Below, piece after piece: positions 1 to 64,000 of a stretch of 64,000 nt of DNA. The notes beneath the pieces were generated by a model. That model saw only the letters and a program-made list of their open reading frames with translations. It searched no databases and was not told the origin of the DNA. Numbering within the stretch: the first letter of the stretch is position 1; each line of letters starts with the position of its first letter. This DNA comes from Synechococcus sp. CCY 0621 (GTDB lineage Bacteria; Cyanobacteriota; Cyanobacteriia; PCC-6307; Cyanobiaceae): positions 124,001 through 188,000 of the forward strand of contig NZ_JAFKRH010000010.1 of NCBI RefSeq assembly GCF_019038465.1, given 5' to 3'. Both the position numbers and the translations under genes were made by a program.

Positions 1-69
1 CTGTTGCTGCAGTGGGTTTCGCTGCCCACAAGTAGGACACGTTGGCGCGTCTATCCCAGGCGAAAACAT
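1..69 (-). CDS. Possible start of a zinc-ribbon-like protein, cut by the window edge
   Basis: A reading frame opens with ATG at 69 on the minus strand and runs off the left edge after 23 residues. It contains a Cys-Pro-Thr-Cys-Gly knuckle at residues 11-15, the kind of motif that opens a zinc ribbon in transposases or nucleic-acid-binding proteins. No ribosome binding site is visible upstream. The fragment is too short to name a family and may be chance; it is listed because the motif is suggestive and the left end of the mobile element continues out of the window. Confidence 0.2.
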   Translation of the reverse strand, partial: MFSPGIDAPTCPTCGQRNPLQQQ

Positions 70-602
70 GCGACACGGTGGCCACGGAAGGTTATACACC
101 GGGAAGGACCCTGAAACGCCCCCACCGCGTAGCCGTCCCCCTGGCGCGTAGTGTTGCAGGGGTGAATGGTGTTTCACATAAGAGAATGTTTCCCGCCTCT
201 TCTTCCCTGGGCTCAGTGAAGCGAACGAGAGCACAACGCGAGGCGAGCACCTTTCTTCATGTCGTGAGGCTATTCGTCTAGGTCAGAGAATAGATCGGTT
301 GGGTTTCCGGGAAGGTTTTCGTAATCGTTGAGTGTTTCAAGTGAGTCGGGATGACATTGAAGCGCCAACGCCAACACCCGCAATGCGCCCAACACGTCAG
401 GGTGCATTGTGCGTTCTGTTGATCAACCCGACGCATTCGGTCTGGGTTTAATCAGTGAAAACCATACCGCGAACTACGCCGGTCGGGGGTAATTAGTTGG
501 ACATGGCCAGCAGTGGGGACTTGGCCGTGGCAGCCCCGCCCCATGTCGGGGGTGGGAGGGTAGGACCGGCGAGCAGGCGTGCCTGGGCGATGGTGTGTTG
601 GG
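70..602. other. Mostly non-coding left flank of the cargo patch
   Basis: Apart from one possible 45-residue gene at 270-407 on the minus strand, I see no convincing gene here. The open frame at 42-281 on the plus strand has no RBS and an arginine-rich composition typical of chance frames. No copy of the tRNA-Ala 3' end, no terminal inverted repeat and no CRISPR-like repeat was seen. Confidence 0.4.
270..407 (-). CDS. Possible small acidic protein, 45 residues
   Basis: A minus-strand frame from ATG at 407 to TAG at 270-272 encodes a 45-residue peptide with protein-like composition: a hydrophobic Leu/Ala-rich helix (residues 5-18) followed by an acidic tail ending Asp-Leu-Asp-Glu. An in-frame TGA sits just upstream of the ATG, so the start is fixed if the gene is real. 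The RBS is weak. It points away from the SIR2 cargo genes. No family is recognised; a database hit in other cyanobacterial islands would be needed to accept it. Confidence 0.3.
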   Translation of the reverse strand: MHPDVLGALRVLALALQCHPDSLETLNDYENLPGNPTDLFSDLDE

Positions 603-630
603 TTGGCAAGGGGGAGGGTGCCGGTAGAAT
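603..630 (+). promoter_or_regulatory. Sigma-70-like promoter for the cargo genes
   Basis: TTGGCA at 603-608 and TAGAAT at 625-630 are separated by 16 bases. They lie about 30 bases upstream of the ATG at 660, whose RBS AAGGGG is at 645-650. The match to TTGACA/TATAAT consensus is good and the placement fits transcription of the 269-residue gene and possibly the SIR2 gene behind it. Confidence 0.5.
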
Positions 631-659
631 GGAGTATCTAATTGAAGGGGATTAAAGTC

Positions 660-1469
660 ATGCAAGAGAAAAAGCCAAGACGAACCTCTTATAGTTTTAC
701 GACAGCCGACAAGGTTGATAATATCGAGATAGGAGTAAGAAGCGGAAAAGATGGGACCCTTGAGGTTTGCCCGGTCACTGAGGTAAAAGAAGCTCATGTC
801 ACTACTCAATATGAGAGACCGAAGAAACCAAAAATTCTTACCAAAGTTCCCACTGGAGATCGCCCTGCCAAGGTTAATATTAATGAGGCTATCGCAGACT
901 ACGATTTGCTATTGGCAGTAGATACCAATACTAAAGAGGTTGCAGGCTATAGACTATCTGTGACGTCTGTGGTTATGGCAAGGCTTGTTCCTACGCCCAA
1001 CGCTGGCTTGTCATGCAATTATGAGATACCACTGAGTATCGAATTCACATCAATCCACGGAAACCCAGAGCGAATTGGATGGGTTCTTGCACTGAAGGAG
1101 CTTTTGCGCTGTAGTCTCATCAATCAAAGTTCTAGGATTGGAATGGTTGTTGATTCAGAGTTGGGCCTGCTTGCAGAGTTTAATAGCCGAAGACAGCCCC
1201 TCTTTGGGTGTGACTTTCTTCTTGGCGGTGTTGAACTAATATACGGCGGCTCCGATGGTGGTGCTGAGCTAATTCCAAACAAGCTCATACGGAAGGCTGA
1301 AAAAGCTTCAGCCGCTCTACTTAAGGAAATTGTTGCTGGAGCCAAGCATGGCTCACTGAGAACACTTACTCCTAGAAGTGCTTGTACATCTCTTGCTTTT
1401 CATTGGAACAGACCTTCTGCTGGGGCAATCCAGCATCAAGATGCAGTGGGCGGCTCCAATCATGCCTGA
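660..1469 (+). CDS. Unrecognised 269-residue cargo protein upstream of SIR2
   Basis: I do not recognise this family. The start is placed at ATG 660, nine bases after AAGGGG, rather than at the TTG at 642. The N-terminal 60 residues are polar and Lys/Arg-rich. The middle reads as alternating strands and helices: a strand ending in Val-Asp-Thr-Asn-Thr (about residue 87), a helix beginning Asn-Pro-Glu-Arg, a strand ending in Val-Val-Asp-Ser-Glu, then Gly-Gly-Ser-Asp-Gly-Gly before a long C-terminal helix. Acidic residues placed this way resemble an RNase H-like fold, which is inference only. There is no signal peptide or membrane segment. The last 40 residues look low in conservation and could be an eroded tail. 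The gene is visibly AT-richer than the core genome and lies in the same direction as the SIR2 gene 364 bases downstream, so joint action in one defence module is plausible. Confidence 0.6.
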   Translation: MQEKKPRRTSYSFTTADKVDNIEIGVRSGKDGTLEVCPVTEVKEAHVTTQYERPKKPKILTKVPTGDRPAKVNINEAIADYDLLLAVDTNTKEVAGYRLSVTSVVMARLVPTPNAGLSCNYEIPLSIEFTSIHGNPERIGWVLALKELLRCSLINQSSRIGMVVDSELGLLAEFNSRRQPLFGCDFLLGGVELIYGGSDGGAELIPNKLIRKAEKASAALLKEIVAGAKHGSLRTLTPRSACTSLAFHWNRPSAGAIQHQDAVGGSNHA

Positions 1470-1534
1470 AGTGTATGCAGGGCGACTGTCCTCCGCTGAT
1501 CTTGAGCGATGGATGGCACCCCCACAGACGAAGA

Positions 1535-1595
1535 GCCCCCCCATCGGCTGATGGAGGTACCCCGTCGCGGGTTAGGGGGGCAGGGTCTCAGACCC
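1535..1595. other. Strongly structured intergenic element, candidate non-coding RNA
   Basis: Between the two cargo genes lies a GC-rich patch with nested inverted repeats. A seven-base-pair outer stem pairs 1535-1541 with 1575-1581. It encloses a four-pair hairpin (1542-1545 with 1550-1553) and a second four-pair hairpin (1561-1564 with 1568-1571). A separate five-pair hairpin follows, 1583-1587 with 1591-1595, around a TCA loop. No T-run follows, so it is not an ordinary intrinsic terminator. It does not fold as a tRNA. It may be an RNA part of the neighbouring system, a recombination site or a processing signal. The rest of the 1470-1833 gap holds only an inverted CGGCAG/CTGCCG pair (1725-1730, 1764-1769) and no gene I can support. 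Confidence 0.35.
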
Positions 1596-1833
1596 AGGCA
1601 CTTCGAATCGGTGAACCACAGCTACGAACTGGAGGCTGCAGACAAAACCCCTTTCAGCAAGATTGCTTCGGCTCTCACCTGCGGTTACTCTCTCTGTGTT
1701 TCACGGAAAGGGAGATGAAGATGCCGGCAGCTCTCGGGACTACCTAATCAATTGCGAAAAAGGCTGCCGAGAACACCTGATTAAGAGTCGACTTGGCATC
1801 CTGCAATCCGTTTCCCCACGTCTTTGGACAATC

Positions 1834-3600
1834 ATGACTATCGATCCAATGCTCTCTTTGAGCTTTTCAATGAGTGCAAGCCCCGGAGCCTATGCATTGC
1901 TTCTGGGATCAGGCATTTCGAGGTCAGCACAAATTCCTACTGGCTGGGAAATTACACTTGAATTAGTAAGGAGGATTGCGGTAGCAAATGGCAGCGAAGA
2001 ACCGACCAACCCGGACCAATGGTACCAAGAGAAGTTTGGGACAGATCCAAGCTACTCAGAGTTGCTGGACCAATTGGCCAAGACAAGATCTGACCGTAGT
2101 GCTTTTCTGCAGCCTTACTTTGAGCCAACAGAGGACGACAGAGCACAGAATATCAAGATGCCTTCAAGGGCGCATAGAGCAATTGCAAATATGGTCTCCA
2201 ATGGCCACGTCAGAGTTATTGTAACCACAAACTTTGATCGCCTCCTTGAGCAGGCACTTGAAGATGTATCCATTCGATCTGTCGTTATCTCCAACGGCGA
2301 TCAAGCTATGGGGGCGCCACCATTGGTCCATGCATCTTGCGTTATCCTTAAAGTCAATGGCGACTATCTTGATAGCCGAATTCGGAACACAGAACAGGAG
2401 CTGGCAACCTATGAGCAACCAGTAGATGCACTACTTGACCAAATACTTGATGAATTTGGCTTAATTGTCTGCGGCTGGTCTGGCGACTGGGATATAGCGC
2501 TACGAGATGCAATAATGCGATGCCCTAGTCGACGCTACATGACTTACTGGGCGGCTAGGGGTTCTCTTGGACAGCGCGGAAGTGAAATCGTCACGCAAAG
2601 AGGAGGCATTTCCTTACAAATTCAGGATGCTGATTCTTTCTTTGAGTCCCTTGAGGAGAAGATCAATGCATTAGATCAGTTCAAGAGGCCTCATCCGTTA
2701 TCAACAGCAGTCCTTATTGAGTCACTCAAAAAGTACATTGTTGATGAAGCTAGTCGAATCAGACTGCACGATTTATTAGTTCAGGTAACAGATAGAACAC
2801 TTGATGAGCTTGCAATAGAACTCGGAGATGAGTTCCTTAATCTTCCTTTGGATGAAGCTGGTATAGAAAGCTGCCTAAAGCGCATTGACGGTATATGCAC
2901 TGATCTTACGGCCGCCTTCGCTACAATTGGGAGATGGGGAAGCCAATCTCATATCCAATGGCTGCGTGATTCCATTGTGAAGATTGCCTCTATTGGGGCA
3001 GGACCACAGGGTGGATACGATGTGAATCTTAGTATTAGGCATGTTCCTACTCTGTATATGATCTATGCCTGTGGTCTGGCCCTAATCAAAGCTGGCAACT
3101 ACGGGGCTATAGAGTCGATCGTTAACGTGCCTATCTCCTTGCCTGTTGGCCAAAAGGTTCCTCTGCTCTCGATTAATCCTCATCTGGCGATCTTGAGGTC
3201 AAAACTCTTAACAAAGCTCCCAGACTTCAAAAACAAAATAACTCCACTTAGCGACTATCTATACTCGCAATCGAGAGGATCGCTAAAGCCTCTGGTTGTA
3301 AATGAAGAAGACTACGATAGCATCTTTGATCGTCTTGAACTATTGCTCTCCATGATTTACATCAGAAATCGCTTGGATGAAGGTAGGGATGAATCTTGGA
3401 CGATTCCTGGCAGGTGGGTCTGGAAAGACCGCTTTAGCCAAGGAAATGGACCCTTCGATATTCTTTTGGGTGAATTCACTTCCTTCGGAATCCATTGGCA
3501 GCCTTTCAATAGTGGCTTCTTTGACGGAAATCCGGTTCGCGTGCACGAAGTAATCGTACCTTTGACTGCATTCTATCAAACGTGGAGACAGAGAAGTTAA
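1834..3600 (+). CDS. SIR2-domain protein, probable anti-phage effector
   Basis: This 588-residue protein carries an N-terminal SIR2-like (SIR2_2) domain: ALLLGSGIS at 21-29, PTGWE at 35-39, TTNFDRLLE at 131-139, KVNGDYLD at 173-180 and VCGWSGDWD at 212-220. Bacterial defence proteins with this domain usually cleave NAD+ when a partner senses phage, stopping the infected cell. The region from about 300 to 588 is alpha/beta and unrecognised; it may sense or oligomerise. The start is taken at ATG 1834 because the conserved domain begins about 15 residues later; the frame is open back to 1663 but that extension looks non-coding. The position where many bacterial SIR2 NADases have a catalytic His (HG) is Asn175 here, codon AAT at 2356. 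No good RBS is visible. Base composition is AT-rich against the surroundings, which suggests recent transfer with the upstream gene. Confidence 0.8.
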   Translation: MTIDPMLSLSFSMSASPGAYALLLGSGISRSAQIPTGWEITLELVRRIAVANGSEEPTNPDQWYQEKFGTDPSYSELLDQLAKTRSDRSAFLQPYFEPTEDDRAQNIKMPSRAHRAIANMVSNGHVRVIVTTNFDRLLEQALEDVSIRSVVISNGDQAMGAPPLVHASCVILKVNGDYLDSRIRNTEQELATYEQPVDALLDQILDEFGLIVCGWSGDWDIALRDAIMRCPSRRYMTYWAARGSLGQRGSEIVTQRGGISLQIQDADSFFESLEEKINALDQFKRPHPLSTAVLIESLKKYIVDEASRIRLHDLLVQVTDRTLDELAIELGDEFLNLPLDEAGIESCLKRIDGICTDLTAAFATIGRWGSQSHIQWLRDSIVKIASIGAGPQGGYDVNLSIRHVPTLYMIYACGLALIKAGNYGAIESIVNVPISLPVGQKVPLLSINPHLAILRSKLLTKLPDFKNKITPLSDYLYSQSRGSLKPLVVNEEDYDSIFDRLELLLSMIYIRNRLDEGRDESWTIPGRWVWKDRFSQGNGPFDILLGEFTSFGIHWQPFNSGFFDGNPVRVHEVIVPLTAFYQTWRQRS

Positions 3601-3601
3601 T

Positions 3602-3868
3602 GTGTTGGCGCCGTCTACCTTGCGTCAGTTTAGCTGCTTGCGAAATGCTCCTAAGATTGACATTAGCGTGAGCGGCTTCTGAGTTATTCTGTTCGGGCCA
3701 CTGGGTACGCTATGGCTGGATGATGGCAAGCGCTGGACCCAAAGAATGATTGAGCTAGTCGCTATCCTTGAAGTTTGCATGAACAGAGATGTGCCGCTGA
3801 CGATGTCCAGCAAATTATTGGCTGAAGTGCCAATTCAAGATAAAGTCAAACTACGGACAGGGTTTTAA
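3602..3868 (+). pseudogene. Broken small ORF after the SIR2 gene
   Basis: A GTG at 3602, immediately after the SIR2 stop, opens a frame that meets TGA at 3680-3682 and then stays open to TAA at 3866-3868. The second part has protein-like composition, with a helix-like run around LWLDDGKRWTQRMIELVAIL and a charged tail. It could be a third gene of the module broken by a nonsense mutation, or a chance frame. No family is recognised. From 3869 to 4132 I see nothing that can be supported. Confidence 0.25.
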
Positions 3869-4132
3869 AATATAGCTCCACTCCGTTCTGGCCGTATGAG
3901 TTTCTCGGCTCAGCGTTGATTGCTTCGTGTCCAAGGAGGTCATAGCTTCCGCCGAAGCCTTACAGGAATCGATGCCTTTCTGGGGGGTGGTACATCACCA
4001 GCTTGGAAGGGTGGCCTCGGACTTGCTCTGCCGCTGATCCACAGGTCAGGCAGCCTGAGGGGCTCTCTGCGGGGAGTCGGTGAACATGAGTCGGAGGGGA
4101 GGGCGAGGAGGGCGTCTTAACGGGCCGGGAGA

Positions 4133-6748
4133 TCACGCGGTATCCACACGCTTCGGCCACCACGGATCGTCCAGGTCATCGAAGGCGTCAGCGCCGGAGC
4201 CGATGGGGACCGTTGGGGCCAACGGACACGGTCCGTTGGGGTCCGATCGCCCTAGTGCCTCGGTACGGAGGTCCGCTGGGTCCGAAGGGTCCGATGGCTG
4301 CTGTGACAGGGGAAAGAAGGATGGATTTCGCTCCGGGTCCTCACGCGAGGGGAGGCCATCGGACCCAGAGGACCCAGCGGACCCGCGATCGGGAGCACTA
4401 GGGGAATTGCGCACCCGCTTGAAGGCCGCGAGGCCCTCGGTGGTGGGCCAGAACTCGATCACCTTCCCGCCCTGCCCGGGGCGACTCCGCGCCATGGCAT
4501 GGAGCAGCCCCCTCTTCTCCAGCCCCCGCAGCCGTTTCATCGCCACCCGCTCAGGGTTATTCCCCTCGCCGCCTTGCAGGACAGCCATGTCTGCGGCGGT
4601 GACCTTTTCCAGGCAGTCATCCCATCGCTCGCAGACGGTGCAAAGCGCGTCGTACTGCGTGTCATTGAGGGTCTGGGCGGCCTGTGTGGCGTCCTCCTCC
4701 CGGCCGACAGCACCTGTGTCCAGCAGTTCCCAGGTGGCTCCGTCCCGCTGGATCACGAGGGCCTGTGGAAGCCCACCCCGCCCCTGGGTGGTGAGGCGGC
4801 GGCGGCGGTCCTCATCGTTCGTTGTGAGGGGTGCCAGCTTCAGGATCTGAGAGGCGGTGGCAGGAAGTGCTGTGCTGCCCCGGCTGGCGCTTGTGGCCCC
4901 CTCACCAGCGCGTCCCTTGGAGGCGTGATGGATCAGCACCACCGTCGCCCGGTGGGGCTCGAGTTGTTCCATCAGGTCCTTGATCGGTTCGGCGATCTCG
5001 GGTGATTCCTCCTTCAGGCCCAGAGGCCCCACGCATTCGCTGAGGCTGTCGATCAGCACCACCAGGCCGGGATGGGTCTGGGCGATCGCGGCGATCCGGT
5101 CAATCCCCTCGGGGTCCAGGTGGAGCGGTCGCCCCTTGGTGTAGAGGCCGACCAGGGGGCCGCCGAGCCTGTTGCAGGAGTCGAGCCAGCCCACGGGGCG
5201 CAGCATCTTCTCCCAGTCGGCTCCAGGCTGGTCGGTGCCAACGATCAGCACCGGTGGACAGGGGCCGTTCAGGTTGTGATCCAGAAAGGCCAGTTCGTTG
5301 CGGTGCCAGGCGGCGAGCCAGGCGATCACCAGCGAGGTCTTCCCTTGCTTCGGGAGGGCGATCAGGAGGTTCAGGCAGGCCCGCAGGATCAGCCCCTCCC
5401 AGGCCCACGGTTCGGGCGTCGATTCCAGAACGTCACCAGGGCGCAGCATGGGGTCGTCGCTGCCATGCATGCGCCGCCTTCGCGCCGCCTGAAACATGGC
5501 CAGCAGTTCCTGATCGCGGATTTCCACCCGCAGTCGCTTCGCCTCGGCTCGCAGGAGGGGGAGCCGGTCGGCATAGGGGGCCTTGGCCTCCTGAAGCTGG
5601 GCGGCCTTGCGTTTAAGGAACTCCAGAGGAGCAACCACCTCGCCAGCAGCAGGCGGTGCCTCCCATGGCATGGGGCCAGAGACAGCAGCAGGAGAGGCGC
5701 CAGGCCGGTTGAGTTGCTGGTCGGGGTGGATGTCGATGTAGGGCCGCTCGCGTTCGGTGTGCCACCTGAACAGCGATCTCTCGCCTAGTCCGCCGTGGGT
5801 CTCCGTCCGCACATAGGCCCAGAGGCGCCCATCACGCCCTACGTGGGTCTCCCCTGGTTTCTGGTTCAGCGGTGGCGCGAATGTTCCGCCGTGGAAGCAC
5901 CAAACGCCCATGCCGTCGGCACCGATGCTGCAGGCGCCGCTGTGATCCCTCCCGCAGACCGGGCACGGCCTGGCGGCGCTGCTATCCCTCCAGTCCCCTG
6001 GCACGCTCCACGCTGCGCTCGCCGGTCTGGCGGTGGCGGCTGATGATCCCTTGTTCTTCTCGATCGCTTCCTTCAGCAGCAGCAGGGCATCGAGGAAGTC
6101 AACCGGGCAATCGACGATCTGCGCCGGGGTGTTAATCCAGCTATAGAAACCGCCTGATTTAGGATGTTCGCCGAGTACGACAACCTGCGTACTTCTTTCC
6201 TCGGCCGGGCTGCCGTAGAAGATTTCCAGCGCGCCCAGTTTCTTCTCGCTCGATGGCTGCGGTGCTCCGTTTTCGTCAACACGCAACCGGCTGGTGTAAT
6301 GCCCCCCAAACCGCTGGTGCTGCTCCGGAGTGAGGCGCACGGCGATCTTGAACCTGTGATCGGCCTCCGAGAAATTGGTGCGCCCGATGCTCCAGGTATT
6401 GGCGAGAAGCACCTTCAGGGGTTCGGCGCCATAGATGGACTGGAGGAATCGGCGAGGGCCGAAGCCGTCGACATCGACGATCAGCAGGCCATACTCCCCC
6501 GTGCGCATCCCTGCCGCGATGACATGGCCATTCATGGCGGCAAGGTCGGCGGGGCTGTAGGGCGTGCACGTTGGCCAGCCCACGAAACCACGCCCGGTCA
6601 GCGGATCAACCGGCCCCTTGCGATCCTGGCCAGCCCCGATGGGGAGTAACGGCAGGCCAGCGAGGTGGGGTAGGAAGGCGCGCCAGTTGGCCCAGTCGGT
6701 GGCGGATGCACCCCCCGGAGTGGGATGCTGCTCCGGTGCGGCGGTCAT
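4133..6748 (-). CDS. Primase-polymerase / RecA-like helicase replication protein of the mobile element
   Basis: This 871-residue protein combines the activities needed to start and drive replication of a small mobile element. Residues 20-230 look like an archaeo-eukaryotic primase-polymerase domain with GLLIVDVDG (87-95) supplying paired acidic residues and GALEIFYG (172-179). A zinc site follows (Cys262, Cys265, Cys273, then Cys284/His286). Residues 440-680 form an AAA_25/RepA-type helicase with Walker A ALPKQGKTS (464-472), Walker B LVVLIDS (562-568) and a VVLIHHASKG motif. The C-terminus has a winged-helix-like stretch and a low-complexity Ser/Pro/Asp tail. It overlaps the preceding gene by ATGA at 6745-6748, so translation is coupled. 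Similar fused primase-helicases occur in phage satellites and picocyanobacterial tRNA-linked islands. The exact polymerase subfamily is uncertain. Confidence 0.8.
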   Translation of the reverse strand: MTAAPEQHPTPGGASATDWANWRAFLPHLAGLPLLPIGAGQDRKGPVDPLTGRGFVGWPTCTPYSPADLAAMNGHVIAAGMRTGEYGLLIVDVDGFGPRRFLQSIYGAEPLKVLLANTWSIGRTNFSEADHRFKIAVRLTPEQHQRFGGHYTSRLRVDENGAPQPSSEKKLGALEIFYGSPAEERSTQVVVLGEHPKSGGFYSWINTPAQIVDCPVDFLDALLLLKEAIEKNKGSSAATARPASAAWSVPGDWRDSSAARPCPVCGRDHSGACSIGADGMGVWCFHGGTFAPPLNQKPGETHVGRDGRLWAYVRTETHGGLGERSLFRWHTERERPYIDIHPDQQLNRPGASPAAVSGPMPWEAPPAAGEVVAPLEFLKRKAAQLQEAKAPYADRLPLLRAEAKRLRVEIRDQELLAMFQAARRRRMHGSDDPMLRPGDVLESTPEPWAWEGLILRACLNLLIALPKQGKTSLVIAWLAAWHRNELAFLDHNLNGPCPPVLIVGTDQPGADWEKMLRPVGWLDSCNRLGGPLVGLYTKGRPLHLDPEGIDRIAAIAQTHPGLVVLIDSLSECVGPLGLKEESPEIAEPIKDLMEQLEPHRATVVLIHHASKGRAGEGATSASRGSTALPATASQILKLAPLTTNDEDRRRRLTTQGRGGLPQALVIQRDGATWELLDTGAVGREEDATQAAQTLNDTQYDALCTVCERWDDCLEKVTAADMAVLQGGEGNNPERVAMKRLRGLEKRGLLHAMARSRPGQGGKVIEFWPTTEGLAAFKRVRNSPSAPDRGSAGSSGSDGLPSREDPERNPSFFPLSQQPSDPSDPADLRTEALGRSDPNGPCPLAPTVPIGSGADAFDDLDDPWWPKRVDTA

Positions 6749-7851
6749 GACTGCGACTCCTGGTGCTGGCGCAGCAGGTAGCCGCGGCCATTGCGAACCT
6801 CCAACCCGACCAGATGGCAGAGATGCTGCGACTGGCTATGTGCTGCCAGATCCCCGCTAATCGCAGGGCCTTGGTACGAGCGGACGAACTTCCGCATCGA
6901 ACGGACAGTGGATGGGCTCAGCCGGCGGGAGCCGCGGACATCGGGGAGGAACGACAGGACGCCATCCGAATGCCGGAATGAAAGGCAAAGCTCCGGCCGG
7001 CGTTTCCCACCGCCACTGCGATGGTGCAGCACCAGCTCTCCTGCGTCATGCAGGACCCGCCCGGCGGCGATGTCAGCCGATGCTTCGAGAGAACACTCCA
7101 GATGTGTCAGCTCACAACTGATGAGCGCCATCTCGGCCGCGGGCATCTCCGTGTGCAATCGCGTGGCGACGATCAGGTCTGGCAGCGTGTTGAACGCTCC
7201 TCGGAGAACGCCGAAGATCGCTTCAGAGGAGCGCCCAAGGCCGTATGTCCGCAGTTCCCGCTGTAGTTCCGGGCGGTGCAGGATCAGCACCAGCCCGCGA
7301 CGGAGCATCGACCAGTCGATGCGGGTGTGGAGCCTGTTCCGGCACAGAGTCTGGATTGCACAGAAGGCGGTTACTCCCTCATGCGGGATCACTGCAAGCT
7401 GATCGAAGACTCGCCTCAGCAGGGCTCGTTCGCGGGCCTTGCCGGTCCCCATGCCAAGAAGCGCGAGCGCCGACTGGCCGGTGGTGTCTTCGCGGGCGAG
7501 GCCGGTCAGCGCAACCCGCAGCCAGGTGCCGGCCAGGGCCTCTGTGTTCTGCTTCGGCGAGAGGGCGGCAAGCCGTGCATGGCTCTCAGCCGCCGTCGGG
7601 AAGTCCGTGATGCCGAGGACATCACAGAGAACCGATTCGGCTTCGGATCCAGAGGGGCGCAGCCGGACGGGTTCGGCACCGAGGCGGCGGGCCTCGGCCA
7701 GTCGGCTCCCCTTCTTGCCGGGGCGTCTCTTCCTCTGGTGCGGGGGCTGGTGCTGGGCGTAGGCGCGGACGGGGGCAGTTCCCGTAGGCTGGTGAGTAGA
7801 AGTGCTTACCTCACCCCGCTCGCCCCGGCCAGGGCTGGTGGGGATTTTCAT
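6745..7851 (-). CDS. Unrecognised element protein between HTH protein and primase-helicase
   Basis: This 368-residue protein is not recognised. The first 55 residues are basic and disordered-looking (Pro, Arg, Lys and His-rich); the rest is mostly helical with many Leu/Ala/Arg residues and no signal peptide, membrane segment or clear enzyme motif. It overlaps the HTH gene upstream (ATGA at 7848-7851) and the primase-helicase downstream (6745-6748), so it belongs to the replication operon. An accessory role in replication initiation or copy control is inferred from context only. A later GTG start near residue 16 is possible. Confidence 0.65.
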   Translation of the reverse strand: MKIPTSPGRGERGEVSTSTHQPTGTAPVRAYAQHQPPHQRKRRPGKKGSRLAEARRLGAEPVRLRPSGSEAESVLCDVLGITDFPTAAESHARLAALSPKQNTEALAGTWLRVALTGLAREDTTGQSALALLGMGTGKARERALLRRVFDQLAVIPHEGVTAFCAIQTLCRNRLHTRIDWSMLRRGLVLILHRPELQRELRTYGLGRSSEAIFGVLRGAFNTLPDLIVATRLHTEMPAAEMALISCELTHLECSLEASADIAAGRVLHDAGELVLHHRSGGGKRRPELCLSFRHSDGVLSFLPDVRGSRRLSPSTVRSMRKFVRSYQGPAISGDLAAHSQSQHLCHLVGLEVRNGRGYLLRQHQESQS

Positions 7852-8102
7852 CGCGCCACCATCGGCAGGCGAAGCTCAGCCCGCATCTCCTGCCGGGCTT
7901 GGATGCCGCGGTGGTGGAGCACGGCCCTGCAGGCTTCCACGTCCCAACAGATCGGGCTGTTGGCGTAGGGGCCGGCGGCCCAGTGGACGCCAGGGATCAG
8001 GAATCCGGTATCCGGATGCCCGTAACGCTTAAGGGTTCGGATAGAGAATCCGAGGGCGCGAGCCGCTTCAGGGCTCGGCAGCCAGTTGCTATGGGTGGAC
8101 AT
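7848..8102 (-). CDS. Small helix-turn-helix protein, possible excisionase or operon regulator
   Basis: The 84-residue protein begins with WLPSPEAARALGFSIRTLKR (residues 7-26), the signature of a MerR/Xis-type winged helix that reads DNA, and continues with a short wing and a basic C-terminal helix. Proteins of this size next to a tyrosine recombinase and a replication operon commonly act as excisionases or repressors of the element. It is the first gene of the three-gene minus-strand operon and is coupled to the next by ATGA. The start at ATG 8102 has no strong RBS. Which of the two roles it has cannot be told from sequence. Confidence 0.7.
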   Translation of the reverse strand: MSTHSNWLPSPEAARALGFSIRTLKRYGHPDTGFLIPGVHWAAGPYANSPICWDVEACRAVLHHRGIQARQEMRAELRLPMVAR

Positions 8103-8356
8103 TGACCCAGGAGGTCTAGCAGCTGACGCGGTGCTTCCTGCACACCGACGCTGCCGCTTCCTTCAGGTTGGATCGGTGCTCCCCTGGCAGCTGCCCAAGC
8201 TGCGAACCGGGCCTTTACGGAAAAAACGAAGCACCCTTTTGAGGCCTCCGATCTTCAGTTCCGCTGGTTCCTCTGGTCAGGTGTCGGGTGCGTCGGCGGC
8301 TACCTGCGATCAGTCAGGCGACCCGCTGGCTGCACCGCCATAGGTCCTTTAACTCC

Positions 8357-8389
8357 TCTCCACGCCGCTGAAGGCCCTATGCGTGGAGA
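8357..8389. terminator. Inverted repeat downstream of the recombinase gene
   Basis: TCTCCACGC at 8357-8365 is matched exactly by GCGTGGAGA at 8381-8389, a nine-pair stem around a 15-base loop, starting 47 bases after the recombinase stop in the minus direction. No clear T-run follows, so it may be a weak terminator or a protein-binding site in the 8103-8436 gap. I see no gene in that gap; it should hold the promoter of the replication operon. Confidence 0.35.
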
Positions 8390-8436
8390 AGCTGCAAGAA
8401 GGGCTCCTGAAGGGAACTGCTCTGCTTGCAATTACA

Positions 8437-9741
8437 CTACACATGGCGTCCTGCCGTGTCAACGCCTACCGCCGGTGGTGGTGTGGCGAAGCTGAGCAGT
8501 AGGTCCGCCTCTGCCGTCCACCTGCCGTAGTGCCGCAGGTGCGTTGCAGGTGAATGCCCCATCACGGCGGCCAGGTCGCGCAGCGGGATCGGCGGCTGCC
8601 GGTGTGCCCCCCGCCAGGCAAACCCATGCCGCAAGCCGTACGGGCTGAGCCCCGGTGTCCGCTCCGCCAGGCCCTGCCAGTAGGGCAGCCGATCCAGCAG
8701 CTGGCGGAAGGCATCCCCTACCGCCTTGTGCTCTCCGGTGGCGGCAGCGTTGCGGATCGGCAGGGGCAGCCCTACCAGGCCCGCCTCCAGCAGCGCCAGG
8801 GCGCGGGCTCCATCATCACGGCCCGCCCCGCTGGGGTCGGTCAGCTCCAGCGGCAGCACCAGCCGATCAGCCTTCGGGGCCGCGGCCGTCCTGCTGTTGC
8901 GCTTGACGGCCCCGACATAGAGCCGGCCCCCCCTCGGGTGGAGCACACCCAGCTCGGCCGGCCGGAGGCCATAGCAACCAACCAGCGCAACCGCCAGCCA
9001 CAGCTCCGGGCGGGTGGCCTCCAGGTGATCGAGCAGGCCGGCCAGGGCCTCGGGGCTGATCGGCATGGTGGGCTCGCCGTGGCTGGTGCGGGCTCCGATC
9101 AGCTCTGCCAGGTGGTCCGTTGGTGGGGGCAGCCAGCACACCGGAGCCCCGCGCCTCTCCACTGCCCACCGCAGAAACCTGGCCACATCGAGCAGCTGTC
9201 GCTTGCGGCCCTGACCCCCTGGAGGGCAGGCGGCGAAGTGCTGGCGGGCATAGCCCCGCAGCAGCTCCGCCCCATCACGGGGCACCGGACGGCTGGTGAG
9301 GGTGGACTGCATGCGCACTAGCCGGGTCTCCAGATCCCGGTAAGTGGTGGTGCGCAGATCGCTGCGGGCCTCCAGGTGCTCTGCCACCAAGGCGGGCCAA
9401 TCGATCGGGCCGGTTGGTGGGGCCGCGGCCAGCAGCTCGGCCGCGGCCGCCAGGCTGAGGCCCTGCTGCTCCATCCGATCGCGAAGGCTCGCGATGGTGG
9501 CGATCACGACCGAGACACACCCCCGCTCCCAGGCGATCGGCAGGGTGCAGGTCGATCGGCTGCCGGCCAGATCACGGCGGGTGAGGCGCACCTGCCCCCG
9601 GGATTCGGCGACGCTCCAGCCTCGGCCGTGTTCATGCCTGAGCGCATCGCGCAGGGTGGCGACCCATGCGGGGCTGGGGCGGCTGGTAGGCACCAGGCGT
9701 GTGCAAAAGCGTGTGTAAAACACGGTAGAACGTGTGTCCAC
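8437..9741 (-). CDS. int: Tyrosine recombinase (integrase) of the tRNA-Ala element
   Basis: This enzyme would integrate and excise the element at the tRNA-Ala 3' end. The C-terminal catalytic domain shows Arg260 (YGLRPAEL), Lys280 (AVKRNS), Arg371 in the box that usually reads HxxR, His396 (MGHSPAT) and the nucleophile Tyr405 (HYGRW). The first residue of the HxxR box is Tyr368 instead of His, a tolerated variation in some families. Residues 110-190 form a SAM-like core-binding domain. The gene lies 61 bases from the tRNA and on the same strand, as expected for an element inserted in a tRNA 3' end. The annotated GTG start at 9741 gives 434 residues; a GTG at 9693 would remove an odd 16-residue N-terminus that overlaps the CGTGTG repeats. 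Length and motifs otherwise look intact. Confidence 0.88.
   Translation of the reverse strand: MDTRSTVFYTRFCTRLVPTSRPSPAWVATLRDALRHEHGRGWSVAESRGQVRLTRRDLAGSRSTCTLPIAWERGCVSVVIATIASLRDRMEQQGLSLAAAAELLAAAPPTGPIDWPALVAEHLEARSDLRTTTYRDLETRLVRMQSTLTSRPVPRDGAELLRGYARQHFAACPPGGQGRKRQLLDVARFLRWAVERRGAPVCWLPPPTDHLAELIGARTSHGEPTMPISPEALAGLLDHLEATRPELWLAVALVGCYGLRPAELGVLHPRGGRLYVGAVKRNSRTAAAPKADRLVLPLELTDPSGAGRDDGARALALLEAGLVGLPLPIRNAAATGEHKAVGDAFRQLLDRLPYWQGLAERTPGLSPYGLRHGFAWRGAHRQPPIPLRDLAAVMGHSPATHLRHYGRWTAEADLLLSFATPPPAVGVDTAGRHV
9698..9737. repeat. Three CGTGTG direct repeats at the recombinase start
   Basis: CGTGTGC at 9698-9704, CGTGTGT at 9710-9716 and CGTGTGT at 9731-9737 lie between the tRNA 3' end and the recombinase coding body, with one inverted ACACG (9720-9724). 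Short repeated sites beside an attachment site often bind the integrase N-terminus or an excisionase. Here they overlap the first codons of the longest recombinase frame, so they may also control its expression. Confidence 0.35.
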
Positions 9742-9802
9742 AGGCTGTGTCAGGAGGGGAGCGCTTTAGCTCTGATCCCTTGTCCTGACTGGAAAAATTG
9801 AA

Positions 9803-9875
9803 TGGAGCCAAGCGGATTCGAACCGCTGACCCCCTGCATGCCATGCAGGTGCTCTACCAGCTGAGCTATGGCCCC
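9803..9875 (-). tRNA. tRNA-Ala (anticodon GGC), integration target
   Basis: Reading the minus strand from 9875 gives a complete 73-base cloverleaf: seven-pair acceptor stem, GCTC/GAGC D stem, anticodon stem CCTGC/GCAGG with loop ATGGCAT placing GGC in the anticodon, T arm AGCGG-TTCGAAT-CCGCT and discriminator A. CCA is not encoded. The T-run following the 3' end could aid termination. The tyrosine recombinase gene starts just past its 3' end, which marks this tRNA as the attachment site of the element that extends leftward; integration left the tRNA intact. Confidence 0.96.
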
Positions 9876-9939
9876 ATTGATGCGCCGGCTGACCGGTGCT
9901 TGAGGAGCTTACAACGTGGCCGATCGCCCCCAGGCCCCC

Positions 9940-10554
9940 TCAGACCTGGCGCCAGACGGCCACCAGGCGACCCTGCACGCTCACCTGGTCGGCTGGCAGG
10001 GTGATTGGTGCGTAGGCCGGGTTGGCGGCCTCCAGGCGCACCTGGGATCCCTGGCGGTGGAAGTGCTTGAGGGTGGTGCCGCTGCCCGGCACCAGGGCGC
10101 TCACGATCGTGCCTTCCCTCAGGCGGGAGGGGTCGGCCACGGGCTCCATCAGCACCACGTCGCCATCGGCGATGTGGGCGTCCACCATCGAGTCGCCGTT
10201 GACGGTGAGGGCGAACAGGCCGCGGGTGTCGAGCACCGGGGCCAGATCGAGGTGCTCCTGGACGTCATCGAAGGTTTCCACCAGCCCGCCGGCGGCCACG
10301 GACCCGAGCACAGGAATGCCTGTGGAGGCGTTCCCGAGCAGCTGCAGGGTGCGGGCCTGGCCCTCCTGCCAGGTGATCCAGCCCTTCTGCTGCAGGTGGC
10401 GAAGGCGGCTCTGGATCGGCGCCGGCGAGCGCAGGCCCATGGCCTTCATCATCTGGCGGATCGACGGGCTGTGGCGGTGGCTGCCGATGTAGTCGGCGAG
10501 CCAGGCATAGAGCTCCCGCTGGGCCTCGGTGAGCTCCTGGTGGGTGGCGACCAC
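9940..10554 (-). CDS. lexA: LexA repressor
   Basis: A 204-residue LexA. The N-terminal winged helix (about 5-70) contains HSPSIRQMMKAMGL. The C-terminal S24 domain has the Ala-Gly self-cleavage site in SVAAGGL, catalytic Ser in NGDSMVDAHI and Lys in TTLKHF. In cyanobacteria LexA homologues often regulate redox, carbon or other genes besides or instead of the SOS response. The open frame extends far upstream antisense to argF, so I place the start at GTG 10554, where similarity to LexA begins. It lies upstream of tRNA-Ala on the same strand and downstream of argF. Confidence 0.92.
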   Translation of the reverse strand: MVATHQELTEAQRELYAWLADYIGSHRHSPSIRQMMKAMGLRSPAPIQSRLRHLQQKGWITWQEGQARTLQLLGNASTGIPVLGSVAAGGLVETFDDVQEHLDLAPVLDTRGLFALTVNGDSMVDAHIADGDVVLMEPVADPSRLREGTIVSALVPGSGTTLKHFHRQGSQVRLEAANPAYAPITLPADQVSVQGRLVAVWRQV

Positions 10555-10637
10555 GGGCAGTACGGATGAACCAGTCCCTTTCTGCCATCCCGCGCGCGGT
10601 TTGTCCAGAGCCGGGCCGGAGGTCGCCAGGGGCGCGC

Positions 10638-11600
10638 TCAGTCGCTGACGCCCCCCAGCAGGGTGGCCAGCAGGGCCTGCTGCACGTGCAGCCGGTTCTC
10701 CGCCTGGTCGAAGACCCGGCTGGCGGCCCCCTCGATCACCCCGGCGCTGATCTCCTCGCCCCGGTGGGCGGGGAGACAGTGCAGCACAATCGCCCGTGGG
10801 TCCGCCTCGGCCAGCAGGTCCTCGTCGAGGCACCAGCCGCTGAAGGCCTGCTCCCGTTGGGCCTGCTCCTCCTCCTGGCCCATCGACGCCCACACATCGG
10901 TGTAGAGCACATGGGCGCCGCGGGCCGTCGCCACGGGGTCCTGCAGCACCGTGATCGCGCTCCGCCCGCCGGCGAGGGCCCGGGCCTGCTCCACCACGGC
11001 AGCACTGGGGGCGAAACCGTCGGGGCTGCCGATGCGCACGTCCATCCCCAGCAGGGCCCCGACGAGCATCAGCGAGTGGGCCATGTTGTTGCCGTCGCCC
11101 ACGTAGGCCAGGGTGAGGCCGTGCAGATCGGTGGGCCCGTGGCCGAAGCGCTCCTGGATCGTCAGGGCGTCGGCCAGGGCCTGGCAGGGGTGCTCCAGGT
11201 CGGTGAGGGCGTTGATCACCGGAATCGAGGCCCAGTGGGCGTAGTCGACCAGGTCCTCCTGGGCGAAGGTGCGGATCGCCAGGGCATCGCAATAGCGGCT
11301 CAGCACCCGGGCCGTGTCGGCGATCGGCTCGCCGCGGCCCACCTGGGTGACGGCCGGGTTGAGGTCGATCGTCTGGCCGCCGAGCCTGGCCATGGCGACG
11401 ATGAAGCTCACCCTGGTGCGTGTGGAGGCTTTGGAGAAGATCAGCCCCAGCACCCGGCCGGCCAGGTCGATGCGGCGCTCGCCGCCCTTCAGCTGGCGCG
11501 CCAGCTCCAGCAGGGCGAGGGTCTGGGGACCGTCCAGGTCGGCCGAGGAGAGCAGGTCGCGGCCCTTGAGGGCGGCGAGTGGGGCTGAGGGGGACACCAT
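10638..11600 (-). CDS. argF: Ornithine carbamoyltransferase
   Basis: This cytoplasmic enzyme joins carbamoyl phosphate and ornithine to make citrulline in arginine synthesis. The carbamoyl-phosphate motif STRTR, the HPCQ motif in DLEHPCQALADAL, the ornithine-loop region and HCLPAHRGEEI near the C-terminus are all present. Length is about 320 residues, as usual. The start is put at ATG 11600 (sequence MVSPSAPLAALKGRDLL); a further in-frame ATG six codons upstream is less likely. It is followed by lexA in the same direction. Confidence 0.95.
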   Translation of the reverse strand: MVSPSAPLAALKGRDLLSSADLDGPQTLALLELARQLKGGERRIDLAGRVLGLIFSKASTRTRVSFIVAMARLGGQTIDLNPAVTQVGRGEPIADTARVLSRYCDALAIRTFAQEDLVDYAHWASIPVINALTDLEHPCQALADALTIQERFGHGPTDLHGLTLAYVGDGNNMAHSLMLVGALLGMDVRIGSPDGFAPSAAVVEQARALAGGRSAITVLQDPVATARGAHVLYTDVWASMGQEEEQAQREQAFSGWCLDEDLLAEADPRAIVLHCLPAHRGEEISAGVIEGAASRVFDQAENRLHVQQALLATLLGGVSD

Positions 11601-11646
11601 GGCCCACGTCCCAAACAACCCTTATGCGAGATCGACCCCCCCCACG

Positions 11647-13164
11647 TCAAGGGCAGGGGCGCAGGCCGTGGCGCGCCGGCTGCACGGAGCTGGTGCGGGG
11701 CAGCAGGACGAAGGGGGCGGAGCGCCAGGCCCCGGGGGCCTCCCAGCAGGCCAGATCGGGGTTGGCCGCACGAAGGGCGGAAAGGTCCCTGTAAGCGTTG
11801 TGAAAGCCCAGGAACGGTTGCTCGAGGGGCTCGGCAAAGTCCCGTAACGCCTCCGGCGCCTGCTGCAGCTGGCCCGGCTGGACATAAAGGGGGCTGAGGG
11901 CCTCCAGCAGCCAGCCGCTACTCCAGCAGCCCTGGTCGCAAATGCCGCTGCGCTCGACGAAGGCGGCCATCAACTTGTAGTTCTGCAGGGGAGCCCGTTT
12001 CTCGGCCAACTCCCGCTGGCCCAGCTGCCATTGCAGCAGCAGCCAGACCGCCAGCAGGGTGGCCAGGGCGAGTCGCCGCGCACGGCAGACGTGTTGCGCG
12101 AGCTCCCAGCCATCGCCGCAGAGGTAGGCCAGGGCGGGCAGCACGACGATGTAGTACCTGGCCTGGGACAGGGGCTTGACCAGGTCGATCGGCAGCATCA
12201 AGGCCACGAAGCCACCGATCGCCAGCAGCAGGAACCTGGCTTCCCCCTGTGCTGGACTTGGCAGCAAGGGATCCAGGGGCTGCGGGCGCCGCCGCACCGC
12301 CGTGACGGCGAACACCAGGGCCATGGCCACCCCCAAGGCGCCCAGCAGCAGCCCTTCCTGTCCCGCGCGGCCAGGCGCCAGCAGCGGCAGGGTGCCGCTC
12401 AGGAACGCGCTCAGCGTGCCGCTGATCGGTGTCACCTGGATCCAGTCGAGACGCTCCAACTTGGTCGCGAGCGAACTCGACAACAGATGGACCATCGGCC
12501 AGGTCAACACGCCCAGGAGCAGGGGCAGCACCTGCCGGCGTTGATGCCATACCAGGCCTTCGACGCCGACCACCGCCAGCACCACCAGGACGAACAGCAG
12601 CGAGACGTAGTGGGTGAGGGAGAGCAGCAGGCAGGAAAGGACGAACAGACCCCGCAGGGCAGGCTCGCCCCAGCGCGCCAGCAGGGCGTTGCTGGAGCCA
12701 CCCAGGCGCCGTTGTCTCAGCTCCATGGCTGCTCCCAGCAGCACGGCCGACAGGGCCAGGGAGGTGGCATAGCTGCGGGATTCCTGGGCGAAAAACAGAA
12801 ACGCCGGGCTGGTGCCCAGAAAGGCCACGCTCACCAGGCGGCGGCCTGGACCCCGACCCGACGCGAACAGCGCGGTGGCCATCAGTGCGAGGCCGGCCAT
12901 CAGCAGACTCAAGCTGCGGGTGGCCCTTTCGCCGCTGCCGCCGCTGCCGATCCAGAGCTTGAGCAGGGTTTGGTAGAGGGGGGGATGGGTGTCGGGAATC
13001 AGCCAGTCCCGCAGCATCACGCCCCACTCGGCCCGGCTGGCGGACACCGACCAGAGCTCATCCGACCAGTAGGAATAGTTCTCAGCCAGGCCGCGGCTGG
13101 CGGCCACAAGAAAAAAGAGGACCAGCGCCGCACAGATGGCGAGCTGAATCCTCTGGTCAATCAA
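11647..13164 (-). CDS. ArnT/GT39-like membrane glycosyltransferase
   Basis: A 505-residue multi-pass membrane protein with about ten hydrophobic segments. After the first segment it shows WSDELWSV, and later HPPLYQTLLKLW, the acidic and HPPLY signatures of the PMT_2/ArnT (GT39/GT83-like) family that moves sugars from polyprenyl-phosphate donors on the outer face of the inner membrane. The acceptor is unknown. Start is TTG 13164 with a GGAG about ten bases upstream. A paralogue lies at 15943-17235; together they suggest lipid-linked glycan modification. It sits between ftsH and argF, all on the minus strand. Confidence 0.75.
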   Translation of the reverse strand: MIDQRIQLAICAALVLFFLVAASRGLAENYSYWSDELWSVSASRAEWGVMLRDWLIPDTHPPLYQTLLKLWIGSGGSGERATRSLSLLMAGLALMATALFASGRGPGRRLVSVAFLGTSPAFLFFAQESRSYATSLALSAVLLGAAMELRQRRLGGSSNALLARWGEPALRGLFVLSCLLLSLTHYVSLLFVLVVLAVVGVEGLVWHQRRQVLPLLLGVLTWPMVHLLSSSLATKLERLDWIQVTPISGTLSAFLSGTLPLLAPGRAGQEGLLLGALGVAMALVFAVTAVRRRPQPLDPLLPSPAQGEARFLLLAIGGFVALMLPIDLVKPLSQARYYIVVLPALAYLCGDGWELAQHVCRARRLALATLLAVWLLLQWQLGQRELAEKRAPLQNYKLMAAFVERSGICDQGCWSSGWLLEALSPLYVQPGQLQQAPEALRDFAEPLEQPFLGFHNAYRDLSALRAANPDLACWEAPGAWRSAPFVLLPRTSSVQPARHGLRPCP

Positions 13165-13211
13165 CGAAGACCAACTCCGGGGGGAGTGGCGTCGGTGGGG
13201 CTGGTCAGGGA

Positions 13212-15107
13212 TCAGGCGACGACTCCCTCCAGTACCGGTGCATCCGGAAGGCGGCTGGAGGCCAGCAGATGCTTCAGCTCGTCGCCCTCGATCACCTCTT
13301 TTTCAAGGATCTTGTGGGAGATGGCCTCCAGCAGATCACGGTTGTGGTGCAGGATCGCCAGGGCCCGGTCGTGGGCCCGATCCACCAGGCCGCGCACTTC
13401 CTTGTCGATCTCCAGGGCGGTGGCGTCGCTCACGGCCCGGCGGGGGTTGGAGTTACCCCCCAGGAAGCGGCTGCCGCCCTGCTTGTCGTAGGCGAGGGGG
13501 CCGAGGGTTTCACTCATGCCGTAGGTGCCGATCATCTGCTCGGCGATGTCGGTGGCCCGCTGCAGGTCGTTGGCGGCGCCGGTGGTGACCTCACCGAAGA
13601 CCACCTCCTCGGCGGAACGGCCGCCCAGCAGGGTGGCGATCTGGCCTTCGAGATCCTCCTTGGAATTGAGGAAGCGCTCCTCGGTGGGCAGCTGCAGGGT
13701 GTAGCCCAGGGCCGCCATGCCGCGGGGCACGATCGAAATTTTCGCCACCTTGCTGCCGCCGGGCATCAGGTGCCCCACGATCGCGTGGCCCACTTCGTGG
13801 TAGGCCACCACTTTCTTCTCGTCCGGCTGCAGCACGCGGCTCTTCTTCTCGAGGCCCGCCACCACCCGTTCGATCGCTTCGTTGAGGTCGGCCTGCTCGA
13901 CCGTGGTGCGGTAGACCCGGGCCGCCAGCAGGGCCGCCTCGTTGACGAGGTTGGCCAGGTCGGCGCCGGCGAAACCGCTGGTGGCCTGGGCGATCTTGTC
14001 GAGATCCACGCCCTCGGCCAGCTTCACCTTCTTGCCGTAGATGTCGAGGATCATCTTGCGGCCGGAGAGGTCGGGGCGATCCACCAGCACCTGGCGGTCG
14101 AAACGGCCCGGACGCAGCAGGGCGGCATCGAGGGTTTCCGGCTGGTTGGTGGCCGCCAGCACGATCACCGGTTTGTCCTGGGCGGTGAAACCGTCCATTT
14201 CGGTCAGCAGCTGGTTGAGGGTCTGCTCCCGTTCATCGTTGCCTCCCACGACGCCCATGGAGCCGGAACGGCTCTTACCGATGGCATCGAGTTCGTCGAT
14301 GAAGATGATGCAGGGCGCCTTCTTCTTGGCCTCCTCGAACAGGTCGCGCACGCGGGCGGCACCGGCCCCCACGAACAGCTCCACGAATTCGGAACCGGAG
14401 ATGATGAAGAACGGCACGCTGGCTTCACCGGCCACGGCCTTGGAGAGCAGGGTCTTGCCGGTGCCCGGAGGGCCCACCAGCAGCACGCCCTTGGGGATGC
14501 GGGCGCCGATGTCCATGTAGCGCTGGGGCGTCTTGAGGAAATCGACGATCTCGGTGAGTTCGGTTTTGGCTTCGTCGACGCCGGCCACATCGGCGAACGT
14601 GACCCGGGACTCCTCATCGGGCACGTAGACCTTCGCCTTCGATTTGGTGAAGCTCAGGGCCCCCTGGGCGCCGCCCCCACCCATGCCGCTGCGGCGGGCG
14701 AAGAACTGCAGCACCAGGATGAAGATCAGCGGCGGCACCACCCAGCTCAGGGCCGTGGTGATGAAGCTGGGCCGCTTCGGCGGGGCGGCGGCGAATTCAA
14801 CACCGTGCTGCTCCAGGCGCTGGGGCAGCTCCATGTCGAAGATCGGGGTGGTGGAGAGCACCGTGGGGGCCCCTTCCTCTGGAGCCTTGGTGAGCTCGTA
14901 GCGGATCTGGTCCTGGGTGATGTAGGCCCGTTTGACGTTGTCGTCGTTCACCTGGTCGATGAACAGGGAGTAGGGCACCCGGGGCACCTGGGTGGCGGGA
15001 TTGGGCAGGAAATTGCTGAACAGCAGCAGGACGCCAAAACCGATCAGGAGCAGATTGACAATTCCGAACCGCCTTGTGGGGCGGTTGTCGTCCTGACGGA
15101 TGGCCAT
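13212..15107 (-). CDS. ftsH: ATP-dependent zinc metalloprotease FtsH
   Basis: A 631-residue membrane protease for quality control, in cyanobacteria including turnover of photosystem II proteins. Two transmembrane helices (about 15-35 and 118-138) flank a periplasmic/lumenal domain. The AAA domain has Walker A GPPGTGKT (212-219), pore motif FVG, Walker [12 protein letters not shown] and the second region of homology; the zinc protease has HEVGH (437-441). The start is set at ATG 15107 ([15 protein letters not shown]), not the open frame 20 codons upstream that would run into the promoter shared with the divergent SRAP gene. It appears complete. Confidence 0.96.
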
Positions 15108-15214
15108 GCTGCGCAAAACGGCGTATGGGCCCAAGCTAGGTCTGGTCGTCACCGGCCGTTCCACCACCCGGTCGGGAGAACCGAACGCCCGCCCCTTCGG
15201 CTCCCCCCTCCCCC

Positions 15215-15916
15215 ATGTGCGGCCGCTACTCCCTGGCCACCCGCCTCGATCGGCTGCTGCCCCGTCTGAAGGGTCCGATGCCGCCGGGATTTGTCGAGCA
15301 TTACGCCCCCCGGCCCCAGGTGCGGCCCGGCGAACCCGTGCTGCTGCAGCGCCAGGAGCACGGACGCCTGGAGGTGGCCCTGGCCCTGTGGGGGCTGGTG
15401 CCGGACTGGTGCCCCGACCCGATGTCCCGCCGCCGGCCGATCAATGCCCGCAGCGAGACGGTGGGGGAGAAACCCTTCTTCCGGGGCGCCTGGCGCCACC
15501 GGCGCGCCCTGATCCCCGCCGATGGTTTCTACGAATGGCAGACAAAAACGGTGGAGGGCCGGTCCTTCAAGCAACCCTGGCTGTTCCGTCGCCGTGATCA
15601 GCGCCCCTTCTGGCTCGGCGGGCTCTGGGAGCGTTGGCTGGGGGGGGATGGGGGTGAACTTGAGACCTGCGTCGTGCTCACCACCGCCCCCAACGACCTG
15701 CTGGCCCGGGTGCACGACCGCATGCCGGTGGTGATCCCCGACGGCCTGGAGGAGGCCTGGTTGGCGGCCGTCGATGGACCGGAGCTGCGGGCCCTTGAGC
15801 CGCTGATGGATCCCTGGGATCCGGCGGCCTGGGAGGCGGTGAAGCTGGAGTTGAGCCAGGAGACGGCGGTGCAGCTGGATCTGCTGTCTCGTCCCATGGA
15901 CGACGCCGTCAATTGA
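15215..15916 (+). CDS. SRAP-domain protein (HMCES/YedK family), abasic-site shield
   Basis: The protein begins MCGRYSL; Cys2, exposed after removal of the initiator Met, is the residue that forms a covalent link to abasic sites in single-stranded DNA. The conserved NARSETVGEKP block and IPADGFYEWQ, followed by a late His in MPVVI-containing strands, match the SRAP family. At 233 residues the length is typical. Its role is protecting abasic sites in ssDNA during replication. It is divergent from ftsH with a short shared upstream region. Confidence 0.93.
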   Translation: MCGRYSLATRLDRLLPRLKGPMPPGFVEHYAPRPQVRPGEPVLLQRQEHGRLEVALALWGLVPDWCPDPMSRRRPINARSETVGEKPFFRGAWRHRRALIPADGFYEWQTKTVEGRSFKQPWLFRRRDQRPFWLGGLWERWLGGDGGELETCVVLTTAPNDLLARVHDRMPVVIPDGLEEAWLAAVDGPELRALEPLMDPWDPAAWEAVKLELSQETAVQLDLLSRPMDDAVN

Positions 15917-15942
15917 CGGTGATCCGATTCATCACCACCAGC

Positions 15943-17235
15943 TCAGGGCATGCTCAGCCTCTGGTGGGCGAGCTGAATCTGGAGCGCCACGATGACCAGC
16001 GTCAGGAACAGACAGAGCCCTCCGCTGAAACGGTCCCGCCAGGAGACGGTCAACAGCCGGCCCAGCAGGATGGTCACCGCCGGAAGGCAGACCAGAAAGT
16101 AGTAGGGCGTGGTGAAGGGAATCAGGGCATCGGCGACACAGCCGGCGGCGATAACGGCAGCGTTCAGTGCGACCAGATAGGCAGCATCGGAGCCCAGGAG
16201 CGCAACAAGCCGGGCGCGTCTCCCGCTGGGGCGTCGTCCGGTGCCCTGCAGAAGGGGTCTGAGGGAGATCAGGAGCAGAACCAGCGCCAGCACCACGCCG
16301 AAGCCGAGCTGGGGCATGCGGGAGATCATCAGCAGCGGGAAGACGCCGGCCAGGAAGTTGTTGACCGTGCTGATCAGGGGAAACACGTTCACCCAGCTGT
16401 TCGCTTCTGCCTGTTGGTCCAGCGTGCCGGTCAGGCTCTGCAGCACAGGCCAGGCGCTGATCAGAACGACGAGCATGATTCCCTTCCACGGTGTTCGCTC
16501 GATCCTTCGGCTGAGAACGTCGAGGCCGCAGGCCATCAGGACATAGAGGGTGCCGAAATAGTGCGTGAGCCCCAGGAGGAGTGCAGAGCCGTAGTAGAGC
16601 CAAGCCCAGACCCGCCGGTCGTCGGAATCCGATGCGGCGAAGCGGCCCATGAACGGGGCTGGCGGCTCAGCCCCGACGGGTTGGCAACGCCTCAGCTGAA
16701 GGGCACTCCACGTCATCACGGTGGCCAGGAGAACCACCAGGGAATAGGGCCGAACGGTGGCCGAGAAATAGGTGAGCAGAGGATTGGTGGCGAACAGCAC
16801 CAGGACAACCGCCATCTCAAAGCGGGGCTGTCTGCGATAGGCCCAGGCAACAAAGAAAAGTGTGCAACAGGTGAACAGAAAAGAGAGCCAGCGAAGATGC
16901 GGAATCGTGGCACCAGTCAGTTCGATCCAACCCTTGGACAGCATGTAATACAAGGGAGGATGATTGTCGTTCTTCAGCACGGTCCCCCAGATGAGCTGGC
17001 CGGAGCTGGCCAGCAGCTTGTTGATCGTCCAGATCTCGTCCGGGTGCGGCACCCGCTGCAGACGCAGACCGACCGAGACATGGGCCAGCAACAGCAGCAG
17101 CAGCAGGACAGCGGAGAGTATCCCTGACTTCACCAGGGTCTTGGCCACGGAGTTGGATAGGGTTGGGTCCGTGGAATCCTGGCAGGAGCAGGACGCTCTG
17201 GCCTCCTGTCGCTCAGATTCCTCCCCGTCCTCCAT
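15943..17235 (-). CDS. ArnT/GT39-like membrane glycosyltransferase, second copy
   Basis: A roughly 430-residue multi-pass membrane protein. After an N-terminal hydrophobic helix it shows VPHPDEIWTINK and NDNHPPLYYMLSKGW, the same acidic and HPPLY signatures as the protein at 11647-13164, so the two are paralogous. It would use a polyprenyl-phosphate sugar donor at the periplasmic face. The start is placed at ATG 17235 because the upstream extension would cross the divergent Nif11-like gene. The acceptor cannot be told. It ends convergently 26 bases from the SRAP gene. Confidence 0.72.
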   Translation of the reverse strand: MEDGEESERQEARASCSCQDSTDPTLSNSVAKTLVKSGILSAVLLLLLLLAHVSVGLRLQRVPHPDEIWTINKLLASSGQLIWGTVLKNDNHPPLYYMLSKGWIELTGATIPHLRWLSFLFTCCTLFFVAWAYRRQPRFEMAVVLVLFATNPLLTYFSATVRPYSLVVLLATVMTWSALQLRRCQPVGAEPPAPFMGRFAASDSDDRRVWAWLYYGSALLLGLTHYFGTLYVLMACGLDVLSRRIERTPWKGIMLVVLISAWPVLQSLTGTLDQQAEANSWVNVFPLISTVNNFLAGVFPLLMISRMPQLGFGVVLALVLLLISLRPLLQGTGRRPSGRRARLVALLGSDAAYLVALNAAVIAAGCVADALIPFTTPYYFLVCLPAVTILLGRLLTVSWRDRFSGGLCLFLTLVIVALQIQLAHQRLSMP

Positions 17236-17287
17236 GGCAAGGTGGACAGGGCACTGCCCCTCCGACGGCCCTCCAGCCTTCCCGCCC

Positions 17288-17542
17288 ATGAGCCTCGCTG
17301 ACCTCGATGCTTTCCTGGCCCACGCGCTAGGGATCCCTGAACTCAACAGACGTCTGCACGATCATCAGCAACCCCTTGATCTGCCCGCCTTCCTCGAAGT
17401 GGCGCGTGGCGAAGGATTCGCCCTCAGCGCCGACGACATCCTGGCCGCCCAGCAGCGGGAGGAGGAGCGACTCAGCGAGGGAGAACTCCAGGAGCGTGCC
17501 GGGGTGGAGGCAAGACGATTGCGCCACTTCATCCCGGGCTGA
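17288..17542 (+). CDS. Nif11-family small protein
   Basis: An 84-residue protein starting MSLADLDAFLAHALGIPELN. The N-terminal 60 residues follow the Nif11 pattern: a helix, a Leu-rich turn, then LPAFLEVARGEGFALSADDI. Nif11 domains serve as leader peptides for ribosomally made peptides in picocyanobacteria, but many stand-alone copies have no such role. There is no double-Gly cleavage site followed by a Cys/Ser/Thr-rich core; the tail is charged and ends in Phe-Ile-Pro-Gly, so a peptide-precursor role is unlikely. No lanthipeptide enzyme lies nearby. Confidence 0.75.
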   Translation: MSLADLDAFLAHALGIPELNRRLHDHQQPLDLPAFLEVARGEGFALSADDILAAQQREEERLSEGELQERAGVEARRLRHFIPG

Positions 17543-17575
17543 AACCACAGTGGCCCAGGAATGGGGGAGAGCCCG

Positions 17576-18046
17576 ATGATGGAGCGTGTCGCTGAGTATC
17601 CACGCCCTCCGTTGCTGTTGCCATGTGAACGGCATGTGCGGGTCGAGACCTTCGGCAAAGTGCTCGCCGATACCCGTTGCAGCCTGAGGCTGCTCGAAAC
17701 CTTCCACCCGCCCACCTATTACCTGCCCCCCGAGGTGATGAACCTGGAGATGCTGGTGCCAGCTCCGGGCCGTTCCTTCTGCGAGTGGAAAGGGGTGGCC
17801 CGCTATTTCGATGTGGTGGCCGCCGATGGTCGCCGCCTGGAACGGGCCCTTTGGCAGTACCCCGATCCCTCGCCCCCCTACCAGGCCTTGGCGGGATGGT
17901 TCTCCCTTTATCCCGGCAAGATGGAAGGCTGCTGGGTGGACGGGGAACAGGTCACCGCCCAACCCGGGGGCTTCTACGGCGGCTGGATCACCGCCGACGT
18001 GGAGGGTCCGTTCAAAGGAGATCTCCGCCACCCGGAGTTGATCTGA
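17576..18046 (+). CDS. DUF427 domain protein
   Basis: A protein of about 156 residues matching the DUF427 family by its core EWKGVARYFDV, the aromatic WQYPDPSPPYQ stretch and a closing GGW(I/V)T motif. The family folds as a small beta-barrel and its function is not established. A purine-rich RBS at about 17564-17571 supports a start at ATG 17576 rather than 17561. It follows the Nif11-like gene by 33 bases in the same direction and ends 21 bases from the convergent ribD. The N-terminal half resembles a second copy of the fold. Confidence 0.8.
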   Translation: MMERVAEYPRPPLLLPCERHVRVETFGKVLADTRCSLRLLETFHPPTYYLPPEVMNLEMLVPAPGRSFCEWKGVARYFDVVAADGRRLERALWQYPDPSPPYQALAGWFSLYPGKMEGCWVDGEQVTAQPGGFYGGWITADVEGPFKGDLRHPELI

Positions 18047-18067
18047 AACAGCCCCTGACCGACGTCC

Positions 18068-19198
18068 TCAAGGCATTGGAGGGTCCCGATGTGTGCCAGA
18101 GGGACTGGCCCGGCTGAGGGTCCAGACCAGATCGACGCCGAGCCGTCGCACCGTGTCTTCCTTCCAGGAGGGATCACTCTCGATGCGGCTGAGCCCGAGC
18201 TCCCCGAGGGGAGTCCTTGCCGGCAGGCCCCCCAGCAGCTTCGGCGCGATCACGGCCGCCAGCTCCTGCACGCAGAGCTGCCGCAGGGCCGCCGCCGCCA
18301 GTTCGGGCCCGCATTCCCAGAGCACCTGGTTGCAACCGCGCTGGGCCAGGGCCTCCAGCAGTGACGCCGGCTCGCAGACGGCCATCTCCAGGCGTTCCAC
18401 GCCGATGGCGTCGAGCCAAAGCCGGCGGTCGAGGGGCGCTTCCGGGCCATGGGCCACCAAGGTGGCGGCGCCGTCCTGATCCCAGAGGCGGGCGGCTTTC
18501 GGCAGATTCAGGCCGCGGCTCAGCACCACACGCAGGGGTTCGGGATGGCGCCGGCCGCGGCTGGTGAGCAGGGGGTCGTCGGCCCGCACAGTGCCGCCTC
18601 CCACGATCACCGCATCACAGGCCGCCCGCAGATGGTGAACCCATTCCCGGGCGTTCTGGCTGCTGATCCACTGGCTCTCGCCGTTGGGTAGGGCGGTGCG
18701 TCCGTCGAGGCTCATGGCCCACTTCAGGATCCCCAGCGGTCGGCCGGTGTGCACCCGGTGAACGAAAGCCCGGTTGAGTTGGGTCGCCTCCGCCCGGGCC
18801 ACCCCTTCGATCACCTCAAGGCCAGCCCGGCGCAGGCGGGCCACACCCTCACCGCAGACCCGAGGATCCGGATCAGCCATCGCCACGACGACCCTCTTCA
18901 GGCCCGCGGCGATCACCGCATCGCAGCAGGGGGGCGTTCGGCCGTGATGGCAACAGGGTTCCAGAGTCACCACCACCGTCCCATCCCGGGCCCGCTCCCC
19001 CGCTTGTCGCAGGGCGACCACCTCGGCATGGGGCGAACCGGCTCGCTTGTGGAAGCCCTCACCCACCAGCTGCCCGGCGGCATCAAGCACCACGGCGCCC
19101 ACCAGTGGATTCGGACTGGTGCCCCCCCGGCCAAGGCTCGCCAGCTGCAGGGCGCGCCGCATCCAGGGGAGCCAGTGAGGGGCCGCCGAATCGCTCAC
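18068..19198 (-). CDS. ribD: Bifunctional riboflavin deaminase/reductase RibD
   Basis: This enzyme carries out two steps of riboflavin synthesis: deamination of the pyrimidine ring and reduction of the ribosyl side chain. The deaminase domain has the zinc motif HAEVVAL and PCCHHGRTPPC; the reductase domain follows from about residue 150 with KWAMSLDGRTA and a C-terminal GxxL. The GTG start at 19198 overlaps the stop of the DUF3122 gene by GTGA, giving 376 residues; an in-frame extension upstream is open but would overlap the neighbour by 50 bases. It pairs in pathway with ribF at 28690. Confidence 0.93.
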   Translation of the reverse strand: MSDSAAPHWLPWMRRALQLASLGRGGTSPNPLVGAVVLDAAGQLVGEGFHKRAGSPHAEVVALRQAGERARDGTVVVTLEPCCHHGRTPPCCDAVIAAGLKRVVVAMADPDPRVCGEGVARLRRAGLEVIEGVARAEATQLNRAFVHRVHTGRPLGILKWAMSLDGRTALPNGESQWISSQNAREWVHHLRAACDAVIVGGGTVRADDPLLTSRGRRHPEPLRVVLSRGLNLPKAARLWDQDGAATLVAHGPEAPLDRRLWLDAIGVERLEMAVCEPASLLEALAQRGCNQVLWECGPELAAAALRQLCVQELAAVIAPKLLGGLPARTPLGELGLSRIESDPSWKEDTVRRLGVDLVWTLSRASPSGTHRDPPMP

Positions 19199-19752
19199 CG
19201 CTGGCCCGGCAGCGCTTCCTGCCAGGTCGGCAGGCTGCGCCATTCCGCCACCACGTAGGGCGGCACCGCCAACTCGCTGAACACCCGCGGCAGCCGTAGC
19301 CGCAGGGGACGGTTCTGCTCCAGATCGGCCAGCAGCGGCGTCAGATCGAACTCGGCCGCGGCGGATCGGGTGTCACCGGCGAGGGCTGCGCTGTCGAGCG
19401 TCACATCCTCAAGGTCCCAGAGCAGCCGGCCGCTGCGCACCTCCAGGGCCGTGGGATGGTCGAGGCGCACCTTGCCGGGGTAGCCGACGATCCGTAGCCG
19501 CAACGGGCCGCCGGGCGGACCCTCCCGGTAGGCCACCACCTGCCAGCTCTGGTCGTCGAGGTCGCGCAGGCTCTCCAGGCTGCGCACCACCGGGGTGCCG
19601 TTGCCATCCGGGTGGGCATGCAGTTGCGCCTGGGCCGGCGCCGGGGCCACGGCCAGCACCAGGACCATGAGTGGGACCGCGATCAGAACGAGGATCCCCG
19701 CCCGCCACCAGCTTCGGCGGCATGTTTCCACCAACCGGCCGGCTGCGCTCAT
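19195..19752 (-). CDS. DUF3122 exported protein
   Basis: A 185-residue protein with an N-terminal signal peptide: basic start, hydrophobic stretch about 18-37 and an Ala-x-Ala site near APAQAQ. The mature part matches the cyanobacterial DUF3122 family, with ESLRDLDDQSWQVVAYRE and a conserved closing PxxVVAEWRS. Function is unknown; periplasmic or lumenal location is inferred. It is coupled to the GH116 gene upstream (ATGA at 19749-19752) and to ribD downstream (GTGA at 19195-19198). Confidence 0.82.
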   Translation of the reverse strand: MSAAGRLVETCRRSWWRAGILVLIAVPLMVLVLAVAPAPAQAQLHAHPDGNGTPVVRSLESLRDLDDQSWQVVAYREGPPGGPLRLRIVGYPGKVRLDHPTALEVRSGRLLWDLEDVTLDSAALAGDTRSAAAEFDLTPLLADLEQNRPLRLRLPRVFSELAVPPYVVAEWRSLPTWQEALPGQR

Positions 19753-22256
19753 GGCTGGCGATCGGCCCCGGGGATCGGCTGCCAGCCGGTGTGGGTGGCC
19801 CAGAGGGCCCAGATCGCCATGGCCCGCAGGTAGTGGCAGGCGCGGAAGGTGCCGGCGGCGGTGATCGCCTCCGGGGTGCGGAACTGCAGGCCACCCTCAT
19901 ACACCTGGCGCACGACGGCACCTGTGATGGCGAAGGCGGTGCTGCTCTGGCCCATCAGCCGGTAGTAGGCGGCCAGGCCGAAGTTGATGCCGGTCCAGAC
20001 CTCCAGCGGATGGGTTCCCTCGGGATCGAGGGGAGTGCCATCGCGGCGCAGGCCATTGGCCACCCCCAGACGGCCGCCCTCGAAGGACTCAAAGCAGGCC
20101 TGTCGTATCGCCTTGAGGGCCGAGAGGGCGCGCTCGTCGGCCACCACCGGCGGCAGCCCCAGCAGCCGGGCGTAGAAGTCGCCGCAGAGCTGGTCGGCCA
20201 TTACCACGGGCGTGCCGCTGCCGGCATCGATGGCGTAGTACTCGCCGTTCCAGAGCAGGGCATCGAAATGGCTGCGGGACTGCTCCAGCCAGCCCCCGAA
20301 ACGCCGCTGCTCCTCGGCGGTGTCGAGCCCCAGTTCCAGCTGCAACTGCTGGCCGATGGCCAGGGCGGCCTCCAGGGCGGCGATCCAGAGGGCGCCGCAA
20401 TAGGCGCTCACCCCCTGCAGGGGCCAGTCGTCGAAGGTCTGGTCCGGGGCACCGCCGTTGTCGGGGAGCCCGTCGTCGTTCACGTCGAAACGCTTGAGGT
20501 AGTCCAGCGCGGTCACCGCCGCCGGCCAGCAGTCCGCCAGGAAACGGATGTCCGGGCCACCGGGGGCCAGCTTGTAGGTGCGCCAGACCTGCAGCACGAA
20601 ATCGCTGGCCAGGTCCTTCCAGAGGTTGCAGTCCTGGTAGGCGGTGTAATTGGTGGCATCGAAGGGGCGCTCGTTGGGGGCCCCGAGGTCGTGGGGCGTC
20701 GCGCCGGCCACCTTGCGGGCCGCCTCCACCCGGCCCCGCCCCTGGGTGAAGTACCAGCCGATCGGCCGCGGCGTCGGATCGGCGGCCGGGATGGCGCGGG
20801 CGAAGCTGCGCAGCACGGCCTTGTCGAGTTCGGGCCACAGCTGCAGCAAGGCGAAGGAGCCGTACAGCCGCACGTCGAGGCTCTCGTACCAGGCGTAGTC
20901 GAGGCACTCGAGCACCCCGAAGCGGCCCACCGGATCGCCGGGGCTGGCGGCCGTCCAGAGGCTGCCGCCACTGGCCAGGTCGTAGAGCTCATTGAGCAGG
21001 GCCATGCGCAGCGGCTCCGCCAGGTCGTGGCGTTGCACCACCGGCGCCTGCCAGGCCGCGATCGCGGCCTGCCAGTCGCGCCAGTCGGCCAGGGCTTCCT
21101 CGGCAATGGCGGCGGCGCTGTCGCCTTCGGTGCCGAAGAAGTCGGTGTAGCGGCGCAGGGCCCGGGTGCCGGTGGCGAAGGCCGTCACCGGCAGGTCCCA
21201 GCTGATCACCACCGGGATCTCGAGCGAGGCCCCGGGCTCCAACCGGAAGCGCACCGCCAGGGCGGCGCTCAGGGGATCGTCAGCGGTGCTGCGGCGGTCG
21301 TTGTCGCTGTCGGGGATCGAGCCGTCGCGGCTGAAGGGTTCCCAGAGTTCCGCTCCGTCGCCGCTGGGATCCCAGCGGCTGCAGCGGAACACCTCCACCC
21401 CCGGGTGGTTCAGTGCCGTTTCGTCGGGCACCGCCAGACACCACTGCCCTTCACCCTCGCCCAGGGGCTGGGAGCGCTCCCCCTCCAGCAGCAGGCCCTT
21501 GAGGCCGGGGGCATCGACCCAGCGGTTGCGCTGCCCCTTGCCGCGGCCGATCGCCGGCACGTAGTTGTGCTCCGGGCTGCCGTCGTCCCGGAAGTGGACC
21601 TCCGCCGCCGGGTCGGTGTTGGTGAACCAGCCGACGGTGTTGCGCCAGCTCAGCAGCAGCGACAGCTCCAGCGGCTGGTTGGTGGGGTTGCTCAGCGTCC
21701 AGGCGAAGACGGCGACCGGGTAGCTGGTGCGGCGGTAATCGCCGGGGAGGATCGGGCTGAAGGCCTCGCAGCGCACGTCGGCGCTGAACACGGAGGTGTA
21801 GTGGTGGGAGCTGACCGGGTAGCGCACCGCCACGGTGCCGCTCGGTTGCTCGGTGCTGGCGGCGGGGTACCAGCTCCAGGCGGCCAGCGGCGGGCCGGCG
21901 TCGGGGCGGGAAGCGTCGCAGACGGGCGTCGTGGCCAGGGCATGGGCCCGTGGGCTCTGGCCGTCGTGCTCAAAGAGGGCGAACTGGCAATCGGGCAGCA
22001 CGCCGAACCAGTGCTCGCCCCCGTCGAGATGCCAGAGGTTGAAGGCTCCGTCGAGGCCCCGGGCCAGGCAGCCGGCACCGAAGCCCCCCAGGGGCATGCC
22101 GTGGTTGGGGCCGTCATCCAGGTTGCTGGCGTAGCGCACCGTGTAGGGCTTGTCCCAGCCCTGGCCGAAGGGCCGCGACCAGCTGGCCTCGGGGGGCTGC
22201 CAGGGAGTCCTGCCGCGCCGCAGGTTCTGAAGAGCGGAGAGGCCGAAGGGCGCCAT
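19749..22256 (-). CDS. GH116 family beta-glucosidase (GBA2-like)
   Basis: An 835-residue glycoside hydrolase of family GH116, related to non-lysosomal glucosylceramidases. The N-terminal beta-sandwich begins around GMPLGGFGAGCLARG with the characteristic GG(F/I)G(A/S)G motif; the C-terminal alpha/alpha barrel carries LNELYDLASGGSLW, and a conserved acidic site in YDFNDDGLPDN-like sequence (DVNDDGLPDNGGAPDQTFD) near residue 600. A retaining mechanism with Glu and Asp is known for the family. The natural substrate is unknown; beta-glucosides or glycolipids are possible. No signal peptide is seen. It starts a three-gene coupled group with DUF3122 and ribD. Confidence 0.88.
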   Translation of the reverse strand: MAPFGLSALQNLRRGRTPWQPPEASWSRPFGQGWDKPYTVRYASNLDDGPNHGMPLGGFGAGCLARGLDGAFNLWHLDGGEHWFGVLPDCQFALFEHDGQSPRAHALATTPVCDASRPDAGPPLAAWSWYPAASTEQPSGTVAVRYPVSSHHYTSVFSADVRCEAFSPILPGDYRRTSYPVAVFAWTLSNPTNQPLELSLLLSWRNTVGWFTNTDPAAEVHFRDDGSPEHNYVPAIGRGKGQRNRWVDAPGLKGLLLEGERSQPLGEGEGQWCLAVPDETALNHPGVEVFRCSRWDPSGDGAELWEPFSRDGSIPDSDNDRRSTADDPLSAALAVRFRLEPGASLEIPVVISWDLPVTAFATGTRALRRYTDFFGTEGDSAAAIAEEALADWRDWQAAIAAWQAPVVQRHDLAEPLRMALLNELYDLASGGSLWTAASPGDPVGRFGVLECLDYAWYESLDVRLYGSFALLQLWPELDKAVLRSFARAIPAADPTPRPIGWYFTQGRGRVEAARKVAGATPHDLGAPNERPFDATNYTAYQDCNLWKDLASDFVLQVWRTYKLAPGGPDIRFLADCWPAAVTALDYLKRFDVNDDGLPDNGGAPDQTFDDWPLQGVSAYCGALWIAALEAALAIGQQLQLELGLDTAEEQRRFGGWLEQSRSHFDALLWNGEYYAIDAGSGTPVVMADQLCGDFYARLLGLPPVVADERALSALKAIRQACFESFEGGRLGVANGLRRDGTPLDPEGTHPLEVWTGINFGLAAYYRLMGQSSTAFAITGAVVRQVYEGGLQFRTPEAITAAGTFRACHYLRAMAIWALWATHTGWQPIPGADRQP

Positions 22257-22445
22257 GGGGCCAGTCGAAGTGGGCCCAGCTTGTCAGAGCTGGCCGTCAG
22301 AAGGAGCGGACCTTTCGCTCTCTGCCGCGTCAGCAGTGGAACAGATCCCCCATCCGTTGCCTCCACCAGTGAGGAGCGGCCCAGGGCAGCCGTGGAAAAA
22401 ATCTTTCCAGCTGGGGCTGGTGTTGATGGGCTGTTCCATCCCCCT

Positions 22446-22709
22446 TCAGCCGGACGTGGAGCCGCCCCCCAGCTGATCGCTGCCCAGTTCCTGCTCGATC
22501 AGCGCATCGAGGGTGACGGCGCTGCGCACCAGCGACTGGTAGCGCTGCACCACCCGCCGGTTGCGTTCCAGCCAGCTGCCAGGGTCACCGCCGCCCCCCA
22601 GGGGATGGCCGCCCGGTCCGGAGCGCTCGTCCTCGAGCAGCTCGAGATCGCTCTGGTGGGCCAGCAGGGCCAGCACCAGGGAGTGGATCCTCTGGCGTCG
22701 ATCGCTCAT
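22446..22709 (-). CDS. Small conserved-looking helical protein, 87 residues
   Basis: The frame from ATG 22709 to the stop at 22446 encodes a helical protein starting MSDRRQRIHSLVLALLAHQS, with a Gly/Pro-rich break in the middle and a second helical half (RNRRVVQRYQSLVRSAVTLD). It lies head-to-head with the cobalamin gene, 36 bases apart, and downstream of nothing on its own strand. The two-helix layout and position suggest a real gene; no function is recognised. Confidence 0.6.
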   Translation of the reverse strand: MSDRRQRIHSLVLALLAHQSDLELLEDERSGPGGHPLGGGGDPGSWLERNRRVVQRYQSLVRSAVTLDALIEQELGSDQLGGGSTSG

Positions 22710-22745
22710 GGGCAGGGGGTGGGGCCAGCACGCGTGGGGAGCATC

Positions 22746-24041
22746 ATGGCCAGCAGTGGCGCAGGGGCACGGCTGGAGGGTTCGCTGCTGGAGGTGCTGG
22801 GCACCGATGCCGCCGGCCTGGCGGGCCTCTCCCGCCACTGGCAGGAGCGGATCCTTCGTGCTGATCTGGTGGCGGCCCCCCGGCGGCTGCTGGCGGACCT
22901 CGAGGCCTGGCGCGGCGACGCCCCTGCACCGGAGCTGCTGGCCAGCGACCGACCCACCGAACTGCTGCCGCGGCTGCAGCAGGCCCTCGCCGCCGACCAG
23001 CGGGTGGTGCTGCTCGCCAGCGGCGATCCGCTCTGGTTCGGGATCGGTCGGCTGCTGCTGCAGCACCTTCCCGCCGAGCGACTCCGCTTCCAACCGGCCC
23101 CCACCTCCCTGCAGCTGGCCTTCGCCCGGCTGGGCCGCCCCTGGCAGGACGCCTCCTGGATCAGCCTGCACGGCCGTGATCCCGAGCCCCTGGCGGCGCG
23201 GCTGCAGCAGCGGCCCGCCGCCCTGGCGGTGCTGACCGATCCGGCCCGGGGAGGAGCCGCCGAGGTGCGCGGCATCCTGCGGGCTTCGGGGCTGGAGGCC
23301 GCCTATCAGGTCTGGCTGGCGGAGCGCCTCGGCCATCCGGCGGAGCGTCTGCAGCGGCTGGCGCCCGCCGACCCCCTGCCGCCGGATCTCGATCCCCTGC
23401 ACCTGGTGCTGCTGATCGCTGTTCAGCCTGCGGTGCCTCCGCCTAAGGCTCTGCCTCTGTTCGGCATCCCCGATGGGCTCTGGCTGCAACATGCAGACCA
23501 GCCGGGGCTGATGACCAAACGGGAGGTGCGCGTCCAGCTGCTGGCCGATCTGGATCTGCCTGAGACGGGCGTGCTGTGGGACATCGGTGCCGGGGTGGGA
23601 TCGGTGGGGTTGGAGGCGCTGCGGTTGCGCCCCGGGCTGACCCTGTGGGCCGTGGAGCGCCGGGCCGGGGCCGCCGCCCTGATCGGCGCCAATGCGACCC
23701 GGCTCGGGGTGCGGCCCACCGGGGTGGTGGAGGCGGAGGCCCCGGCGGCCCTGGCCCAGCTGCCCGACCCCGATCGCGTGCTCATCGGTGGCGGTGGTGC
23801 TGGGCGCAGCCTGCTGCTGGAGACGGTGCTGGGCCGGCTGCGGCCCGGTGGGGTGGTGGTGCTGCCCCTGGCCACGGTGGAGGGACTGGCCCTGTGCCGT
23901 CCCCTGCTGGAGCAGGCCGGCCTGGGGGTGGCTGTCACCCAGATCCAGGCCTGGCGTGGTGCTCCCCTGGCGGAGGGCACCCGCCTGGCTCCCCTCAATC
24001 CCGTGCTGGTGCTGAAGGGGACGCGCCCGGCAGCGGGGTGA
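22746..24041 (+). CDS. cobL: Precorrin-6Y C5,15-methyltransferase (CbiE-CbiT fusion)
   Basis: This 431-residue fusion methylates C5 and C15 of precorrin-6Y and decarboxylates the acetate side chain in cobalamin (or pseudocobalamin) synthesis. Residues 1-215 are the CbiE methylase with LLASGDPLWFGIG; residues 245-431 are the CbiT class I methyltransferase with TKREVR and the SAM loop WDIGAGVGSVGLEAL. The ATG at 22746 begins the family similarity; the same frame is open for thousands of bases upstream antisense to GH116, which is a high-GC artefact. Its 3' end overlaps the convergent DUF192 gene by 47 bases. Confidence 0.93.
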   Translation: MASSGAGARLEGSLLEVLGTDAAGLAGLSRHWQERILRADLVAAPRRLLADLEAWRGDAPAPELLASDRPTELLPRLQQALAADQRVVLLASGDPLWFGIGRLLLQHLPAERLRFQPAPTSLQLAFARLGRPWQDASWISLHGRDPEPLAARLQQRPAALAVLTDPARGGAAEVRGILRASGLEAAYQVWLAERLGHPAERLQRLAPADPLPPDLDPLHLVLLIAVQPAVPPPKALPLFGIPDGLWLQHADQPGLMTKREVRVQLLADLDLPETGVLWDIGAGVGSVGLEALRLRPGLTLWAVERRAGAAALIGANATRLGVRPTGVVEAEAPAALAQLPDPDRVLIGGGGAGRSLLLETVLGRLRPGGVVVLPLATVEGLALCRPLLEQAGLGVAVTQIQAWRGAPLAEGTRLAPLNPVLVLKGTRPAAG

Positions 24042-24504
24042 TCCGCACCGGGGTGCCCACGCTGATGCCGAGCACGGCGGCCTGGCCAGCCGCCAGTTCC
24101 AGCACCCCGTCCACTGGCGTGTCGGGGCCGTAGCTGCGGCAGGGCAGGTTCATGCAGGGCGGCACGGCACGCTCGAGGAAAACAACGCGACCGTCGCGGA
24201 TGAACAGCATGTCGAGGGGTTCCGGGGTTCGGTGCATCCAGAACCTGGCCACCGCGGGGGGGGCGTAGGGGAACCACATGCCGCGCAGGTGGGGCAAGGG
24301 TGGGCGAAGCTGCAACCCCATGGCCTGCTGGCGCTCGCCCCGGGGCACCTCCAGCTGGATGCAGCGCGCCGGCGGTGGCCCCTCCAGACACCACTGGGCG
24401 GTGATGGGCAGAAACTGTGGTGGCACCTGGGTCAAGCCCGGTCCGCAGCCGCCCAACAGGACCACGCCGGCCAGGGCCCAACGCCGGAGGTTGGAACGGC
24501 TCAT
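23995..24504 (-). CDS. DUF192 lipoprotein-like protein
   Basis: A 169-residue protein with an N-terminal lipobox LLGGC (about 16-20) that predicts a lipid-anchored envelope protein. The mature part matches DUF192: ERQQAMGLQLRPPLP, then FWMHRTPEPLDMLFI and DGVLELAAGQA. The family is widespread and uncharacterised. It is coupled to the upstream regulator gene through ATGA at 24501-24504 and ends the pheS-nadK-regulator group. Confidence 0.85.
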   Translation of the reverse strand: MSRSNLRRWALAGVVLLGGCGPGLTQVPPQFLPITAQWCLEGPPPARCIQLEVPRGERQQAMGLQLRPPLPHLRGMWFPYAPPAVARFWMHRTPEPLDMLFIRDGRVVFLERAVPPCMNLPCRSYGPDTPVDGVLELAAGQAAVLGISVGTPVRITPLPGASPSAPARD

Positions 24505-25196
24505 GGCACGGGCCCCACGGGGGGCCGACCTTCACTGAGGCAGTAGCCACGACCCCGCACGGTGTGGATCAGCCGGGATTCGCCCTCCTGCTCCAGCTTC
24601 TGGCGCAGGTAGCGCACGTACACCTCGATCACGTTGCTGGCGCCTCCGCCCTGGTCGGCCCAGATCTCTTCAAGGATGCGCTCCCGGCTCACCACCGATC
24701 CCCGGTGGCGCAGCAGCAGCAGCAGCAGTTGATACTCCCGGGCCGTCAGGCTGAGCTGGCGCTGGCCGCGCCACCCCTGGCGGGCCACCGGGTCGATCCG
24801 CAGATTCGCCAACGTCAGCAGGGCGGACACCGGCGTGGGGGCCTGCCGCTGGGCCAGGGCCAGGTGCAGCCGCAGCCGGGTGAGCAGATCGCTGGTGCCG
24901 AGGCTGGGCAGCCAGAAATCGTCGGCCCCCCACTCCAGGCAATGGCTGCGGCTCTCCACGCTGTCGCTGCTGATGCCGAGCAGCAGGGGGCGGGCCCCCA
25001 GCCTGCGGCGCAGTTCCGGAATCCGCTGTTCGCATCCAGGCGACAGGATCACGGCCGCAGGGAGCGCATCGCCAGGCTCCTGCTGCTGGGTGCTGTAGCC
25101 GGACACCTCCAGCCGGGGAGCCAGGCCGATGGCCTCCGGGCCCACCAGCAACACCGCGGTCTGGGCAGGGGTGGCGGCGGTGGGTGGCGTCGTCAC
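24501..25196 (-). CDS. OmpR-type regulator with a pseudo-receiver domain
   Basis: A 231-residue protein with a receiver-like domain (about 14-115) and an OmpR/PhoB winged helix (about 130-220; [20 protein letters not shown] and [12 protein letters not shown]). The receiver lacks the usual acidic pair after its first strand (LLVGPE) and has Ser52 in AVILSPG where the phosphorylated Asp should be. It is therefore probably not controlled by a histidine kinase phosphotransfer. The GTG start at 25196 overlaps the nadK stop by GTGA. Target genes are unknown. The longer open frame upstream is antisense to nothing useful and lies within nadK. Confidence 0.85.
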
Positions 25197-26119
25197 AGGG
25201 GGGCGTCGGCGTGGCTGCTGGAAGGCTTGGCCACGTGCGGCAGGCCCCAGCCCAGCTTGTTGCGCAGCACCTGGAAAAACTCGTGGTCGGCCAACCGCAC
25301 GAAGCGCACCGGATGTTCGCTGCGCCGCACCAGCACCCGGTCCTCGGGCCAGACGTAACAACCGGCGCTGCCGTCCACCACCATCATCAACCGCTCGGGG
25401 GTGGCGGGAAACACCGTCACCGGCTCCTGGTCGCTGAACACCAGGGCCCGGGAGGCGAGGGAATGGGCGGCGATCGGGGTCAGCTGCAGCACCGGACAGT
25501 CGGGGGTGATCACCGGCCCTCCGGCGCTGAGGGCGTAGGCGGTGGAGCCGGTGGGGGAGGAGAGGATCACCCCGTCGGCGGCGATGTCGACCGGGGCGTG
25601 GCGGCCGATGGCGATCTCGAAGTGACACATGCTGGTGAGCGGCTCCCGGTGCAGGGCCATCTCGTTGAGACAGAGCACCTCCCAGCGCCGTTGCTCGCCG
25701 CGCATCACGCTCACGACGAGCATGGAGCGCTCTTCAACGCTCCACTCCCCCGCCACCACCTGGGCCAGGGCCTGGTCCAGGTCCTTCAGGTACGCCTCGG
25801 CCAGGAAGCCCAGATGGCCGGTGTTGATCGTCAGGATCGGCACGCCGATCGGGGCGGTCTGGCGGGCGGCGGAGAGCACCGTGCCGTCTCCCCCCAGCAC
25901 CACCGCCAGGGCCATCTCCTCATCGAAGCTGGCGGGGACGCAGGCGGCGTAGCCCCTGGAGCGCAGGTGCTGGTCGGGATTGGCGAAACCCACCACGCCA
26001 CCGGAGCTGCTCACCCGCGCCACCTCGAGACCCGCCGCCTTCAGCCGGCTCTCGATCAGGTCGGCGGTGCTGATCGCCAGATCCTTGCCGTCGTTGACGA
26101 TCAGTCCGACCCGGGGCAC
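25193..26119 (-). CDS. nadK: NAD kinase
   Basis: This enzyme phosphorylates NAD to NADP. The GGDGT motif in [14 protein letters not shown] and [10 protein letters not shown] are clear, followed by the conserved [14 protein letters not shown] block and the C-terminal all-beta domain. It is 308 residues, as is common in cyanobacteria, which often carry two NAD kinases. It follows pheS by 41 bases and is coupled to the regulator gene downstream. Confidence 0.95.
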
Positions 26120-26160
26120 CGATCGCAGGCGGGGGAGCCCATCGAGTTTATGGGGGGAGA

Positions 26161-27168
26161 TCAGAACTGCTCCAGGAAGCGCAGATCGCTGCTGAACAGC
26201 CTGCGGATGTCGTCAATGCCGTGGCGCACCATGCAGAACCTCTCCACCCCCAGACCGGCGGCAAAACCACTCCAGCGCTCTGGATCGAGGCCCAGACCCT
26301 CGAGGACCGCCGGATCCACCATGCCGCAGCCCATCACCTCCAGCCAGCGGCCGCGCCATTGCACGTCCACTTCGGCGGAGGGCTCGGTGAAGGGGAAATA
26401 ACTGGCCCGGAAGCGAACCGGCAGATCGCCGAAGAACTGCTGCAGGAAGGTGGTGACCGTGCCACGCAGGTGACTGAAATCCAGCCCCTCATCGAGGGCA
26501 AGCACCTCCACCTGGTGGAACACCGGGGAATGGGTGGCGTCCACCGCATCGCGCCGATACACCCGGCCGGGGGCGATCACGCGCACCGGCGGCGGGTTGG
26601 CCTCCAGGTGGCGGATCTGCACGGGGGAGGTGTGGGTGCGCAGCAGACGGTCCCCACCGAGGTAGAAGGTGTCCTGCATGTCCCGGGCCGGGTGGTGCTC
26701 CGGGATATTCAGGGCGGTGAAGTTGTAGTGGTCGGTCTCGATCTCGGGACCCTCCGAGACCCGGTAGCCAAGGCCGGCAAAGATATCGACGATTTCTTCA
26801 ACGGTGCTCTGCAGGGGATGGCGGTGGCCGGGGGGCACGTAGCTGCAGCCTGCCGTCACATCGATCCGTTCCCGTTCCAACCGCTCCACCATGGCGGCGC
26901 TGCGCACGGCCTCGAGCCGGGCGCCGAGCAGGTGCTGCACCTGGTCCTTGAGCCGATTGGCCCGCTGGCCCACCAGGGGGCGCTCCTCACCCGGCAGGCG
27001 GCCCATGGCCCCCAGCACCCCCGAGAGCCGACCCTTCTTGCCCAGCAGCCCCACCCGTAGCTCCTCAAGGGCGGCGGCATCGCTGGCGTTGGCGATGGCG
27101 GCGGCGGCCTCTGCCTCCAGGTGCTCCAGCTGGTCGGTGAGCTGCTGCAGGCTGACGGTGGCGCTCAC
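26161..27168 (-). CDS. pheS: Phenylalanyl-tRNA synthetase alpha subunit
   Basis: The alpha subunit of the (alpha-beta)2 enzyme that charges tRNA-Phe. An N-terminal coiled coil (about 5-90) is followed by the class II catalytic core with [15 protein letters not shown], motif 2 [19 protein letters not shown] and motif 3 [17 protein letters not shown]. The GTG start at 27168 yields 335 residues beginning [14 protein letters not shown], which fits the family; the frame remains open further upstream. The beta subunit is not in the window. It is divergent from surE. Confidence 0.95.
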
Positions 27169-27241
27169 GGGACAGATCAGGGAAGGAAGCGACTGTAGGC
27201 AGCAGCGTCTAGCTTTCCGGCAGTCCCCGCTGTCGAGGCCG

Positions 27242-28060
27242 ATGGCACCGCTCCGGATCCTGATCAGCAACGACGACGGAGTCTTTGCCGATGGCATCCA
27301 GGCCCTGGCGGCTGAGGCGGCCTCCCGAGGTCATGCGGTCACCGTCGTCTGTCCCGACCGGGAGCGCTCCGCCACCGGCCATGGCCTCACCCTGCAAACT
27401 CCGCTGCGGGCAGAGCGGGCCGACGAACTCTTCGCTGCAGGTGTCACCGCCTGGGCCTGCAGCGGCACCCCTTCCGACTGCGTCAAGCTGGCCCTGTTCA
27501 GGCTGCTGGAGCAGGCCCCCGACCTGGTGCTCTCCGGCATCAACCACGGCCCCAACCTCGGCACCGACGTTCTCTATTCGGGCACTGTGTCGGCGGCCAT
27601 GGAGGGGACGATCGAGGGCCTGCCCGCCCTGGCGGTGAGCAGCGCCGACTTTCACTGGCGTCGCTTCGAGGCGGCGGCGGCCCTGGCTCTCGATGTGGCC
27701 GAGCGCATGCATGCCGGCGGCTGGCCCGAGGGAATGCTGCTCAATCTCAACGTGCCACCGCGGCCCGCCGAGGCCCTCGCTCCCCTGCGCTGGTGCCGCA
27801 CGGCGGTGCGGCGCTACATCGATCAGTTCGAGAAGCGCACCGATCCCCGCGGCCGCACTTACTACTGGCTGGCTGGCGAGGTGGTGGATGATCTGGAGGG
27901 TTCAGGAGCGGGCCCGGCCGACTGGCCCACCGATGTGGCCTGGGTTCAGCAAGGGGGATCGTCCCTGACGCCCCTGCAGCCCGAACTCTTCTGGCGGGGC
28001 TCCGTCGCGACATTGCCGGCTCTGGAGGCTCTGGGCCAGGGGGATCAGGTCCTGCGGTAG
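27242..28060 (+). CDS. surE: 5'/3'-nucleotidase SurE
   Basis: A 272-residue metal-dependent survival nucleotidase. It begins with [19 protein letters not shown], where the paired Asp bind the metal, and continues with SGTPSDCVK and [19 protein letters not shown], the family signature blocks. The start ATG 27242 is fixed by the N-terminal motif. It is divergent from pheS and overlaps the convergent DUF3611 gene by 16 bases at its 3' end. Confidence 0.95.
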
Positions 28061-28626
28061 ATCCGCTGCAGCAGCCACAAGCTGATGATCAGCCCGATCA
28101 GGTGGGCGAACAGCACCTGGGTGTTGCTGAGCACCGAGAGCATCTCGATCGAGGTGATCGGCAGCCCCACCACCCGGCCGCCGCTGCCCGGGGTCCCCTG
28201 CATCTGGGCACCGAAGAAGCCTGGCACCTGCTGGGAGGCCTGCACGAACAGGCTGCCGGCCAGGGCCTGATAGCCCACCGCCGCCAGGGTGAGCCCGCCC
28301 AGGTCGGCCAGCAGGCCGCGTTTCACCAGGCGCGTGGTTTCCCCTTTGCTGGGGCGTGCCGGGCTGGCCAGGGCGCGGCCGCAGCGCACCACCAGCCAGG
28401 ATTGCCACAGACTCCAGAGCAGAACCAGGAACGACAGGGTGGTGAGGGAGAGACCGGGGCCCAGCCCCAGGGCACGGGAGGAGTTGGCCGCCATCTGGCC
28501 GCCGATGTTGTTGAAGATCAGCACCCCCACCACCACCACCCCGAGGGCGAGCAGGACCCAGAAGCGCACCCAGCCCATGCGGCGAAGGGCATCGGCCATG
28601 CGCTGCAGATCCAGCGGGTCGACCAT
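28045..28626 (-). CDS. DUF3611 membrane protein
   Basis: A 193-residue protein with four transmembrane segments (about 18-38, 57-80, 103-125 and 165-188) and the pattern of the DUF3611 family found in cyanobacteria and plastids. The start is taken at ATG 28626 ([18 protein letters not shown]) because the extension upstream is antisense to ribF. Function is unknown. It is divergent from ribF. Confidence 0.82.
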
Positions 28627-28689
28627 GGGGGACGGGGCGAAGGCCCCAAACTTGGCATGGGAGGATCGTTTCGGCGAGGGCCCAGGCCG

Positions 28690-29652
28690 TTGATCCCGCT
28701 TCACGACCCCGAGCACGCCCTGCGCCCCACCGCCATCGCCCTTGGCAGCTTCGATGGGCTGCATCGGGGCCATCGGCGTGTGATCAACGCCGTCACCGAA
28801 GCGCTGCCATTGGCGCAGCCGCCGGTGGTTCCCACGGTGGTCAGTTTCTGGCCCCACCCCCGGGAGGTGCTCCATGGCGAGACGCGGCTGCGGTTGGATC
28901 TGCCCGAGGAGAAGCTGGAGCTGCTGGAACCTCTCGGCATCGAACAGCTGGTGCTGGTGCCCTTCACCCGTGAGCTCTCAGCGCTGACGCCGGAGCGCTT
29001 TGTGCAGGAGGTGCTGGCCGAGCGGCTCCAGGCCTGCCGCATCGCCGTGGGCACCAACTTCCGCTTCGGGGTCGACCGCAGCGGCGATGTGGAGGATCTG
29101 ACCCGCATCGGCGCCGCCCTCGGCATCGATGTGCGGGTGCTGCCGATGCTGTGGGACGGGGCTGAGCGGGTGAGCAGCAGCCGCATCCGGCGTGCCCTGG
29201 CGGCTGGCGACATCGAGGAGGCCGGGCGTCTGCTGGAGCGCCCCTACCGCTTCAGCGGCAAGGTGGTGCGGGGCCGTGGCCTGGGCCGCCAGCTGGGCTG
29301 GCCCACCGCCAACCTGGCCGTGGATGGGCGCAAGTTCCTGCCGCTGGAAGGGGTGTACGCGGCCCTGGCCTGGCGGGACGGCGAGGACGGCGCGATGGCG
29401 GCGGTGATGAACCTTGGCCCCCAGCCCACGGTGGACCCCCTGGCGCCTTCGGCGGTGGAGGTGCACCTGCTGGAGCGAAACCTTGAGCTGGCCGGCTCCC
29501 GACTGACCGTCCAGCCCCTGAGGTTGCAGCGGCGCCAGCAGGCGTTTGGGAGTCTCGAGGCCCTCAGTCGCCAGATCCGCCTGGATGCTGACCAGGCCCA
29601 GCAGGCGTGCGACTCCTGGTGCGGACCTTCCTCCCCCGCTCCCTTCGCCTGA
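28690..29652 (+). CDS. ribF: Bifunctional riboflavin kinase / FAD synthetase
   Basis: This enzyme makes FMN and FAD from riboflavin. The N-terminal adenylyltransferase domain has GSFDGLHRGH (nucleotide-binding HxGH) and VSSSRIRRAL; the C-terminal kinase domain has GRQLGWPTANL and VMNLGPQPTV. The TTG at 28690 is preceded by GAGGG at a good distance and gives 320 residues; an ATG at 28657 would add 11 residues. C-terminal tail rich in Gln/Ala/Ser. It is followed within 45 bases by thiE. Confidence 0.92.
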   Translation: MIPLHDPEHALRPTAIALGSFDGLHRGHRRVINAVTEALPLAQPPVVPTVVSFWPHPREVLHGETRLRLDLPEEKLELLEPLGIEQLVLVPFTRELSALTPERFVQEVLAERLQACRIAVGTNFRFGVDRSGDVEDLTRIGAALGIDVRVLPMLWDGAERVSSSRIRRALAAGDIEEAGRLLERPYRFSGKVVRGRGLGRQLGWPTANLAVDGRKFLPLEGVYAALAWRDGEDGAMAAVMNLGPQPTVDPLAPSAVEVHLLERNLELAGSRLTVQPLRLQRRQQAFGSLEALSRQIRLDADQAQQACDSWCGPSSPAPFA

Positions 29653-29695
29653 AGGACCCCTCCCATACCCTGGGGTCCTCACCCGCCCCGGTCCG

Positions 29696-30778
29696 GTGAC
29701 GCCTCAGCCCCCAGTTCCGCCATTGACCCTCGGCAGCGAGCGCGCCGCCATCGACCGCTTGCTCGATGCCAACCTGGATCGGGCCCGCGAGGGGCTGCGG
29801 GTGCTGGAGGACTGGGCCCGCTTTGCCCTCGACCGCCCAGACCTGGTGGCCCGCTGCAAGGACCAGCGCCAGCGCCTGGGTCGGCTGCACCAGGAGCGCT
29901 ACAAGCTGGCGCGGCACACCGCCAGCGACCCGGCCGCCGGCATGACCCACCCCGCCCAGGCCGAGCGCCAGGACGGTGCCAGCGTCCTGGCCGCCAATGC
30001 GGGCCGGGTGCAGGAGGCCCTGCGGGTGCTGGAGGAGTTCGGCCGGATGGAGGATCCGGCGCTCGCGGCCGAGGCGGCGGCGATCCGCTACGCCCTCTAC
30101 GACCTGGAGGTGAATCTGATCCAGGCCGGCCGCGGCGGCGACGATCGCCGGGCCCTGCTGCGCCGCTGCCACCTGTATCTGGTCACCAGTCCGGTGGAGG
30201 GGCTGGAGGACGTGGTGGCTGCCGCCCTGGCGGCGGGGGTGCGTCTGGTGCAATACCGAGCCAAGGCTGGCGACGTCCCGGATGACCAGTGCCGTTTCGT
30301 GCAGGCGAGTGCCCTGCGCCAGCTCTGCCATCGCCATGGGGCCCTGTTTCTCGTCAACGACCGCATCGACCTGGCCCTGGCGGTGGGGGCCGATGGCGTC
30401 CACCTCGGCCAGGGCGATCTGCCGCCGGCCGTGGCCCGCCGGCTTCTGGGGCCCGACCGGCTGATCGGTCGCAGCACCCACTGCCTTGAGGACCTGCATC
30501 GGGCGGTTGCCGACGGCTGCGACTACGTCGGGGTGGGGCCCGTCAATGCCACGCCCACCAAGCCGGGCCGCGAGCCGGTGGGGCTGGCCTACGTGGGCCA
30601 GGCGGCGGCGGCATGCCCCCTGCCCTTCTTCGCCATCGGCGGCATCGACCTGGCCAACCTGGCGGCCGTGCGCCGGGCCGGGGCGGAGCGGGTGGCTGTC
30701 GTGCGGGCCATCACCCAGGCAGAGGATCCCGGGGCCGCCGCCGCTGCCTTGCTGGCGGGACTGGAGGCTGGGGCGTGA
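29696..30778 (+). CDS. thiE: Thiamine phosphate synthase with N-terminal ThiD2 domain
   Basis: The C-terminal 200 residues are ThiE, which couples the pyrimidine diphosphate to the thiazole to make thiamine phosphate: LVQYRAK, FLVNDRIDLALAVGADGVHLGQGD, GRSTHC and YVGVGPVNATPTKP. The N-terminal 150 residues form the ThiD2-type domain seen in cyanobacteria (ANLDRAREGLRVLEDWARF and NAGRVQEALRVLEEFGR), linked in other species to HMP-phosphate kinase activity. The GTG start at 29696 gives 360 residues. The stop overlaps the thiS start by GTGA. Confidence 0.93.
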   Translation: MTPQPPVPPLTLGSERAAIDRLLDANLDRAREGLRVLEDWARFALDRPDLVARCKDQRQRLGRLHQERYKLARHTASDPAAGMTHPAQAERQDGASVLAANAGRVQEALRVLEEFGRMEDPALAAEAAAIRYALYDLEVNLIQAGRGGDDRRALLRRCHLYLVTSPVEGLEDVVAAALAAGVRLVQYRAKAGDVPDDQCRFVQASALRQLCHRHGALFLVNDRIDLALAVGADGVHLGQGDLPPAVARRLLGPDRLIGRSTHCLEDLHRAVADGCDYVGVGPVNATPTKPGREPVGLAYVGQAAAACPLPFFAIGGIDLANLAAVRRAGAERVAVVRAITQAEDPGAAAAALLAGLEAGA

Positions 30779-31014
30779 CGGACGCACCTGCAGGCCATGA
30801 GCCGGGGGGCCTGCGACTGCGGGTCAACGGCGAAACGCGACCCTGCCCGGCGGGTCTGTGTCTCGATGCGGTGCTGGTCTCCCTGGGTTATCAGCCGCGC
30901 CTGGTGGTGGTCGAGTTCAACGGCGAGATCCTGCCCAGGGAGCGCTGGGCCACCCAGTCTGTGGGGGAATCCGATGTGCTGGAAGTGGTCACCATCGTTG
31001 GGGGAGGTTCCTAG
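30775..31014 (+). CDS. thiS: Sulfur carrier protein ThiS
   Basis: A 79-residue ubiquitin-like carrier that delivers sulfur for the thiazole of thiamine. It has the beta-grasp pattern with VVVEFNGEILPRERW and a C-terminal VVTIVGGGS. The usual ThiS ends in Gly-Gly, the site of adenylation and thiocarboxylation; here one Ser follows GGG before the TAG. The GTG start at 30775 overlaps the thiE stop. An N-terminal extension of about 10 residues precedes the fold. Confidence 0.9.
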   Translation: MTDAPAGHEPGGLRLRVNGETRPCPAGLCLDAVLVSLGYQPRLVVVEFNGEILPRERWATQSVGESDVLEVVTIVGGGS

Positions 31015-31041
31015 ATTCCCGTCATCAAAAGGTCTCTAGAG

Positions 31042-32007
31042 ATGGGTTCCCGCTTGTTCCGGCGCCTGGCCGGTCTGATGGTCGTCCCTGTCCTGGTGGC
31101 GGGCCTTGTGATGGCGGCCCCCCAGCCGGCCCAGGCGGCCAGCGGCGGCCGCATCGGTGGCGGCAGCTTCCGTTCTGCTCCTTCCATGCCCCGTAGCTAC
31201 GGCGGCGGTGGCGGCGGGTACCGGGGCAGCTATGGAGGGGGCTACGGCGGCGGCTACCGGGGCGGGGGCATGGGCTTTCCGTTCATCGTGCCGATTTTCG
31301 GCTTCGGTGGCGGCGGCCTGTTCGGCTTCCTGATCCTGATGGCGGTGGCGGGCGTCGTGGTCAATGCCCTGCGGGGGGGCGGCGGCGGCGGTGGCCCTGC
31401 CCTGGGCGGCTCCGGGTCCGACCTGGCCTACAACCCCCGCCCCGATGGTCCTGTGGCGATCGCCCAGATCCAGGTGGGCCTGCTGGCGTCCGCCCGCGAC
31501 CTTCAGGACGACCTGCGCCGCCTGGCCGGCTCGTCCGATACCTCCAGCAGCTCCGGCCTTCAGAGGGTCCTGCAGGAAACCAGCCTCTCCCTGCTGCGCC
31601 ATCCCGACCTCTGGGTGTACGCCAATGGCGAGGTGGGCCAGGTGCCCTTCGCCAGCGCCGAATCCACCTTCAATCGCCTCTCCATGCAGGAGCGCAGCAA
31701 GCTGGAACGGGAGCTCACCGCCAATGTGGCGGGGCGCCGTTTCAGCGAGCCAGCGACCGTGGCCCCCGGGGCCAGTGACGCGGCCAGCGACTTCATCGTT
31801 GTCACCCTGCTGGTGGCCAGCCGCCAGCGACTGGCGATCAAGGGGGCCCGCTCCGCCGAAGATCTGCGCGATTCGCTCCAGAAACTCGGGGCGCTCGGTG
31901 CGGATGACCTGCTGGCCCTGGAGGTGATCTGGCAGCCGGAAGGCGCCGGAGAGGTGCTCAGCACCGAACAGGTGATCACCGCCTACCCCGATCTTCAACA
32001 TCTCTGA
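31042..32007 (+). CDS. DUF1517 exported or membrane protein
   Basis: A 321-residue protein with a signal peptide (Ala-x-Ala near QPAQAAS, residue 34), a Gly/Tyr/Arg-rich linker (40-85), a transmembrane segment (about 90-112), a Gly-rich tract and a C-terminal DUF1517 domain (about 130-315). The family occurs in cyanobacteria and chloroplasts and its function is unknown. It follows thiS by 27 bases and may share its transcript. The purine-rich GGTCTCTAGAG region precedes the ATG but contains no strong RBS. Confidence 0.82.
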   Translation: MGSRLFRRLAGLMVVPVLVAGLVMAAPQPAQAASGGRIGGGSFRSAPSMPRSYGGGGGGYRGSYGGGYGGGYRGGGMGFPFIVPIFGFGGGGLFGFLILMAVAGVVVNALRGGGGGGGPALGGSGSDLAYNPRPDGPVAIAQIQVGLLASARDLQDDLRRLAGSSDTSSSSGLQRVLQETSLSLLRHPDLWVYANGEVGQVPFASAESTFNRLSMQERSKLERELTANVAGRRFSEPATVAPGASDAASDFIVVTLLVASRQRLAIKGARSAEDLRDSLQKLGALGADDLLALEVIWQPEGAGEVLSTEQVITAYPDLQHL

Positions 32008-32055
32008 CCGCTCCGCCTTGCCAGGCCGGGTGGACTACTTCACACTGCGCTGGCG

Positions 32056-32229
32056 ATGCGTCGGGCACCGATGGTTCCTCATCGGATCAGCTGGATCAAT
32101 ACACCTGTCCTGATCGAGGCGATCGAGCGCTACGAGCAAGGCCGTTTGCCCCGCTCCCTGACCCTCTGGCTGCAGACCGTTCTGGAGCTTGAGGGGCCCC
32201 CCTCAGGGCCCCTGCTCCCTGGCGGTTGA
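32056..32229 (+). CDS. Small protein, 57 residues, unrecognised
   Basis: A short frame from ATG 32056 encodes RISWINTPVLIEAIERYEQG followed by LPRSLTLWLQ and a Gly/Pro-rich end. The regular helical pattern with Trp/Leu spacing looks protein-like, and the gene fills the gap after the DUF1517 gene. It overlaps the convergent larB by 27 bases. A second ATG five codons later is also possible. Function unknown. Confidence 0.5.
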   Translation: MRRAPMVPHRISWINTPVLIEAIERYEQGRLPRSLTLWLQTVLELEGPPSGPLLPGG

Positions 32230-32922
32230 AGCCACCCCATTGGCCAGCTGCAGGATCCGCAGAGCCGCCATGGCGGCTCCATAGCCATTGTCGATGTTCA
32301 CCACGGTGAGCCCCGGGGCGCAGCTGGCCAGCATGCCCATCAGGGCCGCCTGCCCCCCGGCGCTCACCCCGTAGCCGACCGCCACCGGCACCCCGATCAC
32401 CGGTTGGGGCAGCAGGCCCGCCAGCACGGTGGGCAGGGCCCCCTCCATCCCGGCGCAGGCGATCAGCACCCGCGCCCGGCGCAGACCCTCGAGCTCCGCC
32501 AGCAGCCGGTGCAGCCCAGCCACGCCCACATCGAGCACCAGGTCGCTGGCCACCCCATGGCAGGCGAGGGCCAGCCGGGCCTCCGAGGCCACGGCCAGGT
32601 CGCTGCTGCCGCCGCTGAGCACCGCCACCCGCCCGAAGGCCGGATCTGCGGGCGGCGGTGAGGGCCAGGTGAGGCAGCGGGCCAGGGGATGGTGCTGCAG
32701 CGGTGGGTCGGCTCCGCCGCTGCCGAGCTGGTCGGCCAGCAGCCGCTCCACCGCCGCGGCCTTCTCCGCACTGACCCTTGTGACCAGGGCCAGCTCCCCG
32801 GCTTGGTGCAGCCCCAGCATCACGGCGCTGATCTGCTCAGCACTCTTGTGCTCGCCCCACACCGCCTCCACCATGCCAAGCCGTTGGCGGCGGCCCAGGT
32901 CGAGCCGGGCGTCTTCGTTCAC
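32203..32922 (-). CDS. larB: LarB-like pyridinium carboxylase (NCAIR-mutase related)
   Basis: A 239-residue protein of the PurE-related LarB family, which carboxylates nicotinic acid adenine dinucleotide at the start of nickel-pincer-nucleotide synthesis. Core motifs seen are VAVLSGGSSDLAVASEA, ACAGMEGALPTVLAGL and PVIGVPVAVGYG, with NIDNGYGAA near the C-terminus. The GTG start at 32922 overlaps the preceding gene by GTGA. larC and larE are not in the window, so whether the full cofactor route exists here cannot be said. Confidence 0.88.
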   Translation of the reverse strand: MNEDARLDLGRRQRLGMVEAVWGEHKSAEQISAVMLGLHQAGELALVTRVSAEKAAAVERLLADQLGSGGADPPLQHHPLARCLTWPSPPPADPAFGRVAVLSGGSSDLAVASEARLALACHGVASDLVLDVGVAGLHRLLAELEGLRRARVLIACAGMEGALPTVLAGLLPQPVIGVPVAVGYGVSAGGQAALMGMLASCAPGLTVVNIDNGYGAAMAALRILQLANGVASTAREQGP

Positions 32923-33434
32923 CGAACCTCCACGGCTGCCGCCGCCGGCGTGAGCCCCACCCATTCGAGGGCGCCGGCATCCACCAGGGGAAAGGGGTTG
33001 GCTGGGGTCTCGGCGCCCGGGTCAGGGGGATCCAGCGCCAGGGCCCTCCTCGCCGCCGCCTCGAACTGGTCTTGCACCGCTTCGATCTCGCTGACGGGGA
33101 TGGCCTCCCACTGACGGCGGCTGCTCCAGCGGATCAGCAGGAGGCCTTCCTCCCGTTCAGCGTCCCAGAGCAGATCGCGTCCCAGGAAGCCCTCCTGTCG
33201 CCGCAGCCAGTGGCCCCAGGTCTCCTGCTCCGCCTGCAGCCAGGCCTTTCGGGCGCCGGCGGGCACCTTCACCCTCAACTGTTCCACCACAGCCGTGGGG
33301 GTTTCGCTCCAGCCAGGGCTGACGAGCGGCGGGCTCAGGGCGCTGGCCCTCGCTGGAAGGCCGGCCAGCACGAGCAGCATCAGGCCGAAGCAGGCCAGCA
33401 GACCACCCAGACGGCAGAGAGGGCCGCGGCTCAT
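32919..33434 (-). CDS. TIGR03792-type exported protein
   Basis: A 171-residue protein with a signal peptide (hydrophobic about 9-28, cleavage near ARASA) and a mature domain resembling the cyanobacterial TIGR03792 family with a dimeric alpha/beta-barrel monooxygenase-like fold: [20 protein letters not shown] and [17 protein letters not shown]. Function is unknown. It is coupled to ispF (ATGA at 33431-33434) and to larB. Confidence 0.78.
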
Positions 33435-33916
33435 GGCTGGTGCAGCAACGCCACGGCATGGCAGGCGATGCCCTCCTCCCTCCCGGTGGGCCCGAGTCCC
33501 TCGTTGGTGGTTGCCTTGACGCCCACCAGGTCAGGAGCCACGCCCAGGCGGCTGGCGATGGCCTCGCGCATGGCGGCGATGTGGGGCTTGAGCCGGGGAC
33601 GTTCCGCCACCACCACCGTGTCGACGTTCAGAACCTGCCAGCCCCGTTCCGTCACCAGCTCGATCACCTTCTCGAGCAGCTCCAGGCTGTCGGCCCCTCG
33701 CCAGTGCTCGTCCTCCGGCGGAAAGTGGGTGCCGATGTCCCCCAGGCTGAGGGCCCCCAGCAGGGCATCCATCAGGGCGTGCACGAGCACGTCGGCATCG
33801 CTGTGTCCCGCCAGCCCCAGGCCTTCGGGATGCTCCAGACGCACGCCGCCCAGGATCAGGGGCCGACCGGGCACGAGCCGGTGGATGTCGTAGCCGTTGC
33901 CGATGCGCAGCTGCAT
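33431..33916 (-). CDS. ispF: 2-C-methyl-D-erythritol 2,4-cyclodiphosphate synthase
   Basis: This 161-residue enzyme of the MEP isoprenoid pathway forms the cyclic diphosphate. The metal-binding GYDIHRL with [18 protein letters not shown] and the GDIGTHFPP and KATTNEGLG motifs are all present, and length is typical. It follows trmD by 53 bases and is coupled to the next gene by ATGA. Confidence 0.96.
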
Positions 33917-33969
33917 GGATGGCGGTGGATGCCGGTCCAGTGTGGCTGCTCAGCGGGTGTGGCCGGGCC

Positions 33970-34665
33970 TCAGAGGTTCTGCTCCGCCTGCCACAGGGCC
34001 AGCAGGTCGGCACGCCGCTCGCGGGTGCGGGAGACCTGCTGCTCCTGGCGCCAGCGGGCAATGGCGCCGTGGTCGCCGCTGCGCAGCACCTCCGGCACCG
34101 CCATGCCGCGGAACTCCGCCGGCCGGGTGTAGTGGGGGTGCTCCAGCAGCAGGCCGCTGTGACTCTCGGCTTCGAGGCAATCCGGTGAGCCCACGGTGCC
34201 GGGCAGCAGCCGCACCACGCCGCTGATCACCACCAGGGCCGGCAGCTCGCCGCCGGTGAGCACGAAATCGCCCAGGGACACCTCCTCGTCCGCCAGGGGG
34301 CGTATGCGCTCATCGAAACCCTCGTAGTGGCCGCAGAGCAGCACCAGCTGTTCGTATCCCGTAGCCCAGCGGCGAAGGTCGCGCTGGTGCAGGGGCTGGC
34401 CCTGGGGACTCATCAGCAGCACGCGGCGGCGCGGCAGCACCGGGATGGTCTCGAAGGCGGCGTAGACCGGTTCGGGTTTGAGCACCATGCCGGCGCCGCC
34501 CCCGTAGGGCACGTCGTCCACCTTGCGGTAGCGATCGGTGGCGTGGTCGCGGGGGTTGTGGGTGTGGACCTCAGCGATGCCGGCGGCGAAGGCGCGGCCG
34601 ATCACCCCCAGCCCCAGCAGGGGGGTGAAGGCGTCCGGCACCAGACTGACCACATCGAAACGCAT
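33970..34665 (-). CDS. trmD: tRNA (guanine37-N1)-methyltransferase
   Basis: A 231-residue SPOUT methyltransferase that makes m1G37 in tRNAs. It begins MRFDVVSLVPDAF and shows VDDVPYGGGAGMVLKPEP, the trefoil-knot SAM site around LLCGHYEGFDERI, SLGDFVLTGGELPALV and YTRPAEFRGMAVPEVL. All expected motifs are seen. It lies in the era-lyase-trmD-ispF group with 11 bases to the upstream lyase gene. Confidence 0.96.
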   Translation of the reverse strand: MRFDVVSLVPDAFTPLLGLGVIGRAFAAGIAEVHTHNPRDHATDRYRKVDDVPYGGGAGMVLKPEPVYAAFETIPVLPRRRVLLMSPQGQPLHQRDLRRWATGYEQLVLLCGHYEGFDERIRPLADEEVSLGDFVLTGGELPALVVISGVVRLLPGTVGSPDCLEAESHSGLLLEHPHYTRPAEFRGMAVPEVLRSGDHGAIARWRQEQQVSRTRERRADLLALWQAEQNL

Positions 34666-34676
34666 GGCGGGCGGCC

Positions 34677-35210
34677 TCAGCCGGCGGGTCGGCTGACCCG
34701 CCGGATCTCGGAGCTGAAGCTGGCCCGGCCCGGCCGGCCGTCGGGGTGGTGCTCCACGCTGCTGCGCAGGCGCAGGTTGGCCTTGGTGAACCAGATCCTC
34801 TCCCGCACCGAGGTGCCGGTCCGCTCACTGCTCAGCTCCAGGCTGCCATCCGGCCAGAGCTGCCAGCGGCCCGTGCTGGCGGTCCCGTCCGGGGCCTGGC
34901 CCTGGAAGCCTCCGTCGGGGCGGAAGAGCAGCCGGTGGCGGCCACCGCCGGGTGGCGTGATCTCCAGTCCTCCGGGTTCGCCGCTCTGCTCGGGGGTCAG
35001 GTAGGTCACCACCAGTTCCCCCCGCTCGGAGCTGTGCCAGCTGACCTCGTCCGCCTCGGCCTCCCGGGCCGCGTCTGCCGCCTCCTCCAGGCTGAAGCAG
35101 CTGCGCAGGGAGAGCCAGTCGCCGGCGCAGAAAGCCAGGAACGCCGCGATCGTCTCGGGCGGAAAAGGAGCGAGCGTGTCTGGGCTGGGGGGCTCGGTCG
35201 CGCTGGTCAC
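34677..35210 (-). CDS. Phycobiliprotein lyase, CpcS/CpeS type
   Basis: A lyase of the CpcS/CpeS/CpcU calycin-fold family, which attaches bilins to phycobiliprotein cysteines. Supporting sequence: FLAFCAGDWLSLRSCFSL, an ERGELVVTYL strand, a GRWQLWPDGSLEL strand and ERIWFTKANLRLRSSVE with a conserved SFSSEIRR end. The GTG at 35210 is preferred because upstream sequence (TTG 35261) is low-complexity; this gives 177 residues. Which subfamily and bilin site it serves cannot be fixed by eye. Confidence 0.85.
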   Translation of the reverse strand: MTSATEPPSPDTLAPFPPETIAAFLAFCAGDWLSLRSCFSLEEAADAAREAEADEVSWHSSERGELVVTYLTPEQSGEPGGLEITPPGGGRHRLLFRPDGGFQGQAPDGTASTGRWQLWPDGSLELSSERTGTSVRERIWFTKANLRLRSSVEHHPDGRPGRASFSSEIRRVSRPAG

Positions 35211-35295
35211 GGCGGGGCGGCGGGAGATCGGGGCCGGTGGACCCGCTTGGGATCTTCGCAAACCCCAAGCCGGCGCATGCGGTTTGCGTGCGTGC

Positions 35296-36279
35296 TCAGT
35301 CGCCCCGGTAGCCCAGCTCGGCCAGTCGGCCCGGATGGCTGCGCCAGTTGGGTACCACCTTGACGAACAGTTCGAGGTACACCGGACCGTCGAACACCTT
35401 CTGCATCTGCAGCCGTGCTCCCTGGCCGATGGCCTTGAGCATCTGGCCCCCCTTGCCGATCAGGATCCCCTTCTGGCTGCTGCGCTCCACCAGCACGGTG
35501 GCGAGCACGGCCGTGCGTTCCTTGCCTTTGACGTTGCCCTCGTCCTCCACGATCCGCTCGATCCGCACCGCCACTGAATGGGGCACCTCCTCCCGGGTGA
35601 GGGTCAGCACCTGCTCCCGGATCAGCTCCGCCAGCAGCAGCTGCTCCGGCTGGTCACTGACCGTGTCGGCCGGGTACAGCAGAGGCCCTGGAGGCAGGTC
35701 GGCGGCCAGGGCTTCCACCAGGGCCTGGCAGCCGTCACCGTTGAGGGCGCTGCAGGGGTGCAGTGGCCAGGACACCGGGCGATCGTCTGCCGCCGCGAGC
35801 ATCTCCCGGTAGGTGGCCGCCAGATCTTCGGCATCGGCCCCCACCCGGTCGCTCTTGTTGAGGGCCACATGCACCGGAACCCTGGAGTGGCGCAGCAGGT
35901 CGACGATGAAGCCGTCGCCACGTCCGGCTGGCTGGCTGGCATCCACCAGCAGCAGCACCACATCCACCTCGCCGATGGCCCCCCGGGCGCTCTGCACCAG
36001 ACGTTCCCCCAGCAAGTGGTGGGGTTTGTGGATGCCCGGGGTGTCCAGCAGGATCAGCTGGGCGGCAGGGGTGGTCAGGATGGCGCGCAACCGGTTGCGC
36101 GTGGTCTGGGCCACGGGGGAGGTGATCGCCACCTTCTGGCCCACCAGCTGGTTGAGCAGGGTGGACTTGCCCACATTGGGTCGTCCGATCAGGGCCACGA
36201 AGCCGGAGCGGAAGGGAACCGCTTCGCTGCTGCCGTTGTCCGGCTGGTCTGGGATGGCAGTTGGGGTGCTCGGGTCCAT
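35296..36279 (-). CDS. era: GTPase Era
   Basis: A 327-residue GTPase that binds 16S rRNA and assists small-subunit assembly. G1 GRPNVGKST, G2 with a conserved Thr in AQTTRNRL, G3 DTPGIH and G4 NKSD are clear, and the C-terminal KH domain has GILIGKGGQMLKAIGQGAR. The start ATG 36279 (MDPSTPTAIPDQ) gives a short disordered N-terminus; the upstream open frame is antisense to the next gene. Confidence 0.95.
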   Translation of the reverse strand: MDPSTPTAIPDQPDNGSSEAVPFRSGFVALIGRPNVGKSTLLNQLVGQKVAITSPVAQTTRNRLRAILTTPAAQLILLDTPGIHKPHHLLGERLVQSARGAIGEVDVVLLLVDASQPAGRGDGFIVDLLRHSRVPVHVALNKSDRVGADAEDLAATYREMLAAADDRPVSWPLHPCSALNGDGCQALVEALAADLPPGPLLYPADTVSDQPEQLLLAELIREQVLTLTREEVPHSVAVRIERIVEDEGNVKGKERTAVLATVLVERSSQKGILIGKGGQMLKAIGQGARLQMQKVFDGPVYLELFVKVVPNWRSHPGRLAELGYRGD

Positions 36280-36325
36280 AGCCTCAACACTGCCAGTCCA
36301 TGGGCCCCGCCGCCCGCCTCTCGCC

Positions 36326-36901
36326 ATGACAGATGCCGCCCGCCTGAACGAGACCGCGGGAACTGAGACCCCGCTGGCGCCGAGCTTTCCCCAGGCGATG
36401 GAGATCGCGACGCAGTGGATCGGCCTCTGGGAGGCCGGGGAACTCAGCGACGAGGTGCTGGCTGATCGGGTCGGGGAACTGGTGGCCAGCCGGGATGGGG
36501 CCCGCGGCTTCTTCGTGGTGAGCCTCACCGGCGAGGCCCCCTTGCTTGATCGTTTGCCGGAGGCCCTGGTGGCCGCCCTGCGCCAGGCCGGTGCGGGGGT
36601 GGTGGATCTCACCGCCCGCAATCTGGCCATGAGCACGGCCATGGTCCTGCACCACCAGCGCTCTGGTGATCAGGAGCACCAGGCCGGTTCGGAGCGGGTG
36701 CAGCGACGCAGCACAGAACTGCTGCGGCACCTGGAGCCCATGGCCGTGAAGCAACGCCTGGAGACCCTGCTGGCAGCCGCGACGGACGCGGCTGGAGCTG
36801 AGCAGGCCGTGGTGGAGGACCGGGCCTTCCTGGCGCGATGGGGGTATGACGCTGAACAGCTTCATTCGATCGCCGCGGCCATCGAGGCGGTGGCCGACTG
36901 A
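36326..36901 (+). CDS. Conserved-type cyanobacterial protein of unknown function
   Basis: A 191-residue soluble, largely helical protein. The start is ATG 36326, 46 bases from the divergent era gene. It contains a short beta-like run GFFVVSLTGEAPLLDRLPEA and a long C-terminal helix region rich in Leu/Gln/Arg (STELLRHLEPMAVKQRLETL), but no motif that names a function and no signal peptide. Coding character is supported by codon pattern and its neat fit between era and the convergent surface-protein gene. Confidence 0.72.
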   Translation: MTDAARLNETAGTETPLAPSFPQAMEIATQWIGLWEAGELSDEVLADRVGELVASRDGARGFFVVSLTGEAPLLDRLPEALVAALRQAGAGVVDLTARNLAMSTAMVLHHQRSGDQEHQAGSERVQRRSTELLRHLEPMAVKQRLETLLAAATDAAGAEQAVVEDRAFLARWGYDAEQLHSIAAAIEAVAD

Positions 36902-36920
36902 GGCTGAAGCCAACCCGGCC

Positions 36921-37595
36921 TCAGAACCTCAAGTACAGCAGCGTCATGGCCTGGAGGGCATCGAAGGTGACCCCGTCGGGCAGGAAGACGTAATTGACGT
37001 TGAAGCCCAGGGTGACGTTCTGGGTGACGTTGACATCGACGCCACCGGTGAGCATGGCGTTGGTCTGGCCGGTGGAATAGGTGTTGGTGGCGATACCCCC
37101 GCCGAGATAGGGGGAGATGACCGAACGGCGGAAGAGGTCGAGGGTGAGGGGAAGTTGGAAAGAGGTCTGGCCGTTGTAACGGCCAACCACATCCCTGTTG
37201 CCGAAGACGACGCTTGGTCGCAGGGAGACCGCGAGAGTTTCGTTGAGCTTGTATCCAACCCGACCGGTGAACACACCGCTGTTGGGAAGATCGCTGCCGA
37301 AATTGACACCGCCACCGATGCCGTAGATCCCGACATTCTCGATGGGTTTGCCCTGGCGTGGAACGATCGCCATTTCGGCTGGGTTGCGGTTGGCAGGCGC
37401 GGGCTGGTAATCGGGCGGCAGGCTGGCGGCTTCTGTCACGGGTTCCCAGCCTGCTGCTGCTGGTTCCGGTGCGACCGGTACCCACGGCGCCAGGCCTGCC
37501 GGCAGAGACTGGGCCCGAAGTGGTTGCAGACCCAGGCCCAGGCAGGTGAGGCCCATCAGGGCAAGACCGTGGTGGTGGAGACCCGGGCGCCTCAC
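36921..37595 (-). CDS. Exported beta-barrel-like protein
   Basis: A 224-residue protein with a signal peptide (hydrophobic about 8-26, Ala-Gln cleavage near PLRAQS), a Pro/Ala linker, and from residue 85 onward alternating Gly/aromatic strands ending LLYLRF with a terminal Phe, the pattern of an outer-membrane barrel. It is coupled by GTGA to the preceding gene (37592-37595). Role in the polysaccharide locus is inferred from location only. Confidence 0.65.
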   Translation of the reverse strand: MRRPGLHHHGLALMGLTCLGLGLQPLRAQSLPAGLAPWVPVAPEPAAAGWEPVTEAASLPPDYQPAPANRNPAEMAIVPRQGKPIENVGIYGIGGGVNFGSDLPNSGVFTGRVGYKLNETLAVSLRPSVVFGNRDVVGRYNGQTSFQLPLTLDLFRRSVISPYLGGGIATNTYSTGQTNAMLTGGVDVNVTQNVTLGFNVNYVFLPDGVTFDALQAMTLLYLRF

Positions 37596-38677
37596 TGCGG
37601 AGCCACCATCGAACCGCCGGTGGCTGCTGGCGTTGGGGCTGCGGCGGGAGCTTCAGCAACTGGAGCCACGGTGGCAGCGGCGGGGACCGGTGGGGGGGCG
37701 ATCGGGGCGCTCGCCACCGGGGAAGCCTTGGCAGGAGCGGGGGTGGCCCGGACTTCAGCCGGGATCGGCTGCAGGTTCACCACCGTGGGGGTGACCGTTC
37801 CTGGGGCCTGGGCCGGCTGGCGGCTCGACCATTCCTTGATGTCCTCGATCACCGCGGGATCATCGGGCTGGCTGAGCACATCCACGGTGCCATCGGCCTG
37901 AACGGCCAGCGGCACCTGGGTGGGCTTGCTGACACGGGTGGAAGGCACGTAGATCACCCGACCCTGCTGAAGTTTGGCGGTCTTGGTGGGGGTTGGAGCC
38001 GGCAGGGTGCGGATGGCCTGACGCATCGGCTCCCTCAGGCTCTGGGGCAGGGGGGCCATGGGATCTCCGCTGCTGGCCCAGCGGGCTCGCTCGGCCCTGG
38101 CCACCGGTGGCATGGCAGGGGCACCCAGGTCCTGGATGGTGAGTACGCCGCCGAGGAGCTCGGAATTTGAGAAATTGCGCTGCAGGAGGGTCTTGGCGCT
38201 TCCCAGGCCGGAGGTGCCGAGGGAAGGACCCTCGATGGTGAAGCTGGCCGTGGTGACGGGTGACTTGGCGGTGCGGGCAGGGCTGGTGGTCCTGATGGCA
38301 ACCGCAGGGCGCCGACCGGGATCGGGCCTGGCCCGTGATGAATTGGAGGGCCCGCTCAGGTCAAGACTGCGTGACAGCGGGGTGTCCAGAAGCGAGCCGA
38401 TCTTCTCGGAAGCAGAACTCAGCACATGGCCTGTTGTGACACCGAGATCGTCAAGGGGCGACGGGGAGGTCGGTTCGGTGGTGTTGGTGGGTGCCTCAGG
38501 CAGCGAAGCGATCGCCTCATCCGGAGCCTTGGGGTCGGCGGGCTGGGGGATGGCCATGTCCTTGACGTTGGCCTGCCAGCGGTCGTGGGCATCGATGGCG
38601 AGCAGGGGTAGCCAGATGGACTGACTCAACAAGGCCCAAGCGATGGCTTTGGGGCTGATGGTGGGTTCGCGGTACAT
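37592..38677 (-). CDS. Pro/Ala/Thr-rich protein of the surface locus
   Basis: A 361-residue protein that starts with an amphipathic-hydrophobic stretch (AIAWALLSQSIWLPLLAI, residues 12-29), which may be an uncleaved membrane anchor or signal, followed by long Pro/Ser/Ala/Thr-rich low complexity and a Pro-Ala C-terminal tail. No enzyme motif is visible. It lies between the Wza-like exporter and the barrel-like gene and is coupled to the latter, so an envelope-spanning or scaffold role is possible but unproven. Confidence 0.55.
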   Translation of the reverse strand: MYREPTISPKAIAWALLSQSIWLPLLAIDAHDRWQANVKDMAIPQPADPKAPDEAIASLPEAPTNTTEPTSPSPLDDLGVTTGHVLSSASEKIGSLLDTPLSRSLDLSGPSNSSRARPDPGRRPAVAIRTTSPARTAKSPVTTASFTIEGPSLGTSGLGSAKTLLQRNFSNSELLGGVLTIQDLGAPAMPPVARAERARWASSGDPMAPLPQSLREPMRQAIRTLPAPTPTKTAKLQQGRVIYVPSTRVSKPTQVPLAVQADGTVDVLSQPDDPAVIEDIKEWSSRQPAQAPGTVTPTVVNLQPIPAEVRATPAPAKASPVASAPIAPPPVPAAATVAPVAEAPAAAPTPAATGGSMVAPQ

Positions 38678-38728
38678 GGCTGTCAGGTGAAGTGGCTTTC
38701 GGAGGAGGCGCGAGCGGATGGGCGAGCG

Positions 38729-39970
38729 TCAGCGGAAATTGTTGTTGTTGTTGCCGTTAAATGTATCTCGGAAGAAATAATAGGAGCTGGCGGCCTGACT
38801 GAGGGGAACGATGACCTGATTGATGACGTCGAGGGCTTCGGCGTAGAAGGTGCGGTTCACGATGATCGTATCCCGGTCCCTCAGGGGTGGATTCAGACCC
38901 TTGGAGACACCGAGCCCATCTCTGTAACTGAAGACTTCACGGGTGGTGGTCCCGTTGCGGTTGAGTCTGACGAGCTGGATGTCGTTCTTGTTGGCTCGCC
39001 AGTTCTGTGCGCCACCAGCACGGAAAATGGCTTCAGCCAAAGGGGTGTTGGCGGGCACGCTGATGGTGCCAGGGCTCCTCACTTCACCAATCACCGAAAC
39101 GGTGATGGTGGCAGGGGCCAGGTTCGTAGCACCGATTTGAAGAACTTCCTCGGGAATCAGATCTTCAGTGCGGGCGATGACAATGGTGTCACCGTCGAAA
39201 AGGATGGGGTTCTGGCGCTGGTTGCCCACCTGGAACACTTGGGCCAGATCGAGGACGGTCTGCTTCTGGCTGCCGTCTGGCCCGGCCAGGCGGCGGAGCA
39301 ACACCTTTCGAATATCCGCGTTGAGGGTCACCCCACCGGCCGTCTGGATGGCGGAAACCGGGGTGGAATAGGAGGGCAAGGGATAAAGACCCGGGCGACC
39401 AACCTCACCGATGATGGTGACCTTGACGGGCCGGGGAGAGGTCAGGCTGAGGATGAGTTCAGGCCGTACCAGCTGCTTGGCATAAAGGGAGGTCAGCCAA
39501 CGGGTGGCCTGACCGATGGTCAGACCTGTCAACTGGACCGATCCCAGCAGGGAAAGAGTGGAGGTTCCGTCAGGAAGGATGACGACCGGACCACCGATGG
39601 CGACGGCGGAAGGGTCGGTGAAGGTGAGTTGGAGACCGTCCCCTGGTCCAAGGACGTAAAGATCGTTGTAAACCTCCGTTACCGAGAGGGGAAGCGGAGC
39701 CGATGAGGCAGGACCTGAGGCTGGAACAGGGCTGACCGGGACAGCCCCACTCCAGGGGGCCTGCGGGTTGACTCCCTGGGGCACCGAGGCCAACAGGCCG
39801 GTTGGGGAGAAGATCAACCCGGTGAGACCCAGCACCCCCAAGGTGGAGAGCCGCCGTCGGCTCGTTCGGCGGCTCAGCCATTGACGGAAAGAGGACCGTT
39901 GAACGACGGCAAGCGTCTGGCCTCCGATGGGCCATTGGCGTACAGATGTTCTGGGAGGAGAAGCCACCAA
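38729..39970 (-). CDS. Wza-like polysaccharide export protein
   Basis: A 413-residue outer-membrane/periplasmic export protein. A long basic N-region precedes a hydrophobic signal (about 42-62). The poly-export domain begins at VLGPGDGLQLTFTDP, followed by SLBB repeats with VTIIGEVGRPGLYPLPS (about 180) and VSVIGEVRSPGTISVPA (about 290), and a C-terminal region ending in an Asn-rich tail. It would form the export channel that works with the Wzc-like protein encoded divergently 75 bases away. The start is TTG 39970 or GTG 39967. Confidence 0.88.
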   Translation of the reverse strand: MVASPPRTSVRQWPIGGQTLAVVQRSSFRQWLSRRTSRRRLSTLGVLGLTGLIFSPTGLLASVPQGVNPQAPWSGAVPVSPVPASGPASSAPLPLSVTEVYNDLYVLGPGDGLQLTFTDPSAVAIGGPVVILPDGTSTLSLLGSVQLTGLTIGQATRWLTSLYAKQLVRPELILSLTSPRPVKVTIIGEVGRPGLYPLPSYSTPVSAIQTAGGVTLNADIRKVLLRRLAGPDGSQKQTVLDLAQVFQVGNQRQNPILFDGDTIVIARTEDLIPEEVLQIGATNLAPATITVSVIGEVRSPGTISVPANTPLAEAIFRAGGAQNWRANKNDIQLVRLNRNGTTTREVFSYRDGLGVSKGLNPPLRDRDTIIVNRTFYAEALDVINQVIVPLSQAASSYYFFRDTFNGNNNNNFR

Positions 39971-40045
39971 CGGACATTGATCGGATTACCACCATAGACG
40001 CCCACGTCAAGGGGGCATTCTTCGCCTGTTGCCATTATCATCGGT

Positions 40046-42655
40046 GTGACTTTCTCCGCAGTTCATAACGTGACAACGACGGGTGTTCCTCCTGAGACCT
40101 TTCCGGGTGGAACGCCGCGCCCGCTGTCTCTGCCGCCGTCGACGGGTCAGGGCCCTATCCAGAGCCTCCCCTACGACCCCACGCTCCAGAGTCCCCTGAA
40201 TCCCACGGGCGACGGACAGTCAGGCTCTGGTGGCCTGGGAGGACTGGTGCGGACCGTCAAGCGCCGCCAATCCATTTTCCTGATCACCTTTGCCGCGGTG
40301 ACGGGTGTATTGGCGATCAATACCCTGCGGCAACGCATTTTCGATCCCGTCTACCAGGGCGGGTTCCAGATGCAGATCAGTAATCCCTTCGACACCCCCT
40401 CCAGCGGCAGCGGCGGCGGTTCGGTCGAAAGCGTCGCCCGTAGTGAAATCGAGACGGACATCCCAAGCCTCATCGTCCTGATGCGCAGCCCGTTGCTGCT
40501 GGGGCCGGTTGCCCAGCGACAGGGCATACCTCTTGGGGCCCTCCAGGGCAGCTTGTCCATCAACCAAGAATCGGCAAGCGTCGCTAATGTTCTGAATGTC
40601 TCTTTGCGCTGGCCCGATCCAGCCAAAGGCAAAGTGATTCTCCGTCAGCTTGCGAAGGATTACACCGCCTTTTCCCTCACCCAGCGCCAAGCCGCTGTCA
40701 ATTCAGGTGTCCGATTCCTGGATGAGCAGGCCCCGGCAATCGAGGCCCGGGTTCAGAAGCTCTCCCTGGAGATGCTCAAGTTCCGCGAGCGCAATAATTT
40801 CGTCGACCCTGCCACGGCCGCTGGCCAGATCCTCGGAGCCCGCGAAGGGCTTGTCAACCAGTTGCGCACCCTCCAGAACGAGCAGGTGCAGCTCGACAGC
40901 CAACTGAAATCGATTCAAACCGGCAAACTCCAGTTCACCCCCAGTGGAGCTCCCACGGCCCTTGAGCAACTGGGTCGTAACAGTGTTCTCGTGCCGGATC
41001 GGCCCTCCACTGGAGTAGATGCGGCGCGCGGCGCCGCCACTCCCCTTGATCTGCTCAACCAGTTCGAGCAGGAACTGGCCACCGCCAAAGGTACGTTCAA
41101 GGACAACTCCCCCATTGTTAAGTCCCTGTTGGCGAGACGCGACCAGCTGCTGCCAGTGGTCCAGCGCCAGGCTGCCGATGCCGTGAAGGCCAGGCTGCTT
41201 TCGAACGTGGCCCAGCAAGATGAACTCAACCGCCAGATCCTTCTTCTCAGCGAGAACTTCCGGAACAATCCGCAGAAGATGTCGGAGTTCGAGAACATCA
41301 ACCAGCGTCTGGCCATTGCCAGGGAGCAGTACTCCTCCTACATCCAGGCCAGGGAGCGTTACCGGCTGGAGATGGCCCGTTCGATCACACCCTGGGAAGT
41401 GATTGGCCCCCCCGATTTCGGCGGCAGTCCAGTAGAGCCCGACATTCAGCGCAATCTCCTGAGGGCGATCATGATCGGCCTGCTGGCCGGGCTCGGTGCA
41501 GCCATTCTCAGGGAGAAGACGGACAACGTCTTCCATACCCCCATGGAGGTGGAAAAGGAGCTCCAGCTGCCCGTGTTGGGTCTGATTCCTTACCTTCCCC
41601 TGGAGCCTGGTGTCGACATCGCCACCAGCATCTCCAAGATGTCCTCCAGCGAGCGCTTTGCGATCAAGGAGTCCCTGCGCAGCCTGTTCACCACCTTCCG
41701 CCTGCTTCGCGCCGACAACAACATTCGCATGGTGGGGATCACGTCCTCTACCCAGGGAGAGGGAAAGTCCACGGCTGTGGCTGTCTTCGCCCGGACCCTT
41801 GCTGATCTTGGCTTGAAGGTGCTTGTGGTTGATTCCGACATGCGTCTCCCCATGCAGGCCAGATATCTGGGCGCCGAACAGGGTGAAGGCCTGTCCACAC
41901 TGTTGTCCGATTCAGCTCGGACGCCCACGGAATTCATTCATTCCATCGTCGAAAACTTGGATGTTCTCCCGGCCGGTCCGAAGCCACCAGATCCTGCCAA
42001 GCTTTTGAACTCCAGCCGCTGTAAGGAGATCATGGAAGAGATTCGTGCCCTTCCTGGCTACGACATCATTGTTGTTGACGCCCCTCCCTGCCTGATGCAG
42101 GCTGATCCGATCCTGCTCGGAGAGAAGCTGGACGGCATCCTTTTCCTTGTGGGTCTGGGCAAGGTGAGTCGTGAGCTCGCGCCCCAGGCCAGCCGCCGGA
42201 TCAAGGCCTCGGGGGTTGATGTTTTGGGCATCATCTGCAATCAGGTGAACTTCCCGAGTCGCCTCAACGATTATGGCTACGAATACGGCTATTACTACCA
42301 CTATGCCTATGCATCGGCTTCTGGGTATGCCAAGAGTGCTGGCGACTCCTCCACAGGTGGTTTTGGCAGTTACGTCCAGCGCTATCGCGACAGCTACATG
42401 AAGGGTGCAACCACCAACGCCGCGATCAGCTCTCGCTACAACGATGGAGAGTCAGACGTCAAGACCTACTTCCGCGATGAGGATGGCCAAGCCTCCGAAA
42501 CCACCGCGTCCAACGGCGGCAACCTCACTGGCATGACCCCCCGCAGCTCCTTGCCTTCCGCCGAAAGGGTCCCATCCCGTCGACATCGCCAAGCCAGCGA
42601 GTCTGGAGGCGGTCCCATCGACTGGCTGCGCAGGCGCTTTGGCAACAGGGGCTGA
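40046..42655 (+). CDS. Wzc-like polysaccharide co-polymerase / tyrosine autokinase
   Basis: An 869-residue inner-membrane protein controlling chain length and export. It has an N-terminal cytoplasmic tail, a first transmembrane segment near residue 75, a large periplasmic Wzz domain with coiled coil (about 190-420), a second transmembrane segment near 475, then a BY-kinase: Walker A TSSTQGEGKST, Walker A' VLVVDSDMRLP and Walker B DIIVVDAPP. A Tyr cluster (YGYEYGYYYHYAYA, about 748-761) is the likely autophosphorylation site, unusually followed by another 100 residues. The start may be GTG 40046 or the GTG at 40070; a TATCAT at 40036-40041 would favour the later one. Confidence 0.88.
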   Translation: MTFSAVHNVTTTGVPPETFPGGTPRPLSLPPSTGQGPIQSLPYDPTLQSPLNPTGDGQSGSGGLGGLVRTVKRRQSIFLITFAAVTGVLAINTLRQRIFDPVYQGGFQMQISNPFDTPSSGSGGGSVESVARSEIETDIPSLIVLMRSPLLLGPVAQRQGIPLGALQGSLSINQESASVANVLNVSLRWPDPAKGKVILRQLAKDYTAFSLTQRQAAVNSGVRFLDEQAPAIEARVQKLSLEMLKFRERNNFVDPATAAGQILGAREGLVNQLRTLQNEQVQLDSQLKSIQTGKLQFTPSGAPTALEQLGRNSVLVPDRPSTGVDAARGAATPLDLLNQFEQELATAKGTFKDNSPIVKSLLARRDQLLPVVQRQAADAVKARLLSNVAQQDELNRQILLLSENFRNNPQKMSEFENINQRLAIAREQYSSYIQARERYRLEMARSITPWEVIGPPDFGGSPVEPDIQRNLLRAIMIGLLAGLGAAILREKTDNVFHTPMEVEKELQLPVLGLIPYLPLEPGVDIATSISKMSSSERFAIKESLRSLFTTFRLLRADNNIRMVGITSSTQGEGKSTAVAVFARTLADLGLKVLVVDSDMRLPMQARYLGAEQGEGLSTLLSDSARTPTEFIHSIVENLDVLPAGPKPPDPAKLLNSSRCKEIMEEIRALPGYDIIVVDAPPCLMQADPILLGEKLDGILFLVGLGKVSRELAPQASRRIKASGVDVLGIICNQVNFPSRLNDYGYEYGYYYHYAYASASGYAKSAGDSSTGGFGSYVQRYRDSYMKGATTNAAISSRYNDGESDVKTYFRDEDGQASETTASNGGNLTGMTPRSSLPSAERVPSRRHRQASESGGGPIDWLRRRFGNRG

Positions 42656-42664
42656 GCGTCAGGC

Positions 42665-43216
42665 TCAGTCTCCACGGATTGCCTTGGTTCCTGCCTTGTT
42701 CGACAGAATTCCCTCCAGCAACACCAAGTGGGAGTAGATGGGCATGGCCATCGGATGACAGCGTCTCACCCAGGCCAGGGCGGCCAGCATGTCGATGCCA
42801 CGGAGCCGGGCCGTCAGTCCAACGGCCAGCAGCGGTGAGCGTTCAAAGCCCGCCATGCAGTGCAGGTAGACCGGAGCGGCGTCAGCCACCAGGGCTTCCG
42901 CCCTCTCCAGGGCCAGGGCAAGCCTCGCTTCCTGCATCGGCTCCTGTTCCCGGTGATCTGGCAGGGAGACCCTGTCACTGGACCATCCAGGCGGCAGGAT
43001 CAGCCCGGTTTCCTCGTCTGGGTAACAACAGCTGAAGCGACTCCGAACACCGGCCAGCTCCAGTTGTTGCCAGTGTCTGTCTCCGCGCGGCATCGGACCA
43101 ACCACAAGCCGATTGCTGAGCACCCAGCTGCAAGGTAACGAGCGGTCAAGGATCGGCTGCTCAAGCCGATCCGGCTCCCCCAGGCTCTGCAGAAACCGTC
43201 TCAGGGCTCCGACCAC
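42665..43216 (-). CDS. Dual-specificity (Cys-based) protein phosphatase
   Basis: A 183-residue phosphatase with the active-site loop HCMAGFERS (HCxxGxxRS) at about residue 118-126, an acidic loop upstream (SLPDHREQE) and a helical C-terminus, matching dual-specificity/protein tyrosine phosphatases. It is convergent with the Wzc-like kinase gene and ends nine bases from it, so dephosphorylation of the kinase's Tyr cluster is a reasonable guess. Most such loci use a low-molecular-weight or PHP-type phosphatase instead. Start is GTG 43216. The 43217-43377 gap holds no gene I can support. Confidence 0.85.
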   Translation of the reverse strand: MVGALRRFLQSLGEPDRLEQPILDRSLPCSWVLSNRLVVGPMPRGDRHWQQLELAGVRSRFSCCYPDEETGLILPPGWSSDRVSLPDHREQEPMQEARLALALERAEALVADAAPVYLHCMAGFERSPLLAVGLTARLRGIDMLAALAWVRRCHPMAMPIYSHLVLLEGILSNKAGTKAIRGD

Positions 43217-43377
43217 TAGCTGTTCACCTGAGCGTTGTTGCGTTGGGCCGTGTGCCTGGTCATCTCGCGATGCTGCTCGGAAGGATCTGGTGGGAGGCGC
43301 GTGGAGGCTATGGGGGCGATGACGGAATGGGGCGTCGGGCGAGGTGAAAGGGAAGCGGGTGGGCCGTGGTCCCTGGC

Positions 43378-44052
43378 TTAGCTCTGCCGGGATCGCAGCA
43401 CTGGTTCGACCAGGTCGAGAATCTGCTTCCAGAGGCGTTCAGAGGGTGGCTCCCCTTTCGGCCCACGCAAACTGATCAGAGTGCAGGCATACGTGCGATT
43501 GGGCTGAAGCCCGATCACCCGCTCGAGAGAGGCGGCCTTGCCGCTGGCCAGACGGTCGGCAATCGCGGAGAGTTGTTCCCGTGTCACGCCAAAAGCATCG
43601 TTAAGGTCAGGGTCTGCCAGGAGGCAGGTCTGCAGAACCGGACGATCTTCGGCCAGGCCCATCGCTGTCGGCACCGGTGATTCGCTCAGACGGCGCTGAG
43701 TCAGCTTCAGGCTGGGCTGATCCATGCCCATGCTGCTCGCTTGAAAGTTGAACCGCTGGCGCACGGAGCCCTGCATCAAGGTGAGCTCGAAACCTCCACG
43801 CAGGGGCAGCCGCACGGGGACGGACGTCGCGAGTTCGAGGCTGCGCTTCGCAGGCCAGGGGTTGGCTGGCGAGCGCCGCTCCGATCGGGAGAGCAGCCCC
43901 GCCCCACCCAGTCGAGCCTCCAGCTGCTCAGCCGGGAGGGGGTCGGAGGCCGTTGAGGGCCAGCGTGGCATCACGATGGCCTGGGTGGCGAGCAGTGCCG
44001 CCACAGTGGCAAGTGTGCCGTACCACTTCACCAGGAGTGGAGGGGTGATCAC
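43378..44052 (-). CDS. Cyanoexosortase-associated protein
   Basis: A 224-residue protein with one N-terminal membrane helix (about 8-27) and a periplasmic domain with GGFELTLMQGSVRQRFNFQ and a conserved CLLADP stretch. Proteins of this layout directly follow cyanoexosortase genes and are called exosortase system-associated. The GTG start at 44052 overlaps the end of the full-length exosortase frame by GTGA, so the two were translated as a pair. Its function is unknown; membrane anchoring and an accessory role are inferred. Confidence 0.72.
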   Translation of the reverse strand: MITPPLLVKWYGTLATVAALLATQAIVMPRWPSTASDPLPAEQLEARLGGAGLLSRSERRSPANPWPAKRSLELATSVPVRLPLRGGFELTLMQGSVRQRFNFQASSMGMDQPSLKLTQRRLSESPVPTAMGLAEDRPVLQTCLLADPDLNDAFGVTREQLSAIADRLASGKAASLERVIGLQPNRTYACTLISLRGPKGEPPSERLWKQILDLVEPVLRSRQS

Positions 44053-44987
44053 GTTGCCTCTCCCTGCGATGGCGGCGAGGGGAGGGGTGGTAGTTCCCTC
44101 TCCAGCAACCGCATGTAGACCATGCCGAAGATCAGAACGGCGACTCCGGAGAAGACCAGAGATCCAGTGCTGTCATGGAAGAAATCAAACTACCAGCTTC
44201 CCTTGGAGTGACCATTGCCGGCAAAGATGGCCAGCAGAGCGATGCGTAAGGTGTTGCAGATCAGCCCGATCAGCGGAGCCGCCAGAAACATCAGGCAGCG
44301 ACTACCCCAGGAGCGAATCGGAAAGGCCAACAGGAAGATCACTCCCACGCAGAGGATCTGGGCCATCAGATCGAGGCCGTTGCAGGGGCCAAGCACCTGC
44401 ACGCCGCCACCAGGGAGCAGCACGCTGCGGGAATTCACGACCACGTCTAATCCCAGGATGCTGAGCCAGATGCCGGACAATCGGGCGGTGAGCAGGCTGA
44501 GGGGGGCTTCCGGCAGAATTCGCATCAACAGGGCGAAGCCCGGGAGCAGCATCAGGCAGAGCAGGGGATCGCGGAAGCGGCCAAGCCTGCCGGGCTTCTC
44601 GGCCATCAGCCCCAGGGCAAGGCCGCCGATCGGAGCAAGGGCGAACAACAGCCCGTCCCAGTGAACGATCACGGCCGATCGGGTCAGGACCCAGAGGAGT
44701 AGCAGAGTGCCGAGGATCAACCCCCAGGCGGCAGGCCTGGGATTGAGGTCTTCAAACTGATCCTCCATGCAGATCACTGCACCTCCCCATACCAGTACGG
44801 CGAACACCGTCGTGTGCTCGCTCTGGCTGCTTTGGAAGACGGCGGAGTTCTGGATCGCCACGGCTGCGGCAAGGGCAAGCCAGAGGTTGCGGGGGGTCGG
44901 TGGGGGAATGGCTGGAATGGCCGCCCGCCAAGACGATGGAAGCTTCATCAGAAGCCTGTTGGCAAGACGCACGACAATGTTGCTCAT
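44049..44987 (-). pseudogene. Cyanoexosortase interrupted by an in-frame TAG
   Basis: The gene encodes a membrane transpeptidase of the exosortase/archaeosortase family, which recognises PEP-CTERM-type proteins on their way to the surface. Residues 1-265 contain about seven membrane segments, the active Cys202 in GPCNGLDLM and Arg248 in CNTLRIALL. TAG at 44190-44192 stops translation after SKGSW. The frame then stays open for 46 codons reading FDFFHDSTGSLVFSG and a final membrane helix, and ends in TGA at 44049-44051, overlapping the next start by GTGA. FDFFH supplies the expected catalytic His, so the predicted 265-residue product lacks part of the triad. A TGG (Trp) to TAG change would explain it. 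Sequencing error or stop-codon readthrough are alternatives. It overlaps the CapD-like gene by ATGA at 44984-44987. Confidence 0.85.
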
Positions 44988-46921
44988 CGGGCCATCGCGT
45001 CAACGAGGGAGGCGGTCGGAAGCTCTTCAGATGGATCGTATTCCGGCACCAGTCGGCGCAGCAGTGCACCAGTTGTCACTTCGTCCCAGTTGGCGAGAGC
45101 CTCGTGCAGTTGCTGAATGAGTGGAAACAACTGTTCTGCTTCGCGATGTGGTTCGTTGGCCCGACGGATCAGCGGGTGCTGGGTGGGCTGGTCGTCGGCG
45201 CTGATCAAAAGTTCTTCGTAGAGCTTTTCCCCTGGTCGCAGACCCGTGTACTGAATGGCGATGTCTCCGTCGCTGTTGTGCTCGTCCCGTACCCGTAGGC
45301 CGGATAGTTCGATCATCTGCCTGGCCAGGTCGGCGATCCGGACCGGTTCACCCATGTCGAGCAGGAAAAGATCGCCTCCCATCGCCATGCCGGTGGACTG
45401 GAGCACAAGCTGCACGGCTTCCGGGATGGTCATGAAATAGCGGGTGATGGCCGGATGGGTGACGGTGACAGGTCCCCCCGTTGAGATCTGCTGGTGAAAC
45501 AGGGGGATCACCGAGCCGGATGAGCCGAGCACATTGCCGAACCGAACCATGGACAGAATCGGTCCGCCCGCTTCGATCTCCGCGGCGGCGGCTTGGAGAA
45601 GCAGTTCGCAGATGCGCTTGCTGGCCCCCATGACATTGGTCGGGCGCACGGCCTTGTCGGTGGAGATCAGGGTGAGCCGGCTGACCCCTGTGGCGAGGGC
45701 GGCGGCGATGACGGCCTCGGTGGCGCCGATGTTGTTGGCGATTCCGGCGCAGAGATTGGCCTCCACGAGCGGTACGTGCTTGTAGGCAGCAGCGTGGAAA
45801 ATCGTGTCCACAGCATGCCGGCGGCAGAGCAGGGTGAGGCGACTCGCATCACAGGCATCGCCCAGAACGGCTTGGAGTTCCACCCCGCACGGGTGGGATC
45901 TCAGCTCGCGCTCAATGGCGTAGAGGGCGAACTCATTGCGCTCAACCAGCAGCAGCCGGGAAGCGCCCAACGCCACAACCTGGCGGCAGAGTTCGCTGCC
46001 GATCGAGCCACCCGCTCCTGTCACCATCACCACCTTCCCTTGGACACCAGCCTTCAGCAGCACCGGGTCGGGATTGGAGGGCTCTCGTCCCAGCAGATCT
46101 TCAATCGCCACCGCCTGCAGGTCGGAAACGATCCTCTGGCCACTGGCCATCTGAGCCAATGAGGGAATCGACAGCACCTCGAGCCCCCTGTGGGTGAGCT
46201 GGTCAACAAGCAGCCGCTTGCGACGTCTGGAGATGGCCGGCATGGCAAGCAGGACCTTGGTAACGCCGTGACGCTCGATCAATCGGGGCAGCCTGACGGG
46301 CGTGTGGATTCCCATGTTCTGAAGCGTTCGGCCCTGGATCCCTTCGTCGTCGTCAAGGAATCCGATGATGCGGAAGCGGGGGTCGTTGCGCAGGGCCATC
46401 AGCAGAGCCATCCCGGAGGCCCCGGCCCCGTAAATCAGGGTGGCATCGCCCTGGATGTTGTCGGGATTGTGGTTGTCCCGTTGATCAAGGTGATGGATCA
46501 GGACGTCGCGCAGCACGATTCGGCTGGCGATGGCGCCCCCGGTGAACAGCAACCAGTAGAGAATCCAGAACGAGCGAGGTGGTTGGGCCCCCCCGATCAG
46601 GGTGCTGATCAGCAGCAGGATCAGCACCATCGAGCCTGAGCGGGGCACGAGTCCGTAGAGGGAATGGCTGCCGGCGTAGCGGGTGAGCCCCCGGTACCAA
46701 CCGGAGACCACCAGAACGGGTAGGCCCGTGATCACGGCCAGGGGCAGAAGCAGGATGGTGGATGGCAGGAAACCACTGAGAGACGCGGCATCCGGTAAGC
46801 GCAGAATGAAGGCCCCGAGGTAAGCCGCAATGATCATCAGACCGTCAAAGACGACCAGAAGCAGCCTGCGGGCGAGCAGCTGCTTCTGGACATAGCGAAG
46901 AATGGTGAGCTGGGGAATCAA
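44984..46921 (-). CDS. CapD/WbpM-like nucleotide-sugar 4,6-dehydratase
   Basis: A 645-residue membrane-anchored dehydratase of UDP-sugars. Four N-terminal transmembrane segments (about 18-110) lead to a CoA-binding-like Rossmann domain (GAGASGMALLMAL) and then a short-chain dehydrogenase domain with VTGAGGSIGSELCRQ at about 296 and the catalytic-type segment LISTDKAVRPTNVMGASKR, where Met replaces the Tyr of YxxxK as known in this family. It likely makes a 4-keto-6-deoxy sugar for the polymer. The start is TTG 46921; no strong RBS is seen. It is coupled to the exosortase gene. Confidence 0.9.
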   Translation of the reverse strand: MIPQLTILRYVQKQLLARRLLLVVFDGLMIIAAYLGAFILRLPDAASLSGFLPSTILLLPLAVITGLPVLVVSGWYRGLTRYAGSHSLYGLVPRSGSMVLILLLISTLIGGAQPPRSFWILYWLLFTGGAIASRIVLRDVLIHHLDQRDNHNPDNIQGDATLIYGAGASGMALLMALRNDPRFRIIGFLDDDEGIQGRTLQNMGIHTPVRLPRLIERHGVTKVLLAMPAISRRRKRLLVDQLTHRGLEVLSIPSLAQMASGQRIVSDLQAVAIEDLLGREPSNPDPVLLKAGVQGKVVMVTGAGGSIGSELCRQVVALGASRLLLVERNEFALYAIERELRSHPCGVELQAVLGDACDASRLTLLCRRHAVDTIFHAAAYKHVPLVEANLCAGIANNIGATEAVIAAALATGVSRLTLISTDKAVRPTNVMGASKRICELLLQAAAAEIEAGGPILSMVRFGNVLGSSGSVIPLFHQQISTGGPVTVTHPAITRYFMTIPEAVQLVLQSTGMAMGGDLFLLDMGEPVRIADLARQMIELSGLRVRDEHNSDGDIAIQYTGLRPGEKLYEELLISADDQPTQHPLIRRANEPHREAEQLFPLIQQLHEALANWDEVTTGALLRRLVPEYDPSEELPTASLVDAMAR

Positions 46922-47235
46922 ACGTTCAGATCGCTAAGAATCGATCGATCAGGTAAAGACTTGCTGAAAAGATACCAAGGCAAAGCCAGTACTAAAGGGT
47001 GGCGAGATGTGAAAGCTGCTGAAACAATGATGAAGGGTCGAGCCTGGATCCTTGGACAGTAGTAACGCCTCTGTCTTGTCGCCGCTAGGGCAGTGCATGA
47101 CATCAGGAACAGATGCTAGCAATGAAAGCTGGGATCGAGATTTTCATCCAACATTGATGTGATCAAATGGATGTGATCAAGGAATGGAATGGATCGCCGG
47201 ATGGATTTGAGCCCACTTGGCACTTTACTGCCATT
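46922..47235. other. AT-richer intergenic region of the surface locus
   Basis: This 314-base gap lies upstream of the CapD-like gene and downstream of the MraY/WecA-like gene, both on the minus strand, so it should contain the promoter of the dehydratase-exosortase group. No convincing gene was found; the minus frame at 46918-47103 looks accidental. The only clear structure is a direct repeat at 47156-47180, listed separately. Confidence 0.5.
47156..47180. repeat. Tandem GATGTGATCAA direct repeat
   Basis: GATGTGATCAA occurs at 47156-47166 and again at 47170-47180, 14 bases from start to start. The repeat lies about 235 bases upstream of the dehydratase start and could be a regulator-binding site; the TGTGATCA core is loosely CRP-like. 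It could also be chance. Confidence 0.3.
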
Positions 47236-48174
47236 TCAGGGTGAGAAGGGGACAGCGTGGTGCCGATCCAGCCAGAGGCCGACAGCGAGTGCCGCCAGCA
47301 GCAGGCCGAGCTCCAGGGCCAGGCCCTGGAGAAGGAGGGCCCCGCCCAGCAGGGCGGTGGCACCGATGTACAGGATGGCCACCCGGCTGTGGGGCCAGCC
47401 GGCTTGATGCAGGCGTTGGTAGAGATGCAGCCGATGGGCCTGGAAGATGGGCTGTCCTGCCTGCCAGCGGCGCAAAACGCAGAGGCAGGGGTCGCCCAGT
47501 AGGGGAAATCCCGCCAGTAGAAGGCCCAGGGCCATGGCCGGCGTTCCCTGCTGCAGCACGACGCCGGCGATCACCGCCCCGAGGAACGTGCTGCCCACGT
47601 CCCCCATGAACACCCTGGCCGGGCTCCAGTTCCAGACAAGGAAGCTCAACAGGGCCCCGAGCAGGGGGAGAAGGGCGTTGCCAGCCTCCGGCGCCATCGC
47701 CAGTACGGCAATGGTCAGCAGCACCGAGGCGCAGCCGGCGACGAGTCCATCGAGGCCATCACTGAAGTTGACGAAATTGATCACCGCCGTGACGGCGAAC
47801 CAGGCCACGGGCAGCAGCCACCACGCCAGAGGAAGCGGGGTGATCGCCACCAGGGCCAGGGCCGTGGCGATCTGGATGCCGTAACGCCCTGCTGCCGGCA
47901 GATCAAGGCGGTCGTCCAGCAGACCCACGAGGGCCAGCGGCAGGCAGATCATCGGAATCCAGGCCGGCCAGCCTGCCCCGGCCAGGGGAGCCAGCCCACT
48001 GCCGACCAGGACAAAGGCCAGGCCCCCGCCCCGGGGGGTGGGCCGTTGGTGAGAGCTGCGGGCGTTGGGCTGATCCACCAGCCCACGCCTCAACAGAGGC
48101 AGCAGCAGGTGCAGGAGCAGCGCCCCCAGGCCCCCGCCCAGCATCAGAACAACCGCGTTGTGAAGGGCGGTCAT
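47236..48174 (-). CDS. MraY/WecA-like polyprenyl-phosphate sugar-1-phosphate transferase
   Basis: A 312-residue membrane protein with about ten transmembrane helices, of the family that attaches the first sugar-1-phosphate to undecaprenyl phosphate. Diagnostic motifs are QRPTPRGGGLAFV, LALVGLLDDRLDLP, NFVNFSDGLDGL and FMGDVGSTFLG, with HRLHLYQRLHQAG near the end. It likely initiates the lipid-linked repeat unit of the surface polymer. It is coupled to the epimerase-like gene by ATGA at 48171-48174. Confidence 0.9.
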   Translation of the reverse strand: MTALHNAVVLMLGGGLGALLLHLLLPLLRRGLVDQPNARSSHQRPTPRGGGLAFVLVGSGLAPLAGAGWPAWIPMICLPLALVGLLDDRLDLPAAGRYGIQIATALALVAITPLPLAWWLLPVAWFAVTAVINFVNFSDGLDGLVAGCASVLLTIAVLAMAPEAGNALLPLLGALLSFLVWNWSPARVFMGDVGSTFLGAVIAGVVLQQGTPAMALGLLLAGFPLLGDPCLCVLRRWQAGQPIFQAHRLHLYQRLHQAGWPHSRVAILYIGATALLGGALLLQGLALELGLLLAALAVGLWLDRHHAVPFSP

Positions 48175-49112
48175 GGTGCCAGCGGCAGCACGGGAAAGGG
48201 TTCAGGTGGTGCCCCCAGGATGCGATGGGCTGGGGTGAACCCGGCCAGGTCGGCGCCCATGCGGAGCACCGCCTCGAAGAATTTCGGCGAGAGCAGCAGC
48301 AGCGGTGCGGCCAGGATCTGAAAGAGGCGTGGCGGCAGGGCCAGCAGCCGGCAGCCTCGGGCCGGATCGCCCGGCTCGGTCGCGTCCTGAAGACGGCGCA
48401 ACATGCTGGCGTAGGTCAGGGTGTCATCGCCTCCGAGGGGCAGATGCACCGGCTGGGCATGGTCGCCCCCCGACGAGGGCAGGAGGTGGGCCAGATGCAG
48501 CGCCACGGCGGCCAGCTGGCGGCAGTGGATGGGTTGCCGCAGGCCCCCCTCGCCGGGTAGGGGCAGCAGGGGCAGGCGGCGCAGCAGCTGGCGCAGCTTG
48601 CTCAGGTTGCGATCGCCCAGGGGGCCGGCCTGGCCATAGATGAGGGTGGGCGCCAGGATGCGGAGGGGCAGGCCGTGGGCCGCGCAGGTCAGCGTCAGCT
48701 GCTCCTCTGCCTGTCGCAGCCGTTGCACCAGACCTCGGTCGAAGCCATTGGCGGCGAACCGCTTGGTGATCACCGAGGAGGAGGAGCAGGCGATCACCCC
48801 CTGCAGGGAGGCGAAGCCGAGCGGGTCGGTGCTGGCATAACGGGCCACCCAGGGTGCGAACGACCAGATGGGGGCAAAGCTCACCAGCAACCCGGACGGG
48901 GCCATGCCCAGACCGTTGGCATGGTCGAGGTCGCAAGGCAGAAAGGGAGGTGGATCGCCACCCCAGGCGGGCGACTGCGGAGGACGTCGGCCAGCCACCA
49001 CCAGCTGGGTCCCCCTGGCCAGCTCCATCAGGGCCTGCCCGCTGGGGGTCGTGGCTCCGAAGAGCGTGATTGGGGCGGGGGCCGGGAGGGCCAAGGGGGA
49101 GATCAGAGGCAT
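48171..49112 (-). CDS. Atypical NAD-dependent epimerase/dehydratase-like protein
   Basis: A 313-residue extended-SDR protein with a Rossmann start ITLFGATTPSGQALMEL. Ser-rich SSSSV occupies the active-site Ser region, but no YxxxK is visible; the equivalent stretch reads RLRQAEEQL. PTLIYGQAG and a C-terminal hydrophobic segment follow. It may act as a binding or regulatory protein rather than an epimerase, or use other residues. The start at ATG 49112 overlaps the preceding gene by 10 bases. In similar loci this gene accompanies the MraY/WecA-like transferase. Confidence 0.72.
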   Translation of the reverse strand: MPLISPLALPAPAPITLFGATTPSGQALMELARGTQLVVAGRRPPQSPAWGGDPPPFLPCDLDHANGLGMAPSGLLVSFAPIWSFAPWVARYASTDPLGFASLQGVIACSSSSVITKRFAANGFDRGLVQRLRQAEEQLTLTCAAHGLPLRILAPTLIYGQAGPLGDRNLSKLRQLLRRLPLLPLPGEGGLRQPIHCRQLAAVALHLAHLLPSSGGDHAQPVHLPLGGDDTLTYASMLRRLQDATEPGDPARGCRLLALPPRLFQILAAPLLLLSPKFFEAVLRMGADLAGFTPAHRILGAPPEPFPVLPLAP

Positions 49113-49837
49113 TCGTTGCCATCCAGGCGGCCATCCCACCCCGTCAGTCGCCAGAGGGAGGTGCGCACCTGGTCGCGCCAGAGCCGCAGCTGGGATTCGG
49201 GGCGCAGATCACCGGTTTCGGCGTCAGAGCCCTCCACCTGCCAGCCGGTGCCGGCAAAGACGATCCGGGCGATGGCCAGGGTACGGGCCATGTGGGTTTC
49301 GGCTGTGACGAAGGTGAGCTGTCCCGGTCCGGGTCTGGTCTCCAGCATTCGGGCCAGGGCGGTCACCTGACCGACGGTGTCGCAACCGGCAAGCAAGCGC
49401 AACAGTTTCGAGGTGTCCTGGGGCCAGAGCCTTCGGTTGCGGAGGTGGTTGTAGGTGATGGCCTGGTACTCGGCGTTGCCCTGCAGTACCAGCAACGCAC
49501 CTGGTCGCTCCCGCCAGAGGAGAAGGGCCGACTGGCTCCGCCAGGGATCCTCAATGAAGGCGGTGATCACCTGGGTCCCTTGTCCCGTGCTCGTCTTGGG
49601 CGCCGTGACGGTGTCTCTCCCTGACGTTGGCCCCGGACCCCGGGTCCCCTGCCAGGCGGGAGAGAAAAACCAGGCGACCACGGCCACGATGCCCAACGCC
49701 ATGGCCCCCAGGCGGGCTGTGCGGTTGGCCCAGAAGCGTTGCAGGGGGCTGCCCTGGATGGTCCGGGGGGTGTGTCGCCGCACCCGTTGCCGCTGCCGTT
49801 TCCGGTCTGCCCCGGCCGGCCCGCTCTGCTCTGGCAA
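49103..49837 (-). CDS. DUF218/YdcF-like membrane protein
   Basis: A 244-residue protein with a basic N-terminus, one membrane helix (about 43-62) and a DUF218-like domain: ALLVLQGNAEYQAITYNHLR, LLAGCDTVGQVTALARML and TFVTAETHMARTLAIARIVF. Some family members act in envelope polysaccharide metabolism. The role here is inferred from location between the epimerase-like and GT2 genes. Confidence 0.68.
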   Translation of the reverse strand: MPEQSGPAGADRKRQRQRVRRHTPRTIQGSPLQRFWANRTARLGAMALGIVAVVAWFFSPAWQGTRGPGPTSGRDTVTAPKTSTGQGTQVITAFIEDPWRSQSALLLWRERPGALLVLQGNAEYQAITYNHLRNRRLWPQDTSKLLRLLAGCDTVGQVTALARMLETRPGPGQLTFVTAETHMARTLAIARIVFAGTGWQVEGSDAETGDLRPESQLRLWRDQVRTSLWRLTGWDGRLDGNECL

Positions 49838-49865
49838 GGGAATTGACGCGCAGGCCCAGGTGAGT

Positions 49866-50732
49866 TTATCTGCCCTGTCCCGTTCTCATCCGGGCCTTCC
49901 CCAACACAGGGATCCGACTCCAGAGACGCCTGACATAGCGCAGCAGGAAGGGGATCCACCAGAGCCAGCCGAACGCCCGCCCATAGGCCAGCCGGACCTC
50001 CTGAAGCCGCCGGCGGGTCTGCTGGCCGCTGACACCCGCCTCGCCCATGTGCACCAGCTCCAGATCCAGTGTCCGGCACGAAAGGTCGGCGCAGGCGCTC
50101 AGGCGGAGGAAGTAGTCGAGGTCGGCGGAGAGCCGGAAGGGTGCGGCGAACGGATCGACGCGCCGGCGGGCCCCCGGCCCGATCAGGGTGGCCTGGTGGG
50201 GTGGGGTGGAGCCCAGAAACAGGTTGAGGCGATAGGCCCCACAGCTGGAGAAGGCCGTGCTGCGTCCCAGCCGGACCGCCCCGTCCTTGCCTGGCCCTGC
50301 ATAACGGCCATGGCAAACCACCAGATCGGGTGGGTCGCCCCCTGGCGTGGCCGGCCGGGTCGCCTTGAGCGCCTCCTCGAGTGCGGTGGGGCTGGCTGCC
50401 CAGTCGTCACTGCCCCAGCACAACAGCCAGTGGTCCGCGGGCGCGGCAAGGAAGCCCTGGTTCATGGCGCCAAAAATGCCAGGACACGTCGGCTCCTGGG
50501 GCTGCCAGGTGAAGCGCTTGTCCCGGTGGCAGAGGGCCTCCAGCCAGGCCCGGTGCTCCGCTCGGCTGGGCCCGTCGATGAACAGCACCCGCCAGTGGGG
50601 CCAGCTCTGACGTTGCAGGGAGGTGACCAGCCGGGGCAGCAGCCGGTAGGAATCGAGAGTGGGAACGATCAGGGTGAGCCCTGTGGCGGATCCAGGGGGC
50701 AGCGGGGCGCCTGCGGCAGCGGGGGAGCTCAC
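49866..50732 (-). CDS. Family 2 glycosyltransferase
   Basis: A 288-residue GT-A fold transferase: LTLIVPTLDSYRLLPRLVTS with the nucleotide-sugar Asp in VLFIDGPSRAEHRAW, and the DxD-like LLCWGSDDWAASP. The C-terminus contains a hydrophobic stretch that may touch the membrane. Sugar and acceptor are unknown. The GTG start at 50732 overlaps the carbamoyltransferase stop by GTGA, marking coupled translation. Confidence 0.85.
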   Translation of the reverse strand: MSSPAAAGAPLPPGSATGLTLIVPTLDSYRLLPRLVTSLQRQSWPHWRVLFIDGPSRAEHRAWLEALCHRDKRFTWQPQEPTCPGIFGAMNQGFLAAPADHWLLCWGSDDWAASPTALEEALKATRPATPGGDPPDLVVCHGRYAGPGKDGAVRLGRSTAFSSCGAYRLNLFLGSTPPHQATLIGPGARRRVDPFAAPFRLSADLDYFLRLSACADLSCRTLDLELVHMGEAGVSGQQTRRRLQEVRLAYGRAFGWLWWIPFLLRYVRRLWSRIPVLGKARMRTGQGR

Positions 50733-52480
50733 CCCTGCCGGCGGATCAGCACATCTCCCAGCACCAGGAGGTCCATGCGGGTGCGCAGGAAGCAGTCGAG
50801 GGCCTGGGCGGGGGTGCAGACGATCGGCTCGTTTTCGTTGAACGAGGTGTTGAGCACCATCGGCACGCCGGTCTGGTCGGCGAAGGCGCGGATCAGGCGG
50901 TAGTAGCGGCCATTGTCCGCCGCGTTCACGGTCTGGAGACGGCCGCTGCCGTCCACATGGGTGACAGCTGGGATACGGGCCCGCTGCTCCTCACGGATCG
51001 GATACACCTGCATCATGAAGGGCACCTCCCCATCGAGGCTGAACCAGTCGCCCACCGCTTCCTCCAGCACTGAAGGGGCGAACGGACGGAACGATTCCCT
51101 CCGTTTGATCTTGAGGTTGAGGATGTCCTTCATGTCGGCGCGGCGAGGGTCGCCGAGGATCGAACGGTGCCCCAGGGCCCGCGGTCCCCACTCCATGCGG
51201 CCATCGAACCAGCCGATCACCAGCCCCTCGGCGATCGCCGCCGCCACCTGTTCACAGAGGGCACCTTCCTCCGGTCGCTCCAGGCTGCACTGGGCCTGCT
51301 CCAGGGCCATGCGGGTGTTTGGGCTGGCGAGCAGTTCCTCCACCTCTCCTGGCGCCGGCTGGCTGCCCAGGTAGGCATGGCGCATCGGCGCGCTGCGGGT
51401 CCGTCCCAGGCTGTGCCACACATCCAGGGCGGCGCCGAGGGCGCCCCCGGCGTCACCGGCGGCCGCCTGCACATAAACCCGCTGGAACGGGGTGGCCAGG
51501 GTCAACTTGCCGTTGGCGACCGAGTTGGCACCGCAGCCCCCGGCAATGCAGAGCTGGTCGCTGGGGTGGGTCCGGTGCAGGGCCCGCAACAAGTGGAAGA
51601 AGGCTTCCTCGTACATCGTCTGGGCCGAACGGGCGATGTCCATGTGGTGCTGCTGGAGTGGCTCCTCCGCCTGGCGGGCAGGACCGAGCAGGGCTTCCAG
51701 CTCCGGGCTCCAGTGGCCGCCCACCACCGGGGCCCCATGGCTCCACTGGTGGGGCAGCTTCTGGGTGGCGTGCAGGAAATAGCGCAGATCCAGCCGATAG
51801 GTGCCGTCGGACTGGAGCCTCACGATGCGGCGCATGGCCTCCATCCGGGTGGGCTGGCCATAAGGCGCCAGCCCCATCACCTTGTATTCGTCGCCGTAGT
51901 TGGGGAAGCCCAGGTACTGGGTGATGGCCGTGTAAAAAGCGCCCAGGGAATGGGGGAACCAGATCTGGCCATCGAGGCTGAGCTGGTTGCCCTGGCCATG
52001 GCCCCAGGCGCCGCTCGCGAAGTCGCCGAACCCATCCACCGAGATCACCGCCGCCTCCTGGAAGGGGGAGGCGAAGAAGGCCGAGGCGAGGTGGGCCCGA
52101 TGGTGCTCCACGAAGTGCAGTCGGGCCCCGATCTCCGATCCAGGGAAGGCCAGGGCCAGTTGCTGGGCCAGGCCGGCCCGTTCCCGCTTGTTGCGCCAGC
52201 GGGCGACCAGGAAGCGGGGATCGGGGCGGTGCCCCAGGGTGTACGCCACCTTGCGCCAGCGGTGGGCCCCCGGCTGGGAGTTGATGGCGATGTGGTCGAG
52301 GTCGGCTGGCCCCACGCCGGCATCGGCCAGACACCAGGCGATGGCCTCGGAGGGAAAACCGGCCCAGTGTTTGATGCGGCGAAAGCGCTCCTCTTCTGCC
52401 GCGGCGACGATCACCCCATCCCGGACCAGGGCGGCGGCCGCATCGGCGTGGAAGGCATTGATGCCCAGGATGAGCGTCAT
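50729..52480 (-). CDS. NodU/CmcH-family O-carbamoyltransferase
   Basis: A 583-residue carbamoyltransferase that could add carbamoyl groups to sugar hydroxyls of the polymer. The N-terminal actin-like (Kae1-type) domain has ILGINAFHADAAAAL, the metal-binding HFVEHHRAHLASAF and SVDGFGDFASG, and the C-terminal NodU domain has GRMEWGPRALGHRSIL and VMVLNTSFNENEPIV. The start is ATG 52480, where the family begins; the upstream open frame is not coding. The 52481-52736 gap shows no gene. Confidence 0.9.
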   Translation of the reverse strand: MTLILGINAFHADAAAALVRDGVIVAAAEEERFRRIKHWAGFPSEAIAWCLADAGVGPADLDHIAINSQPGAHRWRKVAYTLGHRPDPRFLVARWRNKRERAGLAQQLALAFPGSEIGARLHFVEHHRAHLASAFFASPFQEAAVISVDGFGDFASGAWGHGQGNQLSLDGQIWFPHSLGAFYTAITQYLGFPNYGDEYKVMGLAPYGQPTRMEAMRRIVRLQSDGTYRLDLRYFLHATQKLPHQWSHGAPVVGGHWSPELEALLGPARQAEEPLQQHHMDIARSAQTMYEEAFFHLLRALHRTHPSDQLCIAGGCGANSVANGKLTLATPFQRVYVQAAAGDAGGALGAALDVWHSLGRTRSAPMRHAYLGSQPAPGEVEELLASPNTRMALEQAQCSLERPEEGALCEQVAAAIAEGLVIGWFDGRMEWGPRALGHRSILGDPRRADMKDILNLKIKRRESFRPFAPSVLEEAVGDWFSLDGEVPFMMQVYPIREEQRARIPAVTHVDGSGRLQTVNAADNGRYYRLIRAFADQTGVPMVLNTSFNENEPIVCTPAQALDCFLRTRMDLLVLGDVLIRRQG

Positions 52481-52736
52481 GAAGCGGGTGAACCGGTTGG
52501 CGGGGGCGGGGTGGTGCTGGTGGCGTCGGCCAGCCTCGGAAGGGTCCGGGGATCCACGCACCGTTGCAGCGTCATGGAGCCGGGAGGCTGGCTCTCAGGA
52601 TCGGATCGGCCTCGCCATCCCCGAACGGAAGGACGGAACACGGGAGCCGATGACCCGGCGGGTTGGGCATTCAGCGGCAGCCGGATCCTAGGGGACATTC
52701 CCGGGGGCAACCTGAGGGCGCAAGGCGGCGTGTCGT

Positions 52737-54557
52737 TCACGGGTGTGGGGCCGCGGACAGGCTGACGCCGAGGTGAACCTCCAGCCAGTGCTGCAGCACC
52801 ATCAGGCTCCAGCGCCGGTACCAGGGCGCCAGGTCGATCCCACGGGGGGTCGAGGGCAGCCGCAGTGCCAGGGGTGAGGCCGGGTCGTCGAGCCAGAGCT
52901 GGAACGGAAAACGGAACCCCTGCTTGGGGCGGTTCAGAAACCAGCCGGGCAGCTCCGGCAGGCTGTCCGCCAGCAGCTGCTTGCCATGCGCCAGCCGCAG
53001 GGCGGCGGGGATCGGCGCCAGCCGGCGCTGCAGCTGGGCATCCACCAGGGGCAGGCGCAATTCCAGGCCGGCGGCCATGGCCATCACATCGCTGTCCGGC
53101 AGGAGCTGGTTGCGCAGGTAGCGGGTGCCCTCCAGCCAGGCCACCCCTTCGCGCCCGCCGGGTGCCTCTGCCCCGCCAGCTTCGCCGGTCGCAGGCGTCC
53201 CAGCTGAGGTGCTGAGCCCCCAGTGCGCCAGCAGGCGCTCGATTTCGTTGGGGGAGAACAGTCCCCGGAAACATCCGTAGGCCTGGCCGAGGGACGCGGG
53301 GGCCTCCAGCAACCCCGTGATCCGCTGCAGCCTGGCCCGGCGCCCCTGGGGCAGCCGGTGCAGAATCCAGGCCGCCGGCGGACCGGCCGGTCCGATACGG
53401 CGGCGCCAACGGCATAGCTTCGGCACCATTTGGAAGCTGGGGTAGCCCCCGAACAATTCATCGCCGCCAAGACCGGAGAGGGCCACCTTCAGCCCGTGCT
53501 CCGTGGCCAGCCGGGCCACACACCAGGTGTTGTATCCGTCGATGGAGGGCTGGTCCTGGCTGGCCAGGAAGGCGGGCAGCCACTGACGGACCTGGTCGGC
53601 CGAGAGGTTCAGAGGCGTGTGATGGGCACCGAAGTGGCTGGCGATGCGGTCCGCCGGCCCGGATTCATCGAAGCCGCCGGCCCCTGCCGCCTCGAACCCG
53701 ATGGTGAAGGTGTGCAGGCCCCGGGGGGCCAGCGCCAGCAGGGAGGCGGAGTCGAGTCCGGCGCTGAGGAACAGCCCCACGGGCACATCGCTGACCATGT
53801 GGGCCGCCACGGAGTCCTCGAGCGCCGAGCGGGTGAGGGCCACGGCTTCGGCCGCCGTCATGCCGGTGTCGCGGCTGGCACCGTCGAGGCTCTCCGGCAG
53901 GGCCCCCCAGGGATACACGCTCAGCTCACCCCGGTGCCAGCTGGCGGCGTGGCCGCTGGGCAGGCGCTGAACGCCCTGCACCAGGGTGGCGGGCTCGCTC
54001 ACCGATCCGGTGGCCAGGTAGCGAGCCAGGGACTGGCGATCCAGGTGGGGCCGGTTCGCCTCGGCCGCCAGCAGGGCCCGCAGTTCTGAGGCGAAGGCGA
54101 GCGATCCCTCCGGACCGCTGCGCAGGTAGAGGGGCTTGATGCCATGGGGATCACGGGCGAGCAGGGCGCTGCGCTCGCGGCTGTCGTAGAGGCAGAAGGC
54201 GAACATGCCGCGCAACGCCGCCAGCCCGTCCCGTCCCCAGCGGATCAGCCAGGCCAGCAGCACCTCGGTGTCGCCGCTGCCTCGGAAGTGCTGCCCCTCC
54301 GCTTCCAGCCGGTGGCGCAGCTCGACGTGGTTGTAGATCTCACCGTTGAAGACCAGCTGCCAGCGGCCGCAGGGGGAGGCCATCGGCTGGTGGCCCAGGG
54401 GAGAAAGATCCAGAATCGCCAGGCGCCGGTGGACCAGGCAGGTTTCGGCGTCCTGCCAGACGCCGGCGTCATCGGGTCCCCGGTGGGCGAGGCGGGGGCC
54501 GACCCTGGCGGCGAAGTCGCCCGGTTCCCGGCCCAGCTGGCCCGCGATGCCGCACAT
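52737..54557 (-). CDS. asnB: Asparagine-synthase-like glutamine amidotransferase
   Basis: A 606-residue class II amidotransferase starting MCGIAGQLG, where Cys2 is the glutaminase nucleophile, followed by LAHRGPDDAG and FNGEIYNH. The synthetase half has the PP-loop LFLSAGLDSASLLAL and SGLGGDELFGGYPSF. In polysaccharide clusters such proteins are thought to amidate a sugar acid or related substrate rather than make free asparagine. It precedes GT4 by 5 bases in the same operon. The name asnB reflects family, not a proven substrate. Confidence 0.88.
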   Translation of the reverse strand: MCGIAGQLGREPGDFAARVGPRLAHRGPDDAGVWQDAETCLVHRRLAILDLSPLGHQPMASPCGRWQLVFNGEIYNHVELRHRLEAEGQHFRGSGDTEVLLAWLIRWGRDGLAALRGMFAFCLYDSRERSALLARDPHGIKPLYLRSGPEGSLAFASELRALLAAEANRPHLDRQSLARYLATGSVSEPATLVQGVQRLPSGHAASWHRGELSVYPWGALPESLDGASRDTGMTAAEAVALTRSALEDSVAAHMVSDVPVGLFLSAGLDSASLLALAPRGLHTFTIGFEAAGAGGFDESGPADRIASHFGAHHTPLNLSADQVRQWLPAFLASQDQPSIDGYNTWCVARLATEHGLKVALSGLGGDELFGGYPSFQMVPKLCRWRRRIGPAGPPAAWILHRLPQGRRARLQRITGLLEAPASLGQAYGCFRGLFSPNEIERLLAHWGLSTSAGTPATGEAGGAEAPGGREGVAWLEGTRYLRNQLLPDSDVMAMAAGLELRLPLVDAQLQRRLAPIPAALRLAHGKQLLADSLPELPGWFLNRPKQGFRFPFQLWLDDPASPLALRLPSTPRGIDLAPWYRRWSLMVLQHWLEVHLGVSLSAAPHP

Positions 54558-54562
54558 TGGCT

Positions 54563-55744
54563 CTAGGCCTCCAGGTGGGCCAGAAAGGTGCGGCGGGCCG
54601 CCTCCGGGCTGGCCTGCTCCCGCACCCAGGCCAGGGCCCCGGCGGAGAGGCGCTGGCGGAGGCCGCGATCGGCGCAGATCGCCGCGATCGCCGCCGCCAT
54701 GGCGGTGGGTTCGCTGGCCACCAGCTGGCCCGTGCCGCCGTCAATCACATAATCCTCCGGGCCGCCACAGCGGGTGCTGACGACCGGAACCCCGCAGGCC
54801 ATCGCCTCGAGGGCCGCAATGCAGAGGCCCTCCTGGTGGGAGGGGATCACAAACAGATCCAGTCCCTGCAGCACCTCCGCCAGGGCGCTGGGGCCCAGAC
54901 AGGGGTGGCACTGCACCCGTCCTTCGAGACCCATCGCCGCCAGGGGGCCCTCAAGGCGATGGACGTCCTGTTCGCCCGCCAGCACGAGTTGCACCGGATG
55001 CCCCTGCGCCACGACTCGGGCGACGGCCTCCAGCAGCAGGGTGATCTGCTTGCGGGGGTCGGCGTAGCGGCCAGCGAAACCGATGCGCCAGGGCACAAGC
55101 CGCTCAGGGGCGGGATGGAAGATGGCGGGATTCACCGGCATGCGCATCACCCCGTCCATGGGGCGGTGGGCGATGGAGGCCAGGGCCTTGGCCGTGTAGC
55201 CGCTCAACGCCAGGATGCGCCCCCGGGGGGCCTGGAGCACCTGACGTTCCAGCCGGCGCAGCACCGGGGCGTTGAGGCTCCGGTCAAGCAGCCGCCTCGG
55301 CCTGGAGAAGCGTTTGACGCGGTCGACCCGGTCGTCCTGCCAGGGGGTGGCCACCCAGGCCAGAAAGGGGATCCCCAGCCTGGCGAAGGGGGTGGCGCAG
55401 AGGGGATTGCCGGTGACCGACAGATGCAGATCGCAGCTGGCGATCAGCTGGCGCCAGGCCCGCCTGGGCAGGTAATGGGTGAACTCCAGCTCCGGCAGCC
55501 AGGCCCCCAGGCCATGGCCTTCATGGTCCCCGTAGACGCGGCGTTGCATCTGGCCGGGCCGCCGGCCGCTGGGGACGGCATGGAGGGGAACCGACAGCTT
55601 TGGATGGGTGCTCCAGGGGGCATACCAGGCGAAGACGGGCTCGACGCCGAGCTCCTCCAGCATCCGGGCAACGCAGGCTGTCATGGCGGGAACCCCCCCA
55701 TCCACCGGCTCGATGGTGCTGATCAGGGCCCGCCGCCGGCTCAT
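54563..55744 (-). CDS. Family 4 glycosyltransferase
   Basis: A 393-residue GT-B transferase. The C-terminal domain carries GFAGRYADPRKQITLLLEAV, LFVIPSHQEGLCIAALEAMACGVPVV and the EX7E-like acidic pair. The N-terminus begins with a Gly-rich loop in STIEPVDGGVPAMTACV. Substrate unknown. It is coupled to the epimerase (55741-55744). Confidence 0.88.
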   Translation of the reverse strand: MSRRRALISTIEPVDGGVPAMTACVARMLEELGVEPVFAWYAPWSTHPKLSVPLHAVPSGRRPGQMQRRVYGDHEGHGLGAWLPELEFTHYLPRRAWRQLIASCDLHLSVTGNPLCATPFARLGIPFLAWVATPWQDDRVDRVKRFSRPRRLLDRSLNAPVLRRLERQVLQAPRGRILALSGYTAKALASIAHRPMDGVMRMPVNPAIFHPAPERLVPWRIGFAGRYADPRKQITLLLEAVARVVAQGHPVQLVLAGEQDVHRLEGPLAAMGLEGRVQCHPCLGPSALAEVLQGLDLFVIPSHQEGLCIAALEAMACGVPVVSTRCGGPEDYVIDGGTGQLVASEPTAMAAAIAAICADRGLRQRLSAGALAWVREQASPEAARRTFLAHLEA

Positions 55745-56775
55745 CGCTTAAGCCAGCCGAACAGGTCCCGGTTGTCACGGACCCAGCGGATCAGGTGCCG
55801 TACGCCTGCATCGACGCTGATCTGCGGTGTCCAGCCCAGCTGCTCGGCGGCCTTGGTGACGTCACAGATGAAGACGGGTTGGTCGCCGGGCCGGGACTGG
55901 CCGCTGAGGGGGCTGAGCGTGATCGCCAGCTCTTCTTCGAGGAAGCGCAGCAAATCCCGCAAGCAGAGGGTGTTGACGGGGCCGCCGCCGATGTTGAAGG
56001 CCTGGCCGCTGATCGTGGCGCGGTGGTGCCAGGCGGCTTCATAGGCCCGGGCCAGGTCACGCACGTCGAGCACGTCCCGGGTCTGCCAGCCATCGCCGTA
56101 AAGGGTGATCGGCCGCTCCAGCAGGGCGGCGATGCTGAACCAGGCCACCCATCCCTGGTCCTCGATGCCGAATTGTCGGGTGCCGTAGATGCAGGACTGC
56201 CGGAAGGCGCAGGTGTGCAGGTCGTAGATGCGAGCGTAGTCGATCGTGTACTGATCGGCGACCCCCTTGGAGCAGCCGTAGGGCGAGTGGAAGTCGAGGG
56301 GCTGGCTCTCCGGCACGCCGGCGGGCAGATCCCGGAAGCGATAGCCATGGGCTGTCATCTCCACCGCCACGGTTTCCATACCGCCGTAGACCTTGTTGGT
56401 GGAGGCGTAGAGCACGAAGCTCTCGGGGGAATGGAGCCTGACCGCCTCCATCACGTTGAAGGTGCCGAGGGCGTTGATCTCGAAGTCTTCCCGTGGGTTG
56501 GTGTAGGAGGTGGTCACCGCCACCTGGGCCGCCAGGTGCAGCAGCATCGAGGGGCGCAGGCTGGCCACGACCTCGGCGAGGGCGTCGGCTTGACGGATGT
56601 CGACGCGATGGAAGGCGATGGCGGGATGCTGGCTGAGCAGCCAGCGGAGATTGTCCTCCGTGCCTCGACGGGACAGGTTGTCCAGGATCGTCACCTCCCA
56701 CCCCAGGGAGGCGAAGTGCTGGGCGGCGTTGACACCGATGAAACCGGCGCCGCCGGTGATCAGGATCGAAGGCAT
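55741..56775 (-). CDS. CDP-paratose 2-epimerase-like SDR enzyme
   Basis: A 344-residue extended SDR: ILITGGAGFIGVNAAQHF, STNKVYGGM, catalytic YGCSKGVADQY (Tyr and Lys of YxxxK) and a C-terminal VCDVTKAAEQLGW-type end. The combination NKVYG plus YGCSKGVADQY is typical of CDP-paratose 2-epimerases (RfbE type) that make CDP-tyvelose. No other CDP-dideoxysugar genes are in the window, so a different NDP-sugar substrate is possible. It is coupled to the following GT4 gene. The gap 56776-56932 shows no gene. Confidence 0.88.
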   Translation of the reverse strand: MPSILITGGAGFIGVNAAQHFASLGWEVTILDNLSRRGTEDNLRWLLSQHPAIAFHRVDIRQADALAEVVASLRPSMLLHLAAQVAVTTSYTNPREDFEINALGTFNVMEAVRLHSPESFVLYASTNKVYGGMETVAVEMTAHGYRFRDLPAGVPESQPLDFHSPYGCSKGVADQYTIDYARIYDLHTCAFRQSCIYGTRQFGIEDQGWVAWFSIAALLERPITLYGDGWQTRDVLDVRDLARAYEAAWHHRATISGQAFNIGGGPVNTLCLRDLLRFLEEELAITLSPLSGQSRPGDQPVFICDVTKAAEQLGWTPQISVDAGVRHLIRWVRDNRDLFGWLKR

Positions 56776-56932
56776 CGAGATGGACGAGGCGAGGGAATCG
56801 ACGGGAACAGGGCGGCGGGCGGAGAAGCCTTCCGATCGCGAAGGGTATGGAAGAGCGGCGGAGAGTGGAAGCCTCCGGCGGTCAGGGCGGACCTTAATCC
56901 AACATCCAGATCCTCAGGAATCTTGCGACCTC

Positions 56933-57736
56933 TCATGGTGGTGTTGAGAGCTGGGGGTGGTCCTCCAGAAGCATGAGATGCAGCAGGAGTTCGGCATACA
57001 TGCGTTGCTGGGCATAGGCCCAGCCGCGCCAGCCCTCCAGCAACCCTCCTTTCCAGAGCAGACAGAACAAAAGAGCGGCGAACGGTGCCAGTGGAGTGTG
57101 CTTGCGGAGTCGATCCGCCAGCGATAGCTGGCCGGAGGGAGTGACGCGCAGTTTGGCGGCTTCGATCGCCAGGTAGGTCCCCTGGGAGGTCAACCAGCGC
57201 TGCAAGGGTTTGCGGTCGTCGTGGAAGATCGGCTGCCGCAGGGGTTTGATCGGACCCGGAAGAGCGATGCGGTGCCCATGGCCGTCGTTGTGGTAGCGCC
57301 CCAGTCCCCGGCGGTAGAGGCTGATCCTGGGCGGCAGCATGCCGCTGCGCAGGGGACGGCCGCCGATGCAGTAGCGGAACGGGATGGCGAAGCCTGACAC
57401 TTCTGTGTTGTCCGGATCCCTGATCACCGTCTGGATTTCGCTCGCCAGCGACGGCGGGATCCGGTAGTCCGCATCAAGGCTAAGGACCCAGGGGGTTTCA
57501 ATCTGATCCAGGCCGAAATTGCACTGGTCAGCGAAGTTGTCGAAGGATCGGTGCAGCACCCGTACGGCTGGATTCGTGGCGAGGATCGAGAGGGTGGCGT
57601 CGCTGCTGCCACTGTCAATCACCAGGATCGAGTCCAGCCAGCCCAGGTGATCGAGAGTACGGGCAATATTCGCCTCCTCGTTGTAGGTGAGAATCAGTGC
57701 ACTCAGGAGATTGCCTGGGTTCTCGGACACGCTCAT
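56933..57736 (-). CDS. Family 2 glycosyltransferase (WaaE/KdtX-like)
   Basis: A 267-residue GT2 with ALILTYNEEANIARTLDHL, the donor-site VIDSGSSDATLSI and DxD VLSLDADYRIPPSL. The C-terminal region matches the WaaE-like group that transfers a sugar onto core-type acceptors and has a hydrophobic stretch near residue 230. The start at ATG 57736 overlaps the polymerase gene by ATGA; the frame upstream is open but non-coding. Confidence 0.85.
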   Translation of the reverse strand: MSVSENPGNLLSALILTYNEEANIARTLDHLGWLDSILVIDSGSSDATLSILATNPAVRVLHRSFDNFADQCNFGLDQIETPWVLSLDADYRIPPSLASEIQTVIRDPDNTEVSGFAIPFRYCIGGRPLRSGMLPPRISLYRRGLGRYHNDGHGHRIALPGPIKPLRQPIFHDDRKPLQRWLTSQGTYLAIEAAKLRVTPSGQLSLADRLRKHTPLAPFAALLFCLLWKGGLLEGWRGWAYAQQRMYAELLLHLMLLEDHPQLSTPP

Positions 57737-59193
57737 GCCAGGGGCTGGGAGCGTTGCTCCATAAGGATCTGCCGCCGGTGTTGTTCTTGCTGTTGCCACA
57801 GTGCCCATTGCTCTTGTTGTTGGGACGCCAGGGTGGGAATAGCCAGGAAGGAACCCAGTGAAAGACTCATCAGAATCAGAACGAAGGGGTCGCCATAGAG
57901 CTGGGCGGCAGAGAAGAACGCTGGGACATTGGCCAGAGCGAAGGACATGAGTCCCATCAACAAGGCAGAGGTGGACTGGGGCAGCAGCTTGAGGAGTCGG
58001 AAGTTGCGCAGCAGCACCAGTCCCAGCAGCACCAGGATCACCCCGAGAATCACCATGCCGGGGACGCCGAGTTCCAGGATCAGGCGCCCACCACCACCTT
58101 CGGAGACGAAGGCCACACTCTGGATCGCGTCACGGGCGGCATTTTGAACAAGACCGCCCGTGCTCGCACCTGCGCCCACCCCCATGCCGATGCCGTCGGA
58201 GATCTCGATGGCCCTCAGGGTGGCGCCAATGCCCTGGGTGTCGAAGCGCTCGACCAGATCCTGTTGGATGGTGAGGGAGCGATTGGTGTATTCACCGAAG
58301 TTTTCGCCAAGATTCTCGGAGAGAATGAAGGCATAAAGGGGATAGAAGATCCCAGCCACCCCGAGCACACTGCTGATCACCCGCTCCTTGGAGGCGGGGC
58401 TGGCCCGTCGGCTGAAGAGCAGCAGATAGATGGCCACGAAGGCCAGGATCAGCACCTGGGCTTTGCGACGGCCGGTCAGGAGGGTGAGGAAGGCAAACCC
58501 TGCCGCCATCAGCAACAGCCCGAACTGGTTGGTCGGCTTCTGGCTGGCAATGCCCATCGAGGCCGCAATGCAGGCCGCGGCCGACAGCTGCCAGGAGGCG
58601 ATTTCACTGGTGCGCCAGAACCCCGAGGCCCCCTGGGCCGAGAATCCAAAGCGGAAGGTGATCACCAGCCCCTCGCCCACTTCCTTGAGGGTGGGATGGT
58701 CGACACCCTGAAAACTGAGATAGACCGTGACCGCCATCGCTGCCGAGCCGACCAGATACACGGTCAGCAAACGTTTCAGCAAAGGCAGGTTGCATCCCAC
58801 CTGGAAACCCACCCACAGGCCGAAGGCCGGCGCCAGATAGAAGGCGGCGCCGATGGCGGTGAGGCGAATATCGGAAAAGCGGGCGAAACTGTTGAGGCTT
58901 TGCAGCGCGATCAGGCTGAAGTAGATCGTTACCCAGCCATCGAATTGCGGCACGGTCCAGAACATCGCCCGCAGATTGAAGCGTCCCGCCCGTTCCAGGA
59001 GCACCACGCCACACAGAGCGAAGCCGATCAGCACCAGGCCGACCATGTAGGCGGGTTGGTCGGGCGTGATCTTGCGCAGGGGGTCCTGGACGAAGCCGAT
59101 GATCAGCGTGACCACCAGACCGGCGCGCCAGTCACCGTCGAGGAGCACGGCGGCGAGAGCTCCGAAGAGCACGATCAGCAGCAGGATGGTCAT
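57733..59193 (-). CDS. O-antigen ligase/polymerase-like (Wzy) membrane protein
   Basis: A 486-residue protein with around twelve transmembrane segments, including a cluster at the N-terminus (TILLLIVLFGALAAVLLDG) and a large periplasmic loop (about 300-365) containing Arg residues and a Gly-rich GIGMGVGAGASTGG, as in Wzy/WaaL proteins. It probably polymerises or ligates lipid-linked repeat units. The C-terminus ends in a Gln-rich cytoplasmic tail. It is coupled by ATGA to genes on both sides. Confidence 0.8.
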   Translation of the reverse strand: MTILLLIVLFGALAAVLLDGDWRAGLVVTLIIGFVQDPLRKITPDQPAYMVGLVLIGFALCGVVLLERAGRFNLRAMFWTVPQFDGWVTIYFSLIALQSLNSFARFSDIRLTAIGAAFYLAPAFGLWVGFQVGCNLPLLKRLLTVYLVGSAAMAVTVYLSFQGVDHPTLKEVGEGLVITFRFGFSAQGASGFWRTSEIASWQLSAAACIAASMGIASQKPTNQFGLLLMAAGFAFLTLLTGRRKAQVLILAFVAIYLLLFSRRASPASKERVISSVLGVAGIFYPLYAFILSENLGENFGEYTNRSLTIQQDLVERFDTQGIGATLRAIEISDGIGMGVGAGASTGGLVQNAARDAIQSVAFVSEGGGGRLILELGVPGMVILGVILVLLGLVLLRNFRLLKLLPQSTSALLMGLMSFALANVPAFFSAAQLYGDPFVLILMSLSLGSFLAIPTLASQQQEQWALWQQQEQHRRQILMEQRSQPLA

Positions 59194-60368
59194 CGACCGG
59201 CGGAGGGGGGCAGCACCTGGCGGTAGGCGTCACGCAGCTGAAGGGCGATCGTGCTCCAGGAAAAATCCGATTCCGCCAGGTTAAAGGCGGACGTCCGCAT
59301 TGACAGCGAAGGCCGTACCAACGCGGTGGCCAGGGTCATGGCCAGCGCTTCCGGGTCGCTGGCACAGACGAGGCCGGCACCGGCACGGTCCACGTCGGCA
59401 GCCACGGCCACCTCAGGAGAAAGGATGACGGGGGTTCCCGAGGCAAGGGCCTCAACGGCGGCAATGCCGAAGTTCTCCGCCGCCGATGGCAGGACGTACC
59501 AGTCGGCGGCGTCCAGAGCCTGCCATTTCGCTTCCCCCTCCACGAAACCCAGCCAGTGGCAGCGGGTGTCGATGCCCAGTTCCCTGGTCTGCTCCTGCAA
59601 GGCGGCGACATAACGGGGCTCCCCATCGCCGGCGATGGCCAGTTCCCAGCTGGCTGCGGGCCGCTGCCGCTGCAGCAGGGCCAGGGCCTCCAGCAGCTTC
59701 TCCAGCTGCTTCTTCGGGTGCAACCGCGACAGGAAGAGGAAGCGGACGGGCGTCGAAGGCTTCGGAACAGCCACTGGCGCTGCCAGCAGGTCTGGGCCGC
59801 GCACCCCCAGGGGCAGCACCAGGCTCGGCGGGGCCAGGCCGAGGGCGGCGGCTTCGTCCCGTTCGGCGGTGGTGGTGAAGTGCAGGGCAGCCGCCTGATC
59901 GAGATTGCGCCGTTCGATCAGGCGCAACAACAGGCGTTTGCGGCCGCGGCTCTGGGCCAGGCTCCACGGGCTCAGCTGGCCGATGCTGCGCAGGATGTAG
60001 GGAACGCCGGCCCAGCGGGCCTGCACCATGGCGCTGGTGGAGGGATAGGAGAAAAGGGCATGGATGTGGAGCAGGTCGTACTGCTTCAGATGCCGGGCCA
60101 GCCAGAGGCTGAGTGCAGGGCTGAAGGCGAACTCCCGCAGGGCCGCCACCGGCGGACTCCAGCGGGGGAACGCGAGCACCGGCACCCCCTGGTGCCACTG
60201 CCAGCGTCCGGTGACCAGCTCCGGGTGCAGGCCCGGACCATGGTCGTTGGTGGTGAGGATGGCGGCGTCCACGTCCTGGCGGCGCAGGGCCGCCACCATG
60301 TCGATCACGGCCCGGCTGGGGCCGCCCCGCAGCGGGCTGATCGAGGGGATGACATGCAGAACCCTCAT
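59190..60368 (-). CDS. Family 4 glycosyltransferase
   Basis: A 392-residue GT-B enzyme starting MRVLHVIPSISPLRGGPSRA, with a C-terminal domain showing RFLFLSRLHPKKQLEKLLEAL and YVLPSAAENFGIAAVEALASG, the donor-binding region with a Glu pair. Substrate unknown. Coupled to the polymerase gene (59190-59193) and to the preceding transferase (60365-60368). Confidence 0.9.
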   Translation of the reverse strand: MRVLHVIPSISPLRGGPSRAVIDMVAALRRQDVDAAILTTNDHGPGLHPELVTGRWQWHQGVPVLAFPRWSPPVAALREFAFSPALSLWLARHLKQYDLLHIHALFSYPSTSAMVQARWAGVPYILRSIGQLSPWSLAQSRGRKRLLLRLIERRNLDQAAALHFTTTAERDEAAALGLAPPSLVLPLGVRGPDLLAAPVAVPKPSTPVRFLFLSRLHPKKQLEKLLEALALLQRQRPAASWELAIAGDGEPRYVAALQEQTRELGIDTRCHWLGFVEGEAKWQALDAADWYVLPSAAENFGIAAVEALASGTPVILSPEVAVAADVDRAGAGLVCASDPEALAMTLATALVRPSLSMRTSAFNLAESDFSWSTIALQLRDAYRQVLPPSAGR

Positions 60369-61666
60369 GGCAAAGGGCGGGCTGCCAGGAAGCCATCGAA
60401 CGCCGCTCCCCAGTTCCTGGCCACCCGGTTGGCGGCATAGGCGCCGATGGCGTCAGGGTTGTGGCGCTGGTGGTCCCGGTAGGAGCCGCCATGGCGTTGC
60501 AACGCCACCAGGGCGTCGAAGATGGCCCCGCTGCTCTCGATGTCGCAGTAGACGCCCTTGTGAAGGGCGTCGAGGATGGCCTCGAGCGGGTTGCCCGCCG
60601 GTCCCGCCACCAGCACCGGTGTGGCGTGGGGGAGGTATTCGAAGAACTTCGAGGGCAGGTTGTCCGTGTGGCGAGGCCCGATCAGCACGAGCACAGCATC
60701 GGCCGCCTCGGCCAGCTGGTGCGAGTGACTGTTGCTCACGGCGGCGTGGACCCGAATGCTGGTGCGCAGGGTGGGGTCGCAGCGGATGGCCGTTTTGGCC
60801 GCTTCGTAGAGATAGCCGTAGAGAAAGATTCGCAGGTCCCCGCGCCCCTCACCGTGCCATCGCCGCACCGCCTCCAGCAGCGGCTCGATCGGCCGCCAGG
60901 GGCCCAGGTTGCCGGGGTGAAACAGGGTCAGTGGGGCGCCGGCCGCCCCAATGGGCACCCCGGGTGCCGGCGGGCCTGTCCGGGCAGCTGATGGTGGGGT
61001 CTCGCCGACCTCGAAGCAGTCCGGCAGGAAGCGGGCGGGGGTGGATCCCAGGAGTCCCTGCTCCCGGTAACGCGTGAGGGTGAGCGGCGAGGCGAACACG
61101 GCCCCCGCCGCCGCGGCCAGCACGGCCCGCTGGCGCTCGGGTTGGGCCGGGTGAAAGAGGTCCTTCTCCCGATGGCCGTAGGGGTCGTCATAGATCGCGA
61201 CGAAGGGTTTGCCGAGTTCGTCGGCCACAGCCCGCGCCACCTCGAGCACCCGGAAATCCGGGCAGATCCCGGCCACCAGATCGAACCGGATCGCCGACGC
61301 CGTCTCGAGGGCCGTGGTCCTCAGGCCCTCGAGGGCGTGGGTCTGGGGGTCGTGGCCACCCAGCCGCTCCAGCCGCTGGTGGATCAGTTGGCGCAGGCCG
61401 AACCACAGGTGCAGTGGGGTGCCGGCCCTGCGCCGGTTCTTGCGGATGGCGCAACGATGGGAGCGGGAAACCTGGCGGCTGTAGTGGCAGAAGCGGTCCT
61501 GGCCGTCGATGGGCTCCGGTGTGACGGCGTCCAGCCGGGGGTCGGGACCGACGACATGGAATTCCCAGCCCGCCCCCGGCAGATGGGGCAGCAACTTGGC
61601 GTAGCGGCGGGCCTGGACGCCGCCACCGCCTGGGGGTTGCAGCGAGAGAATCAGGGCCCTGGCCAT
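60365..61666 (-). CDS. GT-B glycosyltransferase
   Basis: A 433-residue protein with GGGVQARRYAKLLPHL near the N-terminus and a C-terminal half with LTLFHPGNLGPWRPIEPLLEA, VLIGPRHTDNLPSKFFEYL and PVLVAGPAGNPLEAIL, typical of GT4-like enzymes although the EX7E pair is weaker (SKFFEYL). Sugar specificity is unknown. It ends in the surface operon between a fused transferase and a GT4 gene. Confidence 0.82.
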   Translation of the reverse strand: MARALILSLQPPGGGGVQARRYAKLLPHLPGAGWEFHVVGPDPRLDAVTPEPIDGQDRFCHYSRQVSRSHRCAIRKNRRRAGTPLHLWFGLRQLIHQRLERLGGHDPQTHALEGLRTTALETASAIRFDLVAGICPDFRVLEVARAVADELGKPFVAIYDDPYGHREKDLFHPAQPERQRAVLAAAAGAVFASPLTLTRYREQGLLGSTPARFLPDCFEVGETPPSAARTGPPAPGVPIGAAGAPLTLFHPGNLGPWRPIEPLLEAVRRWHGEGRGDLRIFLYGYLYEAAKTAIRCDPTLRTSIRVHAAVSNSHSHQLAEAADAVLVLIGPRHTDNLPSKFFEYLPHATPVLVAGPAGNPLEAILDALHKGVYCDIESSGAIFDALVALQRHGGSYRDHQRHNPDAIGAYAANRVARNWGAAFDGFLAARPLP

Positions 61667-61667
61667 C

Positions 61668-63731
61668 TCAGCCCTGCTCCAGCAGGGCCAGCCCAGCCAG
61701 GATGCCCTCAGCCGCGTTGTGGACGCTGAAATGGGCCTGGACGAGCTCTTTGGCCGTTGCCCCCATGTGGGCGGCGGCGGCCGGATCGGCAGCCATTCTC
61801 CCCATGGCGGCGGCCAGGGCCGCTGGCTGGCCGAAGGGACTCACCAGGCCCGTGCGGCCCTCGAGCACCAGGTCTTCGGCACATCCCACCTGGTCGCTGA
61901 CGATCGCCGGCAGGCCGCAGGCCATGGCCTCATTCACCACCAGGCCCCAGGTTTCGCCGTGGTCGGAAGGCAGCACGAGGCTGTCGGCCACCGCGTAGGC
62001 CGACGGCATTTCGGATTGATTCAGGAAGCCGGCGAAGCTCACCGGCAGGCGGTGCTGGGCGGCCAGTGCTCGGCAGGTCTCCTCCAGGGGACCGGTGCCC
62101 ACCAGCAGCAGATGCACCGGCGGGGCCAGGGGGTCGACCTGGAGCAACCGCAACGCTTCGAGCAGGTCGAACGGACGCTTCTTGGGCTGGAGTTTGCCGG
62201 CGAACAGGAAGCAGAAGCTTCGCGGCGGGATGGCCCAGCGCTGGCGCAGCTCATCCCGGCGTGGGCGCAGGGCGCCGGCCCGCTCGCTGAAGTAAGCGTT
62301 GTCCACGAAGTGGGGGGAGGGCACCAGCCGCTTCTGGGGGACGCCGAACTGGCGGTACCAGCGGGCATTGGCCGTGCCGACGGGAAGCCCGACCGAGACC
62401 CCTCGGAACAGGAACCAGTAGGCGAGCGTCAGGGGCCAGGGCCTGGGGCGGAAGGCATTGGAATCCATCCGCAGCAACACAGGCAGGCCCTGCAGGCGGG
62501 CGGCGATGAACAGCTGCACCATCCCCAGGAAATGCCAGCCGGTCAGCAGCAGGGCATCGGGCCGCTCCCGGCCGGGACCGAACCCCAGTTCCGCCAGCGG
62601 GTTCGCCAGCCAGACGCCCCGGTAGCCGGAGGTGATGCCGCGGCCGCGGCCGCTGCTGGCTTCGTGCCAGGCGTAGCCCTCCAGGAGGGGCACGTCCCAC
62701 TCGAAGCAGACCCCGAACCCCAGCCCCTGGGTGCGGGCGTCCGGAAGGGTGAGGTACAGCACGTCGCTGCGCACACCGGGGGAGGTGGCGAGGGTCTGGA
62801 ACAGCGGGGTCTGGTACTGCACCGGATGGCTGCCGGCGATCAGCAACCGGCGCCGGCGCGTCGGCAGCAGGGCCGGACCCCGCTTCTGCAGCCGCAGGGC
62901 CCAGACCAGGCCACGGCCCTCGGCCAGCAGGGTGGGGGGGATCCACCAGGGATGGCGCAGGTGGTGACGGCTGCGCACCGACCCCAGCCAGCCGCGCAGG
63001 CACCCCGCCAGGGCCAGCGGCAGGGGCTGGGTGCGCAGCTGGAAGTAGTACCGCCCCACGGCGTGGTCGGGCTTGACGGTGGTGAGGTGTTTGCCGTAAC
63101 TGCGGGTGCCGCCTCGCTCAGCCCTGAGGTGGTGGATCAGGGCGCCAGGCACGTACTGGATCGGATGGCCGGCCTGGCGCCAGCGGTGGGCGAACTCGGC
63201 CTCAAAGCGGTAGGCCACCCGCACGAAGTTCTGGTCGAACCCACCCAGGTCCAGGGCCAGTCGGCGGGGGATGGCCACATTGCCCCCCATGAACTCCTCC
63301 ACGGAGCGGGGCTGCAGGCTGTTGAACAGGAAGGGCCCGTCGTCCGGATCGCTCTGGCCCTGGTGCCAGGGCTGCAGCACCCGGCCGGCGAGCATGGCGT
63401 CGGGGTCAGCGGCACCCGCCTGTTCGTGGGCGTTGAGCAGCTCCGGGTCCGGCAGGATGTCGTCGTCGAGGAACAGCACCCTCTCGCCGCTGGCCTCCTG
63501 CAGGGCCACGTTCATGGCCGCGGTGATCGAGGGGGTCGGCAGCCGCAGCCATTGGATCCGTCCCTCCGCCTGCCAGGCGCTCAGCCGCGCTTCGCAGTCG
63601 GGATCGTGGCGGGGTGTCTGGTCGACCACCAGCAGCTCGAACGGGGGCGGATCGAGGGCCAGCAAGGCGGCGACGCTGTCGATCAGCACCTGATCGCGGC
63701 CGAAGGTGGGAATCGCGACGCTGAGGGTCAT
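61668..63731 (-). CDS. Fused GT2-GT4 glycosyltransferase
   Basis: A 687-residue protein joining two transferases. Residues 1-285 are GT2: SVAIPTFGRDQVLIDSVAAL, ELLVVDQTPRHDPD and VLFLDDDILPDPELL. Residues 295-687 are GT4: a start RRLLIAGSHPVQYQTPLFQ and the C-terminal FCFLFAGKLQPKKRPFDLLEA and SLVLPSDHGETWGLVVNEAM. Such fusions could add two sugars in sequence. The frame is continuous through the junction. It overlaps the preceding partial gene by four bases. Confidence 0.88.
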   Translation of the reverse strand: MTLSVAIPTFGRDQVLIDSVAALLALDPPPFELLVVDQTPRHDPDCEARLSAWQAEGRIQWLRLPTPSITAAMNVALQEASGERVLFLDDDILPDPELLNAHEQAGAADPDAMLAGRVLQPWHQGQSDPDDGPFLFNSLQPRSVEEFMGGNVAIPRRLALDLGGFDQNFVRVAYRFEAEFAHRWRQAGHPIQYVPGALIHHLRAERGGTRSYGKHLTTVKPDHAVGRYYFQLRTQPLPLALAGCLRGWLGSVRSRHHLRHPWWIPPTLLAEGRGLVWALRLQKRGPALLPTRRRRLLIAGSHPVQYQTPLFQTLATSPGVRSDVLYLTLPDARTQGLGFGVCFEWDVPLLEGYAWHEASSGRGRGITSGYRGVWLANPLAELGFGPGRERPDALLLTGWHFLGMVQLFIAARLQGLPVLLRMDSNAFRPRPWPLTLAYWFLFRGVSVGLPVGTANARWYRQFGVPQKRLVPSPHFVDNAYFSERAGALRPRRDELRQRWAIPPRSFCFLFAGKLQPKKRPFDLLEALRLLQVDPLAPPVHLLLVGTGPLEETCRALAAQHRLPVSFAGFLNQSEMPSAYAVADSLVLPSDHGETWGLVVNEAMACGLPAIVSDQVGCAEDLVLEGRTGLVSPFGQPAALAAAMGRMAADPAAAAHMGATAKELVQAHFSVHNAAEGILAGLALLEQG

Positions 63732-64000
63732 GGCAGGGTGGCCAGTTTGAGCCGGGCCTTGAGGTGCCAGGGGTTGAGGGCGAGGGCCTGGCGCAGGTAC
63801 TGGCGGGCCAGGTCCGGACGCTCGTGGCTGAGGCAGGCGCCGATGAAATAGGCCCCATCGGCCTGCCGGCGCGGTTGGGCCCGCAGGCCGCGGCAGCGCT
63901 CGCTCAGGGCCTCGGCCTCGGCCAGGACAGGTGTCTCCGGCTGGCCGCCGCGGCGGGCCTGGGTGGCCGCCACGATCAGGGCGTGGAAGGCCTCCTGTTC
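63728..64000 (-). CDS. C-terminal end of a TPR-containing protein, cut by the window edge
   Basis: The frame is open to the right edge, so only the last 90 residues are seen. They contain a TPR-like helix pair ending in ARQYLRQALALNPWHLKARL. The upstream part may be another glycosyltransferase or a TPR protein of the surface locus; this cannot be told. It overlaps the GT2-GT4 fusion by ATGA at 63728-63731. Confidence 0.65.
   Translation of the reverse strand, partial: EQEAFHALIVAATQARRGGQPETPVLAEAEALSERCRGLRAQPRRQADGAYFIGACLSHERPDLARQYLRQALALNPWHLKARLKLATLP

Follow-up and report, generated by a model that had tools for sequence, protein, structure and literature searches.

An in-frame amber codon interrupts the exosortase gene found in the draft genome of Synechococcus sp. 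CCY 0621

Deletion of the single exosortase (CrtB) of Nostoc punctiforme is reported to abolish motility, biofilm formation and scytonemin, and to alter the abundance of several extracellular PEP-CTERM proteins, with a reduction in five of those detected (PMC12188702). The invariant residues of the family are described as lying in C-x-G, N-x-x-R and H-x-x-x-G motifs (PMC1569441). The loss of biofilm formation and phototaxis in cultured Synechococcus elongatus has been proposed to result from laboratory domestication, in a report that also corrects extensive errors in the published sequence (PMC9239245). In the literature matches listed for exosortase, Synechococcus, domestication and orphan PEP-CTERM, no title or abstract opening names a natural nonsense allele of an exosortase.

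We describe here an exosortase gene of Synechococcus sp. CCY 0621 whose frame is interrupted by one amber codon. The window is the whole 64,000-nucleotide stretch of DNA that was analysed, and positions are given within it unless another contig or locus is named.

The interrupted frame and its neighbours

The features of the locus are as follows.

44049..44987, minus strand: exosortase gene, full frame (312 codons and a TGA), with the interruption at codon 266; PF09721, CrtA-like
44190..44192, minus strand: in-frame TAG (amber) stop; TGG in the closest relative, G015
44193..44987, minus strand: stretch that remains an ORF; its 265 residues include the motifs C-x-G (Cys202) and N-x-x-R (Arg248)
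44052..44189, minus strand: part past the stop; its 46 residues include the final hydrophobic segment (277-295) and the H-x-x-x-G motif (His271, Gly275)
44175..44177, minus strand: codon of the putative catalytic His271, past the stop; invariant in the 13-row alignment A2
43378..44052, minus strand: partner gene, family unassigned, 224 aa, its start overlapping the exosortase stop (GTGA)
44984..46921, minus strand: upstream overlapping gene of UDP-sugar 4,6-dehydratase type (Polysacc_synt_2)
40046..42655, plus strand: polysaccharide co-polymerase with tyrosine autokinase domain (Wzc-like); TIGR01007 over its cut-off, an exopolysaccharide setting

An ATG at 44987 opens the exosortase frame, and the TAG at 44190-44192 is the sole stop before the TGA at 44049-44051. 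The initial annotation held that the frame is intact on either side of the TAG, and this is borne out: there is no other stop, and the frame of relatives continues into the same tail. The gene had also been judged to lie one base from normal, with TGG changed to TAG at codon 266, and TGG is what the closest intact ortholog (G015) carries there. The interrupted frame, including real coding sequence downstream of the TAG, is confirmed.

The truncated ORF is a member of the exosortase family, scoring 82.2 bits on PF09721 against a cut-off of 25.7 and 31.9 bits on TIGR04178 against a cut-off of 23. The PF09721 profile match in our genome spans the stop, with 97.2 bits and one TAG inside. Its best subfamily match is TIGR03763 (cyanoexosortase A, CrtA), at 99.7 bits truncated and 123.0 bits read through. 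Two intact orthologs reach 123.5 and 126.0 bits on this model, also below its curated cut-off of 150. The label 'cyanoexosortase' given initially therefore stands at family level, with CrtA as the best subfamily match, but the NCBIfam cut-off for CrtA is missed even by intact orthologs. The name 'cyanoexosortase A' is approximate for the whole lineage, beyond our own copy.

The motifs here are Cys202-Asn-Gly204, Asn245-x-x-Arg248 and His271-x-x-x-Gly275, all invariant in the 13 rows of alignment A2, which holds our own locus and 12 of 14 loci from relatives, two fragments being left out. Assignment of His271 as the putative catalytic residue takes its motif from PMC1569441. The truncated product retains Cys-x-Gly and Asn-x-x-Arg, and His-x-x-x-Gly is absent unless the stop is read through. 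The last hydrophobic segment, residues 277-295, lies past the stop as well, so the sequence agrees with the earlier prediction that a truncated product would be without the triad His and the last membrane helix. A structure model places a helix at 273-298 with low confidence; at a mean pLDDT of 53.7 it was too uncertain to guide active-site geometry and was dropped, and the active-site triad therefore rests on the sequence motifs. Searching PDB sequences with the exosortase family profile gave no match at E <= 1.

The partner gene starts at a GTG (44052-44050) that overlaps the exosortase TGA, as the initial annotation had it. An NTGA overlap context is found in 16 of 16 loci; the overlap script chose a different partner start in L009 and L016, and the L009 partner was seen to start at the overlap. 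From this overlap, translational coupling of exosortase and partner is likely, and hence a polar effect of the stop. No NCBIfam or Pfam model matches the partner at E <= 0.01. There is no clear sign of relaxed constraint in it, because its dN/dS is only slightly higher (0.37 against 0.27-0.35 in seven other pairs, with the mis-assigned L009 left out) and the changes on our own branch (8 synonymous, 8 nonsynonymous) resemble those on the G015 branch (6 and 9). In two genomes, G001 and G025 (loci L010 and L008), the partner looks frameshifted and the exosortase frame is open.

The frame in relatives and the age of the stop

Our genus set consists of 42 genomes, our own included, of which a protein search matched 39, or 38 without our own. 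The protein query ended at residue 265, and the stop site was covered by a separate layout of the loci. The frame is open through the stop site into the H-x-x-x-G tail in all 29 of the relatives' loci examined (of the 38 matching), and the tail past the site has the common form F-x-F-F/W-H-x-x-x-G. A check against sister strains had been proposed; across the 30 loci examined the stop occurs in our own only, and G015 is among the 29 without it. Codon 266 in the 15 closest is TGG eight times, CTG six times and TTG once. Searching 20 genomes with PF09721 gave matches in 16 (22 rows, some of which end before the stop site), and our own row alone holds a stop, the one TAG. In the wider family an exosortase match was found in 68 of 400 genomes. 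The relatives with the locus are recorded as Cyanobium, Synechococcus, Aphanothece, a Synechococcaceae MAG and one 'Microcystis elabens'. G015, the closest genome, matches ours in stretches of 36, 12.5 and 5.6 kb, with DNA identities of 96.6%, 95.6% and 97.1%, respectively.

Measured against G015, the exosortase has the same dN/dS, 0.08, on either side of the stop, the value past it resting on four synonymous and one nonsynonymous differences. With G016 as outgroup, our own branch carries 10 synonymous changes and one nonsynonymous change besides the stop, and the G015 branch 13 and 4. If the gene had been unconstrained for 20% of our branch, the chance of at most one replacement among 11 changes would be 0.9-2.1%; at 10% unconstrained it would be 2.8-8.4%, and at 0% 10-38%, the ranges covering the three functional rates tried. 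These values fit a loss that takes up no more than roughly 10-20% of our branch, which, the numbers being small, is a bound and not a date. An old pseudogene was rejected on the dN/dS of 0.08 on both sides and the 10:1 ratio on our branch. As no decay is seen, the stop is either very young or a base-call error.

Sorting signals and exosortase number

Public PEP-CTERM models see little in this genus. In our own genome PF07589 has no match and TIGR04155 one weak match at E <= 0.1; the TIGR04155 cut-off is reached in two of the 42 genus genomes and the PF07589 cut-off in one. The nine PF07589 matches in the genus, including the one over the cut-off, were set aside as apparently unrelated, as their tails end differently. 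Among the TIGR04155 matches that we examined, most of the proteins carry some version of VPGPLPILGAxxAFGFSRKLRRRI at the C-terminus. For this reason a profile, A1, was built from 17 C-terminal tails, one from our own genome and four from G015, which match by construction.

At E <= 0.01, A1 has at least one match in every one of the 42 genomes (2 to 50 each), with 17 in our own and 14 in G015. The VPGPLP...SRKLRRRI signal is well formed and no more than 30 residues from the C-terminus in 15 of our 17, so that a search for PEP-CTERM-type substrates, also proposed at the outset, has returned candidates. A strongly hydrophobic N-terminal segment was seen in 13 of the 15 by a crude and generous hydropathy scan that picked the best start and had no control; one of the other two was mis-framed in the scan and one starts outside its locus. 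Five of our substrates have G015 counterparts with 84-94% identity over most of their length. Judged by sequence, an exosortase and several putatively exported proteins with the tripartite C-terminal signal are encoded in the same genome, as in an exosortase sorting system. Degenerate copies of the signal lie at C48:23068-23148 and C25:2367-2444, and the copy on C25 has two intact substrate genes as neighbours. Most proteins with the VPGPLP tail may go unnoticed in routine annotation, as the tail is present in 42 of 42 genus genomes and only 2 of 42 pass the TIGR04155 cut-off.

Our draft genome has one exosortase locus, no second being found by protein search or PF09721. The sister G015 holds a second, divergent exosortase at C1:648045-648824 (L149:10045-10824), which scores 77.1 bits on CrtA. 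Against the corresponding 20 kb region of our genome, blastn finds no match to the stretch containing it; that stretch is flanked by near-duplicate sequence, with signal-bearing genes nearby at C1:644651, 646578 and 652276. Three other genomes, G009, G035 and G041, have 50, 5 and 14 sorting signals though no exosortase was found in them by protein search or TIGR03763. Their completeness is 95, 91 and 84%, so the sequence may be missing; if it is not, the genus has further members in which the substrates have outlasted the enzyme.

Loss of sorting and its alternatives

The best reading, and one we think fairly probable, is that a recent nonsense mutation has made this strain a natural exosortase null. 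The gene, the only exosortase found, is predicted to encode a multi-pass membrane enzyme that cuts secreted proteins and releases or attaches them. Its predicted substrates are secreted proteins with a C-terminal signal made up of VPGPLP, a hydrophobic stretch and SRKLRRRI. A single and very recent base change would have placed an amber codon ahead of the segment that carries the third active-site motif together with the final membrane helix. The truncated protein would then be inactive, the substrates would stay in the inner membrane or be mis-sorted, and adhesion to the surface polysaccharide would be weakened. Translation of the overlapping partner would perhaps fall too, given its probable coupling to the end of the exosortase frame. 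That one exosortase was found, that substrates are encoded and that the stop occurs in one of 30 loci all agree with a recent null. The two degenerate signals (C48:23068 and C25:2367) do not, as a very recent loss leaves them unexplained; the scan for such remnants covered our own genome.

Loss of function is the likely reading, and it hangs on one base. If that base is a base-call or assembly error, the gene is intact and the strain has a normal sorting system, which we regard as possible though doubtful. The assembly is a draft in 101 contigs, and the published genome of a cyanobacterial type strain has been found to contain extensive errors (PMC9239245). The equal dN/dS on either side of the stop, and the lack of decay, are what a base-call error would show, and the open frame in all 29 relatives' loci and the retained substrates suit an intact gene too. 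The surrounding sequence speaks against error. G015 and G016 share 42 conserved ORFs; for 34 of them the window contains a counterpart, and the conserved-ORF test flagged five. Four of these are not disrupted genes: the window boundary cuts one, two run antisense to Pfam-matching genes (DUF192, YgbB), and another results from taking the 5' end of a LarB gene too far. That leaves the exosortase, with no other disrupted gene among the 34. Over 36 kb there are seven indels relative to G015, four in multiples of three and three of one base, all of the latter outside the genes called beside them: at 33963, in the gap separating the YgbB gene from that for a tRNA methyltransferase; at 35214, immediately upstream of a CpeS-like gene, which starts with GTG; and at 47000, between 46921 and 47236. 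The ORFs 49455-50903 and 54557-56044 were set aside as further differences from G015, as by composition they look like non-coding frames. With indels and conserved ORFs clean, the region is not generally error-rich; a lone base error is possible. The published precedents point both ways, as laboratory domestication would fit a loss selected in culture and the corrected sequence would fit an error.

Where the stop is taken as real, near-cognate tRNAs might still read it through, by accident or by regulation, and give a working amount of enzyme. The downstream frame is still constrained, the substrates are kept and a second enzyme was not found, as read-through would have it, but we consider it unlikely. 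A stop as young as the data allow would account for the constraint without any read-through. Neither mark of stop-codon recoding, a conserved in-frame stop or a dedicated tRNA, is seen: the stop is in our genome only among the 30 loci, and ARAGORN read no CUA anticodon at the 46 places where a tRNA search of our genome had matches at E <= 0.01 (42 of them over the cut-off; three weak matches gave no tRNA). The single match of a suppressor-tRNA pattern scan was discarded, as ARAGORN finds no tRNA there. TAG ends one substrate gene in our genome and its counterpart in G015, and therefore serves as a terminator. A rough count over 25 hand-picked ORFs of the window gave 22 TGA, 2 TAG and 1 TAA; these include 55795-56976, which has a dN/dS of 1.2 and is probably no gene. 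A very unlikely extension of the idea makes the amber codon a real and tolerated switch, with trace read-through turning sorting down without its loss, or, more boldly, makes it one allele in a genus that repeatedly loses and regains sorting. The least credible account is a shorter working exosortase of 265 residues, or a 3' part made as a subunit of its own by re-initiation. The shorter protein does keep the Cys and Arg motifs, but all 13 A2 rows have His271 and Gly275 and H-x-x-x-G is present in 29 of 29 relatives' loci, and no in-frame ATG, GTG or TTG lies between the stop and His271 from which a subunit could re-initiate.

The gene, the event and all the parts are of known kinds, and what is useful is the setting of one enzyme, about 15 substrates and a close intact relative. 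If the base is right, a cyanobacterium with one exosortase has become a null for that single gene by nature, and the strain paired with its sister would suit study of the role of exosortase in VPGPLP-type proteins and cell aggregation, in a comparison that the second, divergent enzyme of the sister G015 makes imperfectly clean. If the base is wrong, the case is a reminder that one base can cost annotation a whole sorting system.

Compared with known systems, the gene resembles Exosortase/EpsH (PF09721, TIGR04178) in passing both cut-offs and in the C-x-G, N-x-x-R, H-x-x-x-G order of its full frame; unlike that family, our copy is interrupted before H-x-x-x-G. On the narrower TIGR02602 the read-through protein scores 60.3 bits, below the cut-off of 105.55. 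It resembles CrtA (TIGR03763) as its best subfamily match and in its exopolysaccharide locus, but all scores here are under 150 bits. The candidate substrates are like those of TIGR04155 and PF07589 PEP-CTERM in being predicted exported proteins with a proline motif, a hydrophobic stretch and a basic end, and differ in that the motif is VPGPLP and few genus genomes reach either cut-off. The cyanoexosortase B of N. punctiforme, as reported in PMC12188702, is likewise the one exosortase of a cyanobacterium that secretes many proteins bearing a C-terminal signal, and its gene lies in a polysaccharide locus, upstream of a partner gene. It belongs to another subfamily, our read-through protein scoring 41.1 bits on CrtB against a cut-off of 300. 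Its loss was engineered and the effect measured (PMC12188702), whereas the putative loss described here is known from the genome sequence.
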